Below, in pieces: positions 1 through 64,000 of a DNA stretch of 64,000 nucleotides; positions within the stretch are counted from its first letter, which is position 1, and each line of letters starts with the position of its first letter. The notes below the pieces were generated by a model, which was given only the letters and a program-made list of their open reading frames with translations, was not told the DNA's origin and made no database searches. The DNA is from a virus. The stretch spans positions 30,477 through 94,476 of the IMG/VR virus record IMGVR_UViG_3300050120_000158; one strand, given 5' to 3'. Made by a program: the position numbers and the translations under genes.

Positions 1-26
1 AAAACCCCCGGACTTTCATCCGGGGG
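1..26 (-). terminator. Rho-independent terminator at the left end
   Basis: Read on the minus strand, an 8-bp perfect stem (CCCCCGGA / TCCGGGGG) with a six-base loop is followed directly by TTTT. It would end leftward transcription coming from 175-786. Stem and U-run are both seen in the sequence. Confidence 0.9.
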
Positions 27-39
27 CTTAGGGGAAGTA

Positions 40-112
40 TTCGCCGCGTACAGGGATCGAACCCGCACACCCTGCACTGTTGGTCAACTACGCAGAAGTC
101 ACCGGCGTTGTC
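40..112 (-). ncRNA. tRNA-like fragment (T-arm only)
   Basis: The minus strand carries GCGGG-TTCGATC-CCTGT, which fits a tRNA T-stem/loop, followed by CGGCG that can pair with CGCCG about 60 bases upstream. I could not fold a normal D-arm or a seven-base anticodon loop, so this is not called as a working tRNA. It lies between the last leftward gene and the terminator at 1-26. It may be a decayed tRNA or the 3' part of one. Confidence 0.2.
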
Positions 113-174
113 GGCATCTGGAAAGGTTCATGGATACCCTTCCTAACCTAGTGGACGGATTACTTCCAAGCTTC

Positions 175-618
175 TTACGAACCGGCAGGGGCAACCGGAG
201 CGACAGGCGGGGTCGGGGTCGCAGCAGCGACAACAGCAGCGGCGGCGGCCGGGTCGGTCTCGGCGGGGGCGGCGACAACAGCAGCGGCGGCGGTCGCAAC
301 AGCGGTCGAGTGGGTAACGAGGGTCTGCTTGAAAGTGCCAAGCTGGCCAACAGCCGCTTCAAGCGCAGCATCGTCGCCGGAAGCCTGCGCAGCAACAGCC
401 GCGTCGATCAGGGGAATGATGCTGTTGATGGTGGTGCCGAGATCGGTGACGGCGTTAACAACGTCGGTGGTGGACTGTTTCATGTAGCGCTCCATGTGGA
501 TATCTCTGGCTGTAAGTTTCCTAACTTCGCCCGCCAGTTCAAGCAAAGCTAATTCAACGAGAGAAAGACCTTCCTCGACCGTTCTGCGGCGTTTACGTTG
601 CGGCCACTTGTCGAACAT
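175..618 (-). CDS. Hypothetical protein with Ala/Pro-rich tail
   Basis: A 147-residue protein of unrecognised family. The first 60 residues are basic and then helical (KWPQRKRRR, then a Leu/Glu-rich segment). Residues about 60-105 look like a helical bundle or coiled coil (VVNAVTDLGTTINSIIPLIDAA). The last 45 residues are almost only Ala, Val, Pro and Thr, which suggests a flexible extension. It starts three bases after the stop of the DUF3309 gene and is probably co-transcribed with it from the promoter at 807-836. A similar Ala/Pro linker occurs in the plus-strand gene at 59966. No function can be assigned. Confidence 0.7.
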   Translation of the reverse strand: MFDKWPQRKRRRTVEEGLSLVELALLELAGEVRKLTARDIHMERYMKQSTTDVVNAVTDLGTTINSIIPLIDAAVAAQASGDDAALEAAVGQLGTFKQTLVTHSTAVATAAAAVVAAPAETDPAAAAAVVAAATPTPPVAPVAPAGS

Positions 619-621
619 GGA

Positions 622-786
622 TCAAATTCTCCCGAGTAAGAGTAGGATAAGTAGCACGACAACGATAAGCCCAAGGCCACCGCCACCGTAGTACCCCGTT
701 CCATAGAATGGTCCGCCGCCAATTCCAGCGAACCCACCAAGCAACGCGATAACGAGAATGATCAGGATGATCGTGCCTAAGCTCAT
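622..786 (-). CDS. DUF3309 family small membrane protein
   Basis: This 54-residue protein starts MSLGTIILIILVIALLGG and ends in a second hydrophobic stretch finishing LLLLGRI. The two hydrophobic segments flank a Gly/Tyr-rich turn (GGGPFYGTGYYGGGG). That pattern is the DUF3309 family, small two-helix membrane proteins common in Alphaproteobacteria and of unknown role. GGAG lies eight bases before the ATG, and a good sigma-70 promoter (807-836) stands immediately upstream. It is the first gene of a two-gene unit ending at the terminator at 1-26. It is probably a lysogenic-conversion or host-derived gene (inference). Confidence 0.85.
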   Translation of the reverse strand: MSLGTIILIILVIALLGGFAGIGGGPFYGTGYYGGGGLGLIVVVLLILLLLGRI

Positions 787-806
787 GGCTGGCTCCATCT
801 GTTAAA

Positions 807-836
807 ATTGTAGTCCTTAATAACGCGCCGGGTCAA
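807..836 (-). promoter_or_regulatory. Sigma-70 type promoter
   Basis: On the minus strand TTGACC is followed by an 18-base spacer and TACAAT. It lies just upstream of the DUF3309 gene and reads leftward. The -10 region shares ATTTTAACA with the promoter at 52019-52047. Confidence 0.8.
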
Positions 837-854
837 GTGAAGGTTCCGTGACAT

Positions 855-1097
855 TTATCCTTCCGTAAACAGCTTCGGTATCGCATCAAACGCCGGGGTG
901 CCCAGCAAACGAGACTGCATCCGCATTCGGAGAACATCGACGCCCGGCTTATGGTCGTCGGCGTTACCCAGAGCAAGATCAGTGAAACGTTTTATGTCGG
1001 CTTCCGGGTCCAGCATACCGCAATCGTTCTCGCGGACAGCGCGAGCATATGCTTCTGCCATGGCAATCCTATAGTGTGTTTCGCTAACCTCGGTCAT
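855..1097 (-). CDS. Small hypothetical protein downstream of the polymerase
   Basis: An 80-residue, mostly helical acidic protein of unrecognised family. Its ATG overlaps the polymerase stop codon (ATGA arrangement), so it is translationally coupled to the DNA polymerase gene and is the last gene of the replication operon. No membrane segment or known motif is visible. A polymerase accessory role is only suggested by position. Confidence 0.7.
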   Translation of the reverse strand: MTEVSETHYRIAMAEAYARAVRENDCGMLDPEADIKRFTDLALGNADDHKPGVDVLRMRMQSRLLGTPAFDAIPKLFTEG

Positions 1098-3853
1098 GCT
1101 GCTTTCCTTGCTGGTAGTCGGATAACCCGGAACGGCGGTCTGGATTTTGCAGGTTCCTGCACGGGCTTTTTCTTGGCGTCCTCGATTGCCTTAACGTGTT
1201 CGAACGTGGTGATCTTCGCGTCGCCCAAAATCTTCTTGTCGAGTTCAATCATCTTGGCCAAGTTCATGCCGATAGATACGTCCGCAATGATTGGGATTGG
1301 CGGCGTAAAGCCAAACCATTCCTTAAGCGGATTTGTTTCCATGTAGCGCTTTACTTCTCGGGCCGCTTCCATTTCACGGCCCTTACGAGCAATACAAATA
1401 ATAGCATCGTGAACGAAACCAATAACCCGAACATAGTTATGATCAAGCCCAGCATTAATCCTAGCGAGCGCAATAAGACCAAGATCGGAACCGAAGCCCT
1501 GTACTGGTGAATTGACGGCCATACGTTCTGCGGACGAAGCAACGCCATCGTCGTCCACAACAACAGCAGGCAAATGACGAACCCGACCATCGATGCACCT
1601 GACATATTTATGTATCCTTACGAATGCCTTGACGCTTTCATGCCACGACGACAAGGCGCGGTACTTGCTAAAGAACGCACCGCGAATTCTTTTACCTTCT
1701 TCCTCGGTGTAGTCGATGCCGTAATCCGTCTTGGCATAAATGACGAACTTGCGGAAACCCATGCCATATATAAAGCCGAAGTTGACGGCCTTGGCACGGT
1801 ACCGCCCCAGAGCATACTTTTCGGGGTCGTTTTGCTTGAGGGCCATAAAGGCTTCAAGGCTAATTCCCATGACGATAGCCGCCGTCATGCAGTGAATATC
1901 GCCGCCTTCCTTGTAAATCTTGAGGAAGGTCGGCTCTTTCGAGAGAATGCCAGCGATACGAAGTTCTAGCTGCGAATAGTCGGCTTCCAGTAAGACCCAT
2001 CCGTCAGGAGCTTCGAAGATAGCTCGATACTCTTTTGCGAACTCGCCGCGCTTGGGGAAGTTTTGCCCATTTGGATTATCTGACGCAGATCGTCCGGTGA
2101 CGGTTGCATGCAACTTATAAGATGGTCGGATATAACCGCCGTTGATATATTGCCAGAAGCCAGTGGCATCAACCCACTTTCCTTCGCTGTCTTGATGCCT
2201 GTCACGCCCTATGTACGTGGTAAGCATCTTCTCGTTTTTGACGTAAGCAATAAGGTCGGCAATTAGATCGCACGTCTTCTCGACGCCGTTCCAATCCTTA
2301 TACGTCCCGCGCATGTGCTTGCCGATGAAGTACGGCAGATGCGTCTTGGTTGATGTAGAGGCTAGACCGGATTTGGTCTTATGGAGCGGCTTGATCTTTA
2401 GGCCGTCTTTATGGTCGAACAGGAAATCCCGCAACAGCACTTCGCGGGTTAGTTTGAGGCCGACGCCTGTATTCTCGAATTTGTCTCGTATCGTTTTCGG
2501 GATAAGCGACATAAGCCGCTTGCGTTCAAAGTCCTGTTTCTTTTGGACCTTTACCCGAAGCGTTTCAAGCGCGATCCTGTTGACCTTGAAGCCGCGAGGC
2601 TCGATATCGCAGAACGCTCGCAAGGCCGGTAGCACTACGCGGTTATAGCAATTCAATAGCTTGGGATCGGCGGCGATCTTCGCCTTAAGGATCGTCCTTA
2701 GCTGGAATGTGCAGTCGCTATCCGCCGCGCTATAGGCAAGAATGTCTTCGGGCGGCACAAGGTCCATGCGGGCCATGTCATAGCCCTTACGCCGGAACTC
2801 GTCTTTGTAGCCCGCCATCTCAGGAAGATAGACCCGGGCGATATCGTCAAGCGCCTTGCTCAACATGTTTTCGTTAATCATGTGAACAAGCATAAGAACG
2901 TCATCCGCATAGTTTGCGATCTTGACACCTATCTTGGTAAGCAGGAAAAGGAAATCGTACTTGAGGTTCTGGCCTACTACCTCGCAATCCTTGTTCTCAA
3001 GTAATGTCTTGAGTTGTGCGATTAATTTGGTTCGCGTCCCCGGCGCTATCGGATACCCGGGGTAGTCAATTGGAACAACGTAGCTGTCGCCAGCCTTATC
3101 AGTAAGCTGTACGGTGAGTATCTTACTGTGGGGGTTGTACCAGTGGGAGAACTCTGCGGTGCCGAATGCGCTTGTCTCCGTATCGACCGCCAGAACCTTC
3201 GGCTTCCGATTGATCAGGAATTGAAGATCGGTACACCACTTATAGTTTTTGGCCGGGCCAGTTGGACCGCCGACTTTGAAATCGTTTTTGATGATCTGCA
3301 TCGCCGTTCGCATATCGGCGGTAAACAGTTCGGCATGCTCTGGCACTCGCAAGACATGACCAAGCCCAAGCATTGGCATGATAGGAACGCCTAGCGTTTC
3401 GTCCTCAATGGCAACACCGCGAAGCTTGGTGATCTTGGCCGGTCGATTGAGGACTTGCCGTATCGCCGCCTTGCCTTGCGCTATGACCAGCCTTGGCTTG
3501 AGCGCATGGAACGCTTCCATGAATTTCGGGTGATCGTTCTTGATTGCCTTGCCGAGTTTCGAGTCGCTTGTCCAAGCGTCCTTGTCGATTGGGTTGCATG
3601 CGCTGACAAAACAAACGTTATCCCCGGAAAGCCCAGCCTCTTTCATGAACGGTGCAAGCTGGGTAAGTAGCCGGTTATGCATCGGCTTGGGGTTAACGTC
3701 GAAGAACTCGCCCTCGTAAACGATTGGATCGACCACGATCATTACCGGCGCGGCGGGGTTACCCTGCCACGGCAGTTTGCAGGTTCCTGCAAGGTTTCCG
3801 CGTCCATTGAGAACGGTGCGGCGCTTCGGTAGCTGAATTACTCTAAGAGCCAT
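1094..3853 (-). CDS. DNA polymerase I (family A) with N-terminal UDG-like domain
   Basis: A 919-residue replicative polymerase. Residues about 30-190 resemble the uracil-DNA glycosylase superfamily (alpha/beta fold with CFVSACNP and PRLVIAQGKAAIRQVL), although the canonical family-4 active-site loop is not clear. Residues about 217-400 are a DEDD 3'-5' exonuclease (LAVDTETSAF, VVGQNLKYDF, YSAADSDCTF). The C-terminal half is the family A palm and fingers: motif A LLEADYSQLELR, motif B RYRAKAVNFGFIYGMG, motif C GFVHDAI. One copy of the dispersed palindrome lies in each end of the gene (1148 and 3778), coding VQEPA near the C terminus and AGTCK near the N terminus. The start overlaps the end of the DUF1643 gene. 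Confidence 0.95.
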   Translation of the reverse strand: MALRVIQLPKRRTVLNGRGNLAGTCKLPWQGNPAAPVMIVVDPIVYEGEFFDVNPKPMHNRLLTQLAPFMKEAGLSGDNVCFVSACNPIDKDAWTSDSKLGKAIKNDHPKFMEAFHALKPRLVIAQGKAAIRQVLNRPAKITKLRGVAIEDETLGVPIMPMLGLGHVLRVPEHAELFTADMRTAMQIIKNDFKVGGPTGPAKNYKWCTDLQFLINRKPKVLAVDTETSAFGTAEFSHWYNPHSKILTVQLTDKAGDSYVVPIDYPGYPIAPGTRTKLIAQLKTLLENKDCEVVGQNLKYDFLFLLTKIGVKIANYADDVLMLVHMINENMLSKALDDIARVYLPEMAGYKDEFRRKGYDMARMDLVPPEDILAYSAADSDCTFQLRTILKAKIAADPKLLNCYNRVVLPALRAFCDIEPRGFKVNRIALETLRVKVQKKQDFERKRLMSLIPKTIRDKFENTGVGLKLTREVLLRDFLFDHKDGLKIKPLHKTKSGLASTSTKTHLPYFIGKHMRGTYKDWNGVEKTCDLIADLIAYVKNEKMLTTYIGRDRHQDSEGKWVDATGFWQYINGGYIRPSYKLHATVTGRSASDNPNGQNFPKRGEFAKEYRAIFEAPDGWVLLEADYSQLELRIAGILSKEPTFLKIYKEGGDIHCMTAAIVMGISLEAFMALKQNDPEKYALGRYRAKAVNFGFIYGMGFRKFVIYAKTDYGIDYTEEEGKRIRGAFFSKYRALSSWHESVKAFVRIHKYVRCIDGRVRHLPAVVVDDDGVASSAERMAVNSPVQGFGSDLGLIALARINAGLDHNYVRVIGFVHDAIICIARKGREMEAAREVKRYMETNPLKEWFGFTPPIPIIADVSIGMNLAKMIELDKKILGDAKITTFEHVKAIEDAKKKPVQEPAKSRPPFRVIRLPARKAA
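1148..1161 (+). repeat. Dispersed palindrome, TT centre
   Basis: Exact TGCAGGTTCCTGCA in the 3' end of the polymerase gene, read as VQEPA. Confidence 0.97.
3778..3791 (+). repeat. Dispersed palindrome, TT centre
   Basis: Exact copy in the 5' end of the polymerase gene, here read in a different frame (AGTCK). Confidence 0.97.
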
Positions 3854-4460
3854 CGAATTTTATAAATTCCGTGTTGCCGCTTACATATAGAGGATGCCGG
3901 GGAAAGCCGTCTTTGGTCAAGCCCAAGCAAACTGTCTTGTCATGGTATTTGTCTACTTCGTCCAAAACCCTGTGTGCTATCGGCATCCATCGCGGGTTAA
4001 GTGCGCCGTAGGCCATGACGATTAGATCGGCCTCTTTGGCGAACGCTGCGATGGTAGCAAAATTGTTGACGCTGAAAGGCGGCACATTGTTTCGGTAACG
4101 GTCGTTAAGCAGATCGGATGGATGCGTCGCCCGATAGTCCATTAGGTTGCACTTTACCATAGAATGCTTGGCTTCACGCCAAGTGAAGCCCATCTCTCGG
4201 CGAATGGTCGGGTCGTCTACATTTCCTTCGCCGACCGATGGGTTATGACCTATCCATAGGATATAGCCTTCCCCGCGACAGGTTCTAGTACGTTTAAGAA
4301 TGTGCCGGTAGCAACCGTCATTACTGAATACCGCGTCTCCGACAATTCCCGGCTGTAACGCCCAACGCTTAGAGCCGCCCGCGTCGTGTTTTGCAGGTTC
4401 CTGCAAGCGCGGCTTGGATATGCCTTTCAGAAAGCGGGGTGGGCGGATAATCAAACCCAT
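3843..4460 (-). CDS. DUF1643 family protein
   Basis: A 205-residue protein matching the DUF1643 pattern: LWIGHNPS, then DDPTIRREMGF, NLMDYRATHPSDL, LIVMAYGALN and CLGLTKDGFPRHPLY. The family is common in phages and bacteria and its biochemical role is not established. I chose the ATG at 4460 because it overlaps the upstream stop (TAATG) with AGG nearby; an upstream in-frame start at 4490 would overlap more. The dispersed palindrome at 4392 codes LQEPA near residue 20, ahead of the conserved core. It lies between the cupin-like gene and the polymerase in the replication operon. Confidence 0.85.
   Translation of the reverse strand: MGLIIRPPRFLKGISKPRLQEPAKHDAGGSKRWALQPGIVGDAVFSNDGCYRHILKRTRTCRGEGYILWIGHNPSVGEGNVDDPTIRREMGFTWREAKHSMVKCNLMDYRATHPSDLLNDRYRNNVPPFSVNNFATIAAFAKEADLIVMAYGALNPRWMPIAHRVLDEVDKYHDKTVCLGLTKDGFPRHPLYVSGNTEFIKFDGS
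4392..4405 (+). repeat. Dispersed palindrome, TT centre
   Basis: Exact copy in the 5' part of the DUF1643 gene, read as LQEPA. Confidence 0.97.
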
Positions 4461-5017
4461 TAGCCTAGGACCTGTCCGATAATATCCCACATATGTTCGA
4501 CCGGCATAGCATTGTTCCGGTTGAACTCGTTATCGGGGGCGGTCCCGATTGGCACAAGCACCCTTGGCGAATTGCCGGAACTGCCTATCTTGGTCATGAT
4601 CGAGGCGGACGGTCGGTCGGTGAAGCTCTCATGGTACTTCATGCCATGCATGTTGTAGCTCTGGCCCGCCGAGATCAAACGCATTGCCGGGTGATGGAGC
4701 ATAACCTTGAATGCGCCAGCGACCGGCTCAAGCACAGTGTCCTCGCCGTCGCGTGTTACCGGTTCGAACAGCGCATGCGTTGGCGCGTCGGTGACCTTGC
4801 TGAAATCGTAAACGGCGTTGATCAGTCTGCCGACGATAATCTCGCTTCGAAAGTTAAACCGGTGATTATGGATCGAGGTATCGATCTTCTGCCGGGGCAA
4901 GTCCGGGTGCCCCCAGATATGCAAGCGCTGGCCATTCTTGAAATCCAGTTGCATGAAGCCGTTACCGTGGATACGTGGAACGGTGCCTATCTCTTGTAAG
5001 TCTCTGATACTAATCAT
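4460..5017 (-). CDS. Cupin-like hypothetical protein
   Basis: A 185-residue protein that looks like a single jelly-roll domain. It has an HNHRFNFRSEIIVG strand pair with a possible metal-binding His cluster, and a second half with YNMHGMKYHESF. These suggest a cupin/double-stranded beta-helix fold, but I cannot name a substrate. AGGGAAAG precedes the start at good spacing. It sits between the helicase and DUF1643 genes with almost no intergenic space, so it is part of the replication operon. Confidence 0.75.
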   Translation of the reverse strand: MISIRDLQEIGTVPRIHGNGFMQLDFKNGQRLHIWGHPDLPRQKIDTSIHNHRFNFRSEIIVGRLINAVYDFSKVTDAPTHALFEPVTRDGEDTVLEPVAGAFKVMLHHPAMRLISAGQSYNMHGMKYHESFTDRPSASIMTKIGSSGNSPRVLVPIGTAPDNEFNRNNAMPVEHMWDIIGQVLG

Positions 5018-5024
5018 CTTTCCC

Positions 5025-6335
5025 TCAGATCATATGGCTCATGTCTTGTTGCACGGTTTCTTCTTCCTCGTTATTCGAAGCTGCACTTACAAAGTCGAAA
5101 CATACCGGGGAGAACTCGTACTTGAATTGAAAGCGCCCACCCTCGCCTTCGCGGCCTTTCATGATGGCCGCCCAGCGTCGGATTTCAGATAGCGGAGGGA
5201 ACGCTTTTGCGACGCCCAAGACGCATGACGATGCTTGGCCGATAACATCGGTTTCCGCGATCTTGGCGAGAGACAGGTGCGAAGTAGGGTTTGTGTTCTG
5301 TTGACTGTCCCGGGTCCGCACTCGTTCCGCCGAACGGTTGAACTGTGTGCTTTGGACAAGCGGTCGGCGGCGCTCAATGGTGATCCGCTTCAAATCTTCG
5401 ATTGTATCGCTGATCGTTTCCCGGCGACCATCGGAATTCTTGCGCTTGGTGCTGGACTTAAGCAAGTACCCCGCATCAACGAAAATGATATCCGGGTCCG
5501 TTGCGTCCGCTACCGATTGGACGGTTTCTACTGATTTCTTGAAACCCCCAGCGATGACATTGAACGGAATGCCATTCTGTACCATCCCCGTTGCATGATC
5601 CTGCAACTGGTTTGCCATGAAAGACGATAGACGCCCCTTGCGGATTAGATCGGGATTGATCTTGGTGTGAATACCAAACAAACGCCGGATCAATTGGGTT
5701 ACGCCAAGTTCCATAGATACGAACAGGACGTTATACCCGGCATTCCAAGCGGCATACGCCATGATCAGCATCATGTAGGTTTTGCCAACACCAATACGCC
5801 CGATCACGGAGATAAGATCGTCCGCGAACCATCCGCCAGTAATGTCGTTTAGGTAATTCCAGCCGGTCGGGATACCGCGCAATCCAGAGGTGCGGTGCGC
5901 GTCGTCATAGTCCTGTAGAACGCTCTCTAGCCCGGCTTGCAGGGTCGCGAACTCAGACGACGCGGATACGAAGCTGGCCGACCGCTGGATAACTTCACGG
6001 GCCATGGCAACGAAAGCATCCGGGTCTTTGCGTTCGATGGCATTTCGGAATTCATTGAACGGGTCCATCAGGGCGCTATAGAGTGCGCGCTTCCTGCCTT
6101 GATCCAAGTAGAACGATAGCGGCTGAGCTACCTGCAACGTAGTTATGCCGGTCTGCCGCCTAAACATGTTGGCGTCGGGAAATGCCCGGTACTGCGTAAC
6201 ATGGTCGCGCAGATATCGGAACGCCGCTAATTCGTCGGCTTCTTCGAAGTAGCTTTCAGGAGTATCGCGGATCGCGGCGGTGCTGCCGCTTCTACGCAAG
6301 GCCGATAAAAGATTAACGCCCGTAGGTGTTGCCAT
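5025..6335 (-). CDS. Replicative DNA helicase, DnaB-like
   Basis: A 436-residue DnaB-type RecA-fold helicase. The N-terminal 130 residues form the small helical domain. Walker A is GRIGVGKT at residues 179-186 after GIPTGWNYLNDITGGW. FVSMELG follows at about residue 205, the Walker B region is IIFVDAGYLL, and VQSTQFNR is the motif III-like strand. The protein unwinds DNA ahead of the PolA-type polymerase. It lies directly downstream of the loader-like gene at 6339, the usual initiator-loader-helicase order. Confidence 0.93.
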   Translation of the reverse strand: MATPTGVNLLSALRRSGSTAAIRDTPESYFEEADELAAFRYLRDHVTQYRAFPDANMFRRQTGITTLQVAQPLSFYLDQGRKRALYSALMDPFNEFRNAIERKDPDAFVAMAREVIQRSASFVSASSEFATLQAGLESVLQDYDDAHRTSGLRGIPTGWNYLNDITGGWFADDLISVIGRIGVGKTYMMLIMAYAAWNAGYNVLFVSMELGVTQLIRRLFGIHTKINPDLIRKGRLSSFMANQLQDHATGMVQNGIPFNVIAGGFKKSVETVQSVADATDPDIIFVDAGYLLKSSTKRKNSDGRRETISDTIEDLKRITIERRRPLVQSTQFNRSAERVRTRDSQQNTNPTSHLSLAKIAETDVIGQASSCVLGVAKAFPPLSEIRRWAAIMKGREGEGGRFQFKYEFSPVCFDFVSAASNNEEEETVQQDMSHMI

Positions 6336-6338
6336 CCG

Positions 6339-6857
6339 TTACACCGCGAACGAACGGAGTAAGCGGCCTTGCGTGACGCGAAAACCTTCGCTCCACCAAT
6401 CCGCTTCAGCTATCGGCTTTGTCATGGAGTAGTAGTTCCGTTTCTTCTGGTTGGTGCGTTCCTGTAGAAATTCCTCGACGTGCATTCGTTGGGCATAGTC
6501 CAGTGGCATCGGAATAGAATGATCATACATGGTCGCGACATACAGGGCTACCGCCCCGGCGACTTCATCGAATGCAGGGTGGTTATCTTCGGTCACCGCA
6601 AGCATGAGCGCGGGCATAGTGACATAGCGAACGTTCCGCCCAAGTAGCGCAGCGCCCCGGGCCATTGCCGCAAAGGTCTCGAACCGTGATGCCGAGGCCC
6701 CATGAATAACGGCACCTACCCCGGCAATAATATCCTCACGATAACCATCGGTTTGTAGGTACGTCGCAATCGCCATGTTACAGGTCGATATCCTCGTATC
6801 GTGATGACGGAACGGGATGCGGGCGGCCTTTAGGATTTCGTCGGCAGAGACTTCCAT
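6339..6857 (-). CDS. Probable degenerate DnaC/IstB-like helicase loader
   Basis: A 172-residue protein whose layout resembles DnaC-type loaders: AARIPFRHHDTRIS (compare the IPxRY region), then GAVIHGASASRFETFAAMARGAALLGRNV where the P-loop and following helix are expected, then RYVTMPALML. The P-loop lacks the GxxGxGKT residues (GASASRFE instead), so ATP binding is doubtful. Its start codon overlaps the stop of the gene at 6857 and it ends four bases before the helicase start. Loader identity is inferred from alignment by eye and from gene order. Confidence 0.55.
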   Translation of the reverse strand: MEVSADEILKAARIPFRHHDTRISTCNMAIATYLQTDGYREDIIAGVGAVIHGASASRFETFAAMARGAALLGRNVRYVTMPALMLAVTEDNHPAFDEVAGAVALYVATMYDHSIPMPLDYAQRMHVEEFLQERTNQKKRNYYSMTKPIAEADWWSEGFRVTQGRLLRSFAV

Positions 6858-7459
6858 TATTTATCGTCCCATTTTGGTAGACCAAGACTTACCCGTGCGG
6901 CATTGCTCGCAACCGGGTCGGCTTTATAGCGGTTAATTGGAATACGCTTTAACGGGGCAGGCGGGGCCGCTGGCGCTGGTTTCGGTATTGGCCGGGCCGC
7001 GATAGGGGCAGGCGCGGCAACCGTACCGTTGAGCCGCTTACCAAGCGGGAGGCTGGCTGCGATTTCCGGCTTGCTCCGCATGAAGCTTGCATGAACCTGC
7101 ACGAGGTTAGGGATGACGAACTTTAAGTCCGGCGCTTCCGGTCCTCGCGGGGTACTGAGCGAATAGCTGAAAACCTGCGTCCGAAGTTGCTGCCAGTTCG
7201 CAACAATCCAATAAAGGAAGTTGCACACGTCCTCATGGCGAAGCCCGCGCTTCGCAACCGCCTGCTTAAGGTTGTTGCCAACCCGGTCAGGGTAGCTAAT
7301 GACGCTTTCAGGATAGAACTCACGAAGGGCGTCCTCCCATGTCTTACGCCAAGCGGAATAGTTGCCCTTGGCAATGTTCTTCTTTCGAGAGGTTTGGGCT
7401 TTTTCTAAGGTAGACGCGACCACTGCGCTAAGTAACGCCTGTGTAGCTTGGTTCGGCAT
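6857..7459 (-). CDS. Replication-module hypothetical protein
   Basis: A 200-residue protein. The first 120 residues are helical and basic (KAQTSRKKNIAKGNYSAWRKTWEDALREFYPES), followed by a Pro/Ala linker (PAPIAARPIPKPAPAAPPAP) and a short C-terminal tail. It lies between the winged-helix initiator-like gene and the loader-like gene, which suggests a replication role such as partner or adaptor, but no known family was recognised. Confidence 0.7.
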   Translation of the reverse strand: MPNQATQALLSAVVASTLEKAQTSRKKNIAKGNYSAWRKTWEDALREFYPESVISYPDRVGNNLKQAVAKRGLRHEDVCNFLYWIVANWQQLRTQVFSYSLSTPRGPEAPDLKFVIPNLVQVHASFMRSKPEIAASLPLGKRLNGTVAAPAPIAARPIPKPAPAAPPAPLKRIPINRYKADPVASNAARVSLGLPKWDDK

Positions 7460-7476
7460 GTGATGCTTTCTGCGTC

Positions 7477-8112
7477 TTACTTTTTGTTGATTTGGATTTT
7501 ACGCAGTCTTACTGGAACTAAAACCTCGGTCGGAGGCGGCATCGCCGCAGGGTTAAAAATTGGATTGTTAAAGTTCTGACTATTAAGAACCCCAGCATCC
7601 TTAGTAGGGGCTACCTCAGTATTCTGAGTGGGGGTACCCAAGAATTTTGAGGTAGCCCCCTCTAGTAGAGCCTGCACCGCCGGGGCCTGTAATACCTTGG
7701 CTTGCATCCTTTCGTTAAGCGAGCGCTGGTACCGTCGAGTGTATGCAACAACATGCTCCCGGTCGATTTCAGCATCACCCCTGATCCTGTACATGTTGGG
7801 ATTTGACGTGCCGGGGTAACTGCGGACTTCTACAATCCCTTTGCCTTTAAGATGCTTCAGGCATTCCCAAATCTTGGGTTCGCTTACATCGACCGGAGGT
7901 GCAACGAGATTACCATCAGCCGAGAACACTCCGTTCTTGAAGTGTTTGATCGGGATGCTTTCCCATTCCTTCCGGTAAAGCCTAGTGCGAAGGAAAATGA
8001 AGTTGAGAACGTCGCGCTCATACGTGTCTAGGTATAGTCCGTATGGTGTCATAACGTCCCTCAAGATCGCCCAAGTATCCGCCCACGATGGGTCGCTGCC
8101 GCGCGCCGCCAT
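7477..8112 (-). CDS. Winged-helix replication initiator-like protein
   Basis: A 211-residue protein. Residues about 15-110 match the N-terminal winged-helix region of phage replication initiators: YERDVLNFIFLRT, then PKIWECLKHLKGKGIVEVRSYPGTSNPNMYRI as recognition helix and wing. The C-terminal third is Pro/Asn-rich and probably disordered, ending in basic residues. I chose the ATG at 8112, with GGGGA ten bases upstream; a TTG further upstream overlaps the promoter at 8145-8173. It is the first gene of the leftward replication operon. Confidence 0.75.
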   Translation of the reverse strand: MAARGSDPSWADTWAILRDVMTPYGLYLDTYERDVLNFIFLRTRLYRKEWESIPIKHFKNGVFSADGNLVAPPVDVSEPKIWECLKHLKGKGIVEVRSYPGTSNPNMYRIRGDAEIDREHVVAYTRRYQRSLNERMQAKVLQAPAVQALLEGATSKFLGTPTQNTEVAPTKDAGVLNSQNFNNPIFNPAAMPPPTEVLVPVRLRKIQINKK

Positions 8113-8144
8113 TACGATTATTTCCCCGAATTTGCTGATACCCA

Positions 8145-8173
8145 ATAGTACGATTTACGCGGCGCTGTCGCAA
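8145..8173 (-). promoter_or_regulatory. Promoter of the replication operon
   Basis: On the minus strand TTGCGA, a 17-base spacer and TACTAT precede the initiator-like gene, with a predicted start of transcription about 25 bases before the ATG at 8112. It points left, away from the integrase. Confidence 0.7.
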
Positions 8174-8232
8174 TCGCGATGTACTTGGTTTTGCTGCCAT
8201 ATTCGGGGTCTTGACATAGAGCAAATCGCGCT

Positions 8233-8246
8233 TGCAGGTTCCTGCA
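8233..8246 (+). repeat. Dispersed palindrome, TT centre
   Basis: Exact intergenic copy, 17 bases before the left sigma-54-like element. Confidence 0.97.
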
Positions 8247-8263
8247 CCCGCATCGCACATTCT

Positions 8264-8279
8264 TGGCACGTTTCTTGCT
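8264..8279 (+). promoter_or_regulatory. Sigma-54 type promoter element (left copy)
   Basis: TGGCACGTTTCTTGCT matches the -24/-12 consensus TGGCACG-N4-TTGCW at every fixed position, with GG and GC exactly ten bases apart. It points toward the integrase. About 38 bp around it (8251-8290) is closely similar to 10061-10098. Confidence 0.75.
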
Positions 8280-8351
8280 TGTTTGGGATACTGCGACGTT
8301 TTGTCGCGGTCATGGCGCAGCGCGGTAAGACTAGAACGCTGCGGGAACAAA

Positions 8352-8382
8352 ACGTCCTACATACGTCCTACAAACGTCCTAC
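8352..8382 (+). repeat. Arm-type repeats, three direct copies
   Basis: ACGTCCTAC occurs at 8352, 8363 and 8374, exactly 11 bp apart, so the copies face the same side of the helix. An inverted copy is at 8428-8436. The set lies just upstream of the integrase and is best explained as integrase arm-binding sites; an operator array is the alternative. Confidence 0.75.
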
Positions 8383-8427
8383 GGGCCGTAATCGGCCCAT
8401 TGATTTCATTGCAGATTTTTGGTTTGT

Positions 8428-8436
8428 GTAGGACGT
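8428..8436 (-). repeat. Inverted arm-type repeat
   Basis: GTAGGACGT is the reverse complement of the ACGTCCTAC repeats on either side. It lies between the left arm cluster and the core-like inverted repeat. Confidence 0.65.
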
Positions 8437-8488
8437 GTGGCGGAGAGGGAGAGCGCCAAGCGGACAGGCAAGAAACCCAATGGTACCA

Positions 8489-8511
8489 GTCAATCCATTG
8501 TACCGATTGAC
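8489..8511. other. Putative attP core
   Basis: GTCAATC and GATTGAC form a perfect 7-bp inverted repeat around a 9-bp centre (CATTGTACC). This is the geometry of two tyrosine-recombinase core sites flanking the strand-exchange region. It lies between the arm repeats (8352-8436 and 8539-8557) and 67 bp before the integrase ATG. Confidence 0.6.
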
Positions 8512-8538
8512 ATTTCCAGCTTGCACGGCTTAGCTGGG

Positions 8539-8557
8539 CGTCCTACATACGTCCTAC
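8539..8557 (+). repeat. Arm-type repeats, right pair
   Basis: CGTCCTAC at 8539-8546 and ACGTCCTAC at 8549-8557 repeat the left-cluster sequence, again with an 11-bp period. Together with the left cluster they bracket the core-like site. Confidence 0.7.
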
Positions 8558-8577
8558 ATTGCCGTTGGGTTTTTTTC

Positions 8578-9888
8578 ATGTCCGAGTACCTTACTAAGCG
8601 GAATGGCTACTGGCATTTTCAGCGACGTGTTCCCCTTGAACTAGCTGGGCTAGATAAGCGCGGCATCGTAAGGCACTCAACCAAGATCGCGGTTCGCGCA
8701 GATCGCAGGGGTGCCCGCGCTGCTGGCATAGCCGCTGGAATGAACCGGGAGCTAGAAGCGTATTGGCGCGGGCTAGAGGAAGGCAAAGCGCAAGAAGCTA
8801 TAGACCGCTATACGCGCGCTAGGAAACAAGCCCGTGCGTTCGGCTTTGAGTATGTGGAGACGCCGCAGCTAGTCGAGCGGCCAAGCGCATACGTGCTAGA
8901 GCGGCTTGAGAAACTGGTTACCACCAAGACTCTTGACGATGCGAGCGCGCGTACTGCCGTACTTGGGTATGAAAACCGCCCAGTGGTCAAGCTGTCGGAA
9001 GTGTTCTCTAGGTTCGAACACCAGACCCGGAACGAAGTTAAGGACATGTCGCCGGATCAGCTAAGGCGCTGGAAGAACGGTTACAGCCTATCGATGGCCG
9101 ACCTAATCACCGCGATAGGCGACAAAGACGTAACCGCTATCAGCCATACCGATATCCTCGATTACCTCGATTGGTTAGAGGGTCGCGTTGACGAAGGCGA
9201 CATAATCCCAAAAACGGCAAACAAGTACATCGGTCGCGCAAGCACAATGCTCAAGACCATTAACCGCAAACTTCGGCTTGGTATACCTGATCTGTTTTCC
9301 GGCATGCGCCTTCAGGGCGGGAAGAACGAGGTTCGGCCACCCTTCCCTACCGAGTTCGTCCAAGATCGAATATTGGCCGAAGGCGCTCTAATGGGGTTGA
9401 ACGATGAAGCCCGCCGCGCCGTGTTCTTGATCGCGGATAGCGGCTTACGTCTATCGGAAGCCGTCAACCTAAACGAGACCACGATTTTCCTCGAATGCAG
9501 TGTCCCATATGTGAAGGTAATGCCCGATGGGCGGCGAGTTAAGACGCCGGACTCAATCAGGGAAATACCTCTTGTCGGAACGGCCCTAGCTGCAATGCGG
9601 CTGCATCCTAAGGGCTTTCCGCGTTATCAGGATAAGGGAGCATCGTTCTCGGCATACGTGAATGGGTACCTTAAAGACGCGGGCCTTCGCCCTACCCCGA
9701 AGCATACCGTGTACTCGCTAAGGCACACGTTCAAGGATCGCTTGATCGCGCTCAAAGAGCAGGATTCTATGATAGAAGCATTGATGGGGCACGCCGATGA
9801 CCATCCTAAGTATGGTGCCGGGCCGTCCCTTGAATTGAAACTAGAGGTGCTTCAGCGTATCGCCTTCAGGCCGCCCCGGGTCCTGTAG
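8578..9888 (+). CDS. int: Tyrosine-recombinase integrase
   Basis: A 436-residue integrase. The N-terminal 50 residues (YLTKRNGYWHFQRRVPLE) fit the DUF6538-type arm-binding domain. A SAM-like core-binding domain follows at about 130-250 and the catalytic domain at about 260-436. Catalytic residues visible are Arg in DSGLRLSEAV, His-x-x-Arg in YSLRHTFKDR, and His in LMGHADDHPKYG with the likely nucleophile Tyr. I chose the ATG at 8578 because the 53 residues encoded upstream in the same frame lie over the arm repeats and look non-coding. It shows the phage is temperate. Its 3' end overlaps the opposing gene at 9852. Confidence 0.93.
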   Translation: MSEYLTKRNGYWHFQRRVPLELAGLDKRGIVRHSTKIAVRADRRGARAAGIAAGMNRELEAYWRGLEEGKAQEAIDRYTRARKQARAFGFEYVETPQLVERPSAYVLERLEKLVTTKTLDDASARTAVLGYENRPVVKLSEVFSRFEHQTRNEVKDMSPDQLRRWKNGYSLSMADLITAIGDKDVTAISHTDILDYLDWLEGRVDEGDIIPKTANKYIGRASTMLKTINRKLRLGIPDLFSGMRLQGGKNEVRPPFPTEFVQDRILAEGALMGLNDEARRAVFLIADSGLRLSEAVNLNETTIFLECSVPYVKVMPDGRRVKTPDSIREIPLVGTALAAMRLHPKGFPRYQDKGASFSAYVNGYLKDAGLRPTPKHTVYSLRHTFKDRLIALKEQDSMIEALMGHADDHPKYGAGPSLELKLEVLQRIAFRPPRVL

Positions 9889-10067
9889 CTGTCGAGCAGC
9901 GCGAGGGCGCGGGCTTCGGTATCGCCAGCCGCACGCATGGCCGCTAGGTCTAGTTCCAGCTTCTCGAATATCGGGATGGCTTTCGGGCCGTCCAGCACAA
10001 CCAGATAGGCCGCGACGGCTAGGCCCCGCTCAAGTCGTTCGATTGTCACGGGTTCGCGGGATTGCAT
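9852..10067 (-). CDS. Small hypothetical protein convergent with int
   Basis: A 71-residue helical protein (ERLERGLAVAAYLVVLDGPKAIPIFEKLELDLAAM) with no recognised family. Its last 37 bases overlap the integrase 3' end on the opposite strand. No clear Shine-Dalgarno sequence is visible before the ATG. The sigma-54-like element at 10073 begins six bases upstream of its start but points the other way. Confidence 0.6.
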   Translation of the reverse strand: MQSREPVTIERLERGLAVAAYLVVLDGPKAIPIFEKLELDLAAMRAAGDTEARALALLDSYRTRGGLKAIR

Positions 10068-10072
10068 ATTAT

Positions 10073-10088
10073 TGGCACGGTTCTTGCA
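10073..10088 (+). promoter_or_regulatory. Sigma-54 type promoter element (right copy)
   Basis: TGGCACGGTTCTTGCA again fits TGGCACG-N4-TTGCW with GG-N10-GC. Predicted transcription starts near 10100, so the dispersed palindrome at 10103 would be within the first 20 transcribed bases. The genes ahead on this strand are antisense, so its product would be an antisense or non-coding RNA unless the element is used otherwise. Confidence 0.65.
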
Positions 10089-10102
10089 TGTATGGAAAAT
10101 CT

Positions 10103-10116
10103 TGCAGGAACCTGCA
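10103..10116 (+). repeat. Dispersed palindrome, AA centre
   Basis: Exact intergenic copy, 14 bases after the right sigma-54-like element. Confidence 0.97.
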
Positions 10117-10136
10117 AGGCGACTAGGGGAATTGTA

Positions 10137-10370
10137 TCACAACCTAGTGCCTAAGACCACCGCATCGCGGTCGTGTCTATCGATGATAAACGGGGTATGC
10201 CATACCGGATGCACGTCGCAGATACCCCGCATCCGCTCCATATCGATTTCGCTGGCCGTGTCGCTATAAATCATCTTGAGGTATTCCGGCTCCGAACCCT
10301 CGTAATGCTGGTGGACGCAGAACACGTAGCGCTGGCCCCGGTCGCCAATCTTATGCGGAGGGAGAGTCAT
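10137..10370 (-). CDS. Small hypothetical protein
   Basis: A 77-residue protein, a compact alpha/beta sequence with RGQRYVFCVHQHYEG near the start and several His residues in HPVWHTPF. It is followed leftward by 69 bp of non-coding DNA that holds one dispersed palindrome. Its start overlaps the stop of the next gene (10367), so it is co-translated with the small genes at 10367-10902. Function unknown. Confidence 0.7.
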   Translation of the reverse strand: MTLPPHKIGDRGQRYVFCVHQHYEGSEPEYLKMIYSDTASEIDMERMRGICDVHPVWHTPFIIDRHDRDAVVLGTRL

Positions 10371-10564
10371 TCGCCGTACCGCTTCTTTATTTCGCGAAGA
10401 CCGCCCTCAATGGTATCGGTCGGAATAAGGTCTAGGGCTATTGCTAACTCCCGCATATCCTTAGCGGCGATTATCGCGTCCGCCTTGTCCGGTTCGTGCT
10501 TCACTACAATTGCCGAGGCTTGGGCAATCGCTATGATACCCTGTGCAATATCTGCGATATTCAT
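10367..10564 (-). CDS. Small helical hypothetical protein
   Basis: A 65-residue helical protein (MNIADIAQGIIAIAQASAIV...). Both ends overlap neighbours by four bases (ATGA-type junctions), indicating a tightly coupled operon with 10137-10370 and 10561-10902. No recognised domain. Confidence 0.65.
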   Translation of the reverse strand: MNIADIAQGIIAIAQASAIVVKHEPDKADAIIAAKDMRELAIALDLIPTDTIEGGLREIKKRYGE

Positions 10565-10902
10565 GTGAATGAATGTCCCAAGAGCCTAAGCGCGTTGCAG
10601 GTAGAAACCTCGCACTCGACGGCTTCTTCGTAACTGTCGAAGTACATAGTCTCGCCGTCGCCGTGACATTGTACGTTGCCGTTGGAGTAGAAGCAATCTA
10701 CGCTGGCTGAGCCACCCGTACTCGTATCGAATAGTGGTCCCTTGAGCCATCGGATAAAGAACTTCTGTCCGTCGTCAGTAGGTAGAACCTCGGAGAGCCG
10801 TTCGATCTGCCGGTTCCCAAGTACTCGGGTGTCGAAAACCTTGTCCTTAAGAAGGCTTTCGACCGTTCCGTCAGCGTGAAAGGCTACAACGAGTTTAGGC
10901 AT
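10561..10902 (-). CDS. Hypothetical protein
   Basis: A 113-residue protein starting MPKLVVAFHADG, with GGAG eight bases before the ATG. An upstream in-frame start at 10992 would overlap the HNH gene and was not used. It contains alternating strands and four Cys residues in the second half (CFYSNGNVQCHGDG, CEVSTC), so a small metal site is possible. It lies immediately after the HNH gene at 10904. Confidence 0.65.
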   Translation of the reverse strand: MPKLVVAFHADGTVESLLKDKVFDTRVLGNRQIERLSEVLPTDDGQKFFIRWLKGPLFDTSTGGSASVDCFYSNGNVQCHGDGETMYFDSYEEAVECEVSTCNALRLLGHSFT

Positions 10903-10903
10903 T

Positions 10904-11401
10904 TCAAATACTCCGATTATTGATTTGTTCGCTTCGTGTGGCCCATGTGCAATTGTCGAGATTATAATGCCCGTCGTTTTCCTTCCGTTCAATAGATAAA
11001 TCTCCGTCAGGCTTTAATCCCATATCCTCCAAGAAATTTTCGAATACATGCCAGCGCACACAAACGTAGATGCCGCGACCGCCATAATGCTTAAATCGAT
11101 TGTGCTTAGGGTAATAGCAACGTTTCATCATATTCTGCCAAGCAGTGTACTCGACACTTTTGCCAGATTTACGAGCGTGACCATGCGTGGTTAAGCGCTC
11201 TACATTCGTGTCAATACGAAAACAACCGCAGGATTGCGTATGGCCACTTCTGAGATTTGAGCCGCAAACTATGCAAATGGTTTCGCATTCACAGATGCAC
11301 GTCCAGTAGATTTGCTCGCAAGAGGTATGCGCCCTTGCTAGTACGGTCAACCGTCCGAATTGCTTCCCTATTAACGGAATAGCTTGCCGACCGCGCGCCA
11401 T
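10904..11401 (-). CDS. HNH homing-type endonuclease (copy 1)
   Basis: A 165-residue free-standing HNH enzyme. The N-terminal part has the GRLTVLARA strand and a Cys cluster (CICECETICIVCG, SCGC). The middle has WQNMMKRCYYPKHNRFKHYGGRGIYVC and FENFLEDMG, and the C-terminal part has SIERKENDGHYNLDNCTWAT, the conserved HNH/DNA-contact region of this phage family. The ATG at 11401 has GGAG five bases upstream; the longer frame start at 11467 lies in the hairpin region. Such enzymes cut DNA and promote their own spread. A cluster of strong hairpins lies just upstream (11419-11544). Confidence 0.85.
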   Translation of the reverse strand: MARGRQAIPLIGKQFGRLTVLARAHTSCEQIYWTCICECETICIVCGSNLRSGHTQSCGCFRIDTNVERLTTHGHARKSGKSVEYTAWQNMMKRCYYPKHNRFKHYGGRGIYVCVRWHVFENFLEDMGLKPDGDLSIERKENDGHYNLDNCTWATRSEQINNRSI

Positions 11402-11418
11402 GGTAGCTCCAAAAAACG

Positions 11419-11466
11419 TGCGCCGGATCAGGGCTAAGGGAGGCGTCCCCATACTGATCCGGCGCA
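11419..11466. repeat. Strong inverted repeat 1 upstream of HNH gene
   Basis: TGCGCCGGATCAG and CTGATCCGGCGCA form a perfect 13-bp stem with a 22-base loop. It lies 10 bases upstream of the HNH ribosome-binding site. No U-run follows, so it is not a simple terminator. Confidence 0.8.
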
Positions 11467-11507
11467 ATTGGCTAGCGATGGGATGCCCTCTCGCCGCTAA
11501 CCAATTG
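11465..11507 (-). repeat. Inverted repeat 2 upstream of HNH gene
   Basis: CAATTGGCTAGCG pairs with CGCTAACCAATTG. The single mismatch is a G-U pair only in minus-strand RNA, which suggests the structure acts in the leftward transcript. Confidence 0.7.
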
Positions 11508-11508
11508 G

Positions 11509-11545
11509 TGACCGGGGCGCAGTGTTACAAACAACGCTCCCGGTC
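11509..11545. repeat. Inverted repeat 3 upstream of HNH gene
   Basis: GACCGGG and CCCGGTC flank a loop that can extend the stem by three further GC pairs after a one-base bulge. It is the third hairpin in a row in the 204-bp gap between 11401 and 11606; no gene is seen in that gap. Confidence 0.6.
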
Positions 11546-11605
11546 CGCTGACTATTTAAGGAGTCATGCTTATCCGGTTGCCGCACACAGCCCTAGATGT
11601 TGTGG

Positions 11606-12094
11606 TCATGTCATCCAGCCATGTTCGACTGCCTTGGCATTGCCGAGTGTCGGCTCAAAAGCGAAAAGCTCTCCCCAACTCAGCTTCCCGTGGTTGATTT
11701 TCGCCGTCAAAGCGCGATCCATTTGGCGAAGTGCATTCATCGCGCTATCCGCCTGCTCTTGCGAACGAAACGCGAGCGCACGGTTATGGTCGGAGGTCCA
11801 TTCAAAGGCCGCCGAGCCCGTCAGAACCTGTACGGCGAGGTATTTCGTCCCCGGCGCCTCGATAAGCCATCGGAAATCATCTCCTTGCGGCAGCCCCTCC
11901 ACCATGTGGCGGACCATCGCGTCGGCCTGCGTTGCGTCGAAAAGATTGGTGCCGCTAGGCTCATGCTTCATCGGGTGAGGCGTATGCTCGTTGAACGCCG
12001 CCTTGAAGCTGATCCCGGCGTCGGGACTGAAATCCTCCGGAAGTTTCCAGCCAAGGAAACGGTTCACCATGTGCTCGATTTGCTTTTTCAACAT
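11606..12094 (-). CDS. Conserved phage hypothetical protein
   Basis: A 162-residue protein beginning MLKKQIEHMVNRFLGWKLPEDF, with GISFKAAFNEHTPHPMKHEPSGTNLFD. This is a conserved phage/prophage protein type of unknown function. I chose the ATG at 12094 (AAGGG seven bases upstream); an in-frame ATG at 12136 is possible. It lies downstream of the DUF2997 gene across one dispersed palindrome, at the end of the DUF1257/DUF2997/AAA+ gene group. Confidence 0.75.
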   Translation of the reverse strand: MLKKQIEHMVNRFLGWKLPEDFSPDAGISFKAAFNEHTPHPMKHEPSGTNLFDATQADAMVRHMVEGLPQGDDFRWLIEAPGTKYLAVQVLTGSAAFEWTSDHNRALAFRSQEQADSAMNALRQMDRALTAKINHGKLSWGELFAFEPTLGNAKAVEHGWMT

Positions 12095-12173
12095 CTGGTA
12101 GCCCTTAGCGTTTGTGTGTCGGAACCGGATAAGCATGTAAGGAGTTAAAAGGACTAAACCCCGCGCCAGCGTT

Positions 12174-12187
12174 TGCAGGTTCCTGCA
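12174..12187 (+). repeat. Dispersed palindrome, TT centre
   Basis: Exact copy in the junction between the DUF2997 gene and 11606-12094. Confidence 0.97.
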
Positions 12188-12189
12188 AG

Positions 12190-12387
12190 CTACCAGTTCT
12201 GGGCGACGGCCTGACCCTGTGACGCGGCGGCTTGATCGTCGTACTCGGGCTTGAGGTTCCGGGTCGCCGAACCGGCAAGCGCCGCTTCAATGCTGGCGGT
12301 AGCGGCAATACACGCATCGCCGGTTTCGCCTTCGACGTTGACCTTGCTGGTTCCGAACTTGTCGATGGTAACAATGATCTTGGGCAT
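12190..12387 (-). CDS. DUF2997-like small protein
   Basis: A 65-residue protein starting MPKIIVTIDKFGTSKVNVEGETGDAC, which matches the DUF2997 pattern: two strands, a conserved Gly, then Cys and a helix. DUF2997 genes commonly sit beside DUF1257 and AAA+ ATPase genes, as here (12437 and 14478). The biochemical role is not known. The C terminus has an Ala/Gln-rich extension. Confidence 0.75.
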   Translation of the reverse strand: MPKIIVTIDKFGTSKVNVEGETGDACIAATASIEAALAGSATRNLKPEYDDQAAASQGQAVAQNW

Positions 12388-12436
12388 TTCAGTATTCCTT
12401 GATGAATGAATTAGTGGGGCTGTTGGGCGACGGGCC

Positions 12437-12880
12437 TTAGGCGTATTCTGCCGTCAGCAAAATCTCGCCGTTCTTCCCGGCTTCGCGAACAACCTGATGA
12501 CCGGCAAGGGCCATTTGCTTTTCCGTGACATGGACGCCGTACATCTGCACGAGCTTGGCGATTGCAAGCTTGTCGCGGGGTTCGCCCGGCTCAATCTCGC
12601 ACGCCAGCACTGAACCATTGACCCCTCGGCCGTAGTTCATGTCGCCGTCGAACACCGGCATGTACGAACCGTCCGGCTGTTTGACGAGCCCAACGTCATA
12701 GCGCTGGCCGGGCAACTCGATGGTGTAGTCGCACGTGTTGGGCTGTCCCTCGTAGGTGCGGAACGTGCCGCTCTGCGAGAGGTTGATGCTGATCCCGCTC
12801 TGCTTCAGTTCCGCAATCGCGGTACGGAGGCAATCGATTTCGGTGATTTTAACGTCCTTGATGATGGTATTGTGGCTCAT
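12437..12880 (-). CDS. DUF1257 (ycf35-type) protein
   Basis: A 147-residue protein starting MSHNTIIKDVKITEIDCLRTAIAELKQ, with TCDYTIELPGQRYDVGLVKQPDGSY and a C-terminal helix-turn-strand region (KLVQMYGVHVTEKQMALAGHQVV). This is the DUF1257 layout, related to plastid ycf35. Its role is unknown. It is conserved next to DUF2997 and a Ycf46-like AAA+ protein, so the three probably act together (inference from gene order). Confidence 0.8.
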   Translation of the reverse strand: MSHNTIIKDVKITEIDCLRTAIAELKQSGISINLSQSGTFRTYEGQPNTCDYTIELPGQRYDVGLVKQPDGSYMPVFDGDMNYGRGVNGSVLACEIEPGEPRDKLAIAKLVQMYGVHVTEKQMALAGHQVVREAGKNGEILLTAEYA

Positions 12881-12887
12881 GGCACCC

Positions 12888-13526
12888 TCACTTGATTTTG
12901 ATGTTACGCCGGGATGGCGAACGATTGATCTTGATCTGGCCCTTTTCGGTTTCGACGGTTTTAACGGAAACGACGGGCCTCTTTCTCGTTTCCGCTTCTA
13001 CGATTACCGTCTGGAAGAATTCATCGGGCTCCCAGTTGTATTGATCGACCCTGCTAAGGTCGAACGTATATCCGAGTATATCGAATTGATCGGGCGGCAC
13101 AATATCGAAACGCCCCTCAATAATCCCGCTAGCCATCGTGGCATTCGGGTTCTCGGTGAAGGGAATGACAAGGCGACAAAGCGCCGCCTCGTCTCGCATG
13201 AGTAGCACAAACAGACCTGTATCATACGTTAGATCGCTTCCCTTCTTGCGTTCGATCTTGACGGTTACGCATGCACCCTCTTGGAGAGTGTACCGGCCTG
13301 TGACCCATACGCCGTGGTTGCGGTTCCGCTGGCCTGCCGGTATCTGATCGGAGCGCCCGATTTCAGCAACCTCGTTCTCTGCTCGACGCGATGCCTGCTG
13401 TAGCGGGGTATCGGTAAAGCCGGGCCTACGTCGATAGAATTGCGCGACCTTGACCGTACCGGCATACAGAGCGCCGCCGTTAGCGGCACTGAAACTCTCC
13501 ATACCTGATATTACGCCTAAAATCAT
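12888..13526 (-). CDS. Hypothetical protein of the AAA+/DUF1257 group
   Basis: A 212-residue protein, beta-rich in the centre (GVWVTGRYTLQEGACVTVKIERKKG, then YDTGLFVLLMRDE) and strongly basic at the C terminus (KGQIKINRSPSRRNIKIK). No known family recognised. It starts after an HNH gene and ends seven bases before the DUF1257 gene. Confidence 0.65.
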   Translation of the reverse strand: MILGVISGMESFSAANGGALYAGTVKVAQFYRRRPGFTDTPLQQASRRAENEVAEIGRSDQIPAGQRNRNHGVWVTGRYTLQEGACVTVKIERKKGSDLTYDTGLFVLLMRDEAALCRLVIPFTENPNATMASGIIEGRFDIVPPDQFDILGYTFDLSRVDQYNWEPDEFFQTVIVEAETRKRPVVSVKTVETEKGQIKINRSPSRRNIKIK

Positions 13527-13585
13527 TTGGTGGCTCCGTATAAAGTCGTTGCACGCTGCCGGATGCTAGAACGCCCGGCAAGCGG

Positions 13586-14098
13586 TTACAAGTTAATTCG
13601 GCTTCCCTTGTTAGCCCCTTGCTCCGCGTTGGTCGCCCATCGACAGTTTAGCTTCTCATAATTACCGTCTGTGTTGGGATAACGATCAAGCGTTTTACCG
13701 GCAGGCCGATTACCCATGTCGTGTAAAAAGTTCTCGAAATCGAACCAACGCGGGCAAACACTAATACCGCGAGCGCCATACCGGTAATACCTATTGTTAT
13801 TTTTGTCATAGCACCTCGAATGCATCGCCATCCAACTTCTAAACGTCCCGGTAGGGTAGATGCCTTGCTTACGTCCAACACTGTGTCCGTGCGTAGTTTG
13901 CACAACCCTTGCACGATCCACTTGTAAACACTTGCAAGATTGGGTATGGCCGCTGCGCAAATTGTCGGTCTGCACAACAATTAGAGTTCCGCAATCGCAC
14001 AGGCAATTCCACTGTGTTTTTCCGTTTTTATTGGCCGCTGCACCCTGAACAAGCAATCTGGTAAAACGGTGGCCAGCAAGGTTTACTTTGGCTATCAA
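13586..14098 (-). CDS. HNH homing-type endonuclease (copy 2)
   Basis: A 170-residue enzyme of the same family as 10904-11401: a Cys cluster (CLCDCG, SCKC), then WMAMHSRCYDKNNNRYYRYGARGISVC, FENFLHDMG and TLDRYPNTDGNYEKLNCRWAT. The start is a TTG that overlaps the stop of the ribbon-helix-helix gene (TTGA), with GGGG seven bases upstream. It separates that gene from the DUF1257 block, which suggests insertion into a working operon. Confidence 0.85.
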   Translation of the reverse strand: MIAKVNLAGHRFTRLLVQGAAANKNGKTQWNCLCDCGTLIVVQTDNLRSGHTQSCKCLQVDRARVVQTTHGHSVGRKQGIYPTGTFRSWMAMHSRCYDKNNNRYYRYGARGISVCPRWFDFENFLHDMGNRPAGKTLDRYPNTDGNYEKLNCRWATNAEQGANKGSRINL

Positions 14099-14436
14099 TA
14101 CGGAACCCCATTCTTGATGATCTGAGTAACCGTTTTCCGACCATCCTTATCGACCATGACCATTTCGACGTTATGCCCGGTCATCACCGAATGCATCAAA
14201 CGAATTGCACGTTTGATCGTTTCGGATTTGTCAGCCTCGATAATGCCCATGACTTCCTCAAGCATCAAGGTATGGTTCGCGGGCATACGAACCGTGATGC
14301 TCTTGGGTGGTGTCTTGTCCGCTGGTGGTGTTGGGTCAGCGGCCATTATTTTAGCTACCGCCACCATTGGCTTGAACCCCGACGACTTATTCAGTTGTGG
14401 AACGGTGAGCGGACGAACAGGCAGTTTCAGAACCAT
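14095..14436 (-). CDS. Ribbon-helix-helix (CopG/Arc-like) DNA-binding protein
   Basis: A 113-residue protein. Residues about 45-85 (SITVRMPANHTLMLEEVMGIIEADKSETIKRAIRLM, given by position) fit the strand-helix-helix of RHH regulators: strand ITVRMP, helix 1 LMLEEVMGII, helix 2 KSETIKRAIRLM. A short C-terminal strand pair follows. The ATG at 14436 has AAGGGAA seven bases upstream; the longer frame begins inside the dispersed palindrome at 14461. RHH dimers bind palindromic DNA, so this is one candidate for the protein that reads the repeat (inference). Confidence 0.65.
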   Translation of the reverse strand: MVLKLPVRPLTVPQLNKSSGFKPMVAVAKIMAADPTPPADKTPPKSITVRMPANHTLMLEEVMGIIEADKSETIKRAIRLMHSVMTGHNVEMVMVDKDGRKTVTQIIKNGVPY

Positions 14437-14460
14437 AGTATTATTCCCTTGTGAGTTGTT

Positions 14461-14474
14461 TGCAGGTTCCTGCA
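14461..14474 (+). repeat. Dispersed palindrome, TT centre
   Basis: Exact copy between the AAA+ gene and the RHH gene. Confidence 0.97.
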
Positions 14475-14477
14475 AGT

Positions 14478-16217
14478 CTAGCCGTCGAGACCCTTACCCT
14501 TCGACGGCTTGGCAGGCATATTGATCCGACGCGCGCCGGGCAGTGCCCCTGCCTTAACCGGCAAAGTCTTGGGCGGTGCAACGCCGTCAAAGTGCATTCC
14601 AGATGACGCTGGCTTGGCGTTGTTCTTGGCCCATTCGTGCATGGCCTGCACTCGATCCGGGAAAGCATCGTGCAGCGGACGGATAGCTTTGGCCTCGTCC
14701 AAGAACACTTTGACGCCGGGCTTTTTCTGCTTGAGGTTGAAGCTCTCAAGCAACCCGGTCTTGACGAGTTCTTCAAGCTCCGCGCCGACGAAGTGATCCG
14801 TCGCCATGGCGATAGCGTTGATATCCTCGCCGCTCAACGAGTTTTCGTGGCCCCGGTTCTTGAGGTGGATTTTGATGATTTCTTCGCGTTCTTCGACCGA
14901 AGGGAACGTAACAGCGAAGATTTCATCGAGCCGCCCCTTTCGCATAAGCTCCGGGGGAAGACCCGTCACGTTATTGGCAGTCATAACGACGAAAACGGGG
15001 TACTTTTCGCTGTCCCTATCCTGCATCCACGAAAGGAAGCTACCGAATACACGCATGCCCACGCCCCCGTCACCGGCTGCGCCGTTCATGCCCCCGAATG
15101 CCTTGTCCACTTCGTCAAGCAGCAAGACGCAAGGGGCCATGCTTTCGATCATAACGAGGGCTTGTCGCATCCGGCCCTCGCTCTCGCCGATGAACTTGCC
15201 GAAGATTTTCCCGATATCGAATTTGACGAGCGGGACAAGCAGCGTGCTTGCCGTAGCCTTGGCGACGAGCGACTTTCCGCCGCCCGGGGGGCCAACGCAC
15301 ATGAAGCCCCTCGGAACTTCTACGCCGTAGCCCTTAGCTTCCGGCGAATAGGCATTGACCCGCTTTTTGAGCCACGCCTTGAGCAAGTCGAGACCGCCAA
15401 CGTCCGACATATTCCGGGGCTGCATCAATTCGAGAATGTCTGTCTTCTTGATCGCTTCGGTCTTGTGCTTGAGAACAACCTTGATGTAGTCGTCGGGATG
15501 CTGCTCGCCGTCCTCCCGAGTTTCGATTACGTTCTGGGTTTCAACGATACCGAGCGCCAGCGCCGTCTCGAATTCGTTGATCGTCATGCCGACCGCGTTC
15601 TGCACGATGGTATCGATCTGCCCCGCATCGAAATCCGGCTGGGCGCTGTCCTCGATGCTGTCCATGGTCTGCTGATAGCAGTCCAAGAGTTCGGCATGGG
15701 ACGGCGGACGAAAATCCATGACGTGAATATCGTCCTCAAGCTCAATCGGTATTTTGACGTTCTCAGGAACGAGAAACACCAACCGGTGATCGTGTTCTCG
15801 GGCCTTAGCAACGAAGTCTCGAATGTCCTGCTGGATCATCGCCTTGTCGAAGTGGAAGTGCAGATGGTGCAGCACAAAGATCGCCGGGGCCGTTTCCTTT
15901 ATGGCAAACTCAAGGGCCATGTGAACGTCGATAGTCCGTTCGATAGGGCCTCCTACCGGCTTTGCGATATCAATCCCATCCGTCAAACCGGCTGACGGGT
16001 CGGGAAACCGTTGCCAACCCTTGTTGCAGGTCCACATGAGGAATTGGACCGTTTTCTCGACGCTGATATCCTGAATGCAAGACGCCGCCCGTACAAGTTC
16101 CCGGGTACGAATGGCATAAACACCGATAGCAGCATTCGAGTTTTGCTTGAACTCGGTTTTGAAAAGGTCCGCGTTTTTGATTTCGCGGGTTTCGGCAGTG
16201 GTCATAAGCACGGGCAT
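14478..16217 (-). CDS. AAA+ ATPase, Ycf46/SpoVK-like
   Basis: A 579-residue protein. The N-terminal half (about 1-260) looks like an inactive P-loop-type domain, as in Ycf46 (FVLHHLHFHF, then HRLVFLVPENVKIP). The C-terminal half is an active AAA+ module: Walker A GPPGGGKS near residue 310, Walker B VLLLDEVDKAF, sensor 1 VVMTANN, and an arginine-finger region LMRKGRLDEIF. The start at 16217 has GGAG seven bases upstream. A promoter (16253-16281) stands directly before it. It heads the AAA+/RHH/HNH/DUF1257/DUF2997 group; the substrate is unknown. Confidence 0.88.
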   Translation of the reverse strand: MPVLMTTAETREIKNADLFKTEFKQNSNAAIGVYAIRTRELVRAASCIQDISVEKTVQFLMWTCNKGWQRFPDPSAGLTDGIDIAKPVGGPIERTIDVHMALEFAIKETAPAIFVLHHLHFHFDKAMIQQDIRDFVAKAREHDHRLVFLVPENVKIPIELEDDIHVMDFRPPSHAELLDCYQQTMDSIEDSAQPDFDAGQIDTIVQNAVGMTINEFETALALGIVETQNVIETREDGEQHPDDYIKVVLKHKTEAIKKTDILELMQPRNMSDVGGLDLLKAWLKKRVNAYSPEAKGYGVEVPRGFMCVGPPGGGKSLVAKATASTLLVPLVKFDIGKIFGKFIGESEGRMRQALVMIESMAPCVLLLDEVDKAFGGMNGAAGDGGVGMRVFGSFLSWMQDRDSEKYPVFVVMTANNVTGLPPELMRKGRLDEIFAVTFPSVEEREEIIKIHLKNRGHENSLSGEDINAIAMATDHFVGAELEELVKTGLLESFNLKQKKPGVKVFLDEAKAIRPLHDAFPDRVQAMHEWAKNNAKPASSGMHFDGVAPPKTLPVKAGALPGARRINMPAKPSKGKGLDG

Positions 16218-16252
16218 CACAAAGCTCCGATTTGAGGGCATCCAATGGGGCG

Positions 16253-16281
16253 AGTATAGGCCCGGCTGTCTTACGCCGCAA
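16253..16281 (-). promoter_or_regulatory. Promoter of the AAA+ module
   Basis: Minus strand TTGCGG, 17-base spacer, TATACT, placed just before the AAA+ ATPase gene and reading leftward. Confidence 0.7.
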
Positions 16282-16299
16282 GCAAAAAATCTGCGATAA

Positions 16300-17109
16300 C
16301 TAGCGCGGAATGGTTATCTTGCGCCTTGGGCGGTAAGACGCTTGCTCCGGTTTAGCCTGTTTATCCTGCTTGGGTCCATCCCAGTGGGTGCCGCCTGTCC
16401 ACAGCTCGTTTGCAGGTTCCTGCAACGGTCTCACGACTAGCGTTACCTCAAACGATCCGCTGGGCATCTCTTGGATACTCTGGACCAGAACCGGGAGACC
16501 GTTATAAACGATAGTTGCCCCTATCTGATAGGAAACCAACTCAAATTCCTGCGCTAGGTGTAAGAACGTCGCCCCTTCTGGGTAGGGTGGTGGGGGCTGC
16601 TCACGAACACAAACTATATTGAATACACCGGTAGCTTGCTGCACGCAAGCAGACACAAACCACTGCTCCCCTACTCCGTCGCGCTCTATAGTAACAGCAT
16701 CCCCAATCCTCATTGACTGCGTAGCGTGGAAATCAAGTCGTTCCGTTATAGGAACAGTAAACGATGAATAGGTATACTGGGGTTCGGGGATCAGGCCCCC
16801 AAGGAGTGCCGCCGAAAGTCTATCAGCAGCCTCGCGCATCGCGCTATCTAGCCCCGGCGAATGTATCTCGGCAATTTCTTCGATAGTCCTCGTCTCATGG
16901 TCGATCCGGCGCACCGACATAGTTACCGGAACTATCTCGCAGGGAGCATCAAGGTAGCGCCGATACTCCGCTAGGGATGTTTCGTCTAGCTCCTGTCCGG
17001 GTAACGTCCGCGTAACCATGTCACGAAATGCATCAACCGGATGGGTGACGCTCCAATCCTCCCACGGGATAAATCGAGGGTTATTATCGCTTTCATCCTC
17101 TGGCGGCAT
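16300..17109 (-). CDS. Hypothetical protein, beta-rich
   Basis: A 269-residue protein of unrecognised family. The first 120 residues are helical and acidic, and the rest is mostly strands (SFTVPITERLDF, GDAVTIERDGVGEQWFVSACV). The dispersed palindrome at 16411 codes LQEPAN about 30 residues before the C terminus, followed by a basic tail. It is transcribed from the promoter at 17223-17250. Confidence 0.65.
   Translation of the reverse strand: MPPEDESDNNPRFIPWEDWSVTHPVDAFRDMVTRTLPGQELDETSLAEYRRYLDAPCEIVPVTMSVRRIDHETRTIEEIAEIHSPGLDSAMREAADRLSAALLGGLIPEPQYTYSSFTVPITERLDFHATQSMRIGDAVTIERDGVGEQWFVSACVQQATGVFNIVCVREQPPPPYPEGATFLHLAQEFELVSYQIGATIVYNGLPVLVQSIQEMPSGSFEVTLVVRPLQEPANELWTGGTHWDGPKQDKQAKPEQASYRPRRKITIPR
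16411..16424 (+). repeat. Dispersed palindrome, TT centre
   Basis: Exact copy near the 3' end of 16300-17109, read as LQEPA. Confidence 0.97.
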
Positions 17110-17222
17110 AACTACATCCCAATATGGCTAGGGCGGAAATCGACCACACGCCCATGGGGTCAATTCCCGCCCTTTTCACTGCCCGACTTCACGAGGCTGC
17201 TACCATTGCTGGTAGGAACAAT

Positions 17223-17250
17223 ACTATACCTATAACCGATTTTGTGTCAA
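17223..17250 (-). promoter_or_regulatory. Sigma-70 type promoter
   Basis: Minus strand TTGACA, 16-base spacer, TATAGT in the gap between 17109 and 17260, reading left into 16300-17109. Confidence 0.75.
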
Positions 17251-17259
17251 GTCGCCGGT

Positions 17260-17562
17260 TTAGGTAATAATGCTGGTTCCGTCCGGTAGCTCACGGCTGA
17301 TCCGGTCGGTGGCGATATATTGATCTGCCGGGCTTTTACGACAAGGGCCGTTGTCATACCGCGCAGTATAGGGGACGCCCGGGTTGATATGTTTCAGAAC
17401 TGCCGCGAGTTGCTCTGCCTGCTTCGGATTGCGGATACAGAAGGCGCAAGGGCGCTCGCCGCTGGGGCCTGACGGATATGCAACGCCGCCCGCACTGTGT
17501 CCGCAGCCGTAACAGACGAGCGGCGCACCTTCTTTATCTTTCACTACGTTAGCGTGATCCAT
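17260..17562 (-). CDS. Small Cys-rich (zinc-ribbon-like) protein
   Basis: A 100-residue protein with CYGCG near residue 17 and CAFCIRNPKQAEQL near residue 39, spaced as a four-Cys zinc ribbon. The rest is unremarkable. Nine bases separate it from the gene at 17572, so the two are probably one unit. Function unknown; DNA, RNA or protein binding are all possible. Confidence 0.65.
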   Translation of the reverse strand: MDHANVVKDKEGAPLVCYGCGHSAGGVAYPSGPSGERPCAFCIRNPKQAEQLAAVLKHINPGVPYTARYDNGPCRKSPADQYIATDRISRELPDGTSIIT

Positions 17563-17571
17563 CTATGTTTC

Positions 17572-17826
17572 CTACTGTTTGCGCCACTTACCCATGTTGT
17601 TCTTGCGCCAGCGGGAACCATCGATGGCGGTCTCAATCGCTTCCTCAACCATCGCGTGATCATCCTCGGGGCGGTCGCCGTTGAAGATAGCGCGCTGCCG
17701 GTTTATTGCCCAATCCTTCACAAGGCGTTCGAAGTCAGGGTCGCGGGCGCATATGGTAAAGGTCGGTTCGTCCGGCAGAGCTTTACTGTGGCAGTCGAAT
17801 TTGCCGGGGTTGTTTTTAGTTCCCAT
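17572..17826 (-). CDS. Small hypothetical protein
   Basis: An 84-residue hydrophilic protein (MGTKNNPGKFDCHSKALPDE...). The copy of the dispersed palindrome at 17829 lies two bases before the ATG, and its AGGAA on the minus strand is at ribosome-binding-site distance (nine bases). It sits downstream of a terminator-like hairpin (17858-17905) and a promoter (17996-18024). Confidence 0.65.
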   Translation of the reverse strand: MGTKNNPGKFDCHSKALPDEPTFTICARDPDFERLVKDWAINRQRAIFNGDRPEDDHAMVEEAIETAIDGSRWRKNNMGKWRKQ

Positions 17827-17828
17827 GG

Positions 17829-17842
17829 TGCAGGTTCCTGCA
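17829..17842 (+). repeat. Dispersed palindrome, TT centre
   Basis: Exact copy just before the ATG of 17572-17826; AGGAA can serve as its ribosome-binding site. Confidence 0.97.
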
Positions 17843-17905
17843 AATTAAAATTAAAGAGGGCCGCGCCAGCGCGATTGCTTGTGGGGTCAATCGGCGGCGC
17901 GGCCC
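17843..17905 (-). terminator. Terminator or attenuator hairpin
   Basis: On the minus strand GGGCCGCGCC pairs with GGCGCGGCCC (10 bp, 28-base loop) and is followed by TCTTTAATTTTAATTT. It lies after the promoter at 17996 and before the gene at 17572, so it may attenuate rather than end a unit. Confidence 0.6.
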
Positions 17906-17967
17906 TTATCCCGGAGCGGCTATCAGGTGCAACGACCCGGAGCGGATCAAGACGACCGTTCGGAATT

Positions 17968-17987
17968 GCGGGGCGTTGGTTCCCCGC
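17968..17987. repeat. Small inverted repeat
   Basis: GCGGGG and CCCCGC form a 6-bp stem just downstream of the -10 box at 17996. It would sit at the 5' end of the leftward transcript. Confidence 0.5.
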
Positions 17988-17995
17988 ATTTGGCA

Positions 17996-18024
17996 AATAT
18001 AAAGCGAGGCTCTTGTTATTGCAA
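17996..18024 (-). promoter_or_regulatory. Sigma-70 type promoter
   Basis: Minus strand TTGCAA, 17-base spacer, TATATT, reading left toward 17572-17826. Confidence 0.65.
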
Positions 18025-18032
18025 GTGCGAAA

Positions 18033-18254
18033 TCAAGTCCAATTTTTTATTGTGTTGGCCGCCGCCTCCATGATGAATTGCTGCCATTCTTTCGGCGACA
18101 TTTCCATGGTTGTTTGAACGCCCTGACGATTACGCACTGTAACGATAACAACCTGATCCGCTACATTAAGCCGCGCATTGACATACGCTACATAAGTTTC
18201 GCCGGGGGCAGTTGGGTGTGTCGGATCAGTGAATGCAGCTAGGGTTTCGTCCAT
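18033..18254 (-). CDS. Small hypothetical protein
   Basis: A 73-residue protein (MDETLAAFTDPTHPTAPGET...) with a strand-strand-helix layout (QVVIVTVRNRQGV, then EWQQFIMEAAANTI). I used the ATG at 18254; the longer frame start at 18311 would lie in the terminator. It is isolated by the terminator at 18277-18308. Function unknown. Confidence 0.6.
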   Translation of the reverse strand: MDETLAAFTDPTHPTAPGETYVAYVNARLNVADQVVIVTVRNRQGVQTTMEMSPKEWQQFIMEAAANTIKNWT

Positions 18255-18276
18255 ATCGCACCATCCTGTTTGAGAT

Positions 18277-18308
18277 AAAAAAACGCCCGGCAGTTTCCCG
18301 CCGAGCGT
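18277..18308 (-). terminator. Rho-independent terminator
   Basis: Minus strand ACGCTCGGC / GCCGGGCGT (9 bp with one G-U) followed by a seven-T run. It ends the leftward transcript through the Ala-rich gene at 18329. Confidence 0.9.
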
Positions 18309-18328
18309 CAAGTTTGGGGGAGGCGCTG

Positions 18329-19645
18329 TTAGCCAGCGACAACGCTCAACGGCTTGTACATCGCGTTGGTGCCAACGAGGGCATTCAGCGCGGCGGCCAG
18401 TGTCGAGATGTTGTTACGGTTGTTGGTCAGCCACGTATTGACGGCGGTATTCAACATGGTAACCGCCGTCGTCGCGCCTACGCCGGTACCCGTCGCAGCA
18501 ATGGCCGCGAGAGTATAGGAGAACGCGCCGCCAAGCGCGTCGGGAATGGTGGGCTCAAGACCGAGCAAATTCGCAAGGTCATTGGTGCCCGCCGTCAACG
18601 AAGACAGCGCGTTATCGATATGGGCCATGGCCGTTGTCGCCGAAACAACGTCAACAGCAACGGTACCGGTGGAACCGTCAACGGCAACGAGCGCGACCGA
18701 CTCGGCTGCAATCGTGGTGCTGGCGGTCCCGGTCGAGTTGTCCGCGAACAACGGAAGATCGAAACCAGCCCGCAGGGCATTGAGCCGGGACGACAAACTC
18801 GCAACGGCATTGGCAATGAGTGCAACCTGCGTATCGAACCCAGCCTTCGGGGCCGAAGTGGTCGCCGCGCCAGCCGCCGCTGCCGGAGTGGCATTGGCAA
18901 CAAGGCCAGCCGCAGCGGTACCGCCCGAGCTATCGGTAAGCGCTGCTAGTCCGCCCTGTACCATGATCTGGTTCCAGCGTGCAGCAAACGTGGCGAGGTT
19001 GTTGGCAACCGCAGCCAAGAAGGCATCGGCATCGGTCTTCGCCAGAGCGCCGGTACCCGTGGTGGACGCGATTGCAACACCCAACGCAACTACGTTACTG
19101 TTCAATGACGCCAACCCCTGAAACGCGCTGACTTCACGGGTATTACCGAGACAGTCGAGAACGTGCTGGAACGAGTCATCGAGCAGCGCAAGGTTGGCGA
19201 CGATGTTGGCCATGACAGCCTTGGACGTAACGAAGTCCGCCGCCGTTGCGCCGGTCGCGCCAGTGCTGGAAAGATCGAGCGCCGGGAGGGTGTCCTTGGT
19301 GACTTGGGTTCCGGTCGTTGCCTTCAGCAACGAGACGCCGAGACGGCCACGGACATTGTTGATCGAATTGCTCAAGACGCGATAAGCATTCTCGATCTTG
19401 CCGAACGAGGTATTCAGCGCGGTAAGCTGCACACCGCCTGCCGCAGTCGCGTCGATTGCAACGGTCGGAACGGCGAGCGCCGCATACGAGGTTCCTGCGG
19501 TACCAGTGGTGTTGTCGGTGATATCGGCCACACCGGCAACTTCGATCTTGTTGCGGGCGTTGTCGATGGCGAGGGCACGAAGGGCGTTATAGACGTAGGG
19601 ACCGATCGTGAACTTGGTATCGGCGCGAAGTCGGATTGCAGTCAT
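18329..19645 (-). CDS. Large Ala/Thr-rich protein, probable virion protein
   Basis: A 438-residue protein unusually rich in Ala, Thr, Asn and Leu. Several stretches repeat the same layout, a helix with conserved hydrophobics separated by TGTxx loops (DNTTGTAGT, STTGTGALAKTD, NSTGTASTT, GSTGTVAVD). No known family was recognised. Composition and its place between the lysis genes and a terminator suggest an abundant secreted or virion-surface protein. AAGGAATACC precedes the ATG. Confidence 0.65.
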   Translation of the reverse strand: MTAIRLRADTKFTIGPYVYNALRALAIDNARNKIEVAGVADITDNTTGTAGTSYAALAVPTVAIDATAAGGVQLTALNTSFGKIENAYRVLSNSINNVRGRLGVSLLKATTGTQVTKDTLPALDLSSTGATGATAADFVTSKAVMANIVANLALLDDSFQHVLDCLGNTREVSAFQGLASLNSNVVALGVAIASTTGTGALAKTDADAFLAAVANNLATFAARWNQIMVQGGLAALTDSSGGTAAAGLVANATPAAAAGAATTSAPKAGFDTQVALIANAVASLSSRLNALRAGFDLPLFADNSTGTASTTIAAESVALVAVDGSTGTVAVDVVSATTAMAHIDNALSSLTAGTNDLANLLGLEPTIPDALGGAFSYTLAAIAATGTGVGATTAVTMLNTAVNTWLTNNRNNISTLAAALNALVGTNAMYKPLSVVAG

Positions 19646-19710
19646 GTTCGGTATTCCTTGGTTGAAGCTCTAGGACAGTCCTTTGAACAACAACCAAGGT
19701 TACACGAATT

Positions 19711-19724
19711 TGCAGGAACCTGCA
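19711..19724 (+). repeat. Dispersed palindrome, AA centre
   Basis: Exact copy between the Ala-rich gene and the spanin stop codon. Confidence 0.97.
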
Positions 19725-19727
19725 ATG

Positions 19728-20099
19728 CTATCGGAGCGACATACCCTTGAAGGGGTTTCGGCTCCCGGCGTTGTCGTACACGTCCTTCTGCACCGCATAG
19801 AACGCTTCAAGCCGTCGCCCGCACTCGGACTTTTGCAAGTCCAGCTTTTCCTGCGCCGCCAAGATATCGAAGACTTGCTTGCGCGTAAGCGTCTTCGCCG
19901 CCCCCGGCTGTATCTTGGCGGGGTTCTTCGGATCGCGCTTGACGACTAGGCTTGCCGGAAGCGTAATCTCCTGCTCAAAGCAGGCAACGATATCATCGGG
20001 TACTGGCGGCAGACTTGGATTGCCCGAGAAGGTCGAGCACTGCGTCAACATCGTCGCCGACAAAGCAGTCACCACTGCTAATTTTCGCTTTAAGGCCAT
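19728..20099 (-). CDS. Putative outer-membrane spanin (Rz1-like lipoprotein)
   Basis: A 123-residue protein with a basic N terminus, a short hydrophobic stretch and a Cys at residue 21 (SATMLTQC), which could be a lipobox although Gln before Cys is unusual. The mature part has Pro-rich (PSLPPVPDD) and helical regions. Its 5' end overlaps the inner spanin gene by 107 bp in another frame, as in Rz/Rz1 pairs. Together they would fuse the inner and outer membranes at lysis. Confidence 0.65.
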   Translation of the reverse strand: MALKRKLAVVTALSATMLTQCSTFSGNPSLPPVPDDIVACFEQEITLPASLVVKRDPKNPAKIQPGAAKTLTRKQVFDILAAQEKLDLQKSECGRRLEAFYAVQKDVYDNAGSRNPFKGMSLR

Positions 20100-20364
20100 T
20101 TACCACCCCATCCATAACATTAAGTTTGTCTTGTGTTGCTTTGAGTGCCGCGCTGTTGGCGTCATAGGCCGCCTGCTTCGCCGCAATCTGCGTATTGAGA
20201 TTGGTGATTTGCTGGCGTTCCGCGCTGGCGACATAGAACTTGCTGGTAACGACCGCCCCGCCCGTGGTGCCGACCGCAAGGCACACCGCGCCCACGATAG
20301 CCATACCCTTGAGACCGAACACGCTGCTTCCGATGCCGCTAAGGGCCGCGCCGAGAATGCTCAT
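19993..20364 (-). CDS. Putative inner-membrane spanin (Rz-like)
   Basis: A 123-residue protein with one N-terminal membrane segment (residues about 20-42) followed by a coiled coil (SAERQQITNLNTQIAAKQAAYDANS, by position about 47-95). This is the i-spanin layout. It overlaps the lipoprotein gene downstream and the holin-like gene upstream. Confidence 0.7.
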   Translation of the reverse strand: MSILGAALSGIGSSVFGLKGMAIVGAVCLAVGTTGGAVVTSKFYVASAERQQITNLNTQIAAKQAAYDANSAALKATQDKLNVMDGVVNGLKAKISSGDCFVGDDVDAVLDLLGQSKSAASTR

Positions 20365-20828
20365 GATTTATCTCCACGATTGGGGCCGGTGTTTATGTCG
20401 TGGTCAATGTCAACATGCGAGGCGCTATCATCGACCTTCACGCTAACATCGACCTTATTCTTATCGTCTGCCGTGCCGCCGTCCCCGTCGCCGCCGTGAT
20501 GGTGGTCCGGGTCGATATCCGATTGTACATCGGTTTGTTGGATGAAGTCACCCCCGGCTTTGCGCCTCAAGTGATCATCCGCGATTGCCCCGAACACGTA
20601 GGAGCAAATAACGACCATCATCATGTTGAAGGCGTTTGCGAGCATCGGCGATGCAGTCTCAATACGCATCCAGCCAGCCGCCCATGTAATCCAGATAACA
20701 CAGACAATCAGAGCGCCAAATATCACGATACGGCGGTAAGTCCAATCCCTCGTCTTTTGGTCGAGAGAAAAGAAATCGCTTACGGACTGTTTCCTAACCG
20801 TCGTCTTACGAGTAGTAGCAACTACCAT
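20361..20828 (-). CDS. Putative holin
   Basis: A 155-residue protein with two membrane segments (RIVIFGALIVCVIWITWAAG and NAFNMMMVVICSYVFGAIA) and a long hydrophilic C terminus rich in Asp and His (PDHHHGGDGDGG). Size, membrane layout and location between endolysin and spanin genes suggest a holin. The His/Asp-rich tail is unusual and could bind metal. Confidence 0.6.
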   Translation of the reverse strand: MVVATTRKTTVRKQSVSDFFSLDQKTRDWTYRRIVIFGALIVCVIWITWAAGWMRIETASPMLANAFNMMMVVICSYVFGAIADDHLRRKAGGDFIQQTDVQSDIDPDHHHGGDGDGGTADDKNKVDVSVKVDDSASHVDIDHDINTGPNRGDKS

Positions 20829-20833
20829 CGGAG

Positions 20834-21064
20834 TTAACCCCTCATGCGTCCCATCGGGACAACCCCATCATTCTTAACAACCCGGTCATAGTCGAGGTTC
20901 TGGAACAACTCCCCCATTACATGGGCCAGCCGGTTGCGAGATGCCTTGTTTCGCATATGGGCTTTTTCCAGTGCCTCATGACACTCTTTCAAATCTGTTT
21001 CATCCATTCCGTAGAACAGAATGCAGAACAGGCACCGTGTATTACGAAGGAGTCTAGTAAGCAT
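20834..21064 (-). CDS. Small hypothetical protein in the lysis cassette
   Basis: A 76-residue protein. The first 18 residues are hydrophobic with two Cys (CLFCILFYG), and the rest is a charged helix. AGGA precedes the ATG at 21064, which overlaps the upstream gene by 11 bases; an internal ATG at 21007 would give a 57-residue soluble form. A lysis-regulatory role is possible but unsupported. Confidence 0.55.
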   Translation of the reverse strand: MLTRLLRNTRCLFCILFYGMDETDLKECHEALEKAHMRNKASRNRLAHVMGELFQNLDYDRVVKNDGVVPMGRMRG

Positions 21065-21293
21065 TGGGTCCGATCCTATCGCGGCCCTGTACGTAACTTG
21101 TGAGCCGGTCGTTCGACTCAGTTTGTTCGTTAAGGGCGTCCAATAAAACTTTCGTACCTTCTTTGGCGTTATGTATCTCTGCGTCCTTGGATTTTATAAG
21201 CAGAGCGAAAAGGCGTCCAATAACAATTGCCTCCATTACGCAGACAATACCAAGGACGCCTTGTTTAATAAGTTCGACGAATTCCTCATGCAT
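21054..21293 (-). CDS. Small membrane protein in the lysis cassette
   Basis: A 79-residue protein with one membrane segment (GVLGIVCVMEAIVIGRLFALLI) and a C-terminal coiled coil (SKDAEIHNAKEGTKVLLDAL). It may be a pinholin or antiholin-type partner of the holin at 20361. It lies directly downstream of the endolysin. Confidence 0.6.
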   Translation of the reverse strand: MHEEFVELIKQGVLGIVCVMEAIVIGRLFALLIKSKDAEIHNAKEGTKVLLDALNEQTESNDRLTSYVQGRDRIGPNAY

Positions 21294-21324
21294 TCACAGT
21301 CCTACCGAACGTAAAGTCCCGCTA

Positions 21325-22206
21325 TTACTGCGGCAGAGCAATTCCAAGGCTATCCAGCAACAGCGAGTCAACCTTGCCGGTCGGGGACAGCCCGGCCTTG
21401 GTCTCATACGCGATGATCGCGTTAGTCGTTACCGGACCGGCGATGCCATCCGTCTTGATGATCAAGGGCTGGCCCGGCAGAACTTGCAGCGCGGCTTGTA
21501 CGGAGGCGACGGTCGCACGATCTGCGAAGTAGCGCTGCGACGGCACAGTGTCATCGGCGGAAACGCTGGCGGCGCTTTCGCTCGACCGCAGCGAAGCCCA
21601 CTTGGCAACGAGCTTGCGGTAAGACACGGCCATCTTGTTGTCGTAGTTGTTGGCGGCGTAGCCGGGGCCGTTATACGCGCGGGCGAAATCCTTCCAGTCG
21701 TCGGTTCGGAGATAGCCGTCGATCTTGCGTTTCTGAATATAGCTACAGAAGGCTTTGAGATGATCGCCCGCCGAATGTGCCATGGCGGCAACGAAGTCTT
21801 CTACGTTGGCGAACCCGGCGTCCGCGTATTCTTCGCCGAGGATTTGGAATGCTCCGAACGAAGCGGACATGACTGCTGCAACCGGGTCGCAACCCATTGC
21901 CGTGAGCAAGCGGGTGTACTGCCAAGCGCCTGAATGACCATACAGCGTGCGATCCCAATGATCCGAGCTGATCGGCTTGCCGTTCGGATCGAGAATGTTG
22001 TTGTACTTGTGGCCGGTATGCCGACCGAAGACATGGGCCTCGAAAAGAATATCGGGCCGCTTGTCGGGCAGGAATGGCGAGCCGTTGGTTTCCACCAGCG
22101 TCACGGCTTGGAGTTCGGCGGGGCCAATGTTGACCTGCTTGGACGCGAGCAAGTAGTCGCTATCCTGCATCGGAATTGCGTCGCCGTAGAAACTATTCTT
22201 GTCCAT
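21325..22206 (-). CDS. Endolysin: N-acetylmuramidase with peptidoglycan-binding domain
   Basis: A 293-residue endolysin. Residues about 25-200 fit the N-acetylmuramidase family (PF11860): AVTLVETNGSPFLPDKRPDILFEAHVF with the likely catalytic Glu, then MSASFGAFQILG and FARAYNGPGY. Residues about 222-290 fit a PG_binding_1 domain (VASVQAALQVLPGQP, TDGIAGPVTTNAI). It cuts glycan strands in peptidoglycan. GGGAG precedes the ATG; one dispersed palindrome and a -10-like box lie upstream. No signal peptide is seen, so it depends on the holin. Confidence 0.9.
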   Translation of the reverse strand: MDKNSFYGDAIPMQDSDYLLASKQVNIGPAELQAVTLVETNGSPFLPDKRPDILFEAHVFGRHTGHKYNNILDPNGKPISSDHWDRTLYGHSGAWQYTRLLTAMGCDPVAAVMSASFGAFQILGEEYADAGFANVEDFVAAMAHSAGDHLKAFCSYIQKRKIDGYLRTDDWKDFARAYNGPGYAANNYDNKMAVSYRKLVAKWASLRSSESAASVSADDTVPSQRYFADRATVASVQAALQVLPGQPLIIKTDGIAGPVTTNAIIAYETKAGLSPTGKVDSLLLDSLGIALPQ

Positions 22207-22222
22207 TAGTATTCTCCCGGTT

Positions 22223-22236
22223 TGCAGGAACCTGCA
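22223..22236 (+). repeat. Dispersed palindrome, AA centre
   Basis: Exact copy between a possible promoter and the endolysin ATG. Confidence 0.97.
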
Positions 22237-22278
22237 ACTGATGGCGTATACTAACGGTTGTGGCGGCTCCGAACAATC

Positions 22279-22284
22279 ATTGTA
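22279..22284 (-). promoter_or_regulatory. Possible -10 box before the lysis cassette
   Basis: Minus strand CTAAAAATCTACAAT gives a perfect TACAAT with a poor -35. The same AAAAATCTACAA occurs at 58668-58680. In both places a dispersed palindrome lies just downstream. Confidence 0.4.
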
Positions 22285-22293
22285 GATTTTTAG

Positions 22294-22734
22294 CTAGGCA
22301 ACCGTAACACCTAATGCGGTAGCAATTTCTGCCATGCGAGGTTGGCCGAGAACCTGTACAAGAGCAGACCAGCCCGCTAGAAACCGTGCATTGGTAACTA
22401 GCATAGGGTCGCGCTGCGCTACCATAGCCGACCATAGTAACCAGAACTGTGCGTTGGTTGCTATAGCCGCCTGTATCAAGGCAGCGTCCGCCGCAGTAAA
22501 TTGCGTCATCAAATCCTGCGGCAGTACGCTTTGTGGGGCCGGTACGGCAACAACAGGGTTCTGATCGAACGTCGCCGTTCCATTCCATCCCCATCCCGGC
22601 AAGCATACGCTGTCCGCTAACGCGATGAAGTTTCCATCCATGCCGGGCGGCACGCCAACGGGAACGGTACCGTACTCGATAACGTTCACAACGAGCTTGG
22701 TATCCGTGTTAATAATTGCGCATCGAATTGTCAT
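22294..22734 (-). CDS. Tail-fibre assembly-type protein
   Basis: A 146-residue protein: an N-terminal strand domain (MTIRCAIINTDTKLVVNVIEYG), a Pro linker and a helical C terminus. Size, layout and position directly after a fibre gene (start overlapping its stop) suit a fibre assembly chaperone. The exact family is not certain. Confidence 0.6.
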   Translation of the reverse strand: MTIRCAIINTDTKLVVNVIEYGTVPVGVPPGMDGNFIALADSVCLPGWGWNGTATFDQNPVVAVPAPQSVLPQDLMTQFTAADAALIQAAIATNAQFWLLWSAMVAQRDPMLVTNARFLAGWSALVQVLGQPRMAEIATALGVTVA

Positions 22735-23654
22735 GATCCGTAAAACTCCTCAATGATAATTATGCCGCCCGCGCCCGCGCCACCGACACCACCACCGACA
22801 CCACCGCCCCCTCCGGCGCCAAAGACATTCGCCGCCTGCCCGTTTCCATTATTTGTTCCGCCGCCAGAAGCACCGGGACCGAACGGAGTACCAGCGCCAG
22901 CACCGCCAACGTATATTGGGCTCTGCGCCCAACCGTAATAACCAACGATGCCGAGCGCGTTATAAAACCCTCCGCTTGCCGACCCACCTGCCCCTCCGAA
23001 TGAAGATGTGCTGCTTGAGGCTCCAGCATCCCCAGCGCCCGCCGTAAGTAACGACGTTCCAAATGTAGTCGTGCCGCCTGCTGCCCCAACAGCATAAGAA
23101 TAGGTAGCCGAAGGCGCTGGTATGTTTGCTTCAACATACCCACCAGCGCCGCCGCCACCGCCAGAGGTCGAGCCTACCGCGTTTCCACCAGCGCCACCGC
23201 CGCCAACCATACGAACTTTAATGCGCGTGCAACCCGTTGGCTTCGTATAAGTGCCACTGCCTGACGTGAAAACCTGTGTAGTCGGGGCAACGAAAATGTT
23301 GGACTGCACTTGTGTTTTTTGTGTCGCCGTCAACGTTTGCGCCGCACCATACGAAACGCCGTTCAAATTACCAAGAGCCGTTGCCGCGTTCGCAATCGTC
23401 GAGAGGTTGTCTTCGTTAAACGAAGGCGTCTTGGCAAGGTTGTTGATCAATACCCATACTGCCGGACCCGTTGACGTTAGCGTGTACGTCTTGCTTTGAT
23501 CCGACCGATAGCAATTCATACCGACACCTATATTGGTTGTCGGGAACGCGGTTCCTGTGAATTGCGTTAACAGCGCATCGGTATTGTTATTGAGCGTGGT
23601 ACGCGAAGTAGTCAGCGTATCGGTACCAGCCATCTGAGCATAGGTCTGCGACAT
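22731..23654 (-). CDS. Tail fibre with glycine-rich C-terminal domain
   Basis: A 307-residue protein. Residues 1-75 (ending TYTLTSTGPAVWVLI) are homologous to the N terminus of the next fibre (23690). Residues about 125-307 are a glycine-rich domain (MVGGGGAGGNAVGSTSGGGGGAGG and similar) ending IIIIEEFYGS, typical of Gly-rich phage adhesins that present a polyglycine sandwich tip. Such tips bind host surface proteins. One dispersed palindrome lies between it and the next fibre gene. Confidence 0.8.
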   Translation of the reverse strand: MSQTYAQMAGTDTLTTSRTTLNNNTDALLTQFTGTAFPTTNIGVGMNCYRSDQSKTYTLTSTGPAVWVLINNLAKTPSFNEDNLSTIANAATALGNLNGVSYGAAQTLTATQKTQVQSNIFVAPTTQVFTSGSGTYTKPTGCTRIKVRMVGGGGAGGNAVGSTSGGGGGAGGYVEANIPAPSATYSYAVGAAGGTTTFGTSLLTAGAGDAGASSSTSSFGGAGGSASGGFYNALGIVGYYGWAQSPIYVGGAGAGTPFGPGASGGGTNNGNGQAANVFGAGGGGGVGGGVGGAGAGGIIIIEEFYGS

Positions 23655-23669
23655 TTTTTATTCCTAGTT

Positions 23670-23683
23670 TGCAGGTTCCTGCA
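23670..23683 (+). repeat. Dispersed palindrome, TT centre
   Basis: Exact copy in the junction between the two fibre genes. Confidence 0.97.
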
Positions 23684-23689
23684 CGGAGA

Positions 23690-24952
23690 TCAGAGCTTCA
23701 GATGGAAAGTCACTAGAAGGTAGGGCGGCATATTGTTGTGGGCGGCCCCGCCGCCAGCGGCGGCTATACTTGCGTTGATGCCAGTATACGAACCCCCGGT
23801 TACTCCTGCCGTGTTGGAATTGAGCGCTACGCTGGGCGCGACGGAACCCGCCAGTGCGCCACCACCCGAATGTACGCTACCCTCGGAATGCGTATGAGAC
23901 GGATCGGACCAGTTAAGTCCGTGGGCATGGGAAGGCATCTCGCCGTAAGAAAGAACGTGCAGATACTCTCCGTTTACGTCACCAACCGCATTGTAGTTTC
24001 CAAGGTTCATCACACCGGCTTGGCCGGTGATGACGCTATAATCAAGCCCAACGAGCGTTCGGCCACGGGTATCGGGCAGTACCAAAACCTTGTTAGCAGC
24101 CCAATCAGCCGCATGGTTAACGCCACGACCACCAACTACTGCTGCGCCGCGATCCCACAGCCAGTTATATAAAGCCTGACAATCGTTATTTGCGCGGGCA
24201 GTAGCTCCAATGCTAGCGGCGCTGCCGATACCGCCGCCCGTCATAGGTACATAGCCCGGCATAATATCTGCGTTTGTGGCGAAGAAAGCAGCAATTTGCC
24301 CTGTCTGCGCAACACCGTTAGTGATGCCCATCAAGCTAAGCAACGTAGCGGTATCTGGCGCAGCAAGCGCCGAGAGACCTAGCGTGCCGGGTGTAACGCC
24401 ATGTAATTTATCAGCGTCGAGACCTGATCCGGCCCCGTCGTTTCCGGCATCCCATACTACCCCTGTTCTGGTCCGAACAAGACCATCAGCAATGGATATG
24501 CTAAGCGGTACGTCAACAATCGCGCCGACACTGTTGTATCTGGCAAATGTAAGATTTTGGCTCGGGTCTTTCTGGATGCTGTGTTGAACCACACCAGCAT
24601 TATTATAGAAATATACCGAGGCAGAGTCAGCACCGCCAACGCCAGAGCCTTGCAAGAGCAGGGGCGCAGGAACCATAGTTCCCTGTTGGAAATAGCGGGC
24701 GTCTGCCAACTCCTGCGACAAGTACGTCGAGCCAGTGTTTTCCGTAAGAGTCCAAACGGCGGGGCCTATAGACGCGAGCCGATATGTCTTGCTCTGGTCA
24801 GTTCTGTAGCATGATTGGCCAACAGCAATATTGGTTGTCGGAAAACTTGTGCCAGCGAAGTTGCTGAGCAAACATAACAAGTTCTCGTTGAACACCGGCA
24901 ACGAGTTGGCCAGCGTATCTGAGTTTTGGACTATGGTGTAATCTTGTGCCAC
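23690..24952 (-). CDS. Tail fibre with phage collar domain
   Basis: A 420-residue fibre protein. The N terminus is shared with 22731-23654 (FPTTNI-VG-CYR-DQSKTYRL). The C-terminal 180 residues form a tail-collar-type domain: GQIAAFFATNADIMPGYVPM, VLVLPDTRGRTLVGLD, and then PSHAHGLNWSDPSHTH, a His-x-His metal-binding region as in collar/receptor-binding tips, ending NNMPPYLLVTFHLKL. It probably contacts the host receptor. Confidence 0.85.
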   Translation of the reverse strand: MAQDYTIVQNSDTLANSLPVFNENLLCLLSNFAGTSFPTTNIAVGQSCYRTDQSKTYRLASIGPAVWTLTENTGSTYLSQELADARYFQQGTMVPAPLLLQGSGVGGADSASVYFYNNAGVVQHSIQKDPSQNLTFARYNSVGAIVDVPLSISIADGLVRTRTGVVWDAGNDGAGSGLDADKLHGVTPGTLGLSALAAPDTATLLSLMGITNGVAQTGQIAAFFATNADIMPGYVPMTGGGIGSAASIGATARANNDCQALYNWLWDRGAAVVGGRGVNHAADWAANKVLVLPDTRGRTLVGLDYSVITGQAGVMNLGNYNAVGDVNGEYLHVLSYGEMPSHAHGLNWSDPSHTHSEGSVHSGGGALAGSVAPSVALNSNTAGVTGGSYTGINASIAAAGGGAAHNNMPPYLLVTFHLKL

Positions 24953-24963
24953 TGTTTATTTCC

Positions 24964-26331
24964 TTAATAGCCCAAAGCTGTCCAACTGGCCGTGCCAGTA
25001 AGGCGACTGTTGCTTACATCTATTAGCTCAACATCGAAGCCCGTTCTTGTAATGTTGCTTATACGGGGCTGGGCGAACGCTGTTGACGAAACACTGGTTA
25101 CGCTTACTTCCGGGATACCATAGAAGGTTCGCACAAAGACGACCGGCGTTACGCCAGCGGTAGAGGTTATGTTTATCCGTCCGCTATCGCTAACGTTCGG
25201 CACGTCAACAGATATAGTCCCCACGGTAAGCTTGGTGTCTTGCGCTACGTTATCGCGCGTCATCACGATCTTGATACGGGCTTTCGAGAGGCTGTAATCG
25301 CCGACAATGAATGGAACATAGTCGCTATAGGTGTACGGTGTATCGCTGGCGGCGTCGGTAAGGAACGTGCCATAGCTGATCGCAACGTTACTAAGCACCA
25401 TATCGTTTACAACTATCGAGCCACGCCGGATCAACATATCCTGCGTACTAAAACTCTCGCCCGGGAAATTGATCGAGTAGTGGTGCGGACTCAATTCAAC
25501 GAATGTCGCCGTCTCCGTATATGTCCTAAAGAAAACAACCGTTCGGCTCCAAACATCGACCGTGTTTAACGTTTCGATACTATTCTTGCGCGGGGCCTTA
25601 TACAGCACTTCGGCGGTATGGAACGCCTCGACGTATGGTGCCGGTGCCACGATCTTCATATTTATATCGACGGTCTGTAAACCCTCGCCGTAGGTCCTAA
25701 ACCAGTTGAGTTGTCGGCTCCAAACGTCAACCGTCGAGAACACCTCAAGCATGGCTTTGATCGTGGCCCTAGAGCCTACGTCAAGCGTATTGAATGCTTC
25801 AGTAAGCGTCTTGGTGGTAGTGGCCAGTCGCACGTCAGCGGTGGAAAAACTCTCGCCGTAAGTGTGGTGCCAATTACTTTGAAGGCCAACGGTTTCAGCG
25901 GTCGCGAAAGCTTGCTGAAGGGTTTGGCTATAGGTCCACTTACCTTTGGCGTCCGCCGTGGTGAATGCTTCTGCAATTTTCTTTGTTGGGCTGCGAAAAC
26001 CGCCCTCGACCGTGGAAAATGCCTCCGCGAGAAATTTACTAACCGCAGCGGTTCGCGCATCCGCTGTCGCAAACGCTTCCGTCTGGTTTTTGGTTGCGGA
26101 AACTTTTCGGGCATCAACGGTGCTGAATGCTTCGGATAATTTCTTGGTCGGCTGATTGCTTGGCGCATCCACCGTTGTAGCGGTTTCCGTAACCGTCAAC
26201 GCATAGCTGTTCGCGCTATTGGCAGTATCCCATGACAACGACGACGAGCTACCGCCAACCCAAGTGTCCGGGTAGCTGTTCCATGTATAGGCGCTACCCG
26301 GAGTCAGGACGACATTGGTGGTCGTTGTCAT
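24964..26331 (-). CDS. Tail protein with about 13 tandem EAFxTxD repeats
   Basis: A 455-residue protein. After a 60-residue Ser/Thr-rich N terminus, residues about 65-310 carry around 13 imperfect repeats of 17-22 residues with the core (E)AF-S/T-T-A/V-D/E (for example LSEAFSTVDAR, QTEAFATADAR, IAEAFTTADAK, YGESFSTADVR, LTEAFNTLDVG). The last 140 residues are strand-rich with a repeat-free tip-like domain. Repeats this regular suggest a solenoid or extended fibre shaft (inference). It lies between the tip protein and the fibre genes. Confidence 0.8.
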   Translation of the reverse strand: MTTTTNVVLTPGSAYTWNSYPDTWVGGSSSSLSWDTANSANSYALTVTETATTVDAPSNQPTKKLSEAFSTVDARKVSATKNQTEAFATADARTAAVSKFLAEAFSTVEGGFRSPTKKIAEAFTTADAKGKWTYSQTLQQAFATAETVGLQSNWHHTYGESFSTADVRLATTTKTLTEAFNTLDVGSRATIKAMLEVFSTVDVWSRQLNWFRTYGEGLQTVDINMKIVAPAPYVEAFHTAEVLYKAPRKNSIETLNTVDVWSRTVVFFRTYTETATFVELSPHHYSINFPGESFSTQDMLIRRGSIVVNDMVLSNVAISYGTFLTDAASDTPYTYSDYVPFIVGDYSLSKARIKIVMTRDNVAQDTKLTVGTISVDVPNVSDSGRINITSTAGVTPVVFVRTFYGIPEVSVTSVSSTAFAQPRISNITRTGFDVELIDVSNSRLTGTASWTALGY

Positions 26332-26336
26332 GGCGT

Positions 26337-26350
26337 TGCAGGTTCCTGCA
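26337..26350 (+). repeat. Dispersed palindrome, TT centre
   Basis: Exact copy between the repeat-rich tail protein and HNH copy 3. Confidence 0.97.
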
Positions 26351-26352
26351 AG

Positions 26353-26838
26353 CTATATGCGGAAACGACGCAACGGCATAGGGCGGCGATTGCCATTCTG
26401 CGCATCACGGGTAGCCCAAGAACAATTATCTGGATTGTAACCTTCGTCATTCTTTTCCCGTTCAAGCATAAGACCCGGAGGGCGTGGCCCCATATCAGCG
26501 TAGAAGTTTTCGAATGAGTGGAGCCAGCGATCACAGATTTTAATTCCTCGGCCACCATAGTCTTTATAACTCTTATTCATCGGGTTAGTGCAGCGCTGCT
26601 TCATACTGGCCCATGACCCATACTCAGATGACTTACGCAATCCGTGAGTGGTATGAACACCCTCTTTAAGACGGCATCCACATGTAGTTGTAGACCCTCT
26701 AAGCAAAGAGCTACTTATCGTTTCTAACGTACCACCGCATGTACACTGGCATTCCCACAAGTACCTACCATGTTTTTTACCCACTACTCTTAACGCTGTA
26801 AGGCGGCCAAATATCATTCCAGTAAGATCGTGTGCCAT
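26353..26838 (-). CDS. HNH homing-type endonuclease (copy 3)
   Basis: A 161-residue enzyme of the same family as 10904 and 13586: GMIFGRLTALRVVG, a Cys cluster (CQCTCG, TCGC), WASMKQRCTNPMNKSYKDYGGRGIKIC, FENFYADMG and MLEREKNDEGYNPDNCSWAT. The ATG at 26838 is used; the longer frame runs through the hairpin. The start codon and part of GGGAG are inside a 9-bp hairpin (26838-26869). The gene interrupts the tail-fibre operon. Confidence 0.85.
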   Translation of the reverse strand: MAHDLTGMIFGRLTALRVVGKKHGRYLWECQCTCGGTLETISSSLLRGSTTTCGCRLKEGVHTTHGLRKSSEYGSWASMKQRCTNPMNKSYKDYGGRGIKICDRWLHSFENFYADMGPRPPGLMLEREKNDEGYNPDNCSWATRDAQNGNRRPMPLRRFRI

Positions 26839-26869
26839 AGTCGGCTCCCTATTATGGATTAGCCGACTA
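26838..26869 (-). promoter_or_regulatory. Hairpin over the start codon of an HNH gene
   Basis: TAGTCGGCT and AGCCGACTA (9 bp, 14-base loop) fold in minus-strand RNA so that the A of the ATG and the end of the GGGAG site are paired. This could lower translation from read-through transcripts. Confidence 0.7.
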
Positions 26870-26908
26870 TAGTAACACATTACGTTAATTTTCACAAATT
26901 CGTGAAAA

Positions 26909-27430
26909 TTAAGATAGAGTAAATGTGAAGGTCGAGGTGAGGATGTCCAAGGCACCCTTGTTGATCACGGCGTAGATCACATGGTTGAGCAGGAGGCCAA
27001 CCGATGCTGCGTTGAGGACACCGGCTTCCGTAAGCGCCCCCGTTGCAACGCCAGCGGCGAAAGTGGAGGACAACGTTGCGACCTTGGCCGCATAGCTGTA
27101 GGCGGCCACCTGCCGGATCGACTCCGTTTGCAGCGCGGTATCTCCGATGGCCGCAGCCGTAACACCGGTTCCAACCGCAAGATAGCTCCCGACTGCGGGG
27201 CGACCTGACTGAATGAACAGGCAGTCCGAAATAAGCTGGAACCCAGCCGCCGTGATCAGGTTTTTCTTCTCGCGAACATCCTTGAGCTTGCCGTCAGGTC
27301 CGTACAGTTCGAACTTCCAGTTGCCGGTGACCTTGAGACCTTCGCTACGCGGGTCTTTTGCTTCCGCTGGCAGGAGCAAACCGCCGCCAGTACGAAGAAA
27401 ACCATCTGGAATTGTCATGGGAGGTGACAT
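26909..27430 (-). CDS. Tail-associated hypothetical protein
   Basis: A 173-residue protein. Residues about 35-75 (VTGNWKFELYGPDGKLKDVREKKNLITAAGFQLISDCLF, by position) resemble a short structural domain seen in phage minor virion proteins, followed by an Ala/Thr-rich beta region. I used the ATG at 27430, giving MSPPMTIPDG. It follows the J-like tip protein and is likely a tip or fibre component. Confidence 0.65.
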   Translation of the reverse strand: MSPPMTIPDGFLRTGGGLLLPAEAKDPRSEGLKVTGNWKFELYGPDGKLKDVREKKNLITAAGFQLISDCLFIQSGRPAVGSYLAVGTGVTAAAIGDTALQTESIRQVAAYSYAAKVATLSSTFAAGVATGALTEAGVLNAASVGLLLNHVIYAVINKGALDILTSTFTFTLS

Positions 27431-27449
27431 GAGAGAAACCTTTGCTTTT

Positions 27450-30400
27450 TTATGCGGCCACTGTGGAGTAAGTGCCCGACGCTGCGATTGAGGCGGAAGC
27501 ACGAGACGCGAGTGTACTATTCAAGTCATACATATACAAGGAGCGGGTAAAGCTATCCTGCACTATGGCAAGCTCCCAGCGCTGTTCGCCGGTGCCAGAA
27601 ACCGTCATCGAAATATCGTTCGCTGGATTGCCGTCACTCAAAAGAAGTCGTGGCCCAGTGTCGTTCTTGTACCAAAGTACCATATGGCTTCCACTATACT
27701 GACCTACCTTGGCGAGTTGTAGCGCTTGATCGAATACGCCAGCGCCAAAGATATCTGATGGTGTAAATCGAACAGTAATTTGCAGGGTAAACGTTGCCGC
27801 TACTGAGATAGTGTAGCCGGGTTCATCGCAGACAATTGACGTTCCATTATAGGTAGCGCCGACGCCTGTTACATATTTGCCTTGAGTAGCCGCCGTGCCA
27901 TTAAGCGTTCCGGTGATGCCGATCTCGAATGACCACACCTCTTGGACTGTTACGGGGTACGTGGCCGCCGCCTTGATCGTGGCAATAAACCAGTTGACTT
28001 GAGCGTTCCCCAAATCTAGCAACGGCTGCCAAGCGACCTGTGCTTGCGGATCGGTCCATAGGAACGTCGCATTCTGCCATTGCGGTGTGGCCGCATCACT
28101 GACGAAGTTGTAATCGAACCATGTTCTGGCGCGAACCTGCGCGTCATCTGGGTAGCCCGTATCAATCTGGAATTCATAGTGCCCCGTCAATACCCCGGCC
28201 TGCATTGACAATTCACTGTTATCAAATCCGCTAGGCGTCATGCCATAGCAGAACCCGGGCCATGCGAGAGCGGATTGATCGTCCGTATAAATAACATTCC
28301 TTGTTTGGACCGCGACAAGCAGCACCTCGGCAAAGCCCGCATTGAGGCTATACAACCCTACACCGGAAAGCGATTTGATCCAGAACTTACGGTTTTGCGT
28401 AAGGGGGTACATGACGTTCGCGGTGTTGCCCGATACGAGAGCAACCTTTCTGCCGATGGCAAAACTATCGCCTTCCCTTATCTCGTATCGAATATCGGTT
28501 CCGTTAACCTTATTCCAGTTGAAAATCACTCGGTCATTGTCTTGCGTTGCATAGAAGTTTTGTACGTCATCCGGGGGAGCAACGGAGGTAACAACGGATA
28601 CCGCATTGACGCTGTAGTGCTTCGTATCGTCGAGCGCCTTGATGAAGAACGTATGGTTGTTCGTGTCGTTAAGAACAACGAATTCCGTTGTGCCGTTCAT
28701 CTGTGTGGTAACTAGAGAGCCGCCATCCCATGAACTACCTTGGCGGATTTCGTAACCAACCACGTCAAGATCGGCAACAGCATTCCAGCTAAGCTGCACA
28801 CCGCTGATCGTCCGCGTTGCGGTGAAGTGCGTAACATCTGCCGGGGGCGCCGATTTTCCAAGGGCCGTATAGCTGATGTAACTAAAAGCCGAGTTTCCAC
28901 CGATAGTAGCAATCGCCCGAACTCCGAATGTATAGAGGCCCGGTGTTTCGTCGGTCATCGTGTAGCTAACGTCCGAAGTACCGGACAGTATTTGGAATGG
29001 ACTGCCCGCGAACGAATATACTAGCTGATAATAATTGATCCGGGTGTCCGGGACCGGTCCCCACGAAATAGTCAACTTCGTGCGGACTTGGTTGTTCGCC
29101 ACGTAGATAGCTTCCGAGCAAACAATATTTGTCGGCGCAGCAATCTGCGACGTATCGTCGATAAGTTTCTTGGTGGTGATAGCCTGATAGCCGGTCTCAA
29201 CACGCGCGTATTTGGTTGGGTCATACTCAAGCGCGGAAATTTCGAATGTCTGCGGCGCTATCTCTCTGTTATTGACGATCCTAAACAAGCGCGGAGCTAC
29301 ATCAGTGCCGGTAATAACGAATGGAACACCATTGTTGGGTGCCGCTGGCAGAGTACCAGCAAGCGGCACTACCGCATATGCGCCGTTCAGTCCCGGCGTA
29401 ACCGGAACGTCAACCACCGTAACAAATGAACTATAATAAAGCGTGCCACTTCTAAAGACAGAGAAGTTCTGCCCGGTGCGGCTTGTTCCGGCATAGACGG
29501 TTGTGAGTGCGAGACTGCCCGCGCTGGTTGGCGTGGCCGCGAGTTCATATTGCCTGTTATCACCCTCAAAAATGATTATGTCATTCGCCGCGAGCGGCAA
29601 AAGAGAGTTGTTAAACGCGGTGCCCGATCCATTGATAACGTTGCTGCCGTTCAATACGGCAACGCGGCCCCATGTCGGGATGACGACGCTCATTACATAC
29701 GTTTCAAGATTACTAAACGTATACGGAGCATCCATGGTGACGCTGGTGGCGGTCGCTGATACAACACGACCACCTTGCCTGAGACCGGCGTAAGCGGGAT
29801 CGCTAACGGATATAATTTCTCCCGGTACTGCGTCAGCATGGTCCCATCCTGCCCGATAGGTAACAACGTCCGTTGCATATTTCTCGGTATCAAGGGTCCA
29901 CCGACCCATGCGGCGGGCCTGCCCTCTCGATGTACATCCGAACGCCGTTATATCGATAGTGATATACCCAAATCGAGCAATAAGATCGGCATCTTCAACA
30001 ACGTCTACCGTTGGCGTATAGAAATTGGCAGGGTCATTCCATGTAACAAGGACGACGGAGTGCCGCGCGTTAAGCGGAACGCCGGTATAGGCAAACCCGC
30101 TGCTGAGTACATTGGCACGGGTAACAACGCGGCTAACTGGTCCCGGCGCGTCTTGTGACGCCATCACTTGTCCGGTGGCCCAGTAGATCATGCCGCGAAA
30201 CGTTCCGGCAAACATGTTCAAAACATCATACGCATTACTTTGCGACGTAATCTGCGTATTGAAAACAAAGCGCGGCTCTGTGCCGCCGCGACCGTCCTCG
30301 ACAAATTCATCGCAATATTTTGCGATGGTATAGAGAGTGGAGAAGTCTAGGTAATCATCGTTGATCCACTGCCCCAGCCCGTAACGCTCATGCGTCAAAA

Positions 30401-31592
30401 TATCGAGGAAACACCATACGGGATTGTTCGTCCAAGAGAGCGTGAACGTGCCATCCCATATACCTGTATAGGCCCGGGTGTATGCGTTGTAATTCGACGG
30501 AACTCGGATGATCCGGCCGTAAACATCATAGCCGCGCGTCGGTATTCCGTTGCTATCGTACTCTGTGTCCGCTGTAATACCGAACACCATTGAGTCACTG
30601 TACATGACTTGGCTATCGATGATCTCTGTATAACTCGCAAAAGTGATCTGGTCCTGCGTGTAAGTCGCATAATTCGCCGCGCCGTTAAAGTCGGTCGCAT
30701 CCGGGGTAATTCTGATGACACGGATTTCCCATGGAGCGCCGCCCGCAGGAAGCTCCATTCGGTAATCTTCGATAAACCCGGACTCGGTTTTGCCGGTCAG
30801 ATTAATCCATGCGTTTAAGTTATGGTAGGCGTTATAATTTCCAAGTCGGCCAACGCCGTTGCCGAACGTCTCAGATAGCGTCGTCTCGTACTGTGCATAG
30901 GGTATCGCAAGGGCGCTAAACTCTGGATAAAACGTTGTTGCCGCGCCAGCGTTGACCCCGGCATAGGTGCCGCCAACAATCCATGTAGGGCTACCTAGTG
31001 GGCGATAATAGAAAATAAGGTTGTACTGGCCGCCCGCAGGCACGTCCAATGATGTCATGCATTTAACGCCATCGGTCGGCCCCGACGGATTTGAAGTATA
31101 CCGTATGAAAGACGAGTCATAATAACCGGTAGTCCACTGCCCTCCATAGCTCATGTATTGGAGTTGAAACAGAACCGTAGTCGGGTTCGCGTCCCCGTTC
31201 GCGTCACCTTTGACAAAATTGCCGACGCTGATTTTGATCCTGACCGCGCTAACATTCGCGTTTTGAACGGTCTGGACGATTGGGCCATTATTCGCCTTGA
31301 CGATTTGCCCAACCTGCACCTCGTTCTCGACATCGGAAAATCCCGTCATGATGGATTGTTCGGGATAGCCTAGACGCCAATCCGCCGTCACCCCCAAAAC
31401 GCTGAATACCCCATCCGTAGGGCTTTGTAGAGGCACCCTATTGAAGTAGATAGAAGACAATCCGGCGGCGGGGCCAACGCACGGCCCTTCGGACACAAGA
31501 TCGAGGCAACGCACAAGCGTTTTCGACATGAGTGTATCGGCGGCAACATAACCAGTAGAGCCGCCGCTGCTGCCGCCAAAAAGACCACCCAT
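27450..31592 (-). CDS. Tail tip host-specificity protein (lambda J-like)
   Basis: A 1380-residue central tail-tip protein. The N-terminal region (TLMSKTLVRCLDLVSEGPCVG, RVPLQSPTDGV, WRLGYPEQS) is the gpJ/host-specificity family. Central beta domains follow, then at least two FN3-like modules at about residues 840-1120 (PPADVTHFTATRTISGVQLSWNAVADLDVVGYEIRQGS by position; PPDDVQNFYAT), and a concanavalin/LamG-like C-terminal domain. It anchors fibres and contacts the host. No dispersed palindrome lies inside this 4.1-kb gene. Confidence 0.9.
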   Translation of the reverse strand: MGGLFGGSSGGSTGYVAADTLMSKTLVRCLDLVSEGPCVGPAAGLSSIYFNRVPLQSPTDGVFSVLGVTADWRLGYPEQSIMTGFSDVENEVQVGQIVKANNGPIVQTVQNANVSAVRIKISVGNFVKGDANGDANPTTVLFQLQYMSYGGQWTTGYYDSSFIRYTSNPSGPTDGVKCMTSLDVPAGGQYNLIFYYRPLGSPTWIVGGTYAGVNAGAATTFYPEFSALAIPYAQYETTLSETFGNGVGRLGNYNAYHNLNAWINLTGKTESGFIEDYRMELPAGGAPWEIRVIRITPDATDFNGAANYATYTQDQITFASYTEIIDSQVMYSDSMVFGITADTEYDSNGIPTRGYDVYGRIIRVPSNYNAYTRAYTGIWDGTFTLSWTNNPVWCFLDILTHERYGLGQWINDDYLDFSTLYTIAKYCDEFVEDGRGGTEPRFVFNTQITSQSNAYDVLNMFAGTFRGMIYWATGQVMASQDAPGPVSRVVTRANVLSSGFAYTGVPLNARHSVVLVTWNDPANFYTPTVDVVEDADLIARFGYITIDITAFGCTSRGQARRMGRWTLDTEKYATDVVTYRAGWDHADAVPGEIISVSDPAYAGLRQGGRVVSATATSVTMDAPYTFSNLETYVMSVVIPTWGRVAVLNGSNVINGSGTAFNNSLLPLAANDIIIFEGDNRQYELAATPTSAGSLALTTVYAGTSRTGQNFSVFRSGTLYYSSFVTVVDVPVTPGLNGAYAVVPLAGTLPAAPNNGVPFVITGTDVAPRLFRIVNNREIAPQTFEISALEYDPTKYARVETGYQAITTKKLIDDTSQIAAPTNIVCSEAIYVANNQVRTKLTISWGPVPDTRINYYQLVYSFAGSPFQILSGTSDVSYTMTDETPGLYTFGVRAIATIGGNSAFSYISYTALGKSAPPADVTHFTATRTISGVQLSWNAVADLDVVGYEIRQGSSWDGGSLVTTQMNGTTEFVVLNDTNNHTFFIKALDDTKHYSVNAVSVVTSVAPPDDVQNFYATQDNDRVIFNWNKVNGTDIRYEIREGDSFAIGRKVALVSGNTANVMYPLTQNRKFWIKSLSGVGLYSLNAGFAEVLLVAVQTRNVIYTDDQSALAWPGFCYGMTPSGFDNSELSMQAGVLTGHYEFQIDTGYPDDAQVRARTWFDYNFVSDAATPQWQNATFLWTDPQAQVAWQPLLDLGNAQVNWFIATIKAAATYPVTVQEVWSFEIGITGTLNGTAATQGKYVTGVGATYNGTSIVCDEPGYTISVAATFTLQITVRFTPSDIFGAGVFDQALQLAKVGQYSGSHMVLWYKNDTGPRLLLSDGNPANDISMTVSGTGEQRWELAIVQDSFTRSLYMYDLNSTLASRASASIAASGTYSTVAA

Positions 31593-31604
31593 CTATTTTA
31601 TTCC

Positions 31605-32381
31605 TTAAGCCACTAGCCCAACGGCAGGTTGTTGCGGTATTGCAAACGTAAGGCTGTTCTCTGTTGGTGGAGATGAAACAACCGCGAGTGTCACCGGATT
31701 AAGCGACTCATTGTACAGCCCGGCGCTAACTACTACGGAACCAGCGATAACGCGACCGTAGACCAAGGGTACGCATACCCCCTCTGTATCTGTGTTGGCC
31801 GCGCCATTGAACGTGAAGCTACTGTAATTTTGGCCCGCCGCTGGCGTTAACATAATCGATATGCCTGCGAGCGCGATTGCGGTACCGGCCAGCGCAAGGG
31901 TGCCCCATGACATGCCACCAAAAATCGACGTGCCGGGAATAGCTGCGCCCATGCCGCCCATGAAACCAGCGGTCGAAGAAGCACCAACCGCGCTTGCGGC
32001 GTCCGCACCAAACAAGCCGCCAGCCGCCGCTCCGCCCGTCAAGGCAATAGCCAAGATCGAGACCCCGATGATCGCCATAACCATTCCCTTGCCCATACCA
32101 GAGCCGGATATTGCGGGAATGAAATGGATCGTGCCGTCTGGAAAATAGAAGTCCAAAAAGTTGTCATTACAGTAAATGCCGTGATTGGGCTCGCCAACGA
32201 CAACATGGTACGAACCATGCTGCAATGCCCCGCTGAATACCTTCGGGAAGTTGGCCTCAAGCAATCGCACTGCCTGCGAGGGGCTTTTGACCGCAAGCAG
32301 AAATTCCGACTGGCCAACAGCGTCGGCAAGGTGACCGTGCAGGACGACTTTACGCCTGCGCTGCGCTAAGGGTGCTGTCAT
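31605..32381 (-). CDS. Tail assembly protein (lambda I-like)
   Basis: A 258-residue protein. The N terminus (KVVLHGHLADAVGQ, SPSQAVRLLEANFP) and the following Gly/Ala-rich hydrophobic stretch (residues about 95-190) match the gpI family, which acts with K and J in tip assembly. Its ATG overlaps the K-like stop. The dispersed palindrome at 32384 supplies AGGAA nine bases before the start. Confidence 0.85.
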   Translation of the reverse strand: MTAPLAQRRRKVVLHGHLADAVGQSEFLLAVKSPSQAVRLLEANFPKVFSGALQHGSYHVVVGEPNHGIYCNDNFLDFYFPDGTIHFIPAISGSGMGKGMVMAIIGVSILAIALTGGAAAGGLFGADAASAVGASSTAGFMGGMGAAIPGTSIFGGMSWGTLALAGTAIALAGISIMLTPAAGQNYSSFTFNGAANTDTEGVCVPLVYGRVIAGSVVVSAGLYNESLNPVTLAVVSSPPTENSLTFAIPQQPAVGLVA

Positions 32382-33169
32382 GTTGCAGGTTCCTGCAAGG
32401 ATTTGTGGCGGAATGAGTGGGTCGAGAACTTACGCCAGTTATACACGCTTTCATCGGTCGATAGTCGTGGCCGCGTTACTGAACCGTGCAGATGGTGGCG
32501 CACCAGTCCGTTCCCCAAATACACACCACAATGATTAGTCGTGGGGGCGGTGGTAAGTTTACAGATCATTGCATCGCCGGGCTGCATATCTAAGAAGCCG
32601 ATTTCGAAGAACCCCGCTTCTTGGAAATGGGTCAAGAACATGTTGCTGTCCGTGGCTCCGTGAGCCTGATCCCACCACTGATCCTGCCGTGGGAAGTTCG
32701 GCAAAAGGATGTTGTACTTGTTCCTGTAGTGGTCGCGGCCCAGTGCGTAGCAGTCATAAACACCATGAATAAACGGGCGGCCTATCTCAGGTGCAATCGG
32801 AACATCGTCGCCAAAGAAAACAACGTCGATAACGTTGCTATGCCCCATGACGATAATGCCGAACGGTATCTTTGCGGTGATCTGCTTTTCCATGTCGTGG
32901 AAACTCGGGCACCGCTGCCCGCGAGGATGCGAGTGCATCACCGCCTGTAAAGACCCATGTTTCTCGATAAGCATAACGAGTTCAACCGGGTTAACTTCAA
33001 AGCTTTCTTGCGGGAGCGGATGGACATTTGCCATGGGGAAGTATTCGCCGCCCACAACCGCTCCGCAGCTTTCATTCGGAAAGGCTTTCAGCGCATGGTC
33101 CATAGCATCGTGGACCGCACTCTCAGGGACCGGATACAGCCCTTGTTGTCTCTGCCAGAATTGGTACAT
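32378..33169 (-). CDS. Tail tip peptidase (lambda K-like, JAMM plus NlpC/P60)
   Basis: A 263-residue two-domain hydrolase. Residues 1-120 have the JAMM motif (Glu in FPNESCG, His-x-His in MHSHPRGQRCPSFHDME). Residues about 130-255 are NlpC/P60-like, with Cys in YDCYALGRDHY and His in NHCGVYLG. It would act on peptidoglycan during DNA entry and help tip assembly. The last residues LQEPAT are encoded by the dispersed palindrome at 32384. Confidence 0.88.
   Translation of the reverse strand: MYQFWQRQQGLYPVPESAVHDAMDHALKAFPNESCGAVVGGEYFPMANVHPLPQESFEVNPVELVMLIEKHGSLQAVMHSHPRGQRCPSFHDMEKQITAKIPFGIIVMGHSNVIDVVFFGDDVPIAPEIGRPFIHGVYDCYALGRDHYRNKYNILLPNFPRQDQWWDQAHGATDSNMFLTHFQEAGFFEIGFLDMQPGDAMICKLTTAPTTNHCGVYLGNGLVRHHLHGSVTRPRLSTDESVYNWRKFSTHSFRHKSLQEPAT
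32384..32397 (+). repeat. Dispersed palindrome, TT centre
   Basis: Exact copy at the K-like/I-like junction; codes LQEPA and provides AGGAA for the I-like start. Confidence 0.97.
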
Positions 33170-33170
33170 A

Positions 33171-33887
33171 TTATGATTGTCCTCCGAATTGTCCTATCCC
33201 GAAGAATGCCCACGTAGGCAATGGGGCACTCCCGAAGCGTGCTTTGCACCCAACTTGATCTTTTCCGCATACGTCATTGGCTGGGGTAGTCGGCTGGCCA
33301 TATACGTCGAAACACGCAACTCCCGCATACGGGCACTGCGCATTCGTATAATCAAAGGTTCCATTGTTGGCGTTGTACGCACGATAAAATCTCTTGCAAT
33401 AATTCCTCAAAACCTTTCGGTTGGGGAGTTGCTGGCCCTCAACGTCGATGGCCGCCTGCAATTGAAATTCAATCTGCAACTTATCCGAGTTAACCTTCTG
33501 AGCAACTAGAAAGATATCCGGGGGGAAGTGGGCGTGCGGGTTTGGGGAAATTCCATTGTCTAGGTATTTAGCAAGCGTCCTTATCCGGGTCAGTTTGCAG
33601 CCGACCAGATCGTCACCATTCGCCACAAGGCCGGTCAAGGCCCGTGTAATATTGGCAATTTTGAAGCTAGGCGTGGGGAAGGTACCGCGTCCGCTGGTTT
33701 CAAACCCGTCAACCAGAATATCAACCGCGCTGTATTCGAGGCCACCAAAGAATAGCGAACCCTCTGCTGGATCGATGCTAGTTGTAAAATAGTGAACCAC
33801 ATCCCCGATCTTTGTAAGATCAAGCTGATACAAGAATACAACCTCGCCAAACGAGGCTTCGTGAACGTCCTGTTCAAGATCGCTCAA
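33171..33887 (-). CDS. Minor tail protein (lambda L-like)
   Basis: A 238-residue protein. The C-terminal third has the conserved Cys set of the L family (CKRFY, CPYAGVACFDVYG, CGKDQVGCKARFG), which in related proteins binds an iron-sulfur cluster. It overlaps the M-like gene by four bases and sits between M- and K-like genes, the lambda order. Confidence 0.87.
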   Translation of the reverse strand: MSDLEQDVHEASFGEVVFLYQLDLTKIGDVVHYFTTSIDPAEGSLFFGGLEYSAVDILVDGFETSGRGTFPTPSFKIANITRALTGLVANGDDLVGCKLTRIRTLAKYLDNGISPNPHAHFPPDIFLVAQKVNSDKLQIEFQLQAAIDVEGQQLPNRKVLRNYCKRFYRAYNANNGTFDYTNAQCPYAGVACFDVYGQPTTPANDVCGKDQVGCKARFGSAPLPTWAFFGIGQFGGQS

Positions 33888-34708
33888 AGGTCGAACTCCT
33901 GCCGCATGGTAATGGTAAGCGCCCAGATACCCGCATCAACTGGCTGGATTTTTAGATCGCGCGCTGACCACTTCGCGGCAATACTATCTCCCGGCGCGAT
34001 CCAGTAAAAGGAAGCAAAGCCTTTCTGCGCCCTGATAAAATTAACGATGGTATTCTTCTCTCTGGTTGTAACGTTCGTCCATGAAGCCGACCAAGAGTCC
34101 CTTGCGTTATTGATGCCTGACGCCGAGCGCTGTCCATACCCATCGCCGAATTCGTTTTCATCAATCGTAAACGTCACATTGTCATACGATTGGAAATCGC
34201 AGTCAGGTACGGGAATGCTGTTGCCCATGTCATCGATCTTGAATTCGATTTCCTGACAATAGACAGTATTGTTGGAAAGCTCGCCGCCGATGTTGATAAG
34301 CCTGTAGTAACGGAAGGCAGTCGAGACGATTGGGTATATTGGTATTACTTGTTTTACTCCGTTGCCCAACACGAGCGGCGAATAGACGGTATTCCATACA
34401 ACGCCGTCCGCTGACCCTTCCCAAGCAAATGTTCCCTGCGGCCCGGGAGCGTTTTGGTACCATGTGATTTCTTCGATGTACTTCGGCGTTCCGAAGTCAA
34501 AGATCCAGCCATAGTTAAGACCTTGGCTTGGATTAATGGAATAGACGCCCGTGCTGGTGTTATCGCCGTCAAGAAGTTGGCTAGGTGTACCGCTCTGCGC
34601 GACATACGAGGCCCACACACTTACTATGCCCGTGCGATCCCCTTTACCGCCCGGGTTATTGTAGTCGGTGACGTATGAGATCGTCGGGAATGTTGAGGGT
34701 ATTGCCAT
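33884..34708 (-). CDS. Minor tail protein M-like with discoidin-type insert
   Basis: A 274-residue protein. The C-terminal 85 residues (RDSWSASWTNVTTREKNTIVNFIRA by position, then FYWIAPGD and ITMRQEFDL) are the M-type tail domain. Residues about 25-165 resemble an F5/8 type C (discoidin) carbohydrate-binding domain: SQLLDGDNTSTGVYS, GWIFDFGTPKYIEEI, WEGSADGVVWNTV, AFRYYRLI. This places a possible glycan-binding module on the tail tip. Confidence 0.8.
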   Translation of the reverse strand: MAIPSTFPTISYVTDYNNPGGKGDRTGIVSVWASYVAQSGTPSQLLDGDNTSTGVYSINPSQGLNYGWIFDFGTPKYIEEITWYQNAPGPQGTFAWEGSADGVVWNTVYSPLVLGNGVKQVIPIYPIVSTAFRYYRLINIGGELSNNTVYCQEIEFKIDDMGNSIPVPDCDFQSYDNVTFTIDENEFGDGYGQRSASGINNARDSWSASWTNVTTREKNTIVNFIRAQKGFASFYWIAPGDSIAAKWSARDLKIQPVDAGIWALTITMRQEFDL

Positions 34709-34723
34709 CCGAATTTCCTAGTT

Positions 34724-34737
34724 TGCAGGAACCTGCA
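34724..34737 (+). repeat. Dispersed palindrome, AA centre
   Basis: Exact copy between the tape measure and M-like genes. Confidence 0.97.
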
Positions 34738-34741
34738 AGGA

Positions 34742-37700
34742 TTATTGACCTTGGTACAGCGCTCCACCGGGACGCTGATATTTGCGGATGACCCGGCCTA
34801 CCCCGTCCTCATGCTCCCGCTGCATATCCCGCTGCATAGCAACAAGCCTATCCCGCTGCGTTTTGCTACTTGTGCTTTGCGGTTGCGCGGCGTTGCCATT
34901 AGCACCAACATTGAAGTTGCTTTGCGGACTGAAAATTAGATTTCCTCCGCTGGCCTGCGAGCCGCCGCCATAGGTACCTATTGGCATAGCTCCGTCGTTG
35001 ATGCTGATGCCGAGCTTGCCATTCGGGCCGCGTGACAGCGGAACAACGGCTTCCGGTCCCGCCTCTGCCATAACACCAAGGTTCATCCCGCCGCCATTGG
35101 CGAACTTGAACATGGTTGGCGAATTGAATATCTGGTTTGTGAACGCACCACCATTCGCAAAGCCAAATATGTTTCCATTGGCGCTTGGCGCGACCGGGCC
35201 GAACATTGAACTTCCCGCCGTGCCCGGTAGGCCGCCCGTGCCAATGGCACCGACACCACCAAACAATGAGCTAAGGCCGCGCAGCATCAGTGCCTTGAGG
35301 ATCGTATCCGCAATACTCTTAGCGATGTTCGCAAGCGCTGCGCGCCAGTTTTTCTGCTGGCCGGTCAACAGATCGGTAAGCTGGGTCGCGGTCGAGTTGG
35401 CAAATGCCGTGTATGCGTCGGAAGCGATCTGGAAGTCCGTCTTGGACGAAATCGCCATCTTGGCTATGCCGCTATTCAATCCCTGCGTAACGGTCCCCGT
35501 GCGCTCGTACAAACGTATGTTTTCATTGATGTTTGCCTGATCCTGCTTGTAATCGCTATTGGCCTTATTCGCTGCCGAGTTCTGCGTCTCATAGGTCGAA
35601 CCTAGAAGGTCTTTGTACTTTTGCAGCGCGGAGGTCTTAGCTTCGATTGCGGAAATTTCTAGGTTGGTTTGGTCAATGGCCAGCTTGGTTGCTGCCGGGT
35701 CAGCCGTGGGCTCTAGCGCTTTCGGTGGCGTGCCTGACGCGGTGCTAGCGGTCCCGTTATCGTTGGCCGGTCCTTGCCCGAGTTGCTTCTTGTACCCCGC
35801 GATAATCGCCTGCGTCGTCTCGATAGCCTTGAAAGCATCGATGCCCTCTGCCTGCATCTTCTGATAATTTTTCAGCCGGGCAAGCTCGTCGTTCATCTTA
35901 ACGGTAATGTCGTCGCTCTGCTGTCCGCTAAGTTTATCCGCGCCGTCTTGACCAATTAGCGATGCGCCGGGAGCAATCGTAAATGTTGGTGTCGGGGCCT
36001 TACCAATCGAGCCAGTCAATGCGTCACGGTGCGCCAGAAGGTTCGCTCGTTCTTCCTGAAACGCACGAAGGTCGGCATCCACTTTCGCAATTTGCGTTCG
36101 CTGTTCGTCCAAGCGTCTTACATCGGAAAGACCTTGGCTAGGTGTGCCGCCAGCGCCCACAATAAGCGCTTCAATCTGGCTAGAGATGGCAGACTCGCCA
36201 ATCCTAGCTTGATCGGTTGCGTTCTTTATGATGTTGAGCGCAGCCGTCTGCGAGTTGGCATTTGCCGCCGCCAGATCGTGAAGCGCGTTGTTCCGGGTCT
36301 CAGTGATTATCTTGGTTCGGGTGTTGACGTATTGCTCCCACTGCGCCTTGAGCGTTGGGTCCGACTTGTACTTGCCCTCAAGGTTATCAACGAATTTCTT
36401 TTCCTCGTCGTCAAGCTGCTTAAGGGCGTCCTCGTATACTTTATTGATGGCGGTCGTATCGATCTTGAGTTTGATAGAGAAATCCTGCGATCCTCCCGCA
36501 GAGAAAATCTGTTCAAGCATTTTGGTTTGGTCGCTAAACATTGCATCGCGCAATGTCTGAACCAGATCGCGGTTGACCCTCTGCTTGTCTGGGGTTGCTT
36601 CCTTGAGCTTTACAATATCTACGGCGGATGCCTTAGAAAGCCATGCGACGATCATCGACGAGTTCGCATCTTTGATCTTGTTTATGCCGTCAAGCACTTC
36701 CTTAGGGGCGGACTCCCCCGATTTACTAATAGAGGCTAGCCGCTCGTTAAGGGCGCTGACCAGCGCTGCTTTAACAGCATCATCGGAGCCGCCACCCTTA
36801 AGAACGTCAATCGCCCCCTGAATTTGCTTCTTCGATCCATCAGCGTTTAGGACCGGTTTGAATATGGTTTCCGACTTGCCCGTGTTGTCGTTATAAATCT
36901 TGACAATTTCCGACGCAATGTAGCTCTGGCCGGTAAGCGCTTTTCCGAAGTCACCACCAACAAGCAGCGTTCCGAACTGGGTATCAATCTTCTTGCTTTC
37001 CTTGTCAGCCCAATCTTCCCACGTCTTTATCATCTTGTCGTTTACGATAGCAATATTCGCCCGCTGCACTTCGAAGGGGTCGGTATTAAGTTCCGCAAGC
37101 CCCTTCTCCAGTTCAAGCTGCGCGGCCCGCGCTTCCTTGTTTACGGCGGTCGCTATGGCATGGCTTTGGTAGGTAAACCCAGCGGCTTCCGCAATATCGG
37201 CGGCGACCTTATCTGCCTTAGCCTTATCCAGCGCAAGCGCCGTTGCTACCCCGGGTCGTGCTTGGATATCGGCAAGAGCCTTATTGTAATTATCTTCGGC
37301 TTCCTTAATCGTCTTAATGCTATCGAGGCGGTTCTTGATGTTGGACTGCGCTTGAGGAACCGCCTTACGAAGTTCAACTACCTTTTTGTCATCAGCCTGC
37401 GATGCAATAAAAGCCTGCGTAGGATCGACGTTCGCGTCGGTATCCTCAATGCCCATAGTCGTCATGGGCTGCGTCCCCGACAAGTCGGAGCCCTTGCGGA
37501 TTTCATCCGCAGTCATGTTATGGCCCTGCTTGTCAGCAGTGGCGGCGAGGTAGTCCCTTAGCGCCTTCTGGGCCGTTTCAAGTGAACCTTCGTTGACCTT
37601 GATACCGGCATTAAGGTCATCAAAAGATTGCTTAACTACCTTCAATTGATCATTAAGCTGCTTGTACTGCTCAACCGGGGTCGCCCCGCCAAGCGCAATG

Positions 37701-39415
37701 CTGCTTATAATCCGTTTGGACTCTTGCGCATAATTCTTAACGTCGATATCGGCATCAGGAACGTTTCGGTTCTTGATGTAGTCCATGATCACGGGGAGTA
37801 TCTGTGCCGCCATAACGGCAATCGTGGCAACGGTAAATACCGTACCGATAACCCCGGCAACAGCGCCAGCCATGCCCATTGCGGTTCCCGCCACGCCGGT
37901 AGCCGCGTTGACGCGGGTAGTTGTAACATCTGCCGCCCTTACAGGCCGATTGGTAGCCGGGTCAAAGAACCCGAAATTGCCAGTTGATCCGGGGCGGCGT
38001 GACAACTGAGCGCCAGTGATCGAATGCGTATAATCGTCAACTCGCTTTAATTCTCCGTACAGCGTCCTAACGTTGTCAATCGCGGAACGTATCCCGAATA
38101 GATCGCCCGTTCCTGTGAGCTGGGCACCAACCCCGAGCATGCCGGTAAATGCCTTCGTTGCCACGATGGCACCAAGAGCAAGCAATGGCAGATCGACCAG
38201 CAAACTCTTTTGGTTGTTGGTGAGCGAGCGGAAGCCGATAACTGCATCGGTAATACCATTGGCCATCGAGGACAGCGCCGGGGCGAACTGGGCACCGACC
38301 GTAAGACCGAGTTCTGTCACGGCATTTCGAGCAAGCGAGAAGGAACCTGCAAGCGTGACAAGCTGCTGGTTGGCAATTCGAGTCGCCATCTGGGTATTGT
38401 TCAGTGTGTAGTTCATCAAACCCATGTCGGTTTTGATGAGCTTCACCGGATCGTCAATTTCCTTCATTGAGTTACCGATAGCCTTATTGGCGGCGGCAAC
38501 ACGGTCGGAGTAGCCCGAGTCATAATCCTTGCTTGTCGGGGTAGTCTTGGCTTGGAAAGTCTTGGCGCTAAGGGAGTCAAGCAGAACCTTAGCGCCCGTA
38601 GTTCCACGGGTTCCAAAGATGGTATCCAGCGTTTGTATACTGGGGCCAATCTTGGCAAGGTCCGACAACACGTTGAGGAAATTACGGCTTTCCCCCGTGG
38701 TGGTCTGGATCGCAATGCCCATCGCATTGAAGGCTTCTTTAGCCGCCGTGGTCGGGGCCGAGATACGCAACAGAACGTCACGTAGGATCGTACCTGCTTG
38801 CTGGCCACGGTTACCTACGTTGAACAGTTCCGACAGCGCTCCGACGGTTTCTTCGATGCTGGCACCCATCGCGGAGGCGATAGGCGCAACTTGCCTCATG
38901 GCATAGGCAAGCTTTTCCGGGGTCGCTTGCGTCGCTGCAATCGACGCCATGAACAGGTTCGCAACACGGTTTGCATCGGTCGCTGCAAGCCCAAACGCTG
39001 ACATGGAAGTCGCCAGCGTTTCCGCGCTATGTGCAACGTCGCTAAGCGTACCTTGGGAGTACAGCATAACGGCGTTCATGGCCGACAATGACTGGCCTAC
39101 GGTATAGCCCGCCGATGCCAAGAAGTAGAGCGCCGAAGCGCCTTCCGAAGCAGAAAACTTATACGCAAGCGCGAAGTCACGCACCGCGTTTGTCATCTGG
39201 TTAAGCTGTTCGGCGGAACCTTGGGCAACCGAGTTTGCCAAGACCAGCGTTTGCTGCAATTGGGCGAACGACTGTACGGCGGACGACATAGTATACATCG
39301 AGGCTGAGATAGCCGCGAAGTGTGTTGCCATAGTTGCGACGGACATAGCCGCGCTTGTCGCTGTGTCAGATATCGACTTGAACTGGGCCGATGCTGCGTA
39401 ACCGCCCTCAGGCAT
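34742..39415 (-). CDS. Tail tape measure protein
   Basis: A 1557-residue protein that sets tail length. The first 300 residues match the TP901-type tape-measure core (LVLANSVAQGSAEQLNQ, SASEGASALYFLASAG, RDVLLRISAPTTAAKEAFNAMG). Membrane-type segments lie near residues 395-425 and 500-535, with long coiled coils in between. The C terminus has MAEAGPEAVVPLSRGPNG, a usual tape-measure ending motif. By the usual length rule the tail would be roughly 230 nm (inference). No full dispersed palindrome lies in this gene. Confidence 0.93.
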   Translation of the reverse strand: MPEGGYAASAQFKSISDTATSAAMSVATMATHFAAISASMYTMSSAVQSFAQLQQTLVLANSVAQGSAEQLNQMTNAVRDFALAYKFSASEGASALYFLASAGYTVGQSLSAMNAVMLYSQGTLSDVAHSAETLATSMSAFGLAATDANRVANLFMASIAATQATPEKLAYAMRQVAPIASAMGASIEETVGALSELFNVGNRGQQAGTILRDVLLRISAPTTAAKEAFNAMGIAIQTTTGESRNFLNVLSDLAKIGPSIQTLDTIFGTRGTTGAKVLLDSLSAKTFQAKTTPTSKDYDSGYSDRVAAANKAIGNSMKEIDDPVKLIKTDMGLMNYTLNNTQMATRIANQQLVTLAGSFSLARNAVTELGLTVGAQFAPALSSMANGITDAVIGFRSLTNNQKSLLVDLPLLALGAIVATKAFTGMLGVGAQLTGTGDLFGIRSAIDNVRTLYGELKRVDDYTHSITGAQLSRRPGSTGNFGFFDPATNRPVRAADVTTTRVNAATGVAGTAMGMAGAVAGVIGTVFTVATIAVMAAQILPVIMDYIKNRNVPDADIDVKNYAQESKRIISSIALGGATPVEQYKQLNDQLKVVKQSFDDLNAGIKVNEGSLETAQKALRDYLAATADKQGHNMTADEIRKGSDLSGTQPMTTMGIEDTDANVDPTQAFIASQADDKKVVELRKAVPQAQSNIKNRLDSIKTIKEAEDNYNKALADIQARPGVATALALDKAKADKVAADIAEAAGFTYQSHAIATAVNKEARAAQLELEKGLAELNTDPFEVQRANIAIVNDKMIKTWEDWADKESKKIDTQFGTLLVGGDFGKALTGQSYIASEIVKIYNDNTGKSETIFKPVLNADGSKKQIQGAIDVLKGGGSDDAVKAALVSALNERLASISKSGESAPKEVLDGINKIKDANSSMIVAWLSKASAVDIVKLKEATPDKQRVNRDLVQTLRDAMFSDQTKMLEQIFSAGGSQDFSIKLKIDTTAINKVYEDALKQLDDEEKKFVDNLEGKYKSDPTLKAQWEQYVNTRTKIITETRNNALHDLAAANANSQTAALNIIKNATDQARIGESAISSQIEALIVGAGGTPSQGLSDVRRLDEQRTQIAKVDADLRAFQEERANLLAHRDALTGSIGKAPTPTFTIAPGASLIGQDGADKLSGQQSDDITVKMNDELARLKNYQKMQAEGIDAFKAIETTQAIIAGYKKQLGQGPANDNGTASTASGTPPKALEPTADPAATKLAIDQTNLEISAIEAKTSALQKYKDLLGSTYETQNSAANKANSDYKQDQANINENIRLYERTGTVTQGLNSGIAKMAISSKTDFQIASDAYTAFANSTATQLTDLLTGQQKNWRAALANIAKSIADTILKALMLRGLSSLFGGVGAIGTGGLPGTAGSSMFGPVAPSANGNIFGFANGGAFTNQIFNSPTMFKFANGGGMNLGVMAEAGPEAVVPLSRGPNGKLGISINDGAMPIGTYGGGSQASGGNLIFSPQSNFNVGANGNAAQPQSTSSKTQRDRLVAMQRDMQREHEDGVGRVIRKYQRPGGALYQGQ

Positions 39416-39809
39416 TGCGGGGTCTCTTTCCTAAGACGCTTACCCCTTCGCCAGAACTTTGACCTTTATCATTTTCCGCCTTATCGCAGGCGGCCATAAT
39501 GGTATCGATCGTAGCCATGACAAACGGAAAAAGCGCCGCTTGGCTCGCCATACCCCCCGCATGAGGCAGGTAACCGTTCTTGTAGAAATTATAAGCGGTG
39601 ATTATCGAATTATACCAGTCGATATTTTCGTAGATCGGACGCCGTGGACAACGCGCTCTCGGGGTACCGTCGATATCGTTCCAGTAGTAGAAAACGGTAT
39701 CCCCGAGCTTTACGTCCTGTTCGCATCCCCGCTCTGCTTGCTTTTTCTTCGCGATACAATCTTTGCAAACATACTGCGGATATAGGCGAACAGCCGTCAC
39801 GGCGTCCAT
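39408..39809 (-). CDS. Tail assembly chaperone T-part (GT extension)
   Basis: A 133-residue reading frame with two Cys pairs (CKDCIAKKK, CPRRP) directly before the tape-measure gene. It is in the -1 frame relative to the G-like gene and begins where that gene stops. A slippery A_AAA_AAA lies at the junction, so it is probably made mainly as the C-terminal part of a G-T fusion, as in lambda GT. Free translation from the ATG (TAATG) is also possible. Confidence 0.8.
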   Translation of the reverse strand: MDAVTAVRLYPQYVCKDCIAKKKQAERGCEQDVKLGDTVFYYWNDIDGTPRARCPRRPIYENIDWYNSIITAYNFYKNGYLPHAGGMASQAALFPFVMATIDTIMAACDKAENDKGQSSGEGVSVLGKRPRNA

Positions 39810-40225
39810 TATTTTTTTCGGAGGGTATCCGAGGCGGTATTCTTCTCGATAATTTCGTCAGCGAGTTCCGCGATGACCGGACCCGGGATCAACTTGAGAG
39901 AGTCGTCGGACACGATCTTGTACGGCGCACCGCCGACAATCCGGTCAACGAATTCAATCTTGAGTTCGTTACCCTTGGCGTCCTTGAAGTTTGTCCAGCC
40001 CTTGAGGCCGAAGCGCACCATCTCGTAATTCTTGGTGGCCGACTTGTTGACCATCTGCATGCCGCCTTCGCCGGAAATCCAGCTTTGGGCATTGTCCTGA
40101 ATGGCCGACCGGACAATCACATCGACCGCCCCTAGCTCGAAACCGGTTTTCTCGGCCTCGCTTGTCCCATGGTCGTATTTTGAATAGTGAGTCCAGTGTT
40201 CGACGAGTGTAATACCTGTGAGCAT
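39809..40225 (-). CDS. Tail assembly chaperone (lambda G-like)
   Basis: A 138-residue protein between the tube protein and the tape measure, the standard place for the G chaperone, which binds the tape measure and recruits tube subunits. The C terminus (SDTLRKK, stop) is encoded by CGA AAA AAA TAA, the slippery site for GT production. AAGG lies upstream of the ATG. Confidence 0.82.
   Translation of the reverse strand: MLTGITLVEHWTHYSKYDHGTSEAEKTGFELGAVDVIVRSAIQDNAQSWISGEGGMQMVNKSATKNYEMVRFGLKGWTNFKDAKGNELKIEFVDRIVGGAPYKIVSDDSLKLIPGPVIAELADEIIEKNTASDTLRKK
39812..39818 (-). promoter_or_regulatory. Programmed -1 frameshift site
   Basis: In the zero frame the last codons of the G-like gene read A AAA AAA before TAA, a canonical X XXY YYZ heptamer. 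A -1 slip leads into ATA ATG and the T frame at 39408-39809, giving a fusion of about 272 residues. Confidence 0.85.
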
Positions 40226-40254
40226 CTGCTGCCTTTCGGGCCTCTGGTGCTATT

Positions 40255-40268
40255 TGCAGGAACCTGCA
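40255..40268 (+). repeat. Dispersed palindrome, AA centre
   Basis: Exact copy between the G-like chaperone and the small gene at 40271. Confidence 0.97.
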
Positions 40269-40270
40269 AG

Positions 40271-40450
40271 CTAATCGATGGTTTTGTTCGCCATCATCTT
40301 TCTTACTTCAGTCCCCGGATTAGCCTCCACGATAGCATCTGCTGCACCGCGCATCAGCTTGATATCGTAGACAATGACCAATTCTACTCCATCCGCAGCA
40401 AACTGCCCAGTCTTCTTTATGATCATGTACACGGGAATTTCAAAAGCCAT
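40271..40450 (-). CDS. Small hypothetical protein between tube and chaperone genes
   Basis: A 59-residue protein, MAFEIPVYMIIKKTG at the start and RKMMANKTID at the end, with AGGAGA seven bases before the ATG. It looks like a small strand-helix domain (VELVIVYDIKLMRGAADAIVEANPG by position). The slot is where lambda-like phages often carry a small tail gene. A dispersed palindrome separates it from the G-like gene. Confidence 0.75.
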   Translation of the reverse strand: MAFEIPVYMIIKKTGQFAADGVELVIVYDIKLMRGAADAIVEANPGTEVRKMMANKTID

Positions 40451-40471
40451 TTATCATTCTCCTAAGAGAAA

Positions 40472-40497
40472 GGGGCCACCGGTTTCCCGATGACCCC
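40472..40497 (-). terminator. Hairpin after the tail-tube gene
   Basis: Minus strand: an 11-bp stem with two G-U pairs capped by a GAAA tetraloop (GGGGTCATCGG-GAAA-CCGGTGGCCCC), followed by TTTCTCTT. It may be a weak terminator or an mRNA 3'-end stabiliser that sets a high level of tube mRNA. Confidence 0.75.
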
Positions 40498-40518
40498 TCT
40501 GCGCACTCCCCGCCGAAA

Positions 40519-42084
40519 TCAGGAGAAAACGATGCGGATTTCGTCGTCGCCCGTGAACTGGTCTTCCACGAAGCCCATGCTCAGATCATAGATACGCTGC
40601 GTGTTGCGTGCGGCGTAGGCGATATTCGAAAGCTGGATCGTGTTGGACTGGAACTCGACAATGTTGTTCGGCAGACTGCCGACACGGGCATGGAACCGGA
40701 GAATGTCCGCAGCGGCAAGGTGCCGCCAGTACGGCTCGACCGACTCATATTCCATTTCAGGGTTACAGCCGCCCTTCGGATCGCGGGAGCTATACAGCAC
40801 GCCCTTGTAACCATCGGGGTCGGACACCGAGTCCCGGGGGTTAACCACGATGCCCATATCGACGTTGAACGACTGGGCCGCGAGGTTCATGGCACTGCCG
40901 ATAGTAAGCTGCGCCAATTCGACTTGTACTGGGTTGCTTGGCTCAAAGACAGCGTTGAGCGGAAGCGCCTGATCGTCCGGGTTGTGATACTGGCCCGTAA
41001 ACGTGAACGCGGCGGTAGCATACGCGCCAGCGGTCGCCGTGAATGCAACATTCCCGATGCAGCCGGTAAGACGATGGACTGTACCATCGTAATACATGTA
41101 CATCGTAAGCGACTGAAACCCCGTGCTGATCGGCGTCAAGTGGAAGCCGGGTCGCAGAAGTTCAATCGTCCACGTATCATTCAGAGCAAGGCTTCCGGTC
41201 CACGCCATGTTAGCGGAGGCGGCGGAAGAACCAAGAACAATGGCGGTTGTTCCCGTGGTCACCGCAATAACGCCAGCGGTAATCGTTATGGTAACAACTC
41301 CGGTTGCAGCAGCAGCGGAGAAACGCGCGTCAGCGAGCGCAGTGACGGCGGCGGCAATCGCCGTAGCTTCCGTCGCTGCGACGGCGCTTGCGATCACGTA
41401 CTTGAGGCGGATACCGCCAATACTGAGAACAACGATATCCCCAATCTGCGGGGTCGCTACCGTGTACAAAACCGCGAGGGGGTCGCTCTGATCAACGGCA
41501 ACAACCGTCGTCGGAACAACCGAACCGTTCTGCATGATGATGGTCGAGAAATCTTCACTCGGCAGAATGGTCGTATCGTTGGTATCGGTCGGGTTGCCAG
41601 TGACGCGGATTTTCGCCGTAGCCGAAACACCACCAAGGACGACACGGATTTTGTATCGACCATAGTTTTTGGTCGGCGGGGTCGTCTTCGTCCATGTGAT
41701 TGCGGGTCCGCTGTTCTGCGGGTTCGCAAAGATGTTGTTGATGACCGCAGCCGCCGTATTGGCAATGGTCGTCATCGCAAAGCCGCAACCCTTCAACAGG
41801 GTGGCCAACTTGGGTGCAACGCCGGAAAGACCGGAGCCCTTGACTTCGTGGGTGAACGACAACGTAGCCAACTTGCGGCCAACGGCGGTCGGCAATGGCG
41901 ACAGCGACGGACGATAGAAATCACGCTTGAGGACGTTCGGGCTGATCTTCGCATCGGCGTTCATAACGAGAAAAGCGTCAGTCGTCGGAACAGGTCCGGC
42001 GTCCACGTTGTAGGTCGTCTCGATCTTTCCAAGCAGCAACGCTCGCTGCGAGAGGATTGGACCAGTGGAAGTATTCGCGGTCAT
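40519..42084 (-). CDS. Major tail (tube) protein
   Basis: A 521-residue protein in the tube position. It has the usual start (LSQRALLLGKIETTYNV) and a beta-rich body, plus a long Ala/Thr-rich insertion at residues about 200-290 that may be an Ig-like or surface domain. The longer size compared with simple tube proteins is consistent with such an insertion. A leader with TCTCTCTCGAAA lies upstream, as before the capsid gene. Confidence 0.82.
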   Translation of the reverse strand: MTANTSTGPILSQRALLLGKIETTYNVDAGPVPTTDAFLVMNADAKISPNVLKRDFYRPSLSPLPTAVGRKLATLSFTHEVKGSGLSGVAPKLATLLKGCGFAMTTIANTAAAVINNIFANPQNSGPAITWTKTTPPTKNYGRYKIRVVLGGVSATAKIRVTGNPTDTNDTTILPSEDFSTIIMQNGSVVPTTVVAVDQSDPLAVLYTVATPQIGDIVVLSIGGIRLKYVIASAVAATEATAIAAAVTALADARFSAAAATGVVTITITAGVIAVTTGTTAIVLGSSAASANMAWTGSLALNDTWTIELLRPGFHLTPISTGFQSLTMYMYYDGTVHRLTGCIGNVAFTATAGAYATAAFTFTGQYHNPDDQALPLNAVFEPSNPVQVELAQLTIGSAMNLAAQSFNVDMGIVVNPRDSVSDPDGYKGVLYSSRDPKGGCNPEMEYESVEPYWRHLAAADILRFHARVGSLPNNIVEFQSNTIQLSNIAYAARNTQRIYDLSMGFVEDQFTGDDEIRIVFS

Positions 42085-42138
42085 GTGGGGCTAGCTCCTG
42101 TGGCGGCTTTCGAGAGAGAGATGTTTGTTTTTTTGGTA

Positions 42139-42342
42139 TTACGCGCGGACACGCTTTCCGGTATCCGGGTCGATTTTGTAGTCGCCGCCGTGCCCATGGT
42201 GCGGATCGCGATCTTCTAAGGTATCGCTGTCCTTCACGATATGGGACGGATGGGCGGGCTTTGCAGGTTCCTGCACCGGGGAAACAACCGGAATGAGGGA
42301 AGCGGCGGGCGGTATGGGGGTCTGCATTGTTTCGTCATCCAT
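42139..42342 (-). CDS. Small Pro/His/Asp-rich protein
   Basis: A 67-residue hydrophilic protein (MDDETMQTPIPPAAS...) with DPHHGHGGDYKIDPDTGKRV near the C terminus. The dispersed palindrome at 42262 codes VQEPA in its middle. The ATG at 42342 overlaps the tail-terminator stop. Likely a flexible small virion or assembly protein; no family recognised. Confidence 0.6.
   Translation of the reverse strand: MDDETMQTPIPPAASLIPVVSPVQEPAKPAHPSHIVKDSDTLEDRDPHHGHGGDYKIDPDTGKRVRA
42262..42275 (+). repeat. Dispersed palindrome, TT centre
   Basis: Exact copy inside 42139-42342, read as VQEPA. Confidence 0.97.
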
Positions 42343-42859
42343 AGCTCTGTATCTCCGATGGCATGTGGTAGGGGTCGCCTTGAACAACCCGGTAATGAAC
42401 TTGGAACGTAAGCAAACCACCGGGACTCGGATCGGTCGCGCTCTCAATCTGAGGCTGGTTGTTGGTCTCGACAACGTTTATCGAGAGACCGCCTAGCTGC
42501 CTATGGTCGATAGTGCCGAACAACACCTGTTGAAGTCTTCCGAGATAGTACCTGAAGGTCGTAAAGTTATCAACGTCCAATAAAGGTGCGAAGGCCCATT
42601 CCACATAAAGCGTGAGAACCTTATCCTCCATCGGGAACATAATATCGCTGGTAGTTTCCGGCCCTTGCTCCAAGCTGTACTTTGGGAATTCCAATGCACT
42701 AGAGCCGTACATCGGGCCTGTTGCTGATACGTTCCAAAAATTGGCGGTCGGGTCTGTGCCGTTGACCTGATCAACATCAAGCATTGCGTTGATACGGTTT
42801 ACCACTTCAGCGACAATCCGCGCCTGTACAGTGAGTGGAACGTTCTTCAAGCCAGCCAT
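42335..42859 (-). CDS. Tail terminator-like protein (lambda U position)
   Basis: A 174-residue alpha/beta protein just upstream of the tube gene in the usual U/tail-terminator slot. N-terminal VQARIVAEVVNRINAML and central LTLYVEWAFAPLL fit the helix-strand pattern. Identity rests on gene order and size more than on sequence motifs. Confidence 0.65.
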   Translation of the reverse strand: MAGLKNVPLTVQARIVAEVVNRINAMLDVDQVNGTDPTANFWNVSATGPMYGSSALEFPKYSLEQGPETTSDIMFPMEDKVLTLYVEWAFAPLLDVDNFTTFRYYLGRLQQVLFGTIDHRQLGGLSINVVETNNQPQIESATDPSPGGLLTFQVHYRVVQGDPYHMPSEIQSYG

Positions 42860-43596
42860 TAGTAATTCGGCACAAGCCGCTCCCCATGCAACTCACTGGA
42901 CGGCGTGATCGAAGGCAACCGCCGCACTTTCAATTGCGGATCGATGCTATCTAGCGTCGCCAAGAATTCCTGATTGTACACTTCGGTAACTGCATCCTGC
43001 ATGATCAGAATGAATTGCGTGATCAAGTCCGGCAACCGACGATCATACGCATTGCGGATCAGCCGCATTTCCTTGAGCTTGATTGCGTCCACCAAGAGGT
43101 ACAGCAGCTTGAGCTTGCCGTCCGTCTTGGACTTATAGGCGACGTACACGTTCTTGTTTTTCTTGGACTTATAGATGAACGAGCCAAGCGAACGCCACGA
43201 ATTGGGGGATAGCCGCTTTGGCCGCCCATCGGGGAAGCAACCATCCAATATTGGGATGGCAATCATCTTGGCGTTTTTGGCTGAGAGCGCTGGCGGATTG
43301 GTGCCGTACTCATTCGCTGCGATGGATTGACTGACTAGGAAATAGCCCCGCATACTCGCTAGGTCGCCGCTGAATACAACGCGGGACGAACTACCAAGCT
43401 CTCCGGCGCTTTTGCCAGATCGACGCGGCCAATCGCTGGAAACGTCCTTAGCAACGCCTGCTAGCCACTCGCGGAATGCCTGCCCCATTTGTGGAGCAAT
43501 TATTTGCTCAAGGTACGGCCCATACTTAAGCCCCCGCAGTTTGCTAATCGCCGAAGGATCAATCCTCGTATTGACGATTTGTAGGCGTGCGGCCAT
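42859..43596 (-). CDS. Minor tail / HK97 gp10-like protein
   Basis: A 245-residue protein. The pattern YLEQIIAPQMGQAFREWLAG, a basic segment (DWPRRSGKSAGE) and YFLVSQSIAANEYGTNPP resembles the gp10/Z family that joins the tail to the connector. Its ends overlap both neighbours by one base. Basic C-terminal half (KSKKNKNVYVAYKSKTDGKLK). Confidence 0.7.
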   Translation of the reverse strand: MAARLQIVNTRIDPSAISKLRGLKYGPYLEQIIAPQMGQAFREWLAGVAKDVSSDWPRRSGKSAGELGSSSRVVFSGDLASMRGYFLVSQSIAANEYGTNPPALSAKNAKMIAIPILDGCFPDGRPKRLSPNSWRSLGSFIYKSKKNKNVYVAYKSKTDGKLKLLYLLVDAIKLKEMRLIRNAYDRRLPDLITQFILIMQDAVTEVYNQEFLATLDSIDPQLKVRRLPSITPSSELHGERLVPNY

Positions 43597-44225
43597 TAGT
43601 GCCTGCCAACCATCGGCGCACGGTACGGGGTAAGCATGGCCTGTACTTCGGAAATAAGGCCGGTAGTAGCCGAGACGCTGAATTTCTCAAGGCTACTACG
43701 GGCCTTGGCTTGCTGTTCCTCGCCCATGGCGCTTGCCTTGATACGACCAAGCGTGAATGCAACTTGGATAGAGGTGGCCGTTACGAGCGTTGCAGGAACC
43801 TGCAAGATGCCGTTGGTGACAGCATACCCGCCGATATAGGTAGATCGGAGACCGCGCATATGGTGCCGCAGGCGGGTTACAACCGTGATAAACCCTTGAT
43901 CGTAGTCAACGATGTAGTCGATATTTTCGACAAGGGTTGTCGGCACATAGTTTGGGTTGACGAACACGCCGGTTGGATCGTATTCGAGGACGAAACTTCC
44001 TGCGGTGATCGGAGCTTCCTTGATGCGGAACCGGTGCTGGCCATCGGGAGACATGGTGTATTCAACGTAAGTACCCAGATCGAACTTCCTGCGGCAGAAG
44101 TTCTTAATATTGGTTGAGGTCGAGGCTATCAATGGCGTTATCTGGTTATTGAAACCAGTGAAGCCGGGGGTGATAGGCGCATTAAGCACAACGTCAGTGG
44201 TGGCGCAAAATACACTATCGACCAT
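43596..44225 (-). CDS. Head-tail connector (gp6-like adaptor)
   Basis: A 209-residue protein with an N-terminal helix pair and beta segments (FVLEYDPTGVFVNP, YIVDYDQGFITV), the layout of head-tail adaptor proteins. The dispersed palindrome at 43791 codes LQVPA in GILQVPATLV, one of the few copies placed well inside a gene. It lies between the head genes and the tail-completion genes. Confidence 0.65.
   Translation of the reverse strand: MVDSVFCATTDVVLNAPITPGFTGFNNQITPLIASTSTNIKNFCRRKFDLGTYVEYTMSPDGQHRFRIKEAPITAGSFVLEYDPTGVFVNPNYVPTTLVENIDYIVDYDQGFITVVTRLRHHMRGLRSTYIGGYAVTNGILQVPATLVTATSIQVAFTLGRIKASAMGEEQQAKARSSLEKFSVSATTGLISEVQAMLTPYRAPMVGRH
43791..43804 (+). repeat. Dispersed palindrome, AA centre
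   Basis: Exact copy inside the connector gene, read as LQVPA. Confidence 0.97.
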
Positions 44226-44244
44226 CGGTATTCTCCAAGTGTAA

Positions 44245-44273
44245 AGGGCCGCGACGTGGTTAGCCGCGACCCT
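44245..44273 (-). terminator. Hairpin between head genes
   Basis: Minus strand AGGGTCGCG / CGCGGCCCT forms a 9-bp stem with one G-U and an 11-base loop, followed by only TTT. It may be a partial terminator or an RNA-processing signal. Confidence 0.5.
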
Positions 44274-44299
44274 CTAGGTAACAAAGACGGTCGAAGACC

Positions 44300-44623
44300 T
44301 TAGCGGCTTAGGGGTACGATTGGCAACCGCCGCATTGGCTTCTTCGATCCATCAAGCGGAGCCTTGCTGGGTTCGGGCTGGTTACGCTTCACATGGAAGA
44401 AAGCCTTTTCGAAGACTTCGCCTTCGCCGTCCGGCACTTCCTCGTGAATTTCTTCCAGAGCAATTCCAGTTTCTTCGTCAACCTTGACAGGCAGGCCGTA
44501 ATTAAACTGCAAATTCTTCCAGAAGTAGACCCGACCCCGAATGAGCGTTGCGGTTGTTACACCTTTCGCTACCGGGGCCGGTTGTGTTGCGGCTGCTCCT
44601 ACCGTTCTTGCTGGTTTCAACAT
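44300..44623 (-). CDS. Head-region hypothetical protein
   Basis: A 107-residue protein between capsid and connector genes. The N terminus is Ala/Pro/Thr-rich, followed by strands (RVYFWKNLQFNYGLPVKVDEETG) and a basic Pro-rich tail. A decoration or head-completion role fits the place but no family was recognised. Confidence 0.65.
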   Translation of the reverse strand: MLKPARTVGAAATQPAPVAKGVTTATLIRGRVYFWKNLQFNYGLPVKVDEETGIALEEIHEEVPDGEGEVFEKAFFHVKRNQPEPSKAPLDGSKKPMRRLPIVPLSR

Positions 44624-44688
44624 GGACTATTCCTTACGAGATTATGGGCGTGTATTACAACAATTACAGATGGTGCAGCGTTGGCGCC

Positions 44689-45642
44689 TTAGCCGATGTT
44701 GATGGCCTTGACGACCATGTTTTCTTCTTCGAACTGGACGGCGAGACGCATGGTCACCACGATGATGAACGCACGCTCGCGAATGTCCTTCGCGAATTCC
44801 ATGCGCAGGTTCCGCTGAACGCCGATGATCAGGTTGTTCGGGTTCATCAGGATCGCGTTGGACGAGGGCATGTAGGCCGCCGATGACATCGGGATGCCGA
44901 GGACGCTCACAGGGAAGTTTCCCTGCAACATCGCATCACCGAGTTGGGTCTGCCGCTGGGCAACCGTCATCCGATAATCGATTTCCTTCGGACGCGACAC
45001 GTACATCTTGTACTTGTTCAGCAGCTTGTAGTATTGCGTCGGCAACGCCTTGATCATGTTGCCGAAAAGCTGCGGACCCATCGGATCACCGGCTTGGTTG
45101 ACGATGTTCGACACGGACTGCTTGATCACGCCGTTCTGCAAGGCGAGGAAGGTGTCGCCCGAGGTGGTGTCGCCGAGGACAACCATTTCTTCCAGATCGA
45201 GCGAGATACGCATCGCCATCATGTCGAGAATGGTCTGCTGGAACGTCGCCGTATCCAGATCGCCACCCTCGATGGAGTCTTCGATGGCTTCGTAGGGCAG
45301 ATCGATTTCGGCGATGACTTCCGAGGTCGTCAGCGTGATGCGCTCGGTGGTCGGCTTGTAACGATCCGTGGGCGACAGCGCACGGGTGCCAGAGATGGCA
45401 TTTTCCGGCGACGAAATCGTGCCCTGATTGGCGGCGCGCAGAATGCGGGTGCCGAAACCCAGCTTGTTGATTTCCATCTTCGGGCGCGACATGGGAACGA
45501 TGCGCGCGTCCTTCAGGATGGTAGGTTCTTCCATCATCTTGCGGAAGAACTTGTTGTTCTGCTGCGTGGTCAGATAGCCACCGGTGCTGACCAGATCGGA
45601 CAGCGCCAGATCGGCTCGCTGGATGAGTTCCTGCTCGTTCAT
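44689..45642 (-). CDS. Major capsid protein, HK97-fold
   Basis: A 317-residue capsid protein. It has the N-arm, P-domain and E-loop order of HK97-type proteins (FRKMMEEPTILKDARIVPM, EIDLPYEAIEDSIEGGDLD, MRISLDLEEMVVLGDTTSGD, then KYKMYVSRPKEIDYR and a C-terminal ERAFIIVVTMRLAVQF). Upstream are scaffold and protease genes. The 5' leader contains CTCTCTCGAAAACC, shared with two other places. Confidence 0.9.
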   Translation of the reverse strand: MNEQELIQRADLALSDLVSTGGYLTTQQNNKFFRKMMEEPTILKDARIVPMSRPKMEINKLGFGTRILRAANQGTISSPENAISGTRALSPTDRYKPTTERITLTTSEVIAEIDLPYEAIEDSIEGGDLDTATFQQTILDMMAMRISLDLEEMVVLGDTTSGDTFLALQNGVIKQSVSNIVNQAGDPMGPQLFGNMIKALPTQYYKLLNKYKMYVSRPKEIDYRMTVAQRQTQLGDAMLQGNFPVSVLGIPMSSAAYMPSSNAILMNPNNLIIGVQRNLRMEFAKDIRERAFIIVVTMRLAVQFEEENMVVKAINIG

Positions 45643-45734
45643 AGTGGGTAACCCCTTGAGTTGCCGTGTTGGTTTTCGAGAGAGATAGTTTTTCTTTTTT
45701 TACGCTGTTACGCGGTAGGTCGGCAGGGAGGGGC

Positions 45735-46985
45735 TTAGAAGCCCGCAACCCGCTTCAGGTTCGCTTGGGCTTCTGCCGTCCGTTCGGCCTTGGCGGCCAT
45801 TTCCGGCGTCGGTTCGGTGCTGGCGGGGGCAACTTCGCCAACGCCCTTCTTGGACGGAGCGCGGGAGGCGAGACCCTGCAACTGCTCGATGGCAGTCGCG
45901 GACTTCTTGGCGGTGTCTGCCGCCGTGGCGCTGGCCTTGGCCACGTCGCCCTTGATCGTGGCGATTTCCTTCTGAAGCGGCTCGACGGCGGCGGCGACGG
46001 CCTTGCCGACGATGGACGCGAAGACTTCCGGGTCGAACGTACCAATGGGACGCACTTCGGCGACGGCAACAACAGCCGGGGCCGCTGCAACCGGTGCAGG
46101 AACCTGCACGGTCTGACTGTCATCAACCGCTTTGACGGCGGGGACGGCGGGAACAACCGGCTCGACTACCGGTTCCTTCTTTGCGGCGATTTCAGTCAAG
46201 ACAGTCACTCCTGCGTTGTGAGCGTCAATGAACTTCTTGACGTTCTCATGTTTCTGGGCACTTTCGGAAGCAAGGGCCGCGACGAACAGCGCGTCAACGG
46301 CGGTAATCATCGAACCCATCTCGTTGCAGATGGACGCAACCTTGGTGGCCCGCTCGGTGGTATCGTCGCCGCCAAGCACGTTGCCGATGGCGGTAAGGGC
46401 GGACGAGAAGATAACTTCGACGCCGGGGGGAACGCCATCGGCCATGCCCGACTCAAGCACGTCCGCGACGGTCTCGCCCTTGGAGCAATAGGCGGCGTAC
46501 CAGTCGAATTTCAGCGCAGTATCCTCGGCCTTGATCGCCGATTTCTGCGTCGAAGCAACCTTGGTGCCAACGAAGCCGGTAATGCCATCGCCCATCGCAA
46601 CCTTGGCGACCTTTTCGAACATCGCGTCCGTGTTGCCTTCGACTTCGGCAACGAAGGTTTCGCCGTCCGCCTTGACGACATAGCCATCATAGCCCTCGCC
46701 CTTGAGGTACTTGTTGACGCTTGCTTCGTCGGTGTACTGGGCTTTCGCGAAGACGATCTTGCGAACGCCAACGGCGACAGCCTTCTGTCCGAGGACAGGG
46801 TGGGATGAAATCGTCGGAGCGGAGGGGCGCGGCTTGATGGCCATGGGTGTCGGTCCTTTTTCGGCGTGTTTGAGGCTGGTGAAGGGTTCTTGGATGGCAC
46901 CATGATTTACAACCGACACGAACTTGGGGTTCGGGTCGGTCAGAATTTTGACCTTTCGGGTCACCGTCTTCGGCTCTGGCGTCAT
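45735..46985 (-). CDS. Scaffold-like capsid assembly protein
   Basis: A 416-residue protein between protease and capsid. The N-terminal half is a mixed alpha/beta region, and the C-terminal half is Ala/Val/Glu-rich and coiled-coil (VEPLQKEIATIKGDVAKASATAADTAKK by position), a scaffold layout. The dispersed palindrome at 46095 codes VQVPA in the Pro/Ala linker between the halves. The start overlaps the protease stop. Confidence 0.75.
   Translation of the reverse strand: MTPEPKTVTRKVKILTDPNPKFVSVVNHGAIQEPFTSLKHAEKGPTPMAIKPRPSAPTISSHPVLGQKAVAVGVRKIVFAKAQYTDEASVNKYLKGEGYDGYVVKADGETFVAEVEGNTDAMFEKVAKVAMGDGITGFVGTKVASTQKSAIKAEDTALKFDWYAAYCSKGETVADVLESGMADGVPPGVEVIFSSALTAIGNVLGGDDTTERATKVASICNEMGSMITAVDALFVAALASESAQKHENVKKFIDAHNAGVTVLTEIAAKKEPVVEPVVPAVPAVKAVDDSQTVQVPAPVAAAPAVVAVAEVRPIGTFDPEVFASIVGKAVAAAVEPLQKEIATIKGDVAKASATAADTAKKSATAIEQLQGLASRAPSKKGVGEVAPASTEPTPEMAAKAERTAEAQANLKRVAGF
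46095..46108 (+). repeat. Dispersed palindrome, AA centre
   Basis: Exact copy in the linker of the scaffold-like gene, read as VQVPA. Confidence 0.97.
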
Positions 46986-47593
46986 GGCAATTGATACCTG
47001 TGGGCGTGCTTTTCGGCTATGTCCGTAGCCGTTCCGAACGTAATACTGTGAACGTGTCCGTCTTCAGCGGGAGAAGTGGTACCGCCAATGATGCGCCCGT
47101 CATCATCTATTTGTATGAAAAAATAATGATCATGTCCATCAGCTTTTTCGGTGGCCCCAAAAACCTGCGGGAAAAACGTCAATTCGACTTCTGCATCTAC
47201 CTTCGTAATGTAGGTCTCGACGGAGAAACCATTGTAAATTCCGGCCTTGATATCCGCCCAAAGCGCCGGGTCCTCGATCTTGATCGAGAGTACCCATGAC
47301 CCTTCCGGGTAAAGCGGATGATCGGCGCAGGCAACGTAGCTCTCGACCGCAACCGCCTTCACAACGGTATTGTTGTGCATAAGATCGATTTGATTGTTCT
47401 TGAGAGTGGCCATGAACCGGTGAGCCATAAGCTCAACATCGGCGGCAAGCATCATTTCGTCATGGGTATCCACTACGTCCGGCACGTACACAATCCCGGT
47501 GGCGATATGCTTCTCGGTATCGACGCTCTTGAAAGCAACGTCAACCTGAGTGATGCCGTCCCGGTAGAATTGTTCTAGTGCTTCAAGTTTCAT
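46982..47593 (-). CDS. Prohead protease, XkdF-type
   Basis: A 203-residue protein matching the XkdF-type putative serine protease: IATGIVYVPDVVDTHDEMM, AHRFMATLKNNQIDLMHN, AVESYVA, GSWVLSIKIEDPALW, AGIYNGFSVETY. It would cleave scaffold and capsid proteins. The C-terminal 50 residues are His-rich (DGHDHYFF, DGHVHSITFG). The ATG overlaps the portal stop inside the dispersed palindrome region. Confidence 0.82.
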   Translation of the reverse strand: MKLEALEQFYRDGITQVDVAFKSVDTEKHIATGIVYVPDVVDTHDEMMLAADVELMAHRFMATLKNNQIDLMHNNTVVKAVAVESYVACADHPLYPEGSWVLSIKIEDPALWADIKAGIYNGFSVETYITKVDAEVELTFFPQVFGATEKADGHDHYFFIQIDDDGRIIGGTTSPAEDGHVHSITFGTATDIAEKHAHRYQLP

Positions 47594-49545
47594 CTTGCAG
47601 GAACCTGCATGTCCATATGGTGGCGAAGCTCTTGCGACAACGAGCGCATTTCCTTTCGTACCATATTTTGCAAAATATGGCTCTGCAAGGCTTTGGTAAC
47701 CGCCGTGTTCTTTGACTTGCTCTTGGCTTTTTTCTTGTTCTTGCCCCCGGGCTGATTGGTCTTGCCCGGCTTCCCTCTGTTCTGCGGGCTGGCCGGGTCG
47801 GCAGGGTCCGGCTTTCCAGCGGTGGCAACGTCAAGTGCGTTTTGCTGCGCTTCTGCGGCTTTCTCGGCCTCCGCTTCCATATCCACGATGAATTCGGTAA
47901 GACCATCGACCTGATTGCCAGCAATGACATACTGCATAACCGCAGCCCAAGGATAATCGCCCCAAGCTTCGGTGACCGGCTTGATATCAATATCCAAAAT
48001 CTTGTTCGCGATCTTGATAACAGCGTTCGGAGTGAGCGCCCCCGTGCTATCAAGCGTGGTAAGCATGGTGGCCAAGCTATCCGGGTCGGCAAGCGGCACA
48101 CCAACTGACTTGAAGCGCCAATACCTCGGACGGTAGGTCCGCAGTATCTTGTTGTTCATAAGATCGTCAAAGCTCTGCCGCTCGGGTCCGAAAATCTGCT
48201 GTTCGGCGGTGACAACCGACGCGAAGGCGCTGGCCCGAGTATAGTCTTCGGCGCGACCGGCATAGATTGGGGGCAGTCGGAACGAAGAACGGATTTTCTG
48301 CTGGTTGGCCTGATCGTAATCCTTGAACAGGCCGTCCTGCTGCCGCTCCGATATCATCGGCTTCATATCGATACGCGGTGCCGATACCGAATGGTCCGTC
48401 GAGCCAGAAGTGTCGTCACCGCTTGCCTCAAGAACCAGAATTCGGTTCATAGCCGCCGTGCCCTTGAGGGCATTGATGTAGGCATCGATGACTTCAAAGC
48501 TCTCTTGGGTGAGCGCGCCGCCCGAAATCAGAACGGCCATTGCCGGGATGGCATTCTCTCGGAAGAAATTGAGGTTCACCATTTCGGACTCTCTTGAGCC
48601 GAGAATGGACGGCAACTGGCCTATCCAGCGGGGCAAACCGTAAATCTGCCCCGGCGTGTACAGCGAAAGCATCAGGCATTCAGTCGCCTGATCCTCGATG
48701 GGGAGCGCCGGGTTTTCTTCGCCGGTCTTAGGATCGATTGATCGCGGGTCTCCGAACTCCTTGAAATACGTCTTGTGGTAAATGTGGTTCGTATAGCTGA
48801 TCTGCACATAGCGACAGAAGTGCTGGAAGGCGGTCTTGACGATCATCTGCGACGGGTCGGCAGGATTGGGTACCTGTAAGATAACCTCTGTTTGTTCCAC
48901 TTCGCGGATTGTCCGGCGCATGGTCGTACCGGGCAAGTGATCGAACATGATGATGCGACCGGCCAAGTCCCGCGAAATCTCGAAGAACCGGTTTCCAATC
49001 GTTTCGAAATCCCATCGGGTACGTTCCCGGATTTCTTTCAATGAAGCATCTGGGGAACACAACGAGAGGAAGTTCTCAAGCATGACCTTCTCTGCTTGAA
49101 CGTCCGGGGCTTTCTCGCTCCCTTCTTCCCCTATGTATTCGAGCATGTGGCCGTAGCTCTCGATATTGACCACATAGGCTTCGATGCACTGGCGCAGTGT
49201 ATTGGAGTTTTGCACCAACCGGGCAAGGTGATTGAATTGATAGCTCGGCACGATGGGGCCGAAACCGGCTATAACGTCGCCGCTGGCTGCGTTGGAATAG
49301 GAAAACGGGTCGGGGGCTGCGTTGGATTTGAGCGGCGTTTTGGAGGCCCGCTTTTTGGCGGGTTCCGGTGTGACAGTTTCGCTGACGGGCGCACCGCTGG
49401 CTTGACTGAGCAAACCGTCGAAACCGGAAGTGTGATACTTCGCTTCGGTCTGAATAAAGCGGACGTTACGCGCGGCTCGCTGTTGTCGCGGTTCCACCTT
49501 GGCAACCGGAAGCGTGATCCGCCTAGACAATGGTTTGATTGACAT
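47590..49545 (-). CDS. Portal protein
   Basis: A 651-residue portal. A disordered N terminus of 90 residues is followed by the PBSX-type portal core (FNHLARLVQNSNTLRQCIEAYVVNI, FETIGNRFFEISRD, YFKEFGDPRSID, IYGLPRWIGQLPSILGSRE, NFFRENAIPAMAVLISGG), with a long basic Lys/Asn-rich C terminus. The last codons (MQVPAR) come from the dispersed palindrome at 47596. It is the first gene after the promoter at 49572. Confidence 0.9.
   Translation of the reverse strand: MSIKPLSRRITLPVAKVEPRQQRAARNVRFIQTEAKYHTSGFDGLLSQASGAPVSETVTPEPAKKRASKTPLKSNAAPDPFSYSNAASGDVIAGFGPIVPSYQFNHLARLVQNSNTLRQCIEAYVVNIESYGHMLEYIGEEGSEKAPDVQAEKVMLENFLSLCSPDASLKEIRERTRWDFETIGNRFFEISRDLAGRIIMFDHLPGTTMRRTIREVEQTEVILQVPNPADPSQMIVKTAFQHFCRYVQISYTNHIYHKTYFKEFGDPRSIDPKTGEENPALPIEDQATECLMLSLYTPGQIYGLPRWIGQLPSILGSRESEMVNLNFFRENAIPAMAVLISGGALTQESFEVIDAYINALKGTAAMNRILVLEASGDDTSGSTDHSVSAPRIDMKPMISERQQDGLFKDYDQANQQKIRSSFRLPPIYAGRAEDYTRASAFASVVTAEQQIFGPERQSFDDLMNNKILRTYRPRYWRFKSVGVPLADPDSLATMLTTLDSTGALTPNAVIKIANKILDIDIKPVTEAWGDYPWAAVMQYVIAGNQVDGLTEFIVDMEAEAEKAAEAQQNALDVATAGKPDPADPASPQNRGKPGKTNQPGGKNKKKAKSKSKNTAVTKALQSHILQNMVRKEMRSLSQELRHHMDMQVPAR
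47596..47609 (+). repeat. Dispersed palindrome, AA centre
   Basis: Exact copy at the portal/protease junction, read as MQVPA at the portal C terminus. Confidence 0.97.
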
Positions 49546-49571
49546 ATCCGCCCCTGTTGAACAGGTAACGG

Positions 49572-49600
49572 ATATTACGAGCGGCGAGTCAGATAGTCAA
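49572..49600 (-). promoter_or_regulatory. Promoter of the head-tail operon
   Basis: Minus strand TTGACT, 17-base spacer, TAATAT, 27 bases before the portal ATG and reading left through the structural genes. Confidence 0.8.
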
Positions 49601-49606
49601 CGCACC

Positions 49607-49984
49607 TTATTTTCGGTTGAGCGGGTTGTTCCCCATCCGAAAGCTCCATAATGCGCAATCGACAACCTCGCACATACGAGCGCCCTTGGCTCCGCTCGCA
49701 CATAGAACGCAAAACGCGCGGATTGCCGAACCTTTACTACGGATGCGATTACGATACGAATGGTCAAGATCGGTATCGTTGTCCGCGTCTCGGACCATAA
49801 GGGTAAGGTCATCTACCGGAGCCTGCATCGGGTTCGTGCCGCTGTAGGTCAAGTGCCCAGCAGTTCGCAAGGTATTGGCGGTTCCCCCGGTAAGAACAGC
49901 ATCCTTGCTAGGAACGTGCGGGGCCGCGACTCTTGCAGGTTCCTGCACGGACCCGACGACAAAATTGCGCTGCTTAATCGCCAT
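49607..49984 (-). CDS. Small protein with four-Cys C-terminal motif (paralogue A)
   Basis: A 125-residue protein. The C terminus (IRAFCVLCASGAKGARMCEVVDCALWSFRMGNNP by position) is a four-Cys zinc-type motif also present in the protein at 50401-50931. The ATG at 49984 is used; the palindrome at 49934 codes VQEPA near residue 15. An HNH gene lies between the two paralogues. Function unknown. Confidence 0.7.
   Translation of the reverse strand: MAIKQRNFVVGSVQEPARVAAPHVPSKDAVLTGGTANTLRTAGHLTYSGTNPMQAPVDDLTLMVRDADNDTDLDHSYRNRIRSKGSAIRAFCVLCASGAKGARMCEVVDCALWSFRMGNNPLNRK
49934..49947 (+). repeat. Dispersed palindrome, TT centre
   Basis: Exact copy near the 5' end of 49607-49984, read as VQEPA. 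Confidence 0.97.
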
Positions 49985-50408
49985 GTCGCTTATTCCTACT
50001 CGTATTGTTAGCTTGTTCGATTTTGGTAGACCATTTGACATTACCCGGAACATAGGGCCTGTCGTTTTCAATTCGATCTATGGAATGCTTGGACGTGGGA
50101 CGCTTACCAACGTGTGCAAAGAATTTGCCGAAATCGTCCCACTCGGCGCATACCTGAATACAATGCATGGTTACCCATACATTGTATTCAGGTATGCCGG
50201 ATAGCCCATGCCTATAACTGCTTTTGCTAACAACCTCTTTATGAAAACAGCCGCAAGACTTAGAATTCCCATTCTTTAGGTTTGTGGCTCGTACAACCCG
50301 TGCAGCCCCGCATTTACAAGCACAGTTCCAGTAATACGCGCTACCGCGACGTTCATTGAAAGAAACAACGGTAAGATACCCGAATACCTGCCCGACAAGG
50401 CTATTCAT
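49974..50408 (-). pseudogene. HNH endonuclease with palindrome in place of the catalytic segment (copy 4)
   Basis: A 144-residue open frame of the same family as 10904, 13586 and 26353. N-terminal (GQVFGYLTVVSF, CACKCG, SCGC) and C-terminal parts (HSIDRIENDRPYVPGNVKWST) are intact. The middle, where relatives have about 20 residues including RCYxPKNxRYxxYGGRG, is missing. Instead YNVWVTMHCIQVCAEW is encoded by a 50-bp near-perfect palindrome (50148-50197). The reading frame is kept, but the enzyme probably lacks activity. The ATG at 50408 overlaps the upstream stop. Confidence 0.7.
50148..50197. repeat. Long palindrome inside an HNH gene
   Basis: GCATACCTGAATACAATG at 50148-50165 is perfectly inverted at 50180-50197. 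After one mismatch the pairing continues (ATGG/CCAT), giving 23-position arms around a four-base centre TTAC. Confidence 0.95.
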
Positions 50409-50931
50409 CGCTAGCCCCGTCATCAGGATCATCCTCAACCTCTATTTTCTCGTCGCCCTCAACTTCGATATCCGCGACGGGCATAAGGGTCTTGCCAAAG
50501 AACGGGTTGTTGCCGAGACGGAACGGCCACAACGGGCAATGGGTCGCCGGGCAAAGGCGCACCTCGACGGGCTGACCCCCCATGCAAGTGATACAGAACG
50601 CGCGAATACCGGTGCCTTGGTTCCTGATCCGCTTGAAAGACGCCTTGGTGTTACTATCCTCAATCGGGCGGTCGTGTATCTGCGCCTTAAGGTCTTTGAC
50701 CGGAATTTCCTTAGGATTTTTGCCCTGATACTTCAAAAGGAATTCGAGGCTCGCGACATGCGCCTCAAGATCGAGAACCGCATCCCAATCTTTTTCAGCG
50801 TTCGCCGTGTCGAGTTCGACCAGCGAAACATAATATCGTGACTCATTGCGCCGAAAGGATTTAATATCGATGATACTAAAGCCGTCCGCTCTAAGTTGTT
50901 CGTCTGTGCGTATCGTTGATTTGTTTAGCAT
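50401..50931 (-). CDS. Hypothetical protein with four-Cys C-terminal motif (paralogue B)
   Basis: A 176-residue protein. Residues 1-105 are helical and charged. Residues about 118-155 carry IRAFCITCMGGQPVEVRLCPATHCPLWPFRLGNNP (by position), matching paralogue A, then an acidic tail. Motifs of this type occur in several phage packaging-region proteins and probably bind zinc. Function unknown. Confidence 0.7.
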   Translation of the reverse strand: MLNKSTIRTDEQLRADGFSIIDIKSFRRNESRYYVSLVELDTANAEKDWDAVLDLEAHVASLEFLLKYQGKNPKEIPVKDLKAQIHDRPIEDSNTKASFKRIRNQGTGIRAFCITCMGGQPVEVRLCPATHCPLWPFRLGNNPFFGKTLMPVADIEVEGDEKIEVEDDPDDGASDE

Positions 50932-50964
50932 GTCCGCTTTATCGCACGCTTTTTCTAGTTGTTG

Positions 50965-51180
50965 TTAATTTGTTTCATGCCAATGGGCGGGCACAAGGGC
51001 GGGCTTCACGTAGCCGCACGGGCAATAGGCTGGCTCAACCCGGTCGCCGCTAACGTAGCATTTTGCAGGCCAGCCGCAGCTAATCGTCGTCGTACTCGGA
51101 AGCGGCTTTATCGATAATGGCTTGCCAATCACAAGGGGGGGACTTGCCTTCGTACTTCCGGGTCTCGGCAGGATTTTCAT
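50965..51180 (-). CDS. Possible small zinc-ribbon protein
   Basis: A 71-residue frame whose C-terminal half has ISCGWPAKC and AYCPCGY, spaced like a zinc ribbon. It overlaps the end of 51080-51715 by 101 bases in another frame and no good ribosome-binding site is seen, so the true start may be a later non-ATG codon. It fills an otherwise empty 148-bp gap. Confidence 0.3.
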   Translation of the reverse strand: MKILPRPGSTKASPPLVIGKPLSIKPLPSTTTISCGWPAKCYVSGDRVEPAYCPCGYVKPALVPAHWHETN

Positions 51181-51715
51181 AGCGGGGCATCGCTGTTTGA
51201 GGAACAGGTGTAAACAAAGCGCCGTTCTCCCGCTGGCGGCGTTTCCTGCGGAATATAAAATGCTCGTCAACGGACGTAAGATAATACTTATCGATGAAAA
51301 GGTCCGGCATAAGTGCGTCGGAAACTTCTAAGTCTAGCTCGCGGTTCGTCCATGGATTGTAGTTTTGAAGGTCATCCGGCACGTCTATAGACAACGGTGC
51401 GGCTCGGACAGGCTTCAATATGAAACCCTCGGCGGCGTCCGGATCGACTAGCGAGGCACTGATTGGCTTTACTATGCCTTCTGCTAGCCCGCATCGAACA
51501 AGCCCGATCATCCATTCGGTTGCTATGATCCGATGTACGTCTAGAAATTCGGCAACCTCGAAATCGCCGTACAGTTTCCCCGGGACGAATTTGAGGGTTA
51601 AAGCTCTATGAAAAAGCTCTAAACCCTCAATCCAGTATTCTTTCGTATCACTTAGGTACGGGGTCGCCGCAAGTATGATCTTCGATGGAGCAAGCGGGCG
51701 AATAGCGAGCGCCAT
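51080..51715 (-). CDS. Hypothetical protein
   Basis: A 211-residue protein of unrecognised family, with KFVPGKLYGDFEVAEFLDVHRIIATEWM resembling a winged-helix segment, and a Lys/Arg-rich stretch (RRKRRQREN) near residue 155. It lies just downstream of the Lar-like gene and probably shares the promoter at 52019. A DNA-binding role is possible but not shown. Confidence 0.65.
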   Translation of the reverse strand: MALAIRPLAPSKIILAATPYLSDTKEYWIEGLELFHRALTLKFVPGKLYGDFEVAEFLDVHRIIATEWMIGLVRCGLAEGIVKPISASLVDPDAAEGFILKPVRAAPLSIDVPDDLQNYNPWTNRELDLEVSDALMPDLFIDKYYLTSVDEHFIFRRKRRQRENGALFTPVPQTAMPRYENPAETRKYEGKSPPCDWQAIIDKAASEYDDD

Positions 51716-51718
51716 AGG

Positions 51719-51997
51719 CTATACCTTGTTTGCGATAAGCATCCCGCTAGCCGTTAACAAACTGGGATCATCTGGCGGCGGTGCTGGGTTCTTGGTGTTC
51801 CAATCGCCAACCAATATATCCCAGTCGGAGACCGGGTGACAAATGGTGGGTCCGCAAGCGCATTCGAGATACGAAATCGGCATATCGTGAAAGTGATGCT
51901 CCACAATTTTCCCATCTTTGATATCGTCGTACTCGATGGCCGAATTCGAGATCATAACCGGCGAGTTACCGCACTTAACGCATGGATTGATATGCAT
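51719..51997 (-). CDS. Lar-like small zinc protein
   Basis: A 92-residue protein with NPCVKCGNSP at the start, YLECACGPTICHPVSDWDILVGDWN in the middle, and a Pro-rich tail. The two Cys pairs and the ending W-N resemble the Lar/restriction-alleviation zinc-ribbon family found in phages, but the second pair is CxC. Directly downstream of the promoter at 52019-52047. Confidence 0.55.
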   Translation of the reverse strand: MHINPCVKCGNSPVMISNSAIEYDDIKDGKIVEHHFHDMPISYLECACGPTICHPVSDWDILVGDWNTKNPAPPPDDPSLLTASGMLIANKV

Positions 51998-52018
51998 GAC
52001 GATCCCTCATTTGTTAAA

Positions 52019-52047
52019 ATTGTAAGCCTATCGCGGATTTTTGTCAA
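52019..52047 (-). promoter_or_regulatory. Consensus sigma-70 promoter
   Basis: Minus strand TTGACA, 17-base spacer, TACAAT. The spacer contains AAAAATCCGCGATA, also found in the promoter at 59544-59572. Confidence 0.85.
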
Positions 52048-52050
52048 GGC

Positions 52051-54183
52051 TTAGCTGCGTTGAACGCTGCGCCTAAACACGGACTTTCTAATCGAGACGT
52101 GCCTAGTAATTGCTACCTTGGCCTTGGACGCTTCGGCATTCACGCCGGTTGCAGGTTCCTGCACGGGCTTGCCAACGTTAACCTTGCCCATGATCGGGCT
52201 CCAAGCAACGCGGCGCTTAAGCAGGAACGAGGTAACGCCGCAGACAGCATCCGCAACGTCCTTGGTGCCGTTCGATCGATGGTCAACCTTGTCTGGTGCC
52301 GTCCCCTGCCCTCTGACGTACTCAAGGCCAGCTAGTTCGTTCGCAAGCCATTGGTGATTGGGTAAATACACGGCGGCATCGTACAAAGAGTCACGAAGCG
52401 AGCGGTACGGATCAATCTTCTCGACGCTAAGGTAGTCGGCCTTGAAGTTCTTGGTCCGCAGAATTTGACGGCTATCTACTGATTGGAAGCCGTCAAACGT
52501 GACATACTCAATCGGCAAATTGTATTGATCGCGCATCATGATAAGGAATTCGCGAACATGCGCGAACTCGATTTCACCGCCCGGTGGCGGAACTACGCGC
52601 ATGATAACGTCAAACCCAACGATTGGTTTCAGTTCACTAATGCGCAACTTGGTTACCGGATCGTATCGCTCAATTAGCTTCTGCCCGGCGATATGGCCGA
52701 TTGCAATTCCGCAAGCATCCCGCTTATGGCCAAGATCGATATGGGCCATTCTAAACATCGGAATATTCGTAAGCAGTCGATCCCGGTGCGGCTTGGGTAT
52801 CCCAAGCGAAAAGTCGTATTCTTCCCGGTCGAACGGATTGATGTACCCATGCTCCGTTCCGTCACGCATACAATCATGTATCGCGGAACGTCGACTAATG
52901 AACGGACGCGATGCGAGGATGGTGACGCCAGCGAAGTCGCGCAGTGATCCGTCTGTGTCTTTTTCGAAGTCGCCCTTGAAGTCCATCGGCACGTCGATGA
53001 CTTGGCAGTCGGCAATTGGTTCCTCACCTTCCGCCAAGATGCGGGATCGCACCATGTTATTGCCGACCATGACGCGGAATGTTTCGTCTAGGAACTGTTC
53101 GCGGCCCTTAACTTCCCATATCGCTTTCGACATGACGAAGATGTTGGGGTCCGTGCCGCCCGCCATGGTTGACTCCATGGCCTTAAGCTCAGTGAAGTCG
53201 TCTGGGAAGCGTGACGATGAAATCAGAAACAAAATGCCGGGCAGTTTGCCACGGTTGGCGAACCGCGACCGGCGACGGCGGCTGATAGCTTCATAGATCG
53301 ACTTAGCTTGGCTGTAAGAGCCGTCGAGTTGGGCGTTCTGCGATTTGGACTTAAGAACCTTCTGCATGAAGTTCATTTCGTCCAGCACGCCGCCCATGAC
53401 GTTCATGGATATTGCACCCGTAGACGACGACGAGACCGGGAGGACAGAGAGCTTCTGTTCATCAAAACGCATCTCGGTAGTAATGAACTTGTTGTAAGGG
53501 TAAATATGCTTGAAATACGGACTGTTCTTAATGTTTCCTCCGAAGTCATCGAAGACCGCTTTCTTTGCAGTAGCGAGCCTAATAGACTGGATTGTAAATA
53601 CGATGGTGGACCCGGCACGAATGCCATAGGTCGTTTGTGGGTGCCGCATGCATGAGGTCTTATAGATGCTCCGCGCAAGCATAATATTAGACAAAGTAGT
53701 TTTACCATAACCAAGCGCTCCCTTTAGAACCGCCTCGACATATATATCCTTGTCGAGTTCAAGCATAGCCTCCAAGACGCCGGGGAAGATATCCTCCCTC
53801 TTGATGCCAAGGTAAGCTTGCCCGAATATGAATTCCTCAAGCGGAACCACTTTCCGGCGAAGCTCGGTAAGGGATACGAGTGCATCTATATCGCCCGTAT
53901 CGCGGAACGTCTCAACGCCATCAAGCCAAAGATCGCGGGTTTCGCCATCATCCTGTTGATTAGCTTCCTCAATGATCTGGTCGAGAATAAGCTGGGTCCG
54001 CTCGTCTAACCCGTATTGCGTGTCTGCCGGGCTGACTTTAGGTGCAGGAACCTGCAAGTTAATATGGCGGCGAATGTGCAGAACCGGCGCTGCAATCTTC
54101 TGCAACACCGGCTTGGTAACTATAAGTCTTGGCTGCGGCAGTATCTTGAAGCCGCTCTGCCTAACGACAGTGATCGTTTGCAT
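52051..54183 (-). CDS. terL: Terminase large subunit
   Basis: A 710-residue packaging motor. The ATPase domain has Walker A GALGYGKTT near residue 158 and Walker B GGVLDEMNFM. The nuclease domain has HIDLGHKRDACGIAIGH, VTFDGFQSVDSRQIL and HRSNGTKDVADAVCG, carrying the expected acidic residues. A dispersed palindrome is present near each end (52150 coding VQEPA, 54043 coding LQVPA), both outside the catalytic domains. The start abuts the small-subunit stop. Confidence 0.92.
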   Translation of the reverse strand: MQTITVVRQSGFKILPQPRLIVTKPVLQKIAAPVLHIRRHINLQVPAPKVSPADTQYGLDERTQLILDQIIEEANQQDDGETRDLWLDGVETFRDTGDIDALVSLTELRRKVVPLEEFIFGQAYLGIKREDIFPGVLEAMLELDKDIYVEAVLKGALGYGKTTLSNIMLARSIYKTSCMRHPQTTYGIRAGSTIVFTIQSIRLATAKKAVFDDFGGNIKNSPYFKHIYPYNKFITTEMRFDEQKLSVLPVSSSSTGAISMNVMGGVLDEMNFMQKVLKSKSQNAQLDGSYSQAKSIYEAISRRRRSRFANRGKLPGILFLISSSRFPDDFTELKAMESTMAGGTDPNIFVMSKAIWEVKGREQFLDETFRVMVGNNMVRSRILAEGEEPIADCQVIDVPMDFKGDFEKDTDGSLRDFAGVTILASRPFISRRSAIHDCMRDGTEHGYINPFDREEYDFSLGIPKPHRDRLLTNIPMFRMAHIDLGHKRDACGIAIGHIAGQKLIERYDPVTKLRISELKPIVGFDVIMRVVPPPGGEIEFAHVREFLIMMRDQYNLPIEYVTFDGFQSVDSRQILRTKNFKADYLSVEKIDPYRSLRDSLYDAAVYLPNHQWLANELAGLEYVRGQGTAPDKVDHRSNGTKDVADAVCGVTSFLLKRRVAWSPIMGKVNVGKPVQEPATGVNAEASKAKVAITRHVSIRKSVFRRSVQRS
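52150..52163 (+). repeat. Dispersed palindrome, TT centre
   Basis: Exact copy near the 3' end of terL, read as VQEPA. Confidence 0.97.
54043..54056 (+). repeat. Dispersed palindrome, AA centre
   Basis: Exact copy near the 5' end of terL, read as LQVPA. Confidence 0.97.
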
Positions 54184-54794
54184 TAGCCCTTAACTTCCAA
54201 AACCTGCTTCACAAGGTTGTGCATGCGGTCCCGGCTTGTCTGATCCTTCTTGACCCGGCCAAGGTCTTCGACAACGGTAGCATCCTCAGGGGCCGAACCT
54301 CTGGGGCCATCTGTGATGCGGCCTTCCATCTTGGCAATCGTTTCGACAAGCTTGGTGGTCGAGTCAAATGCTTTGGTGTTGCTATCGAGAAGCAGATTGA
54401 AATCTTTCTCGTTCTTGATCGCGATACCAAGACGAAGCTGCTGTACCTTAAGCAATTGCTTGGCGGCTCGCAACGTATCGACATAGGGCTGGCTGGGGTT
54501 GGCGTGTTCGTCCAGCCCTTCCGTTGGGGCAGCTTCAATAAGCTCCGGGTGCTTGGTACGGTAAGCCCTGATCGCCTCTGCAAACGTCCGCTCGTTGACC
54601 GTGATCCAACCTTGGGAGGCCCAGTGAGAGGCCAATTGCGTGGGTCCGATGCCGCTTTTAAGCGACGCCAGCAAAAGTTTGTACTGGGGGTTGTTTGCGA
54701 CCAGATTGATAAGATAACGCGCCTGCACTTCCTTTTGCGGAGTGACACCTTTGGCATTGATGAAGCGCGGTTGTGGGCGGCGGATAGCAATCAT
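54183..54794 (-). CDS. Probable terminase small subunit
   Basis: A 203-residue helical protein just upstream of the large subunit, with a helix-turn-helix-like N-terminal half (LLASLKSGIGPTQLASHWASQGWITVNERTFAEAIRAY by position) and a coiled-coil C-terminal half (AAKQLLKVQQLRLGIAIKNEKDF). The ATG overlaps the ParB-like stop. Position and fold suggest DNA recognition for packaging. Confidence 0.7.
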   Translation of the reverse strand: MIAIRRPQPRFINAKGVTPQKEVQARYLINLVANNPQYKLLLASLKSGIGPTQLASHWASQGWITVNERTFAEAIRAYRTKHPELIEAAPTEGLDEHANPSQPYVDTLRAAKQLLKVQQLRLGIAIKNEKDFNLLLDSNTKAFDSTTKLVETIAKMEGRITDGPRGSAPEDATVVEDLGRVKKDQTSRDRMHNLVKQVLEVKG

Positions 54795-55651
54795 TTCTTA
54801 AGCCTGAGGGTTTTTCGGGTCTCGACCTTATCCGACTTTTTGATTTTGCTCAAGTCGGGGTTAGCCAGAAGCGCCTTGAAAACGTCTGATAACATAAGAC
54901 CCTTGCTGCGAATTTCGTCCTCAAGCTTTTCCAGCAAGCCGTTAAGCTGCTTATCGGACTCGACATAGTGGTGGTTCTTGCCGCCGAAGTTGAATACGAC
55001 AAAGCCATGGTCAAGGTCCGAACCCTTGTCCTTGAAGATGTTGTTGAGGACCGACGACAGGCCGTCGATGCTCGAAATCTTTTCCTTGGCCTCGGCGAGC
55101 TTTTTCTTCTGCGCCGGATTGAGGTTCTGTTCGACGGCTTTGTATAGCTTCTTGAACACGTCCTCTTTGGTAATGCCCATTTGAAGCTTCAAGATCGAGG
55201 CATCGTACTTCTTGGACATTTCGTTCCACAGTTGCGTGAACTTCTGCGGATTGGTATTGCCGCGAAGATGGTTCTCGCGAATGAGCGCTATCTTTCGCTC
55301 GTCTTCGGACCATCCCTCCTTAATGACGCAAGGGACCGCCGTATACTTGAGAACTTTCGCGACCTTGAAGCGGTGGTGACCAGAGTAGATAATGTACTTG
55401 CCGGGCTTCCCATGCGCGGGAACGACTTTGATTGGTTCGTCAAAGCCGTTATCTTTGATAATTTGGACAAGCTGATCGAAGGTGGCTTCGTCTTGCTCAT
55501 TGGGGTTTTCCTTGGACTCTATCAAGTCCTCTATAGGAATGTCGAACACGTCCAGCATGGTGCTTTTCTTGAGCGCGACCGGCTTAACGAGCGTAACTTT
55601 CGCGGCCGTTGTCGGGCGCTCGGCAGAGAGCTTCTTAATTGCGAGCGCCAT
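54791..55651 (-). CDS. ParB/sulfiredoxin-fold protein
   Basis: A 286-residue protein. Residues about 35-125 fit the ParB N-terminal domain: DIPIEDLIESKENPNEQDEATFDQLVQIIKDNGF and YIIYSGHHRFKVAKVL, the GxxR nucleotide-binding motif, then ERKIALIRENHLRG. The C-terminal half is helical and Lys-rich and does not show a clear ParB helix-turn-helix. Such proteins are frequent beside phage terminases; their role is not settled. It could bind DNA sites in the genome (inference). Confidence 0.78.
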   Translation of the reverse strand: MALAIKKLSAERPTTAAKVTLVKPVALKKSTMLDVFDIPIEDLIESKENPNEQDEATFDQLVQIIKDNGFDEPIKVVPAHGKPGKYIIYSGHHRFKVAKVLKYTAVPCVIKEGWSEDERKIALIRENHLRGNTNPQKFTQLWNEMSKKYDASILKLQMGITKEDVFKKLYKAVEQNLNPAQKKKLAEAKEKISSIDGLSSVLNNIFKDKGSDLDHGFVVFNFGGKNHHYVESDKQLNGLLEKLEDEIRSKGLMLSDVFKALLANPDLSKIKKSDKVETRKTLRLKK

Positions 55652-55652
55652 A

Positions 55653-56150
55653 TTACTTGACCTTCTTTAAGAGTTTGGGCTTTGCAGGAACCTGCAAATT
55701 GTTGTGTTCTTCGACGTGATGTTCTCTGCAAAACCACTCTACTTCTAATGGCTTCGTATAATCTGGATGGTGGGCTTCCGCCGATGCTCCGCACACTTTA
55801 CAAGGTTCTTTCTTTAGTAGGCCACCTTTAAGGGCGTGGTATACAATCTGTCGAGCGGCATACTTAAGCGGGTTATTTATTCTTGATTTCTTAGCCTTCC
55901 GCGCTCTACTTGCCCGATACCCCGCCGTTTCAGTATACCGCTCCCACGTTTCCTTGCCTTTTGGGGTTTTGCGATATCTTTGAGTTTTTTCTACTCCTTT
56001 CCGCTTGCCTTGTTCCGTCTGCGTATACTCACTTATTTTTAGTGTTTGACATTTTTTGCAATATGGTTGGAGGCCGCTTGGCGAGCGGCTTGACCGGTAA
56101 AACTCGGTCGGAAGCTTTAACTGATTGCAGCACGGGCAGAGTTTCTTCAT
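55653..56150 (-). CDS. HNH-type zinc protein (copy 5, different family)
   Basis: A 165-residue basic protein. The N terminus has CPCCNQLKLPTEFYRSSRSPSGLQPYCKKC (by position), a zinc motif. The C terminus has CKVCGASAEAHHPDYTKPLEVEWFCREHH, a Cys/His HNH-like site. The central part is Lys/Arg-rich. Its first 122 bases overlap the 3' end of the glycosyltransferase gene in another frame, so the gene looks inserted. The last residues include LQVPA from the palindrome at 55683. Confidence 0.75.
   Translation of the reverse strand: MKKLCPCCNQLKLPTEFYRSSRSPSGLQPYCKKCQTLKISEYTQTEQGKRKGVEKTQRYRKTPKGKETWERYTETAGYRASRARKAKKSRINNPLKYAARQIVYHALKGGLLKKEPCKVCGASAEAHHPDYTKPLEVEWFCREHHVEEHNNLQVPAKPKLLKKVK
55683..55696 (+). 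repeat. Dispersed palindrome, AA centre
   Basis: Exact copy near the 3' end of the HNH-type gene at 55653, read as LQVPA. Confidence 0.97.
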
Positions 56151-57741
56151 CTAGTGATATATCCCCGTCAAATTCGGTTATATCACTTATGTTAATCGGT
56201 GGAATAACTTTAGGCAAGTAGTCCCTGTCAAAAATATCCCTTCTTATGAACACGTCATCCGGCCCCTCACACGTATCTACGTAGTTGGCTAAAGCCATCG
56301 TGTGATGAATAGCAGAACGAGCGTATGTAAACGTGGTTCTTATTTTCATATCGCCAATGCTGATCCCAAGGTTGCCACACTTATTGAGGTAAGCAACGAT
56401 ATCAGCAAAAGTGTATCTTGTTCCTTTAAGCTCTTGGCAGAACTTGATGACGGCCCCGGAAGTCTTGAAGCGGTTGAGGTGCGCGCGGGCCTGCAACTCG
56501 ATTTCATCGGCGAGTTTGGCGATGTTATCTTTAGCATTGTATTTCTCCCGGATCGTGTTCCGCCACGGCAGTATCATGTCCCGGGCTTCTTGTTTATTTT
56601 CACGTATCCAGTTCAGAGTAGCTAGTAAAGCGGCCTTGTCCTTCGGTTCGATAACAAACGGATAGTCAGCAAAGAAGGATTGTTGATAATCTGATACCGG
56701 CATAATTCCCGGCAACCCCATGTAAAGAGCCTCAAACAGTCCGGTAGGATGATCAAGGTGAGACATAGGGCAAATAAAGGCATGGTAGCCCCGCAATTGT
56801 CGGATGAAGTTCGCCCGGTTGTTGTTCTCAAGAATGCGGAACTGGCGACCTACGTTGGCGAAGTCGAAGCCTATGCCAGCAAGCTTGCTGCGCATCGGGC
56901 CGCCTAGAGCGCCGGAAAGGGAAACGGTAAGGGTAACATCATCGATACCGGATTTGAACAAGTAGTCGAACCACGGCAGATACTCGATATACGAGACACC
57001 GAAAATACGACCGATGCTTACGACATTGAAGCCGGTCTCAGCCTTCCAGCGGTCAGGATCATAAATCTGGTCGAGTTGATCGCATTCGATACCAGCCGGG
57101 ATAACCTTGGCCTGTTCGCTCGCAAATTTCTTCACGCGGCTTGTAACGAATATCTCTGCCATTTCTTTGGTAACTTCGGAACGATTGTGGTCCGAGAGAA
57201 AGACGGTGCTATCAGATGCGAGATACCCAAGGCACTGCATGAGCCAATATGTCTCGCCTGAGTTCTGTCTTTGTTTCGTCTGAGGGAATTCTTCGATGAG
57301 TACGACAGGGAGACCGTATCCCTTGTCTGTGTAATTACCGCCGTTATCGTGAAACCTTGGGGGTTCCAACAAACGTTTGTAATATGCGGCGAGAGAGTTC
57401 CGAGACGTGCATAGTACGTCAACGTGATACTTACCGGCCACACGGTTAAAGAGATTGAAGAATTCGTCTGTAACCAATCCATCAACGACGAATTGATCCT
57501 GAATAGGAGAGGTACGGATGATCCCGACATTAGGATGCCCCTCAATCTCATCAGGGGTGTATTTAGCTTCATCTGGCACCATCCAAAAAACATAGTGGCC
57601 TCTTTTGACCAACTCCCTAACCAACGTAACGTATTTCCTATATGTACTCGACCCAGATAAGTTAGAAATCTGAACGTAGACTGGATCGATAAGGATACGT
57701 AGTCTAGGGCGATACACCTCAGGCACGTCGAGAACTCCCAT
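56029..57741 (-). CDS. Glycosyltransferase, GT-B (GT4-like)
   Basis: A 570-residue enzyme. N-terminal RILIDPVYVQISNLSGSSTYRKYVTLVRELVKRGH (by position) is the acceptor-side Rossmann start. The donor-side domain has VVSIGRIFG, YHAFICPMSHLDHPTGLFEALYMGLPGIMP with the GT4 E-x7-E-type region. A C-terminal extension of 120 residues is not assigned. It may glycosylate host surface sugars, a virion protein or modified DNA; the sequence does not decide. Both ends overlap HNH genes. Confidence 0.8.
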   Translation of the reverse strand: MGVLDVPEVYRPRLRILIDPVYVQISNLSGSSTYRKYVTLVRELVKRGHYVFWMVPDEAKYTPDEIEGHPNVGIIRTSPIQDQFVVDGLVTDEFFNLFNRVAGKYHVDVLCTSRNSLAAYYKRLLEPPRFHDNGGNYTDKGYGLPVVLIEEFPQTKQRQNSGETYWLMQCLGYLASDSTVFLSDHNRSEVTKEMAEIFVTSRVKKFASEQAKVIPAGIECDQLDQIYDPDRWKAETGFNVVSIGRIFGVSYIEYLPWFDYLFKSGIDDVTLTVSLSGALGGPMRSKLAGIGFDFANVGRQFRILENNNRANFIRQLRGYHAFICPMSHLDHPTGLFEALYMGLPGIMPVSDYQQSFFADYPFVIEPKDKAALLATLNWIRENKQEARDMILPWRNTIREKYNAKDNIAKLADEIELQARAHLNRFKTSGAVIKFCQELKGTRYTFADIVAYLNKCGNLGISIGDMKIRTTFTYARSAIHHTMALANYVDTCEGPDDVFIRRDIFDRDYLPKVIPPINISDITEFDGDISLDEETLPVLQSVKASDRVLPVKPLAKRPPTILQKMSNTKNK

Positions 57742-58189
57742 TAATAATACGTCGTATTTGTCTAGCCTTAACCGGGAACATCTTAGCTAGCTCAACTGAG
57801 TTAAGACCGGTCGCCGCCAACTCACGCATTCTAGCGACTTCTGCATCACTAAGTACAGCATTATGATGGGCTTCGCCGGGGTGAGCACCAACAAACCGTG
57901 ATGCACGGCCTTTGGCTTCCATGTCTCGCATATTATCTAAATGCGTACCGTCGAATAGGTGCGCTAGGTCACAACAGGGCGGATGGTCGCACGAATGCAG
58001 AATATCGATCCCGTCAGGGATTGGTCCCTTAGCTTCCGCCCAGACAACCCTATGTACAAGGTAGTTTTTGCCAGCAATCTGCATACGGCCATAGCCGCCA
58101 ACGTTATCCCCTTTCCAATAGAGACAGCCGTTGATAGCTCTGTACGTGTTCTTTCTAATTCTTTCGGAAATTGTCATCTTGCGGGTCAT
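57719..58189 (-). CDS. HNH endonuclease (copy 6, HNH_3-like)
   Basis: A 156-residue enzyme. Residues about 15-95 form an HNH_3-type domain: CLYWKGDNVGGYGRM, VHRVVWAEAKGPIP, ILHSCDHPPCCDLAHLFDGTHLDNMRDME. The C-terminal 40 residues look like a resolvase-type helix-turn-helix (LSDAEVARMRELAATGLNSVELAKMF). A promoter (58196-58224) ends seven bases before the ATG, so the message may be leaderless or start at the ATG at 58177. Confidence 0.85.
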   Translation of the reverse strand: MTRKMTISERIRKNTYRAINGCLYWKGDNVGGYGRMQIAGKNYLVHRVVWAEAKGPIPDGIDILHSCDHPPCCDLAHLFDGTHLDNMRDMEAKGRASRFVGAHPGEAHHNAVLSDAEVARMRELAATGLNSVELAKMFPVKARQIRRIINGSSRRA

Positions 58190-58195
58190 GCGGCC

Positions 58196-58224
58196 ATTAT
58201 AGCATGGTGCATACCCGGCGACAA
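58196..58224 (-). promoter_or_regulatory. Sigma-70 promoter with consensus -10
   Basis: Minus strand TTGTCG, 17-base spacer, TATAAT. The transcription start would fall on or next to the HNH start codon at 58189. Confidence 0.75.
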
Positions 58225-58228
58225 TCGT

Positions 58229-58603
58229 TTAGATCATGGGATACAAGACGACTTTTTTTTGCAGGAACATGCAACGCGACATGATCGGGACCATGGCCGC
58301 GAAAGTTCCGTCCCAAAACATGACAACGCCGTCCGCGTCGGCGATCATAGCTATGTTTCGGTTGTCGAATGCTTGGGCGGTGGTGATCGAAACACCGGAC
58401 TCGCCTTGGTAGTTCGGAGGGGTACGCACAATCTCAATGCTGCTATCGCGGGCATATTCTTCCGCTAGGGCTTCTATGCCCCTACCACCGCCTGAGATAA
58501 GCACGTCAAGGTCGGGTATGGCCCCGAGACAACCCGCGACATGCGTTTTGTTATCGTAGACCTTAAACCGATATTCGCGAGGCCCGAAAACAGCATAGCG
58601 CAT
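58229..58603 (-). CDS. SLOG / DUF2493 (YspA-like) nucleotide-binding protein
   Basis: A 124-residue Rossmann-like protein: MRYAVFGPREY, then VLISGGGRGIEALAEEYA, IVRTPPNYQGESG and MIADADGVVMFWDG. This is the DUF2493/YspA branch of the SLOG superfamily, thought to bind nucleotides or nucleotide-derived ligands. Its role in phages is unknown. The 3' end includes the one mutated copy of the dispersed palindrome (58260). Confidence 0.75.
   Translation of the reverse strand: MRYAVFGPREYRFKVYDNKTHVAGCLGAIPDLDVLISGGGRGIEALAEEYARDSSIEIVRTPPNYQGESGVSITTAQAFDNRNIAMIADADGVVMFWDGTFAAMVPIMSRCMFLQKKVVLYPMI
58260..58273 (+). repeat. Dispersed palindrome, variant copy
   Basis: TGCAGGAACATGCA, one base different from the exact element, inside the 3' end of the SLOG gene. 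Confidence 0.8.
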
Positions 58604-58653
58604 TCACCCAGCCCTTGTAAGGGATGCTTCTTATGTCCCTTATAGCCGAGATT

Positions 58654-58667
58654 TGCAGGTTCCTGCA
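58654..58667 (+). repeat. Dispersed palindrome, TT centre
   Basis: Exact intergenic copy between 58603 and 58682. On the minus strand its TTGCAG is 18 bases before TATAAG, so it could overlap a -35 region. Confidence 0.97.
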
Positions 58668-58681
58668 ATCGTTGTAGATTT

Positions 58682-59224
58682 TTAGTCTTTGTTTGGTTCA
58701 ACGTCGATGATCGGACCTTCGGAAAAGTCCGAGGCGCTGTCTCTGAACTTCGGGTCAAAGATTTGCCGGGTCTTGAACGTTTCGGTAGACCGAGGAACCG
58801 CCGCGTAGTGCGTCACAGTATGGACCGGATGCGTCCCCGGCGCTGCTCTAGCGCCCGGCGCTTCGTTGGTCACCCTTGAAACAGCGGAGTACTCGCCGAA
58901 GTCGTTGACAAAAATCGTTGTGACGATTTCAACGCGATCCCGGGCAAAGCTTGTCTCGTTCTCTAGGACCGCCCGGTAAGGGTTAATAACCCGGTTACCC
59001 TTCTGCATCGGAACTTGGATGACAAGCCCCTCGGCTTTGAGACGCTGGATCGCCGCGTTGATGCTTTGGCGGTTGCCCTTGAGGACGCTATGGACTTGGG
59101 CGATGGTTTGGTCCGGGTTCATCTTGAGGTGGCGATACACGTCGCCGGTAAGTGACCCTGTTTTCAGGAGCGGATGTCGGCCTCGACCGCGACGGCGGTT
59201 CTCAAGATGGGTCGGCTCTGACAT
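58682..59224 (-). CDS. Winged-helix protein, possible regulator
   Basis: A 180-residue protein. Residues about 22-85 fit a winged helix: TGDVYRHLKMNPDQTIAQVHSVL, RQSINAAIQRLKAEGLVIQV and wing GNRVINPYR. The N terminus is Arg-rich (NRRRGRGRH) and the C-terminal half is disordered-looking. It could regulate transcription or replication; it is another candidate to bind the dispersed palindrome, one copy of which lies 14 bases after its stop codon. Confidence 0.65.
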   Translation of the reverse strand: MSEPTHLENRRRGRGRHPLLKTGSLTGDVYRHLKMNPDQTIAQVHSVLKGNRQSINAAIQRLKAEGLVIQVPMQKGNRVINPYRAVLENETSFARDRVEIVTTIFVNDFGEYSAVSRVTNEAPGARAAPGTHPVHTVTHYAAVPRSTETFKTRQIFDPKFRDSASDFSEGPIIDVEPNKD

Positions 59225-59441
59225 AATCTGATCCTAGCTCGTCTTGTAAATAGGCTTCGATCCGGTCGAACTGCGCTTCTTGCCCGTCGGATACGAACGT
59301 ATGCCGTTTGTATTTATCGAATTTGGTGTGGTAGTCCAGCAGAAATTGCCGGTCAAAGTCCGTAAGAAAATCCATATTCGTAAGCCCGTTAAGGATTACA
59401 GAACGGAGCCGGTCGAACTCGCTTGTCGGTATCATACCCAT
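59202..59441 (-). CDS. Small hypothetical protein with attenuator-like leader
   Basis: A 79-residue acidic helical protein (MGMIPTSEFDRLRSV...). I used the ATG at 59441, whose ribosome-binding site AGGAA lies in the dispersed palindrome (59442-59455). Upstream come a hairpin with a T-run (59465-59489) and a promoter (59544-59572). It overlaps the start of the winged-helix gene by 23 bases. Confidence 0.65.
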   Translation of the reverse strand: MGMIPTSEFDRLRSVILNGLTNMDFLTDFDRQFLLDYHTKFDKYKRHTFVSDGQEAQFDRIEAYLQDELGSDYVRADPS

Positions 59442-59455
59442 TGCAGGTTCCTGCA
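59442..59455 (+). repeat. Dispersed palindrome, TT centre
   Basis: Exact copy touching the ATG of 59202-59441; provides AGGAA. Confidence 0.97.
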
Positions 59456-59489
59456 AGAAAAAGACCTGCCAGCGTATGAGGCTGGCAGG
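59455..59489 (-). terminator. Terminator or attenuator hairpin
   Basis: Minus strand CCTGCCAGC / GCTGGCAGG (9 bp, seven-base loop) followed by TCTTTTTCTT. It lies between a promoter and the gene that promoter should serve, so attenuation or termination from 59569-59820 are both possible. Confidence 0.8.
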
Positions 59490-59543
59490 CTAAGGTTTCT
59501 CTCGAAAACCGCCAACTCAAGGAGCCGGAAGCTTTCAAGCATT

Positions 59544-59572
59544 AGAGTATCGCGGATTTTTGGCTATGTCAA
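59544..59572 (-). promoter_or_regulatory. Sigma-70 type promoter
   Basis: Minus strand TTGACA, 17-base spacer, TACTCT, with the spacer motif AAAAATCCGCGATA shared with 52019-52047. Confidence 0.75.
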
Positions 59573-59820
59573 GCCGTTTGTCTTTGCTCAAGTGAAGGAT
59601 AGACTTCGAAGCCCATAAGGGAAATATGCTGTTTCCCCCGGGAGGTGATGACCAAGTGGCCCGTATCAATATCCATCTTGATAAGGCGTTCGAACTTGAG
59701 CAACATAAGGGCTTCCGTTTCTGGAACGCCCTTCCGTTTGGGCTGTTCTCCGTTGTGCAATTCAACCAGCGCACGAGTTGCTCTTGCCCTTATTGTATGT
59801 GGCGGGTTCTTGTAGTTCAT
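59569..59820 (-). CDS. Small winged-helix-like protein
   Basis: An 83-residue protein (MNYKNPPHTIRARATRALV...). The order helix-helix-helix-wing (LVELHNGEQ, ETEALMLLKFERLIKMD, TGHLVITSRGKQHISLMGF) suggests a winged helix. AGGGG lies upstream of the ATG. It is divergent from the plus-strand gene at 59966 and may regulate it (inference from position). Confidence 0.6.
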   Translation of the reverse strand: MNYKNPPHTIRARATRALVELHNGEQPKRKGVPETEALMLLKFERLIKMDIDTGHLVITSRGKQHISLMGFEVYPSLEQRQTA

Positions 59821-59896
59821 AGTGATGCGCCCCTGTGGATAACTTTTTGTCCCATACCGTATTGTACCGCCCCGAACTCGCTGTTTCAATGAAGGA

Positions 59897-59925
59897 TTGA
59901 ACGATGGAACCTAATCAACTACTAT
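59897..59925 (+). promoter_or_regulatory. Promoter of the plus-strand moron-like gene
   Basis: TTGAAC, 17-base spacer, TACTAT, 41 bases before the ATG at 59966 and reading right. Confidence 0.8.
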
Positions 59926-59965
59926 CGCGTTGTTCTTAATCATAACCCCGAAGGAAGACTTGACC

Positions 59966-60547
59966 ATGCCAATCGCACCCCGCACCGACGCCGCTGGCGT
60001 CATCGATCAGGCCGCTGTTACCGTGGAAACGGACGTGAAATCAGAGGAAGCGAAGATCGCCGACGACCTGACAAACGAACTCAAGTCAATCGAAGGCGAA
60101 GCTATCAAACTTGAGGGCGACGTGAAGGCTACTGTTGATCCTGCCGTGGGTGCCGACGCGGTGGTGACGATACCGCCTGCGAACGAGTTCCCGCAGGCTG
60201 TAGAACCCGCCGCGCCCCCCGTAGCGGCCCCCGCACCGGTCCCCGTGATGGCATCGACCGGCAACGCTAACGAGAATGCGCTGTTGAAGGATATCGTGCT
60301 TGCGGACTTGCCGACGATCGCGGAAGCTCAGGCGGTTGCCGGTCTCAAGGAAGGCGATCTGTTTATCGCCGCGTTCTTGATCACGCCGGGCAGTGATGGG
60401 GCATGGCATGCTTCGCAGATCATCGGTGATTTGCTGAGTGGCAGGGCGATCAAGCATGGTCTGTCGCAGGCATACTGGCAGTACCACTACAAGAACCGTC
60501 CGCCGATTGCCCAGAAGAAGGGTACGAGCTACACGCTTCTCGACTGA
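59966..60547 (+). CDS. Plus-strand moron-like gene, unknown function
   Basis: A 193-residue protein. Residues 1-100 are acidic, then Ala/Pro-rich (VEPAAPPVAAPAPVPVMAS). Residues about 105-193 form a compact domain (LLKDIVLADLPTIAEAQAVAGLKEGDLFIAAFLI by position; WHASQIIGDLLSGRAIKHG) of no recognised family. AAGGAAG precedes the ATG. It has its own promoter and terminator and opposes all neighbouring genes, the hallmark of a moron that may be expressed in the lysogen. Confidence 0.75.
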   Translation: MPIAPRTDAAGVIDQAAVTVETDVKSEEAKIADDLTNELKSIEGEAIKLEGDVKATVDPAVGADAVVTIPPANEFPQAVEPAAPPVAAPAPVPVMASTGNANENALLKDIVLADLPTIAEAQAVAGLKEGDLFIAAFLITPGSDGAWHASQIIGDLLSGRAIKHGLSQAYWQYHYKNRPPIAQKKGTSYTLLD

Positions 60548-60549
60548 GT

Positions 60550-60563
60550 TGCAGGTTCCTGCA
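60550..60563 (+). repeat. Dispersed palindrome, TT centre
   Basis: Exact copy two bases after the stop of the plus-strand gene, before its terminator. Confidence 0.97.
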
Positions 60564-60571
60564 CGCAAGCG

Positions 60572-60607
60572 AAAGCCCCGGTTATTAACCGGGGCTTATT
60601 CTTTTGT
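60572..60607. terminator. Bidirectional terminator
   Basis: AAGCCCCGGTTA and TAACCGGGGCTT form a perfect 12-bp stem, followed on the plus strand by TTATTCTTTT. It ends the plus-strand gene and could also end the leftward gene at 60607. Confidence 0.85.
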
Positions 60608-60918
60608 CAGATATCGTTCGGACGAAGTGAAATGGGCGCGCAAGTTGTTCCGGTTGCGTACAGCCGTCGAACCAAGAAGGGGCAAACCCAGCCCGCGAGA
60701 ATGCCCGTAAACGTAACTGGTGCGGCGTCGTCGTTGGTAGCGGGAAGGACCGTGAGATTGCCGCCAGTGGTTGCCATGATCTTCGCGTAGGTGGTCAGAT
60801 CATTGGCGTCGTCAGGGGCATGCCCCGGGGTCGCGATGGGGATTGATCCAGAGTACATGCCGCCGTAGCTGTTCTGCGACGAATAGGGGTTATTGACCGA
60901 ACTGAAACTTGATGCCAT
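60607..60918 (-). CDS. Head spike base-like protein
   Basis: A 103-residue beta-rich protein. GHAPDDANDLTTYAKIMATTGGNLTVLPA (by position), FTGILAGWVCPFLVRRLYATGTT closely follows the layout of the spike-base proteins of gene-transfer agents and related phages, which sit on head vertices and carry spikes. It is placed away from the head operon, with its own promoter (60946-60974). Confidence 0.6.
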   Translation of the reverse strand: MASSFSSVNNPYSSQNSYGGMYSGSIPIATPGHAPDDANDLTTYAKIMATTGGNLTVLPATNDDAAPVTFTGILAGWVCPFLVRRLYATGTTCAPISLRPNDI

Positions 60919-60945
60919 TGGGCGCTCCGGGGTTGTGAAGCGGCC

Positions 60946-60974
60946 AATGTATCATTTCGGCTACCCGGCTACAA
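60946..60974 (-). promoter_or_regulatory. Probable sigma-70 promoter
   Basis: Minus strand TTGTAG, 17-base spacer, TACATT, just before the spike-base-like gene. Confidence 0.55.
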
Positions 60975-61193
60975 GCGAGGACGCGGTGGCTTTGGGATTT
61001 CTTCCAATACCCAGCCGCGCTGCGATGCAATTTCGCGGACCTTATCGTAGCGCTGGTCTATGAATGAGTGGAGTTGCGGGTCGGCTTTCGCAATCCTCTC
61101 ATGAGTAACTTGAAGTTTTGCCGAAAACTGCGGCGTCGTAATTGTGTGCGTCCACCGAATAGGAACCGAAACTTCGCGCCGCGCTATTGCCAT
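60969..61193 (-). CDS. Small hypothetical protein
   Basis: A 74-residue basic protein starting MAIARREVSVPIRWTHT and ending in a Pro/Arg-rich tail, with GGAG seven bases before the ATG at 61193. Longer in-frame extensions run through the next gene and were not used. No family recognised. Confidence 0.65.
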   Translation of the reverse strand: MAIARREVSVPIRWTHTITTPQFSAKLQVTHERIAKADPQLHSFIDQRYDKVREIASQRGWVLEEIPKPPRPRL

Positions 61194-61206
61194 TATATGG
61201 CTCCGA

Positions 61207-61485
61207 TTATTTTGTTTTTCGCTTTGCAGGTTCCTGCAAGTGTTTATCTGGCTTGCCGCGATGCTGCCAAACACCTTTGACGCGCACGCGGGTATAGAAA
61301 TGATGTGACCGGGCGGCTTTCTTATTCTTGATTTGTTTGAAGCCGCCCGTTGTCTCTGGAAAGAGCGCCGGGATTGCGACGCCTTCATCGAACTCAGCCC
61401 AATCCTGCGCTATTATCTGCGTCGGTGACAGGTCGGCTTTCGCCGAAGCCATCAACGGCAAGCCGCTCAGCAACATACCTGCCAT
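61207..61485 (-). CDS. Hypothetical protein with uncertain start
   Basis: About 92 residues from the ATG at 61485. The C-terminal 65 residues look coding (LSPTQIIAQDWAEFDEGVAIPALFPETTGG, by position, then basic). The first residues (MAGMLLSGLPLMASAKAD) resemble a signal peptide. ATGs at 61476 and 61452 are alternatives. It overlaps the frame at 61394. LQEPAKRKTK at the end includes the palindrome at 61225. Confidence 0.5.
   Translation of the reverse strand: MAGMLLSGLPLMASAKADLSPTQIIAQDWAEFDEGVAIPALFPETTGGFKQIKNKKAARSHHFYTRVRVKGVWQHRGKPDKHLQEPAKRKTK
61225..61238 (+). repeat. Dispersed palindrome, TT centre
   Basis: Exact copy near the 3' end of 61207-61485, read as LQEPA. Confidence 0.97.
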
Positions 61486-61780
61486 TGCCGCGCGAAATGA
61501 TTTGGAGACGCCTAGCGACGTGGTGGGGGTACATTGTGTTCGTGATATCACGAGCCGACAAGAGCGCGAGCAAGAAAGCAATTTCTTCGTCGCGGTCCCG
61601 GTTGAAGTTGCGAAAATGAGCAAGGTGCCTCTCAAGCTCTGCCACACGGGCAAGTGCCCCGCGCTGTTCGGTAGTCGCTGGCTGGGTGAATGCACCATGT
61701 TCATGATGTGATTGTCTTGTACGTTTCGTACTGCGCCTTTTTGACGCCGTAGCGTTCTTCATGCGAGATGGTTTGCGCAT
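61394..61780 (-). CDS. Coiled-coil hypothetical protein, start uncertain
   Basis: A 128-residue frame. The convincing part is EHGAFTQPATTEQRGALARVAELERHLAHF (by position), a coiled-coil segment. The available ATGs (61780, 61762) lie inside the upstream gene and have no good ribosome-binding site, so the real start may differ. The overlap with 61207-61485 is in another frame. Confidence 0.5.
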   Translation of the reverse strand: MRKPSRMKNATASKRRSTKRTRQSHHEHGAFTQPATTEQRGALARVAELERHLAHFRNFNRDRDEEIAFLLALLSARDITNTMYPHHVARRLQIISRGNGRYVAERLAVDGFGESRPVTDADNSAGLG

Positions 61781-62258
61781 TAATAGTATCCTCCACTTTT
61801 AGACGTTCAACGAGACGAGGCATGGTGACGAGATACTTGCTCCATGCCGGGTGTTCTACAAAGAAGGCGGTGCAGTAATTGAGCCCTTCGCGGAAGCGTC
61901 GTACAACGCGATGGTTACCGTCGATAAGGACGTGTTCGCCTTGAGGGAATTGCGCTACAAGGATCGGTCTGCGGCAGATGTTATAGGTGAGCCGATCTAC
62001 CCGTGGTTCTTCGACGCCGTTGTCATTGACTATCCGCAAATAGTCGGACCCGGTGAAAGGAACCACGAACACGCTGTAGTTCACCTTACCGGCCAGAATA
62101 TCACGGTATAGGTCGGTTGCGTTGAAGTGACGTATCTCCCGCTCTAGGTGATCGACGTGCGTGAAGATTTCGTGGTACTTGGTAGCCTCGTATCCCGGGC
62201 TACGGAACCAAGCAGCGGCTTCGGCTTCTTCCTCGGGAGTAAATTTGATCTTGGGCAT
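61701..62258 (-). CDS. Small ParB/Srx-like domain protein
   Basis: A 185-residue protein. Its middle reads YSVFVVPFTGSDYLRI, RPILVAQFPQGEHVLIDGNHRVVRRFREGL, where IDGNHR matches the ParB/sulfiredoxin-fold motif. There is no separate DNA-binding domain. This is the second ParB-fold gene in the window; the role is unknown. Confidence 0.7.
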   Translation of the reverse strand: MPKIKFTPEEEAEAAAWFRSPGYEATKYHEIFTHVDHLEREIRHFNATDLYRDILAGKVNYSVFVVPFTGSDYLRIVNDNGVEEPRVDRLTYNICRRPILVAQFPQGEHVLIDGNHRVVRRFREGLNYCTAFFVEHPAWSKYLVTMPRLVERLKVEDTINAQTISHEERYGVKKAQYETYKTITS

Positions 62259-62344
62259 CCGTAATTCCGTTAGTGTTCGTTTGTGTCGCGCTTAGCTTAG
62301 CCCGAAAAACTCCGCGACGCCTTAGGAAAGTCCTTGTCTTTGCC

Positions 62345-62557
62345 TTATGCGGGCGGCGGCGTTATGTTCGTCAACTCTATTTTCAACGAAACCCAGTTCC
62401 GGTCTTGGTTGTCGTAGGCCGAGTTCACGTCGAGGATCAAATTGGCCAGCGCAACGCTAGGCTGCGAGTCTTGGCGGCTCATTGATATGATCGCTTGTCC
62501 TTTATCGTCAAGCAAAGCTGCCGTTGCCATGACGATACTGTTGAAATCCCCTCGCAC
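62345..62557 (-). CDS. Small hypothetical protein (GTG start)
   Basis: A 70-residue protein. The frame begins at GTG with AAAAGGGG seven bases upstream, better placed than the internal ATG at 62530. Sequence MRGDFNSIVMATAALLDDKGQAIIS. It follows the gene at 62561 by three bases. Function unknown. Confidence 0.65.
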   Translation of the reverse strand: MRGDFNSIVMATAALLDDKGQAIISMSRQDSQPSVALANLILDVNSAYDNQDRNWVSLKIELTNITPPPA

Positions 62558-62560
62558 AGA

Positions 62561-62794
62561 CTAACCCCTTTTCTTCGTTTTGGTGGTAACGCTCTTGGAA
62601 GTTCCTTTGAACATCGCCTTGATATCCTTGAGTGTATCGGAAACCTCAAACACAACGGTCGGGGTATACACGCGCCGCTTATTCTCCCCTTCCTTGCCCC
62701 TACCGTAGGCGACGATAACGTCCCGCCTAATGTGGAACGAGTATTCCGGGTTAGTCCCTTCGATGAACTCAAGGAATTCATGATCCTCTGGCAT
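62561..62794 (-). CDS. Small basic hypothetical protein
   Basis: A 77-residue protein (MPEDHEFLEFIEGTNPEY...) ending in TKTKKRG. GGGGGA lies upstream of the ATG at 62794. The centre is strand-rich (FHIRRDVIVAYGRG, YTPTVVFEVSDT). No family recognised. Confidence 0.65.
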   Translation of the reverse strand: MPEDHEFLEFIEGTNPEYSFHIRRDVIVAYGRGKEGENKRRVYTPTVVFEVSDTLKDIKAMFKGTSKSVTTKTKKRG

Positions 62795-62808
62795 AACTAT
62801 CCCCCATA

Positions 62809-62967
62809 TTAGATGCTGATAACAAAATCGATGAAGCCCGCGAACGCGATACCCATTATAAATGTAGCAGCGGTAGCGTCCCTGCCGGGAGTGATCCAAC
62901 AAAAGAAGCTAAGCAGTGCTGCAAAGGCGATAAAAAGCATCGCGTTTTTGATTGCTAGCTTAAGCAT
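62809..62967 (-). CDS. Small two-helix membrane protein
   Basis: A 52-residue protein with two membrane segments (MLFIAFAALLSFFCWI and ATFIMGIAFAGFIDFVISI). The dispersed palindrome at 62972 lies five bases upstream and supplies AGGAA at the start. The promoter at 63008-63036 is directly before it. Possibly a host-modifying small membrane protein; no family recognised. Confidence 0.65.
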   Translation of the reverse strand: MLKLAIKNAMLFIAFAALLSFFCWITPGRDATAATFIMGIAFAGFIDFVISI

Positions 62968-62971
62968 GGGT

Positions 62972-62985
62972 TGCAGGTTCCTGCA
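62972..62985 (+). repeat. Dispersed palindrome, TT centre
   Basis: Exact copy between a promoter (63008) and the ATG at 62967; provides AGGAA. Confidence 0.97.
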
Positions 62986-63007
62986 TGGGTGATAGCCGAT
63001 TATTTGC

Positions 63008-63036
63008 ATTGTAGTCTAACCCTACGCTGGCGGCAA
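63008..63036 (-). promoter_or_regulatory. Probable sigma-70 promoter
   Basis: Minus strand TTGCCG, 17-base spacer, TACAAT. The palindrome at 62972 falls at about +15 to +28 of the transcript. Confidence 0.65.
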
Positions 63037-63040
63037 GGCG

Positions 63041-63217
63041 TTAGCCGCCCTGAATGAACTTAAGAAAGTCCGCTACGGTAACCTCGTTAAATGAGTTTGG
63101 AAGCTGGTGAACTTCGCGGCAGAGCGCGCATAGCATTATCTGCACGGGCTTAGGCTTGTTGCCGACTAGGACAACCGTAACAGCCTCGCTCGGGCAGTCG
63201 TCGCACCGTATCTTCAT
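63041..63217 (-). CDS. Small zinc-ribbon-like protein
   Basis: A 58-residue protein starting MKIRCDDCPSEAVTVV, with CALCREVHQLP in the middle; CxxC and CxxC-x3-H would bind zinc. Its ATG overlaps the stop of the gene at 63214 (ATGA). It is one of several tiny Cys-rich genes in this end region. Confidence 0.75.
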   Translation of the reverse strand: MKIRCDDCPSEAVTVVLVGNKPKPVQIMLCALCREVHQLPNSFNEVTVADFLKFIQGG

Positions 63218-63471
63218 TTCTTCCTCGATCCATTGGCGAACTTGGTGCCATGGACCTTAACCCATTCCGCGTCGGACTTCCAGAACGTGCCCGACTCGTT
63301 AACAACAGACGTGATTTCGCTGCTAGCCTCTAGGCCGAGAAGGATCGGCCTAAGCGTGGCTTGATCAATGGCCGTGATGGCTCCGAGGGCGACGGCATCT
63401 ATCGCCATGTCACTGCTTATATGCAGCGTGTACAAAAGTTGTTTAACCCGTTGTGCTGGCATGAGAGCCAT
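63214..63471 (-). CDS. Small helical hypothetical protein
   Basis: An 85-residue protein (MALMPAQRVKQLLYTLHIS...). The order of three helices, a turn and two strands (ESGTFWKSDAEWVKVHG) could be a winged helix, but it is weak. It overlaps both neighbours. Confidence 0.6.
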   Translation of the reverse strand: MALMPAQRVKQLLYTLHISSDMAIDAVALGAITAIDQATLRPILLGLEASSEITSVVNESGTFWKSDAEWVKVHGTKFANGSRKK

Positions 63472-63631
63472 GTTGCTGCTCCTTCTCTGCCCGCATTCGG
63501 GCGCGTTGCTTGGCTTGACTGCGTTCTTGGTTAAGATCGCAGCACGATTGGCACTTGCGCTTATAGTTCCGGCCCGTGCGCTCTTGGTCGAATAGCCGGT
63601 CGCACTGCTGGCAACGGAACCTAAGTATCAT
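63443..63631 (-). CDS. Small zinc-finger-like protein
   Basis: A 62-residue protein with FRCQQCDRLFDQ and KRKCQSCCDLN, a CxxC-CxxC zinc-ribbon, then a basic helix (RSQAKQRARMRAEKEQQH). The ATG at 63631 is used. Likely nucleic-acid binding (inference). Confidence 0.65.
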   Translation of the reverse strand: MILRFRCQQCDRLFDQERTGRNYKRKCQSCCDLNQERSQAKQRARMRAEKEQQHGSHASTTG

Positions 63632-63872
63632 CCGTAACCCCAAGCTTTATAAGGTCGGAAAGGAGTTCTGCGATATCCGCTTTAAGCTGCGCTTGTATGA
63701 TCGAGACAAGCACGGGGTTTTCATCAAGCGGATAGCTCGCGAAGTGGTCACCGAGGGTTACCCGTATGGGCTTATCCTTTGAACGCGCATGCAGGGCCCT
63801 GAGTTGGTCCTTCCGCAACACTAAGGAGTGAAGCAGCTTCGAGACGTTATCGACATCGCTAACCTTCATCAT
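63621..63872 (-). CDS. Small hypothetical protein
   Basis: An 83-residue helical protein (MMKVSDVDNVSKLLHSLVLRKDQL...). It overlaps the genes on both sides by short stretches. No family recognised. Confidence 0.6.
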   Translation of the reverse strand: MMKVSDVDNVSKLLHSLVLRKDQLRALHARSKDKPIRVTLGDHFASYPLDENPVLVSIIQAQLKADIAELLSDLIKLGVTDDT

Positions 63873-64000
63873 CGCTATTCCCCATTGTGCCGGGTATGAG
63901 CCAAGCGGAAGCGCTAGGACTATTCCACACCGGACTGAGTTTAGTTGGGTACGTCCCGCGACAAAGCGTGCAATACACTTCGCCGTCGATGACGTAATAA
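63859..64000 (-). CDS. Partial Cys-containing protein cut by the window end
   Basis: The last 46 codons of a leftward gene, with no stop from the window edge to TAG at 63859. It contains VYCTLCRGTYP, another CxxC, and ends GNSDDEG. The start is outside the window. Confidence 0.55.
   Translation of the reverse strand, partial: YYVIDGEVYCTLCRGTYPTKLSPVWNSPSASAWLIPGTMGNSDDEG

Follow-up and report, generated by a model that had tools for sequence, protein, structure and literature searches.

A coding palindrome in an inserted phage HNH-type gene and its probable origin in one short template switch

How a near-perfect 50-bp palindrome came to occupy the middle of an HNH-type gene that is still open, at a place where the relatives of this gene encode a longer and highly conserved segment, is the question raised by this locus. 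The window analysed here is a stretch of 64,000 nt, positions 30477-94476 of a 94,476-bp virus record, and coordinates refer to the window unless stated otherwise.

The HNH gene, its family and its insertion site

The gene lies on the minus strand (49974..50408) and was identified as an open reading frame with a profile match. Its frame runs from an ATG at 50408 to a stop codon at 49974-49976, in agreement with the preliminary description, according to which the frame survived, and its 144 codons encode a 144-residue protein that matches the PHROG 374 (HNH endonuclease) profile with E=1.1e-40. No Pfam or NCBIfam assignment was obtained for this protein, and no AP2 domain was detected in it. 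Our alignment holds 90 non-redundant homologues from this record (four others), viral contigs and bacterial genomes, and the gene is 17 codons short in comparison with all of them. The four further full-length members of the family in the 94-kb record (10904-11467, 13586-14098, 26353-26955, and record position 27557-28033) are 33-43% identical to the palindrome-bearing protein, and the closest homologues in the collections searched reach ~40-47% protein identity. Because these collections yielded no close DNA relative with an intact middle, all 90 protein homologues having the full middle, we infer the ancestral bases.

The gene sits exactly at a stop/start overlap between two other genes of the same strand. 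The stop codon of the upstream gene (50401..50931) overlaps the HNH start codon (GCGATGAATAG), and the ATG of the downstream gene (49607..49984) overlaps the HNH 3' end (CATGGCGATTAAG). In L013, the closest relative genome compared (terminase 75% and portal 69% identical; orthologue of the upstream gene 62% identical), there is no HNH gene at this site, and the flanking genes are joined directly at ATGCCGATTAAG. At that junction (...GCGAGCG ATG CCG ATT AAG...) the ATG is the start codon of the downstream gene, and the upstream gene finishes with GAT TAA; the empty site, of the type ...GCGAGCGATGCCGATTAAG..., is L013:11752-11764, with window counterparts at 50401-50408 and 49974-49984. The HNH end CATGGCGATTAAG makes use of the very GATTAA with which the upstream gene terminates in L013. 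Compared with each other, the two genomes show a present/absent polymorphism for the HNH gene, the site being conserved in other respects. Since the gene is present at the exact L013 joint, we regard it as an insertion of the free-standing homing type, and phage homing genes have in fact been reported beside terminase and structural (portal) genes (PMC10448857). A different HNH homologue, 31% identical, follows the downstream gene in L013. The flanking genes themselves, 49607-49984 and 50401-50931, are adjacent, uncharacterised paralogues with 42% identity over 80 residues that lie between terminase and portal and are kept as a pair in many relatives; the pair has no PHROG match, and a search for relatives of the upstream gene found no further ones. 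A 710-residue protein encoded at 52051-54183 resembles annotated terminases of Rhodobacter and Agrobacterium phages, with no PHROG v4 match at E<=0.001.

The lost block and the palindrome in its place

Spacing in this family is rigid. The stretch that begins with the W of W-x-x-M and ends with the W of VC-x-x-W has 30 residues in 90/90 homologues and 13 in the palindrome-bearing copy, and between M and VC there are 21 residues in the relatives versus 4 here, so that the DNA from M to VC has gone from 63 nt to 12 nt and the net loss is 17 residues. A longer middle in the relatives had been described from the outset, and this part of the claim stands; the figure of about 20 additional residues does not, as it is 17 net in the three relatives of the window and in the 87 others. 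The same short middle without a palindrome, which would have spoken for a different history, was looked for and is present in 0 of the 90. Missing from the copy is the R-C...Y-x-x-Y-G-G segment, with conservation in the 90-homologue alignment of 0.98 for R, 0.99 for C, 0.96 for Y and 0.98 for G, and the R-G that follows the deleted block in the family (88% and 98%; R in 79/90, G in 88/90) is replaced by H-C, which leaves the protein with neither the fixed spacing of PHROG 374 nor its R-C...Y-G-G-R-G block. Nine of 37 near-invariant sites are broken in this protein, six of them in the palindrome region, against a homologue median of 1. The substitutions outside that region are D99H, G117R and C124V, which hint weakly, as far as sequence can tell, at relaxed constraint on the gene.

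The DNA that stands in place of the lost block is an inverted repeat with 23-nt arms at 50148-50170 and 50175-50197 (50-bp palindrome 50148-50197), of which 22/23 positions are paired, around a 4-nt centre at 50171..50174 that reads TTAC in the window and, on the coding minus strand, GTAA, a GNRA-type tetraloop. The 23 positions, the one mismatch and the four-base centre are thus as first described. In an inverted-repeat scan with +1/-2 scoring the palindrome scored 20, the runner-up of the window 12, and the best hairpin in eight Markov-randomised windows <=11, by which a chance origin is ruled out; it is by a wide margin the strongest short-loop hairpin of the window. The second-best inverted repeat, at 60573-60597, is a perfect hairpin with 12-bp arms (AAGCCCCGGTTA-T-TAACCGGGGCTT), and another one, TTAATTTTCACAAA/TTCGTGAAAATTAA at 26885-26912, lies just upstream of the HNH gene 26353-26838.

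On the coding strand the region reads ...GGC ATA CCT GAA TAC AAT GTA TGG GTA ACC ATG / CAT TGT ATT CAG GTA TGC / GCC GAG TGG..., where the slashes delimit the inverted copy. The 5' arm in gene sense, GCATACCTGAATACAATGTATGG (50175..50197), encodes IPEYNVW, and its residues fit the family (Y in 72/90, W in 86/90, E in 37/90). The 3' arm encodes MHCIQVC, which fits the family at M, I, V and C only. Left and right arms had previously been read as GIPEYNV and its inverse, and in gene sense these are indeed (G)IPEYNVW and MHCIQVC. Because the upstream arm fits the family and the downstream arm does so at those four residues only, the upstream arm is taken as original, the source of the inverted copy, and the downstream arm as the copy; the reverse assignment is ruled out, as the conserved Y..W is found in the product of the 5' arm, and R-G is not kept in that of the 3' arm.

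The sole mismatch of the palindrome, G 50166 opposite T 50179 (G·T), is the final base of the ATG of Met81 (50166..50168), a Met in 78/90 homologues; it is the last base kept from the original sequence and marks switch point 1. From there the templated copy, CATTGTATTCAGGTATGC (50148..50165), runs for 18 nt, encodes HCIQVC and is the exact reverse complement of 50180-50197 (GCATACCTGAATACAATG) in 18/18 nt. Its last six bases, GTATGC (50148..50153), are the codons of Val86-Cys87 (V in 61/90, C in 84/90), our proposed return microhomology and switch points 3/4; the homology may extend to ATTCAGGTATGC (50148-50159), so that its length could be as little as a few nt or as much as ~12 nt, or lie anywhere between. 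The copy encodes I-x-V-C at the exact place of the family's I/V-x-V/I-C, whereas copies of the same 18-nt source made in silico in 91 intact homologues gave I/V-x-V/I-C in 0/91 and matched the VC region of their own gene over <=4 terminal nt, which speaks for homology at the V-C codons as the means of return. Because the copy also matches a conserved Ile (84/90), the native right flank may have resembled the inverse of the left arm before the event, as a pre-existing quasipalindrome sharing up to about 12 nt (ATTCAGGTATGC) with it.

Template switching and alternative origins

We consider it probable that a single short template switch made both the palindrome and the deletion, in an HNH gene that had been inserted between two overlapping phage genes. 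The sequence of events would begin with the entry of a free-standing HNH-type, probably homing, endonuclease gene between these genes, the switch coming later. During synthesis of the coding strand the nascent 3' end would have stopped just past the conserved Met codon (...TATGG GTAA CCATG) and folded back, ATGG pairing with CCAT around the GTAA loop with the terminal G opposite T; the polymerase would then have extended from this G·T end, reading 18 nt of the nascent strand backwards as its template. A jump between strands is an alternative route to the identical product. The new 3' end, GTATGC, would have paired again with the original template where the latter encodes the Val-Cys of VC-x-x-W, skipping ~60 nt, and the outcome would be an M-to-VC distance cut from 63 nt to 12 nt, a kept frame and a new 23-bp inverted repeat. 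Both the ancestral sequence and the direction of synthesis are inferred in this scheme. The mismatch at the last base of the Met codon is what would be expected if CCATG had been synthesised on the regular template and had then paired with ATGG and been extended, and the kept frame would follow from the return by homology at the V-C codons.

That template switching accounts for the deletion as well as for the inverted copy had been proposed in the preliminary description, and the mismatch at the switch point, the fold-back hairpin and the V-C return homology support it well. Around the switch points there are, in fact, a local hairpin (ATGG-GTAA-CCAT, 4 bp in the W-V-T-M codons) and a microhomology (GTATGC at the V-C codons, its homology deduced from the family). 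The order of the points on the coding strand is 3-2-1-4, and in the four-point notation a point 2 before point 1 is compatible with intra-strand switching (PMC7954356). An independent study of template switches in RNA genes found an excess of 4-nt and of GNRA loops (PMC8794818). What speaks against this explanation is that the fold-back hairpin is weak and that one of >=4 bp occurs in only 3/72 homologues, the paralogue L002 among these; on its own, ATGG-GTAA-CCAT is predicted to fold as single-stranded DNA at -2.3 kcal/mol, a value not better than many shuffles (41/200).

The same product would result from a double-strand break, if fold-back synthesis after Met had copied 18 nt and microhomology end joining at GTATGC had then removed the intervening 60 nt: an inverted templated insertion, a deletion and microhomology at the far junction are expected there as well, and phage DNA is exposed to breaks, including those made by homing nucleases, of which this 94-kb record has five related genes. 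Such a history, which needs a break and an end-joining pathway where a replication template switch needs one local event, appears to us rather unlikely, even though sequence by itself cannot separate the two. An amplification or assembly artefact, in which a chimeric inverted read from library preparation entered the assembly, should be considered given that whole-genome amplification gives rise, with high frequency, to chimeras that are inverted and carry deletions (PMC1855051). Such chimeras, however, come from one switch, after which the sequence stays inverted, whereas here the original orientation is back after 18 nt, in frame and at homologous V-C codons; an artefact would moreover have to dominate the consensus, and a 50-bp palindrome is short enough for ordinary reads to span. 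We therefore hold this origin to be very unlikely.

It could also be thought that the gene acquired a functional element, be it an operator, a packaging or attenuation site, or a selfish palindrome of the Rickettsia palindromic element type, since the predicted RNA hairpin is strong (-50.2 kcal/mol for 106 nt, z -7.7) and the gene sits between the terminase and portal genes. This seems extremely improbable. The palindrome is single in the 94,476-bp record, where neither arm has a second copy with <=3 mismatches allowed; the exact 23-mer arm has 0 matches in viral_contigs; no terminator, terminator tail or Rfam family was found at the palindrome; and the terminase-portal region of 16 relatives' genomes holds no comparable hairpin. 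A search for the ancestor with a 16-mer arm fragment gave 16 matches, none in an HNH homologue. In addition, one half of the palindrome is conserved sequence that belongs to the gene itself, and compared with its homologues the protein has lost length, not gained it. A dispersed selfish element of the Rickettsia type is ruled out by the single copy and by a protein that was shortened, with no residues added.

A single short template switch, our preferred explanation, has close parallels. Short-range switches described by the four-point model and as quasipalindrome mutagenesis (PMC7954356, PMC8794818, PMC7202029) share with this locus the reverse-complement copy of adjacent sequence, the return to the template, the fold-back on a small hairpin whose 4-nt loop is of the GNRA class and a near-perfect hairpin made in one event. 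They differ in that the return here lies ~60 nt ahead and deletes a conserved protein block, and in that the ancestor is known from protein homologues alone. In yeast coding genes (PMC8604942) multinucleotide changes via inverted-repeat switching also kept the frame, but those are arm homogenisations or spacer inversions that touch <=5 neighbouring residues, while 21 residues became 4 here. Coding palindromes of nematomorph mitochondria (PMC6649704), likewise near-perfect inverted repeats in open frames for which a template-switch origin was proposed, are many and long and encode conserved functional protein in both arms, unlike the single repeat with one arm off-family found here. The mutation type is thus already known, and what we describe is an unusually clean single-sequence footprint of it in a known gene family.

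Most template-switch events come to light when nearly identical genomes are compared. In this case all the footprints (the mismatch at the switch point, the tetraloop, the copied arm and the return microhomology) are kept in one sequence, and the ancestral length can be read from a family with rigid spacing. Violations of conserved spacing that coincide with coding palindromes could be screened for on this basis. The locus also suggests that a single step can be enough to inactivate a selfish nuclease gene without a frameshift, with the overlapping downstream start untouched. As to why the frame is still kept, the event may be recent, or, because the start of the downstream gene overlaps the HNH 3' end, an open HNH frame may be favoured as an aid to translation of that gene.

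The shortened protein and a genome-wide repeat

With regard to its family, the gene shares with the IPA-HNH phage homing genes (PMC10448857) the PHROG 374 profile, a Cys-rich N-terminal domain, a predicted beta-beta-alpha C-terminal hairpin and a terminase/structural neighbourhood, and may be kin to that group. The same study also reports a HEG inferred to be inactive via a frameshift; here, in contrast to the genes described there, R-C...Y-G-G was lost internally and in frame by a palindrome-forming event, and no AP2 was detected.

The loss was initially described as replacement of the catalytic segment, which our models do not bear out: the lost block is highly conserved, yet the predicted beta-beta-alpha (HNH-type) nuclease hairpin lies downstream of the palindrome and is intact (approximately 50035..50078, minus strand; SIDRIENDRPYVPGN then VKW). 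AlphaFold models of an intact paralogue and of the palindrome-bearing protein both put strands and helix on S-I-D-R-I ... N-x-x-W ... N, in the latter with strands at residues 109-112 and 124-127 and a helix at 129-140. D111, R112, N123, W126 and N135 are present in this predicted hairpin, of which R112, N123, W126 and N135 are near-invariant; Y119 is invariant in the family, as are R112, N123 and W126, and the Cys at position 124, 98% conserved elsewhere, is V in this protein. The model of the shortened protein is confident (pLDDT 89.7), which is no proof of a real fold because 61 intact homologues are in its alignment. No PDB structure matched the models at E<=0.001, so catalytic residues are not assignable here; a structure search of predicted viral proteins gave 140 matches, several of them named HNH or AP2.

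Having lost the near-invariant R-C and the Y-G-G-R-G block, the protein is probably an inactive nuclease, and to call the endonuclease dead is a reasonable reading of its sequence. Three nearly invariant Cys lie near the region (in the deleted R-C, in V-C and in N-C-R-W), and His67 is nearly invariant too; one might speculate from this conservation that the three Cys and His67 form a metal site, and of these Cys the palindrome-bearing protein is without the first and has Val at the third. It is highly improbable, in our estimate, that the shortened protein was selected in its new form, for instance as a DNA-binding regulator or dominant inhibitor that kept the Cys-rich domain and nuclease hairpin and lost the R-C/YGGRG block. 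If it was, one template switch would have given a new protein function.

Another repeat is spread through this genome. The 14-bp near-palindrome TGCAGGAACCTGCA, on either strand and usually followed by A, has 29 exact copies in the window and, with one mismatch allowed, 32 (0.1 expected), and is found at 42 places in the 94-kb record. Its positions (e.g. 1148, 3778, 4392, 8233, 10103, 12174 ... 49934 ... 62972) are mostly 1.5-2.7 kb apart, and many copies lie inside reading frames, with QEPA as a recurrent peptide. None was found in the more distant relatives checked. L013 carries a variant, TGCAGGNNCCTGCA, at similar spacing (176, 1610, 2908, 4497, 6479, 8083, 10042, 11778, 14581 and 16079; 11 in 18 kb with one mismatch), one of them at the same gene position. 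To judge from the sequence, these repeats look like a genome-wide family of protein-binding sites, be they stoperator-, partition- or packaging-like.
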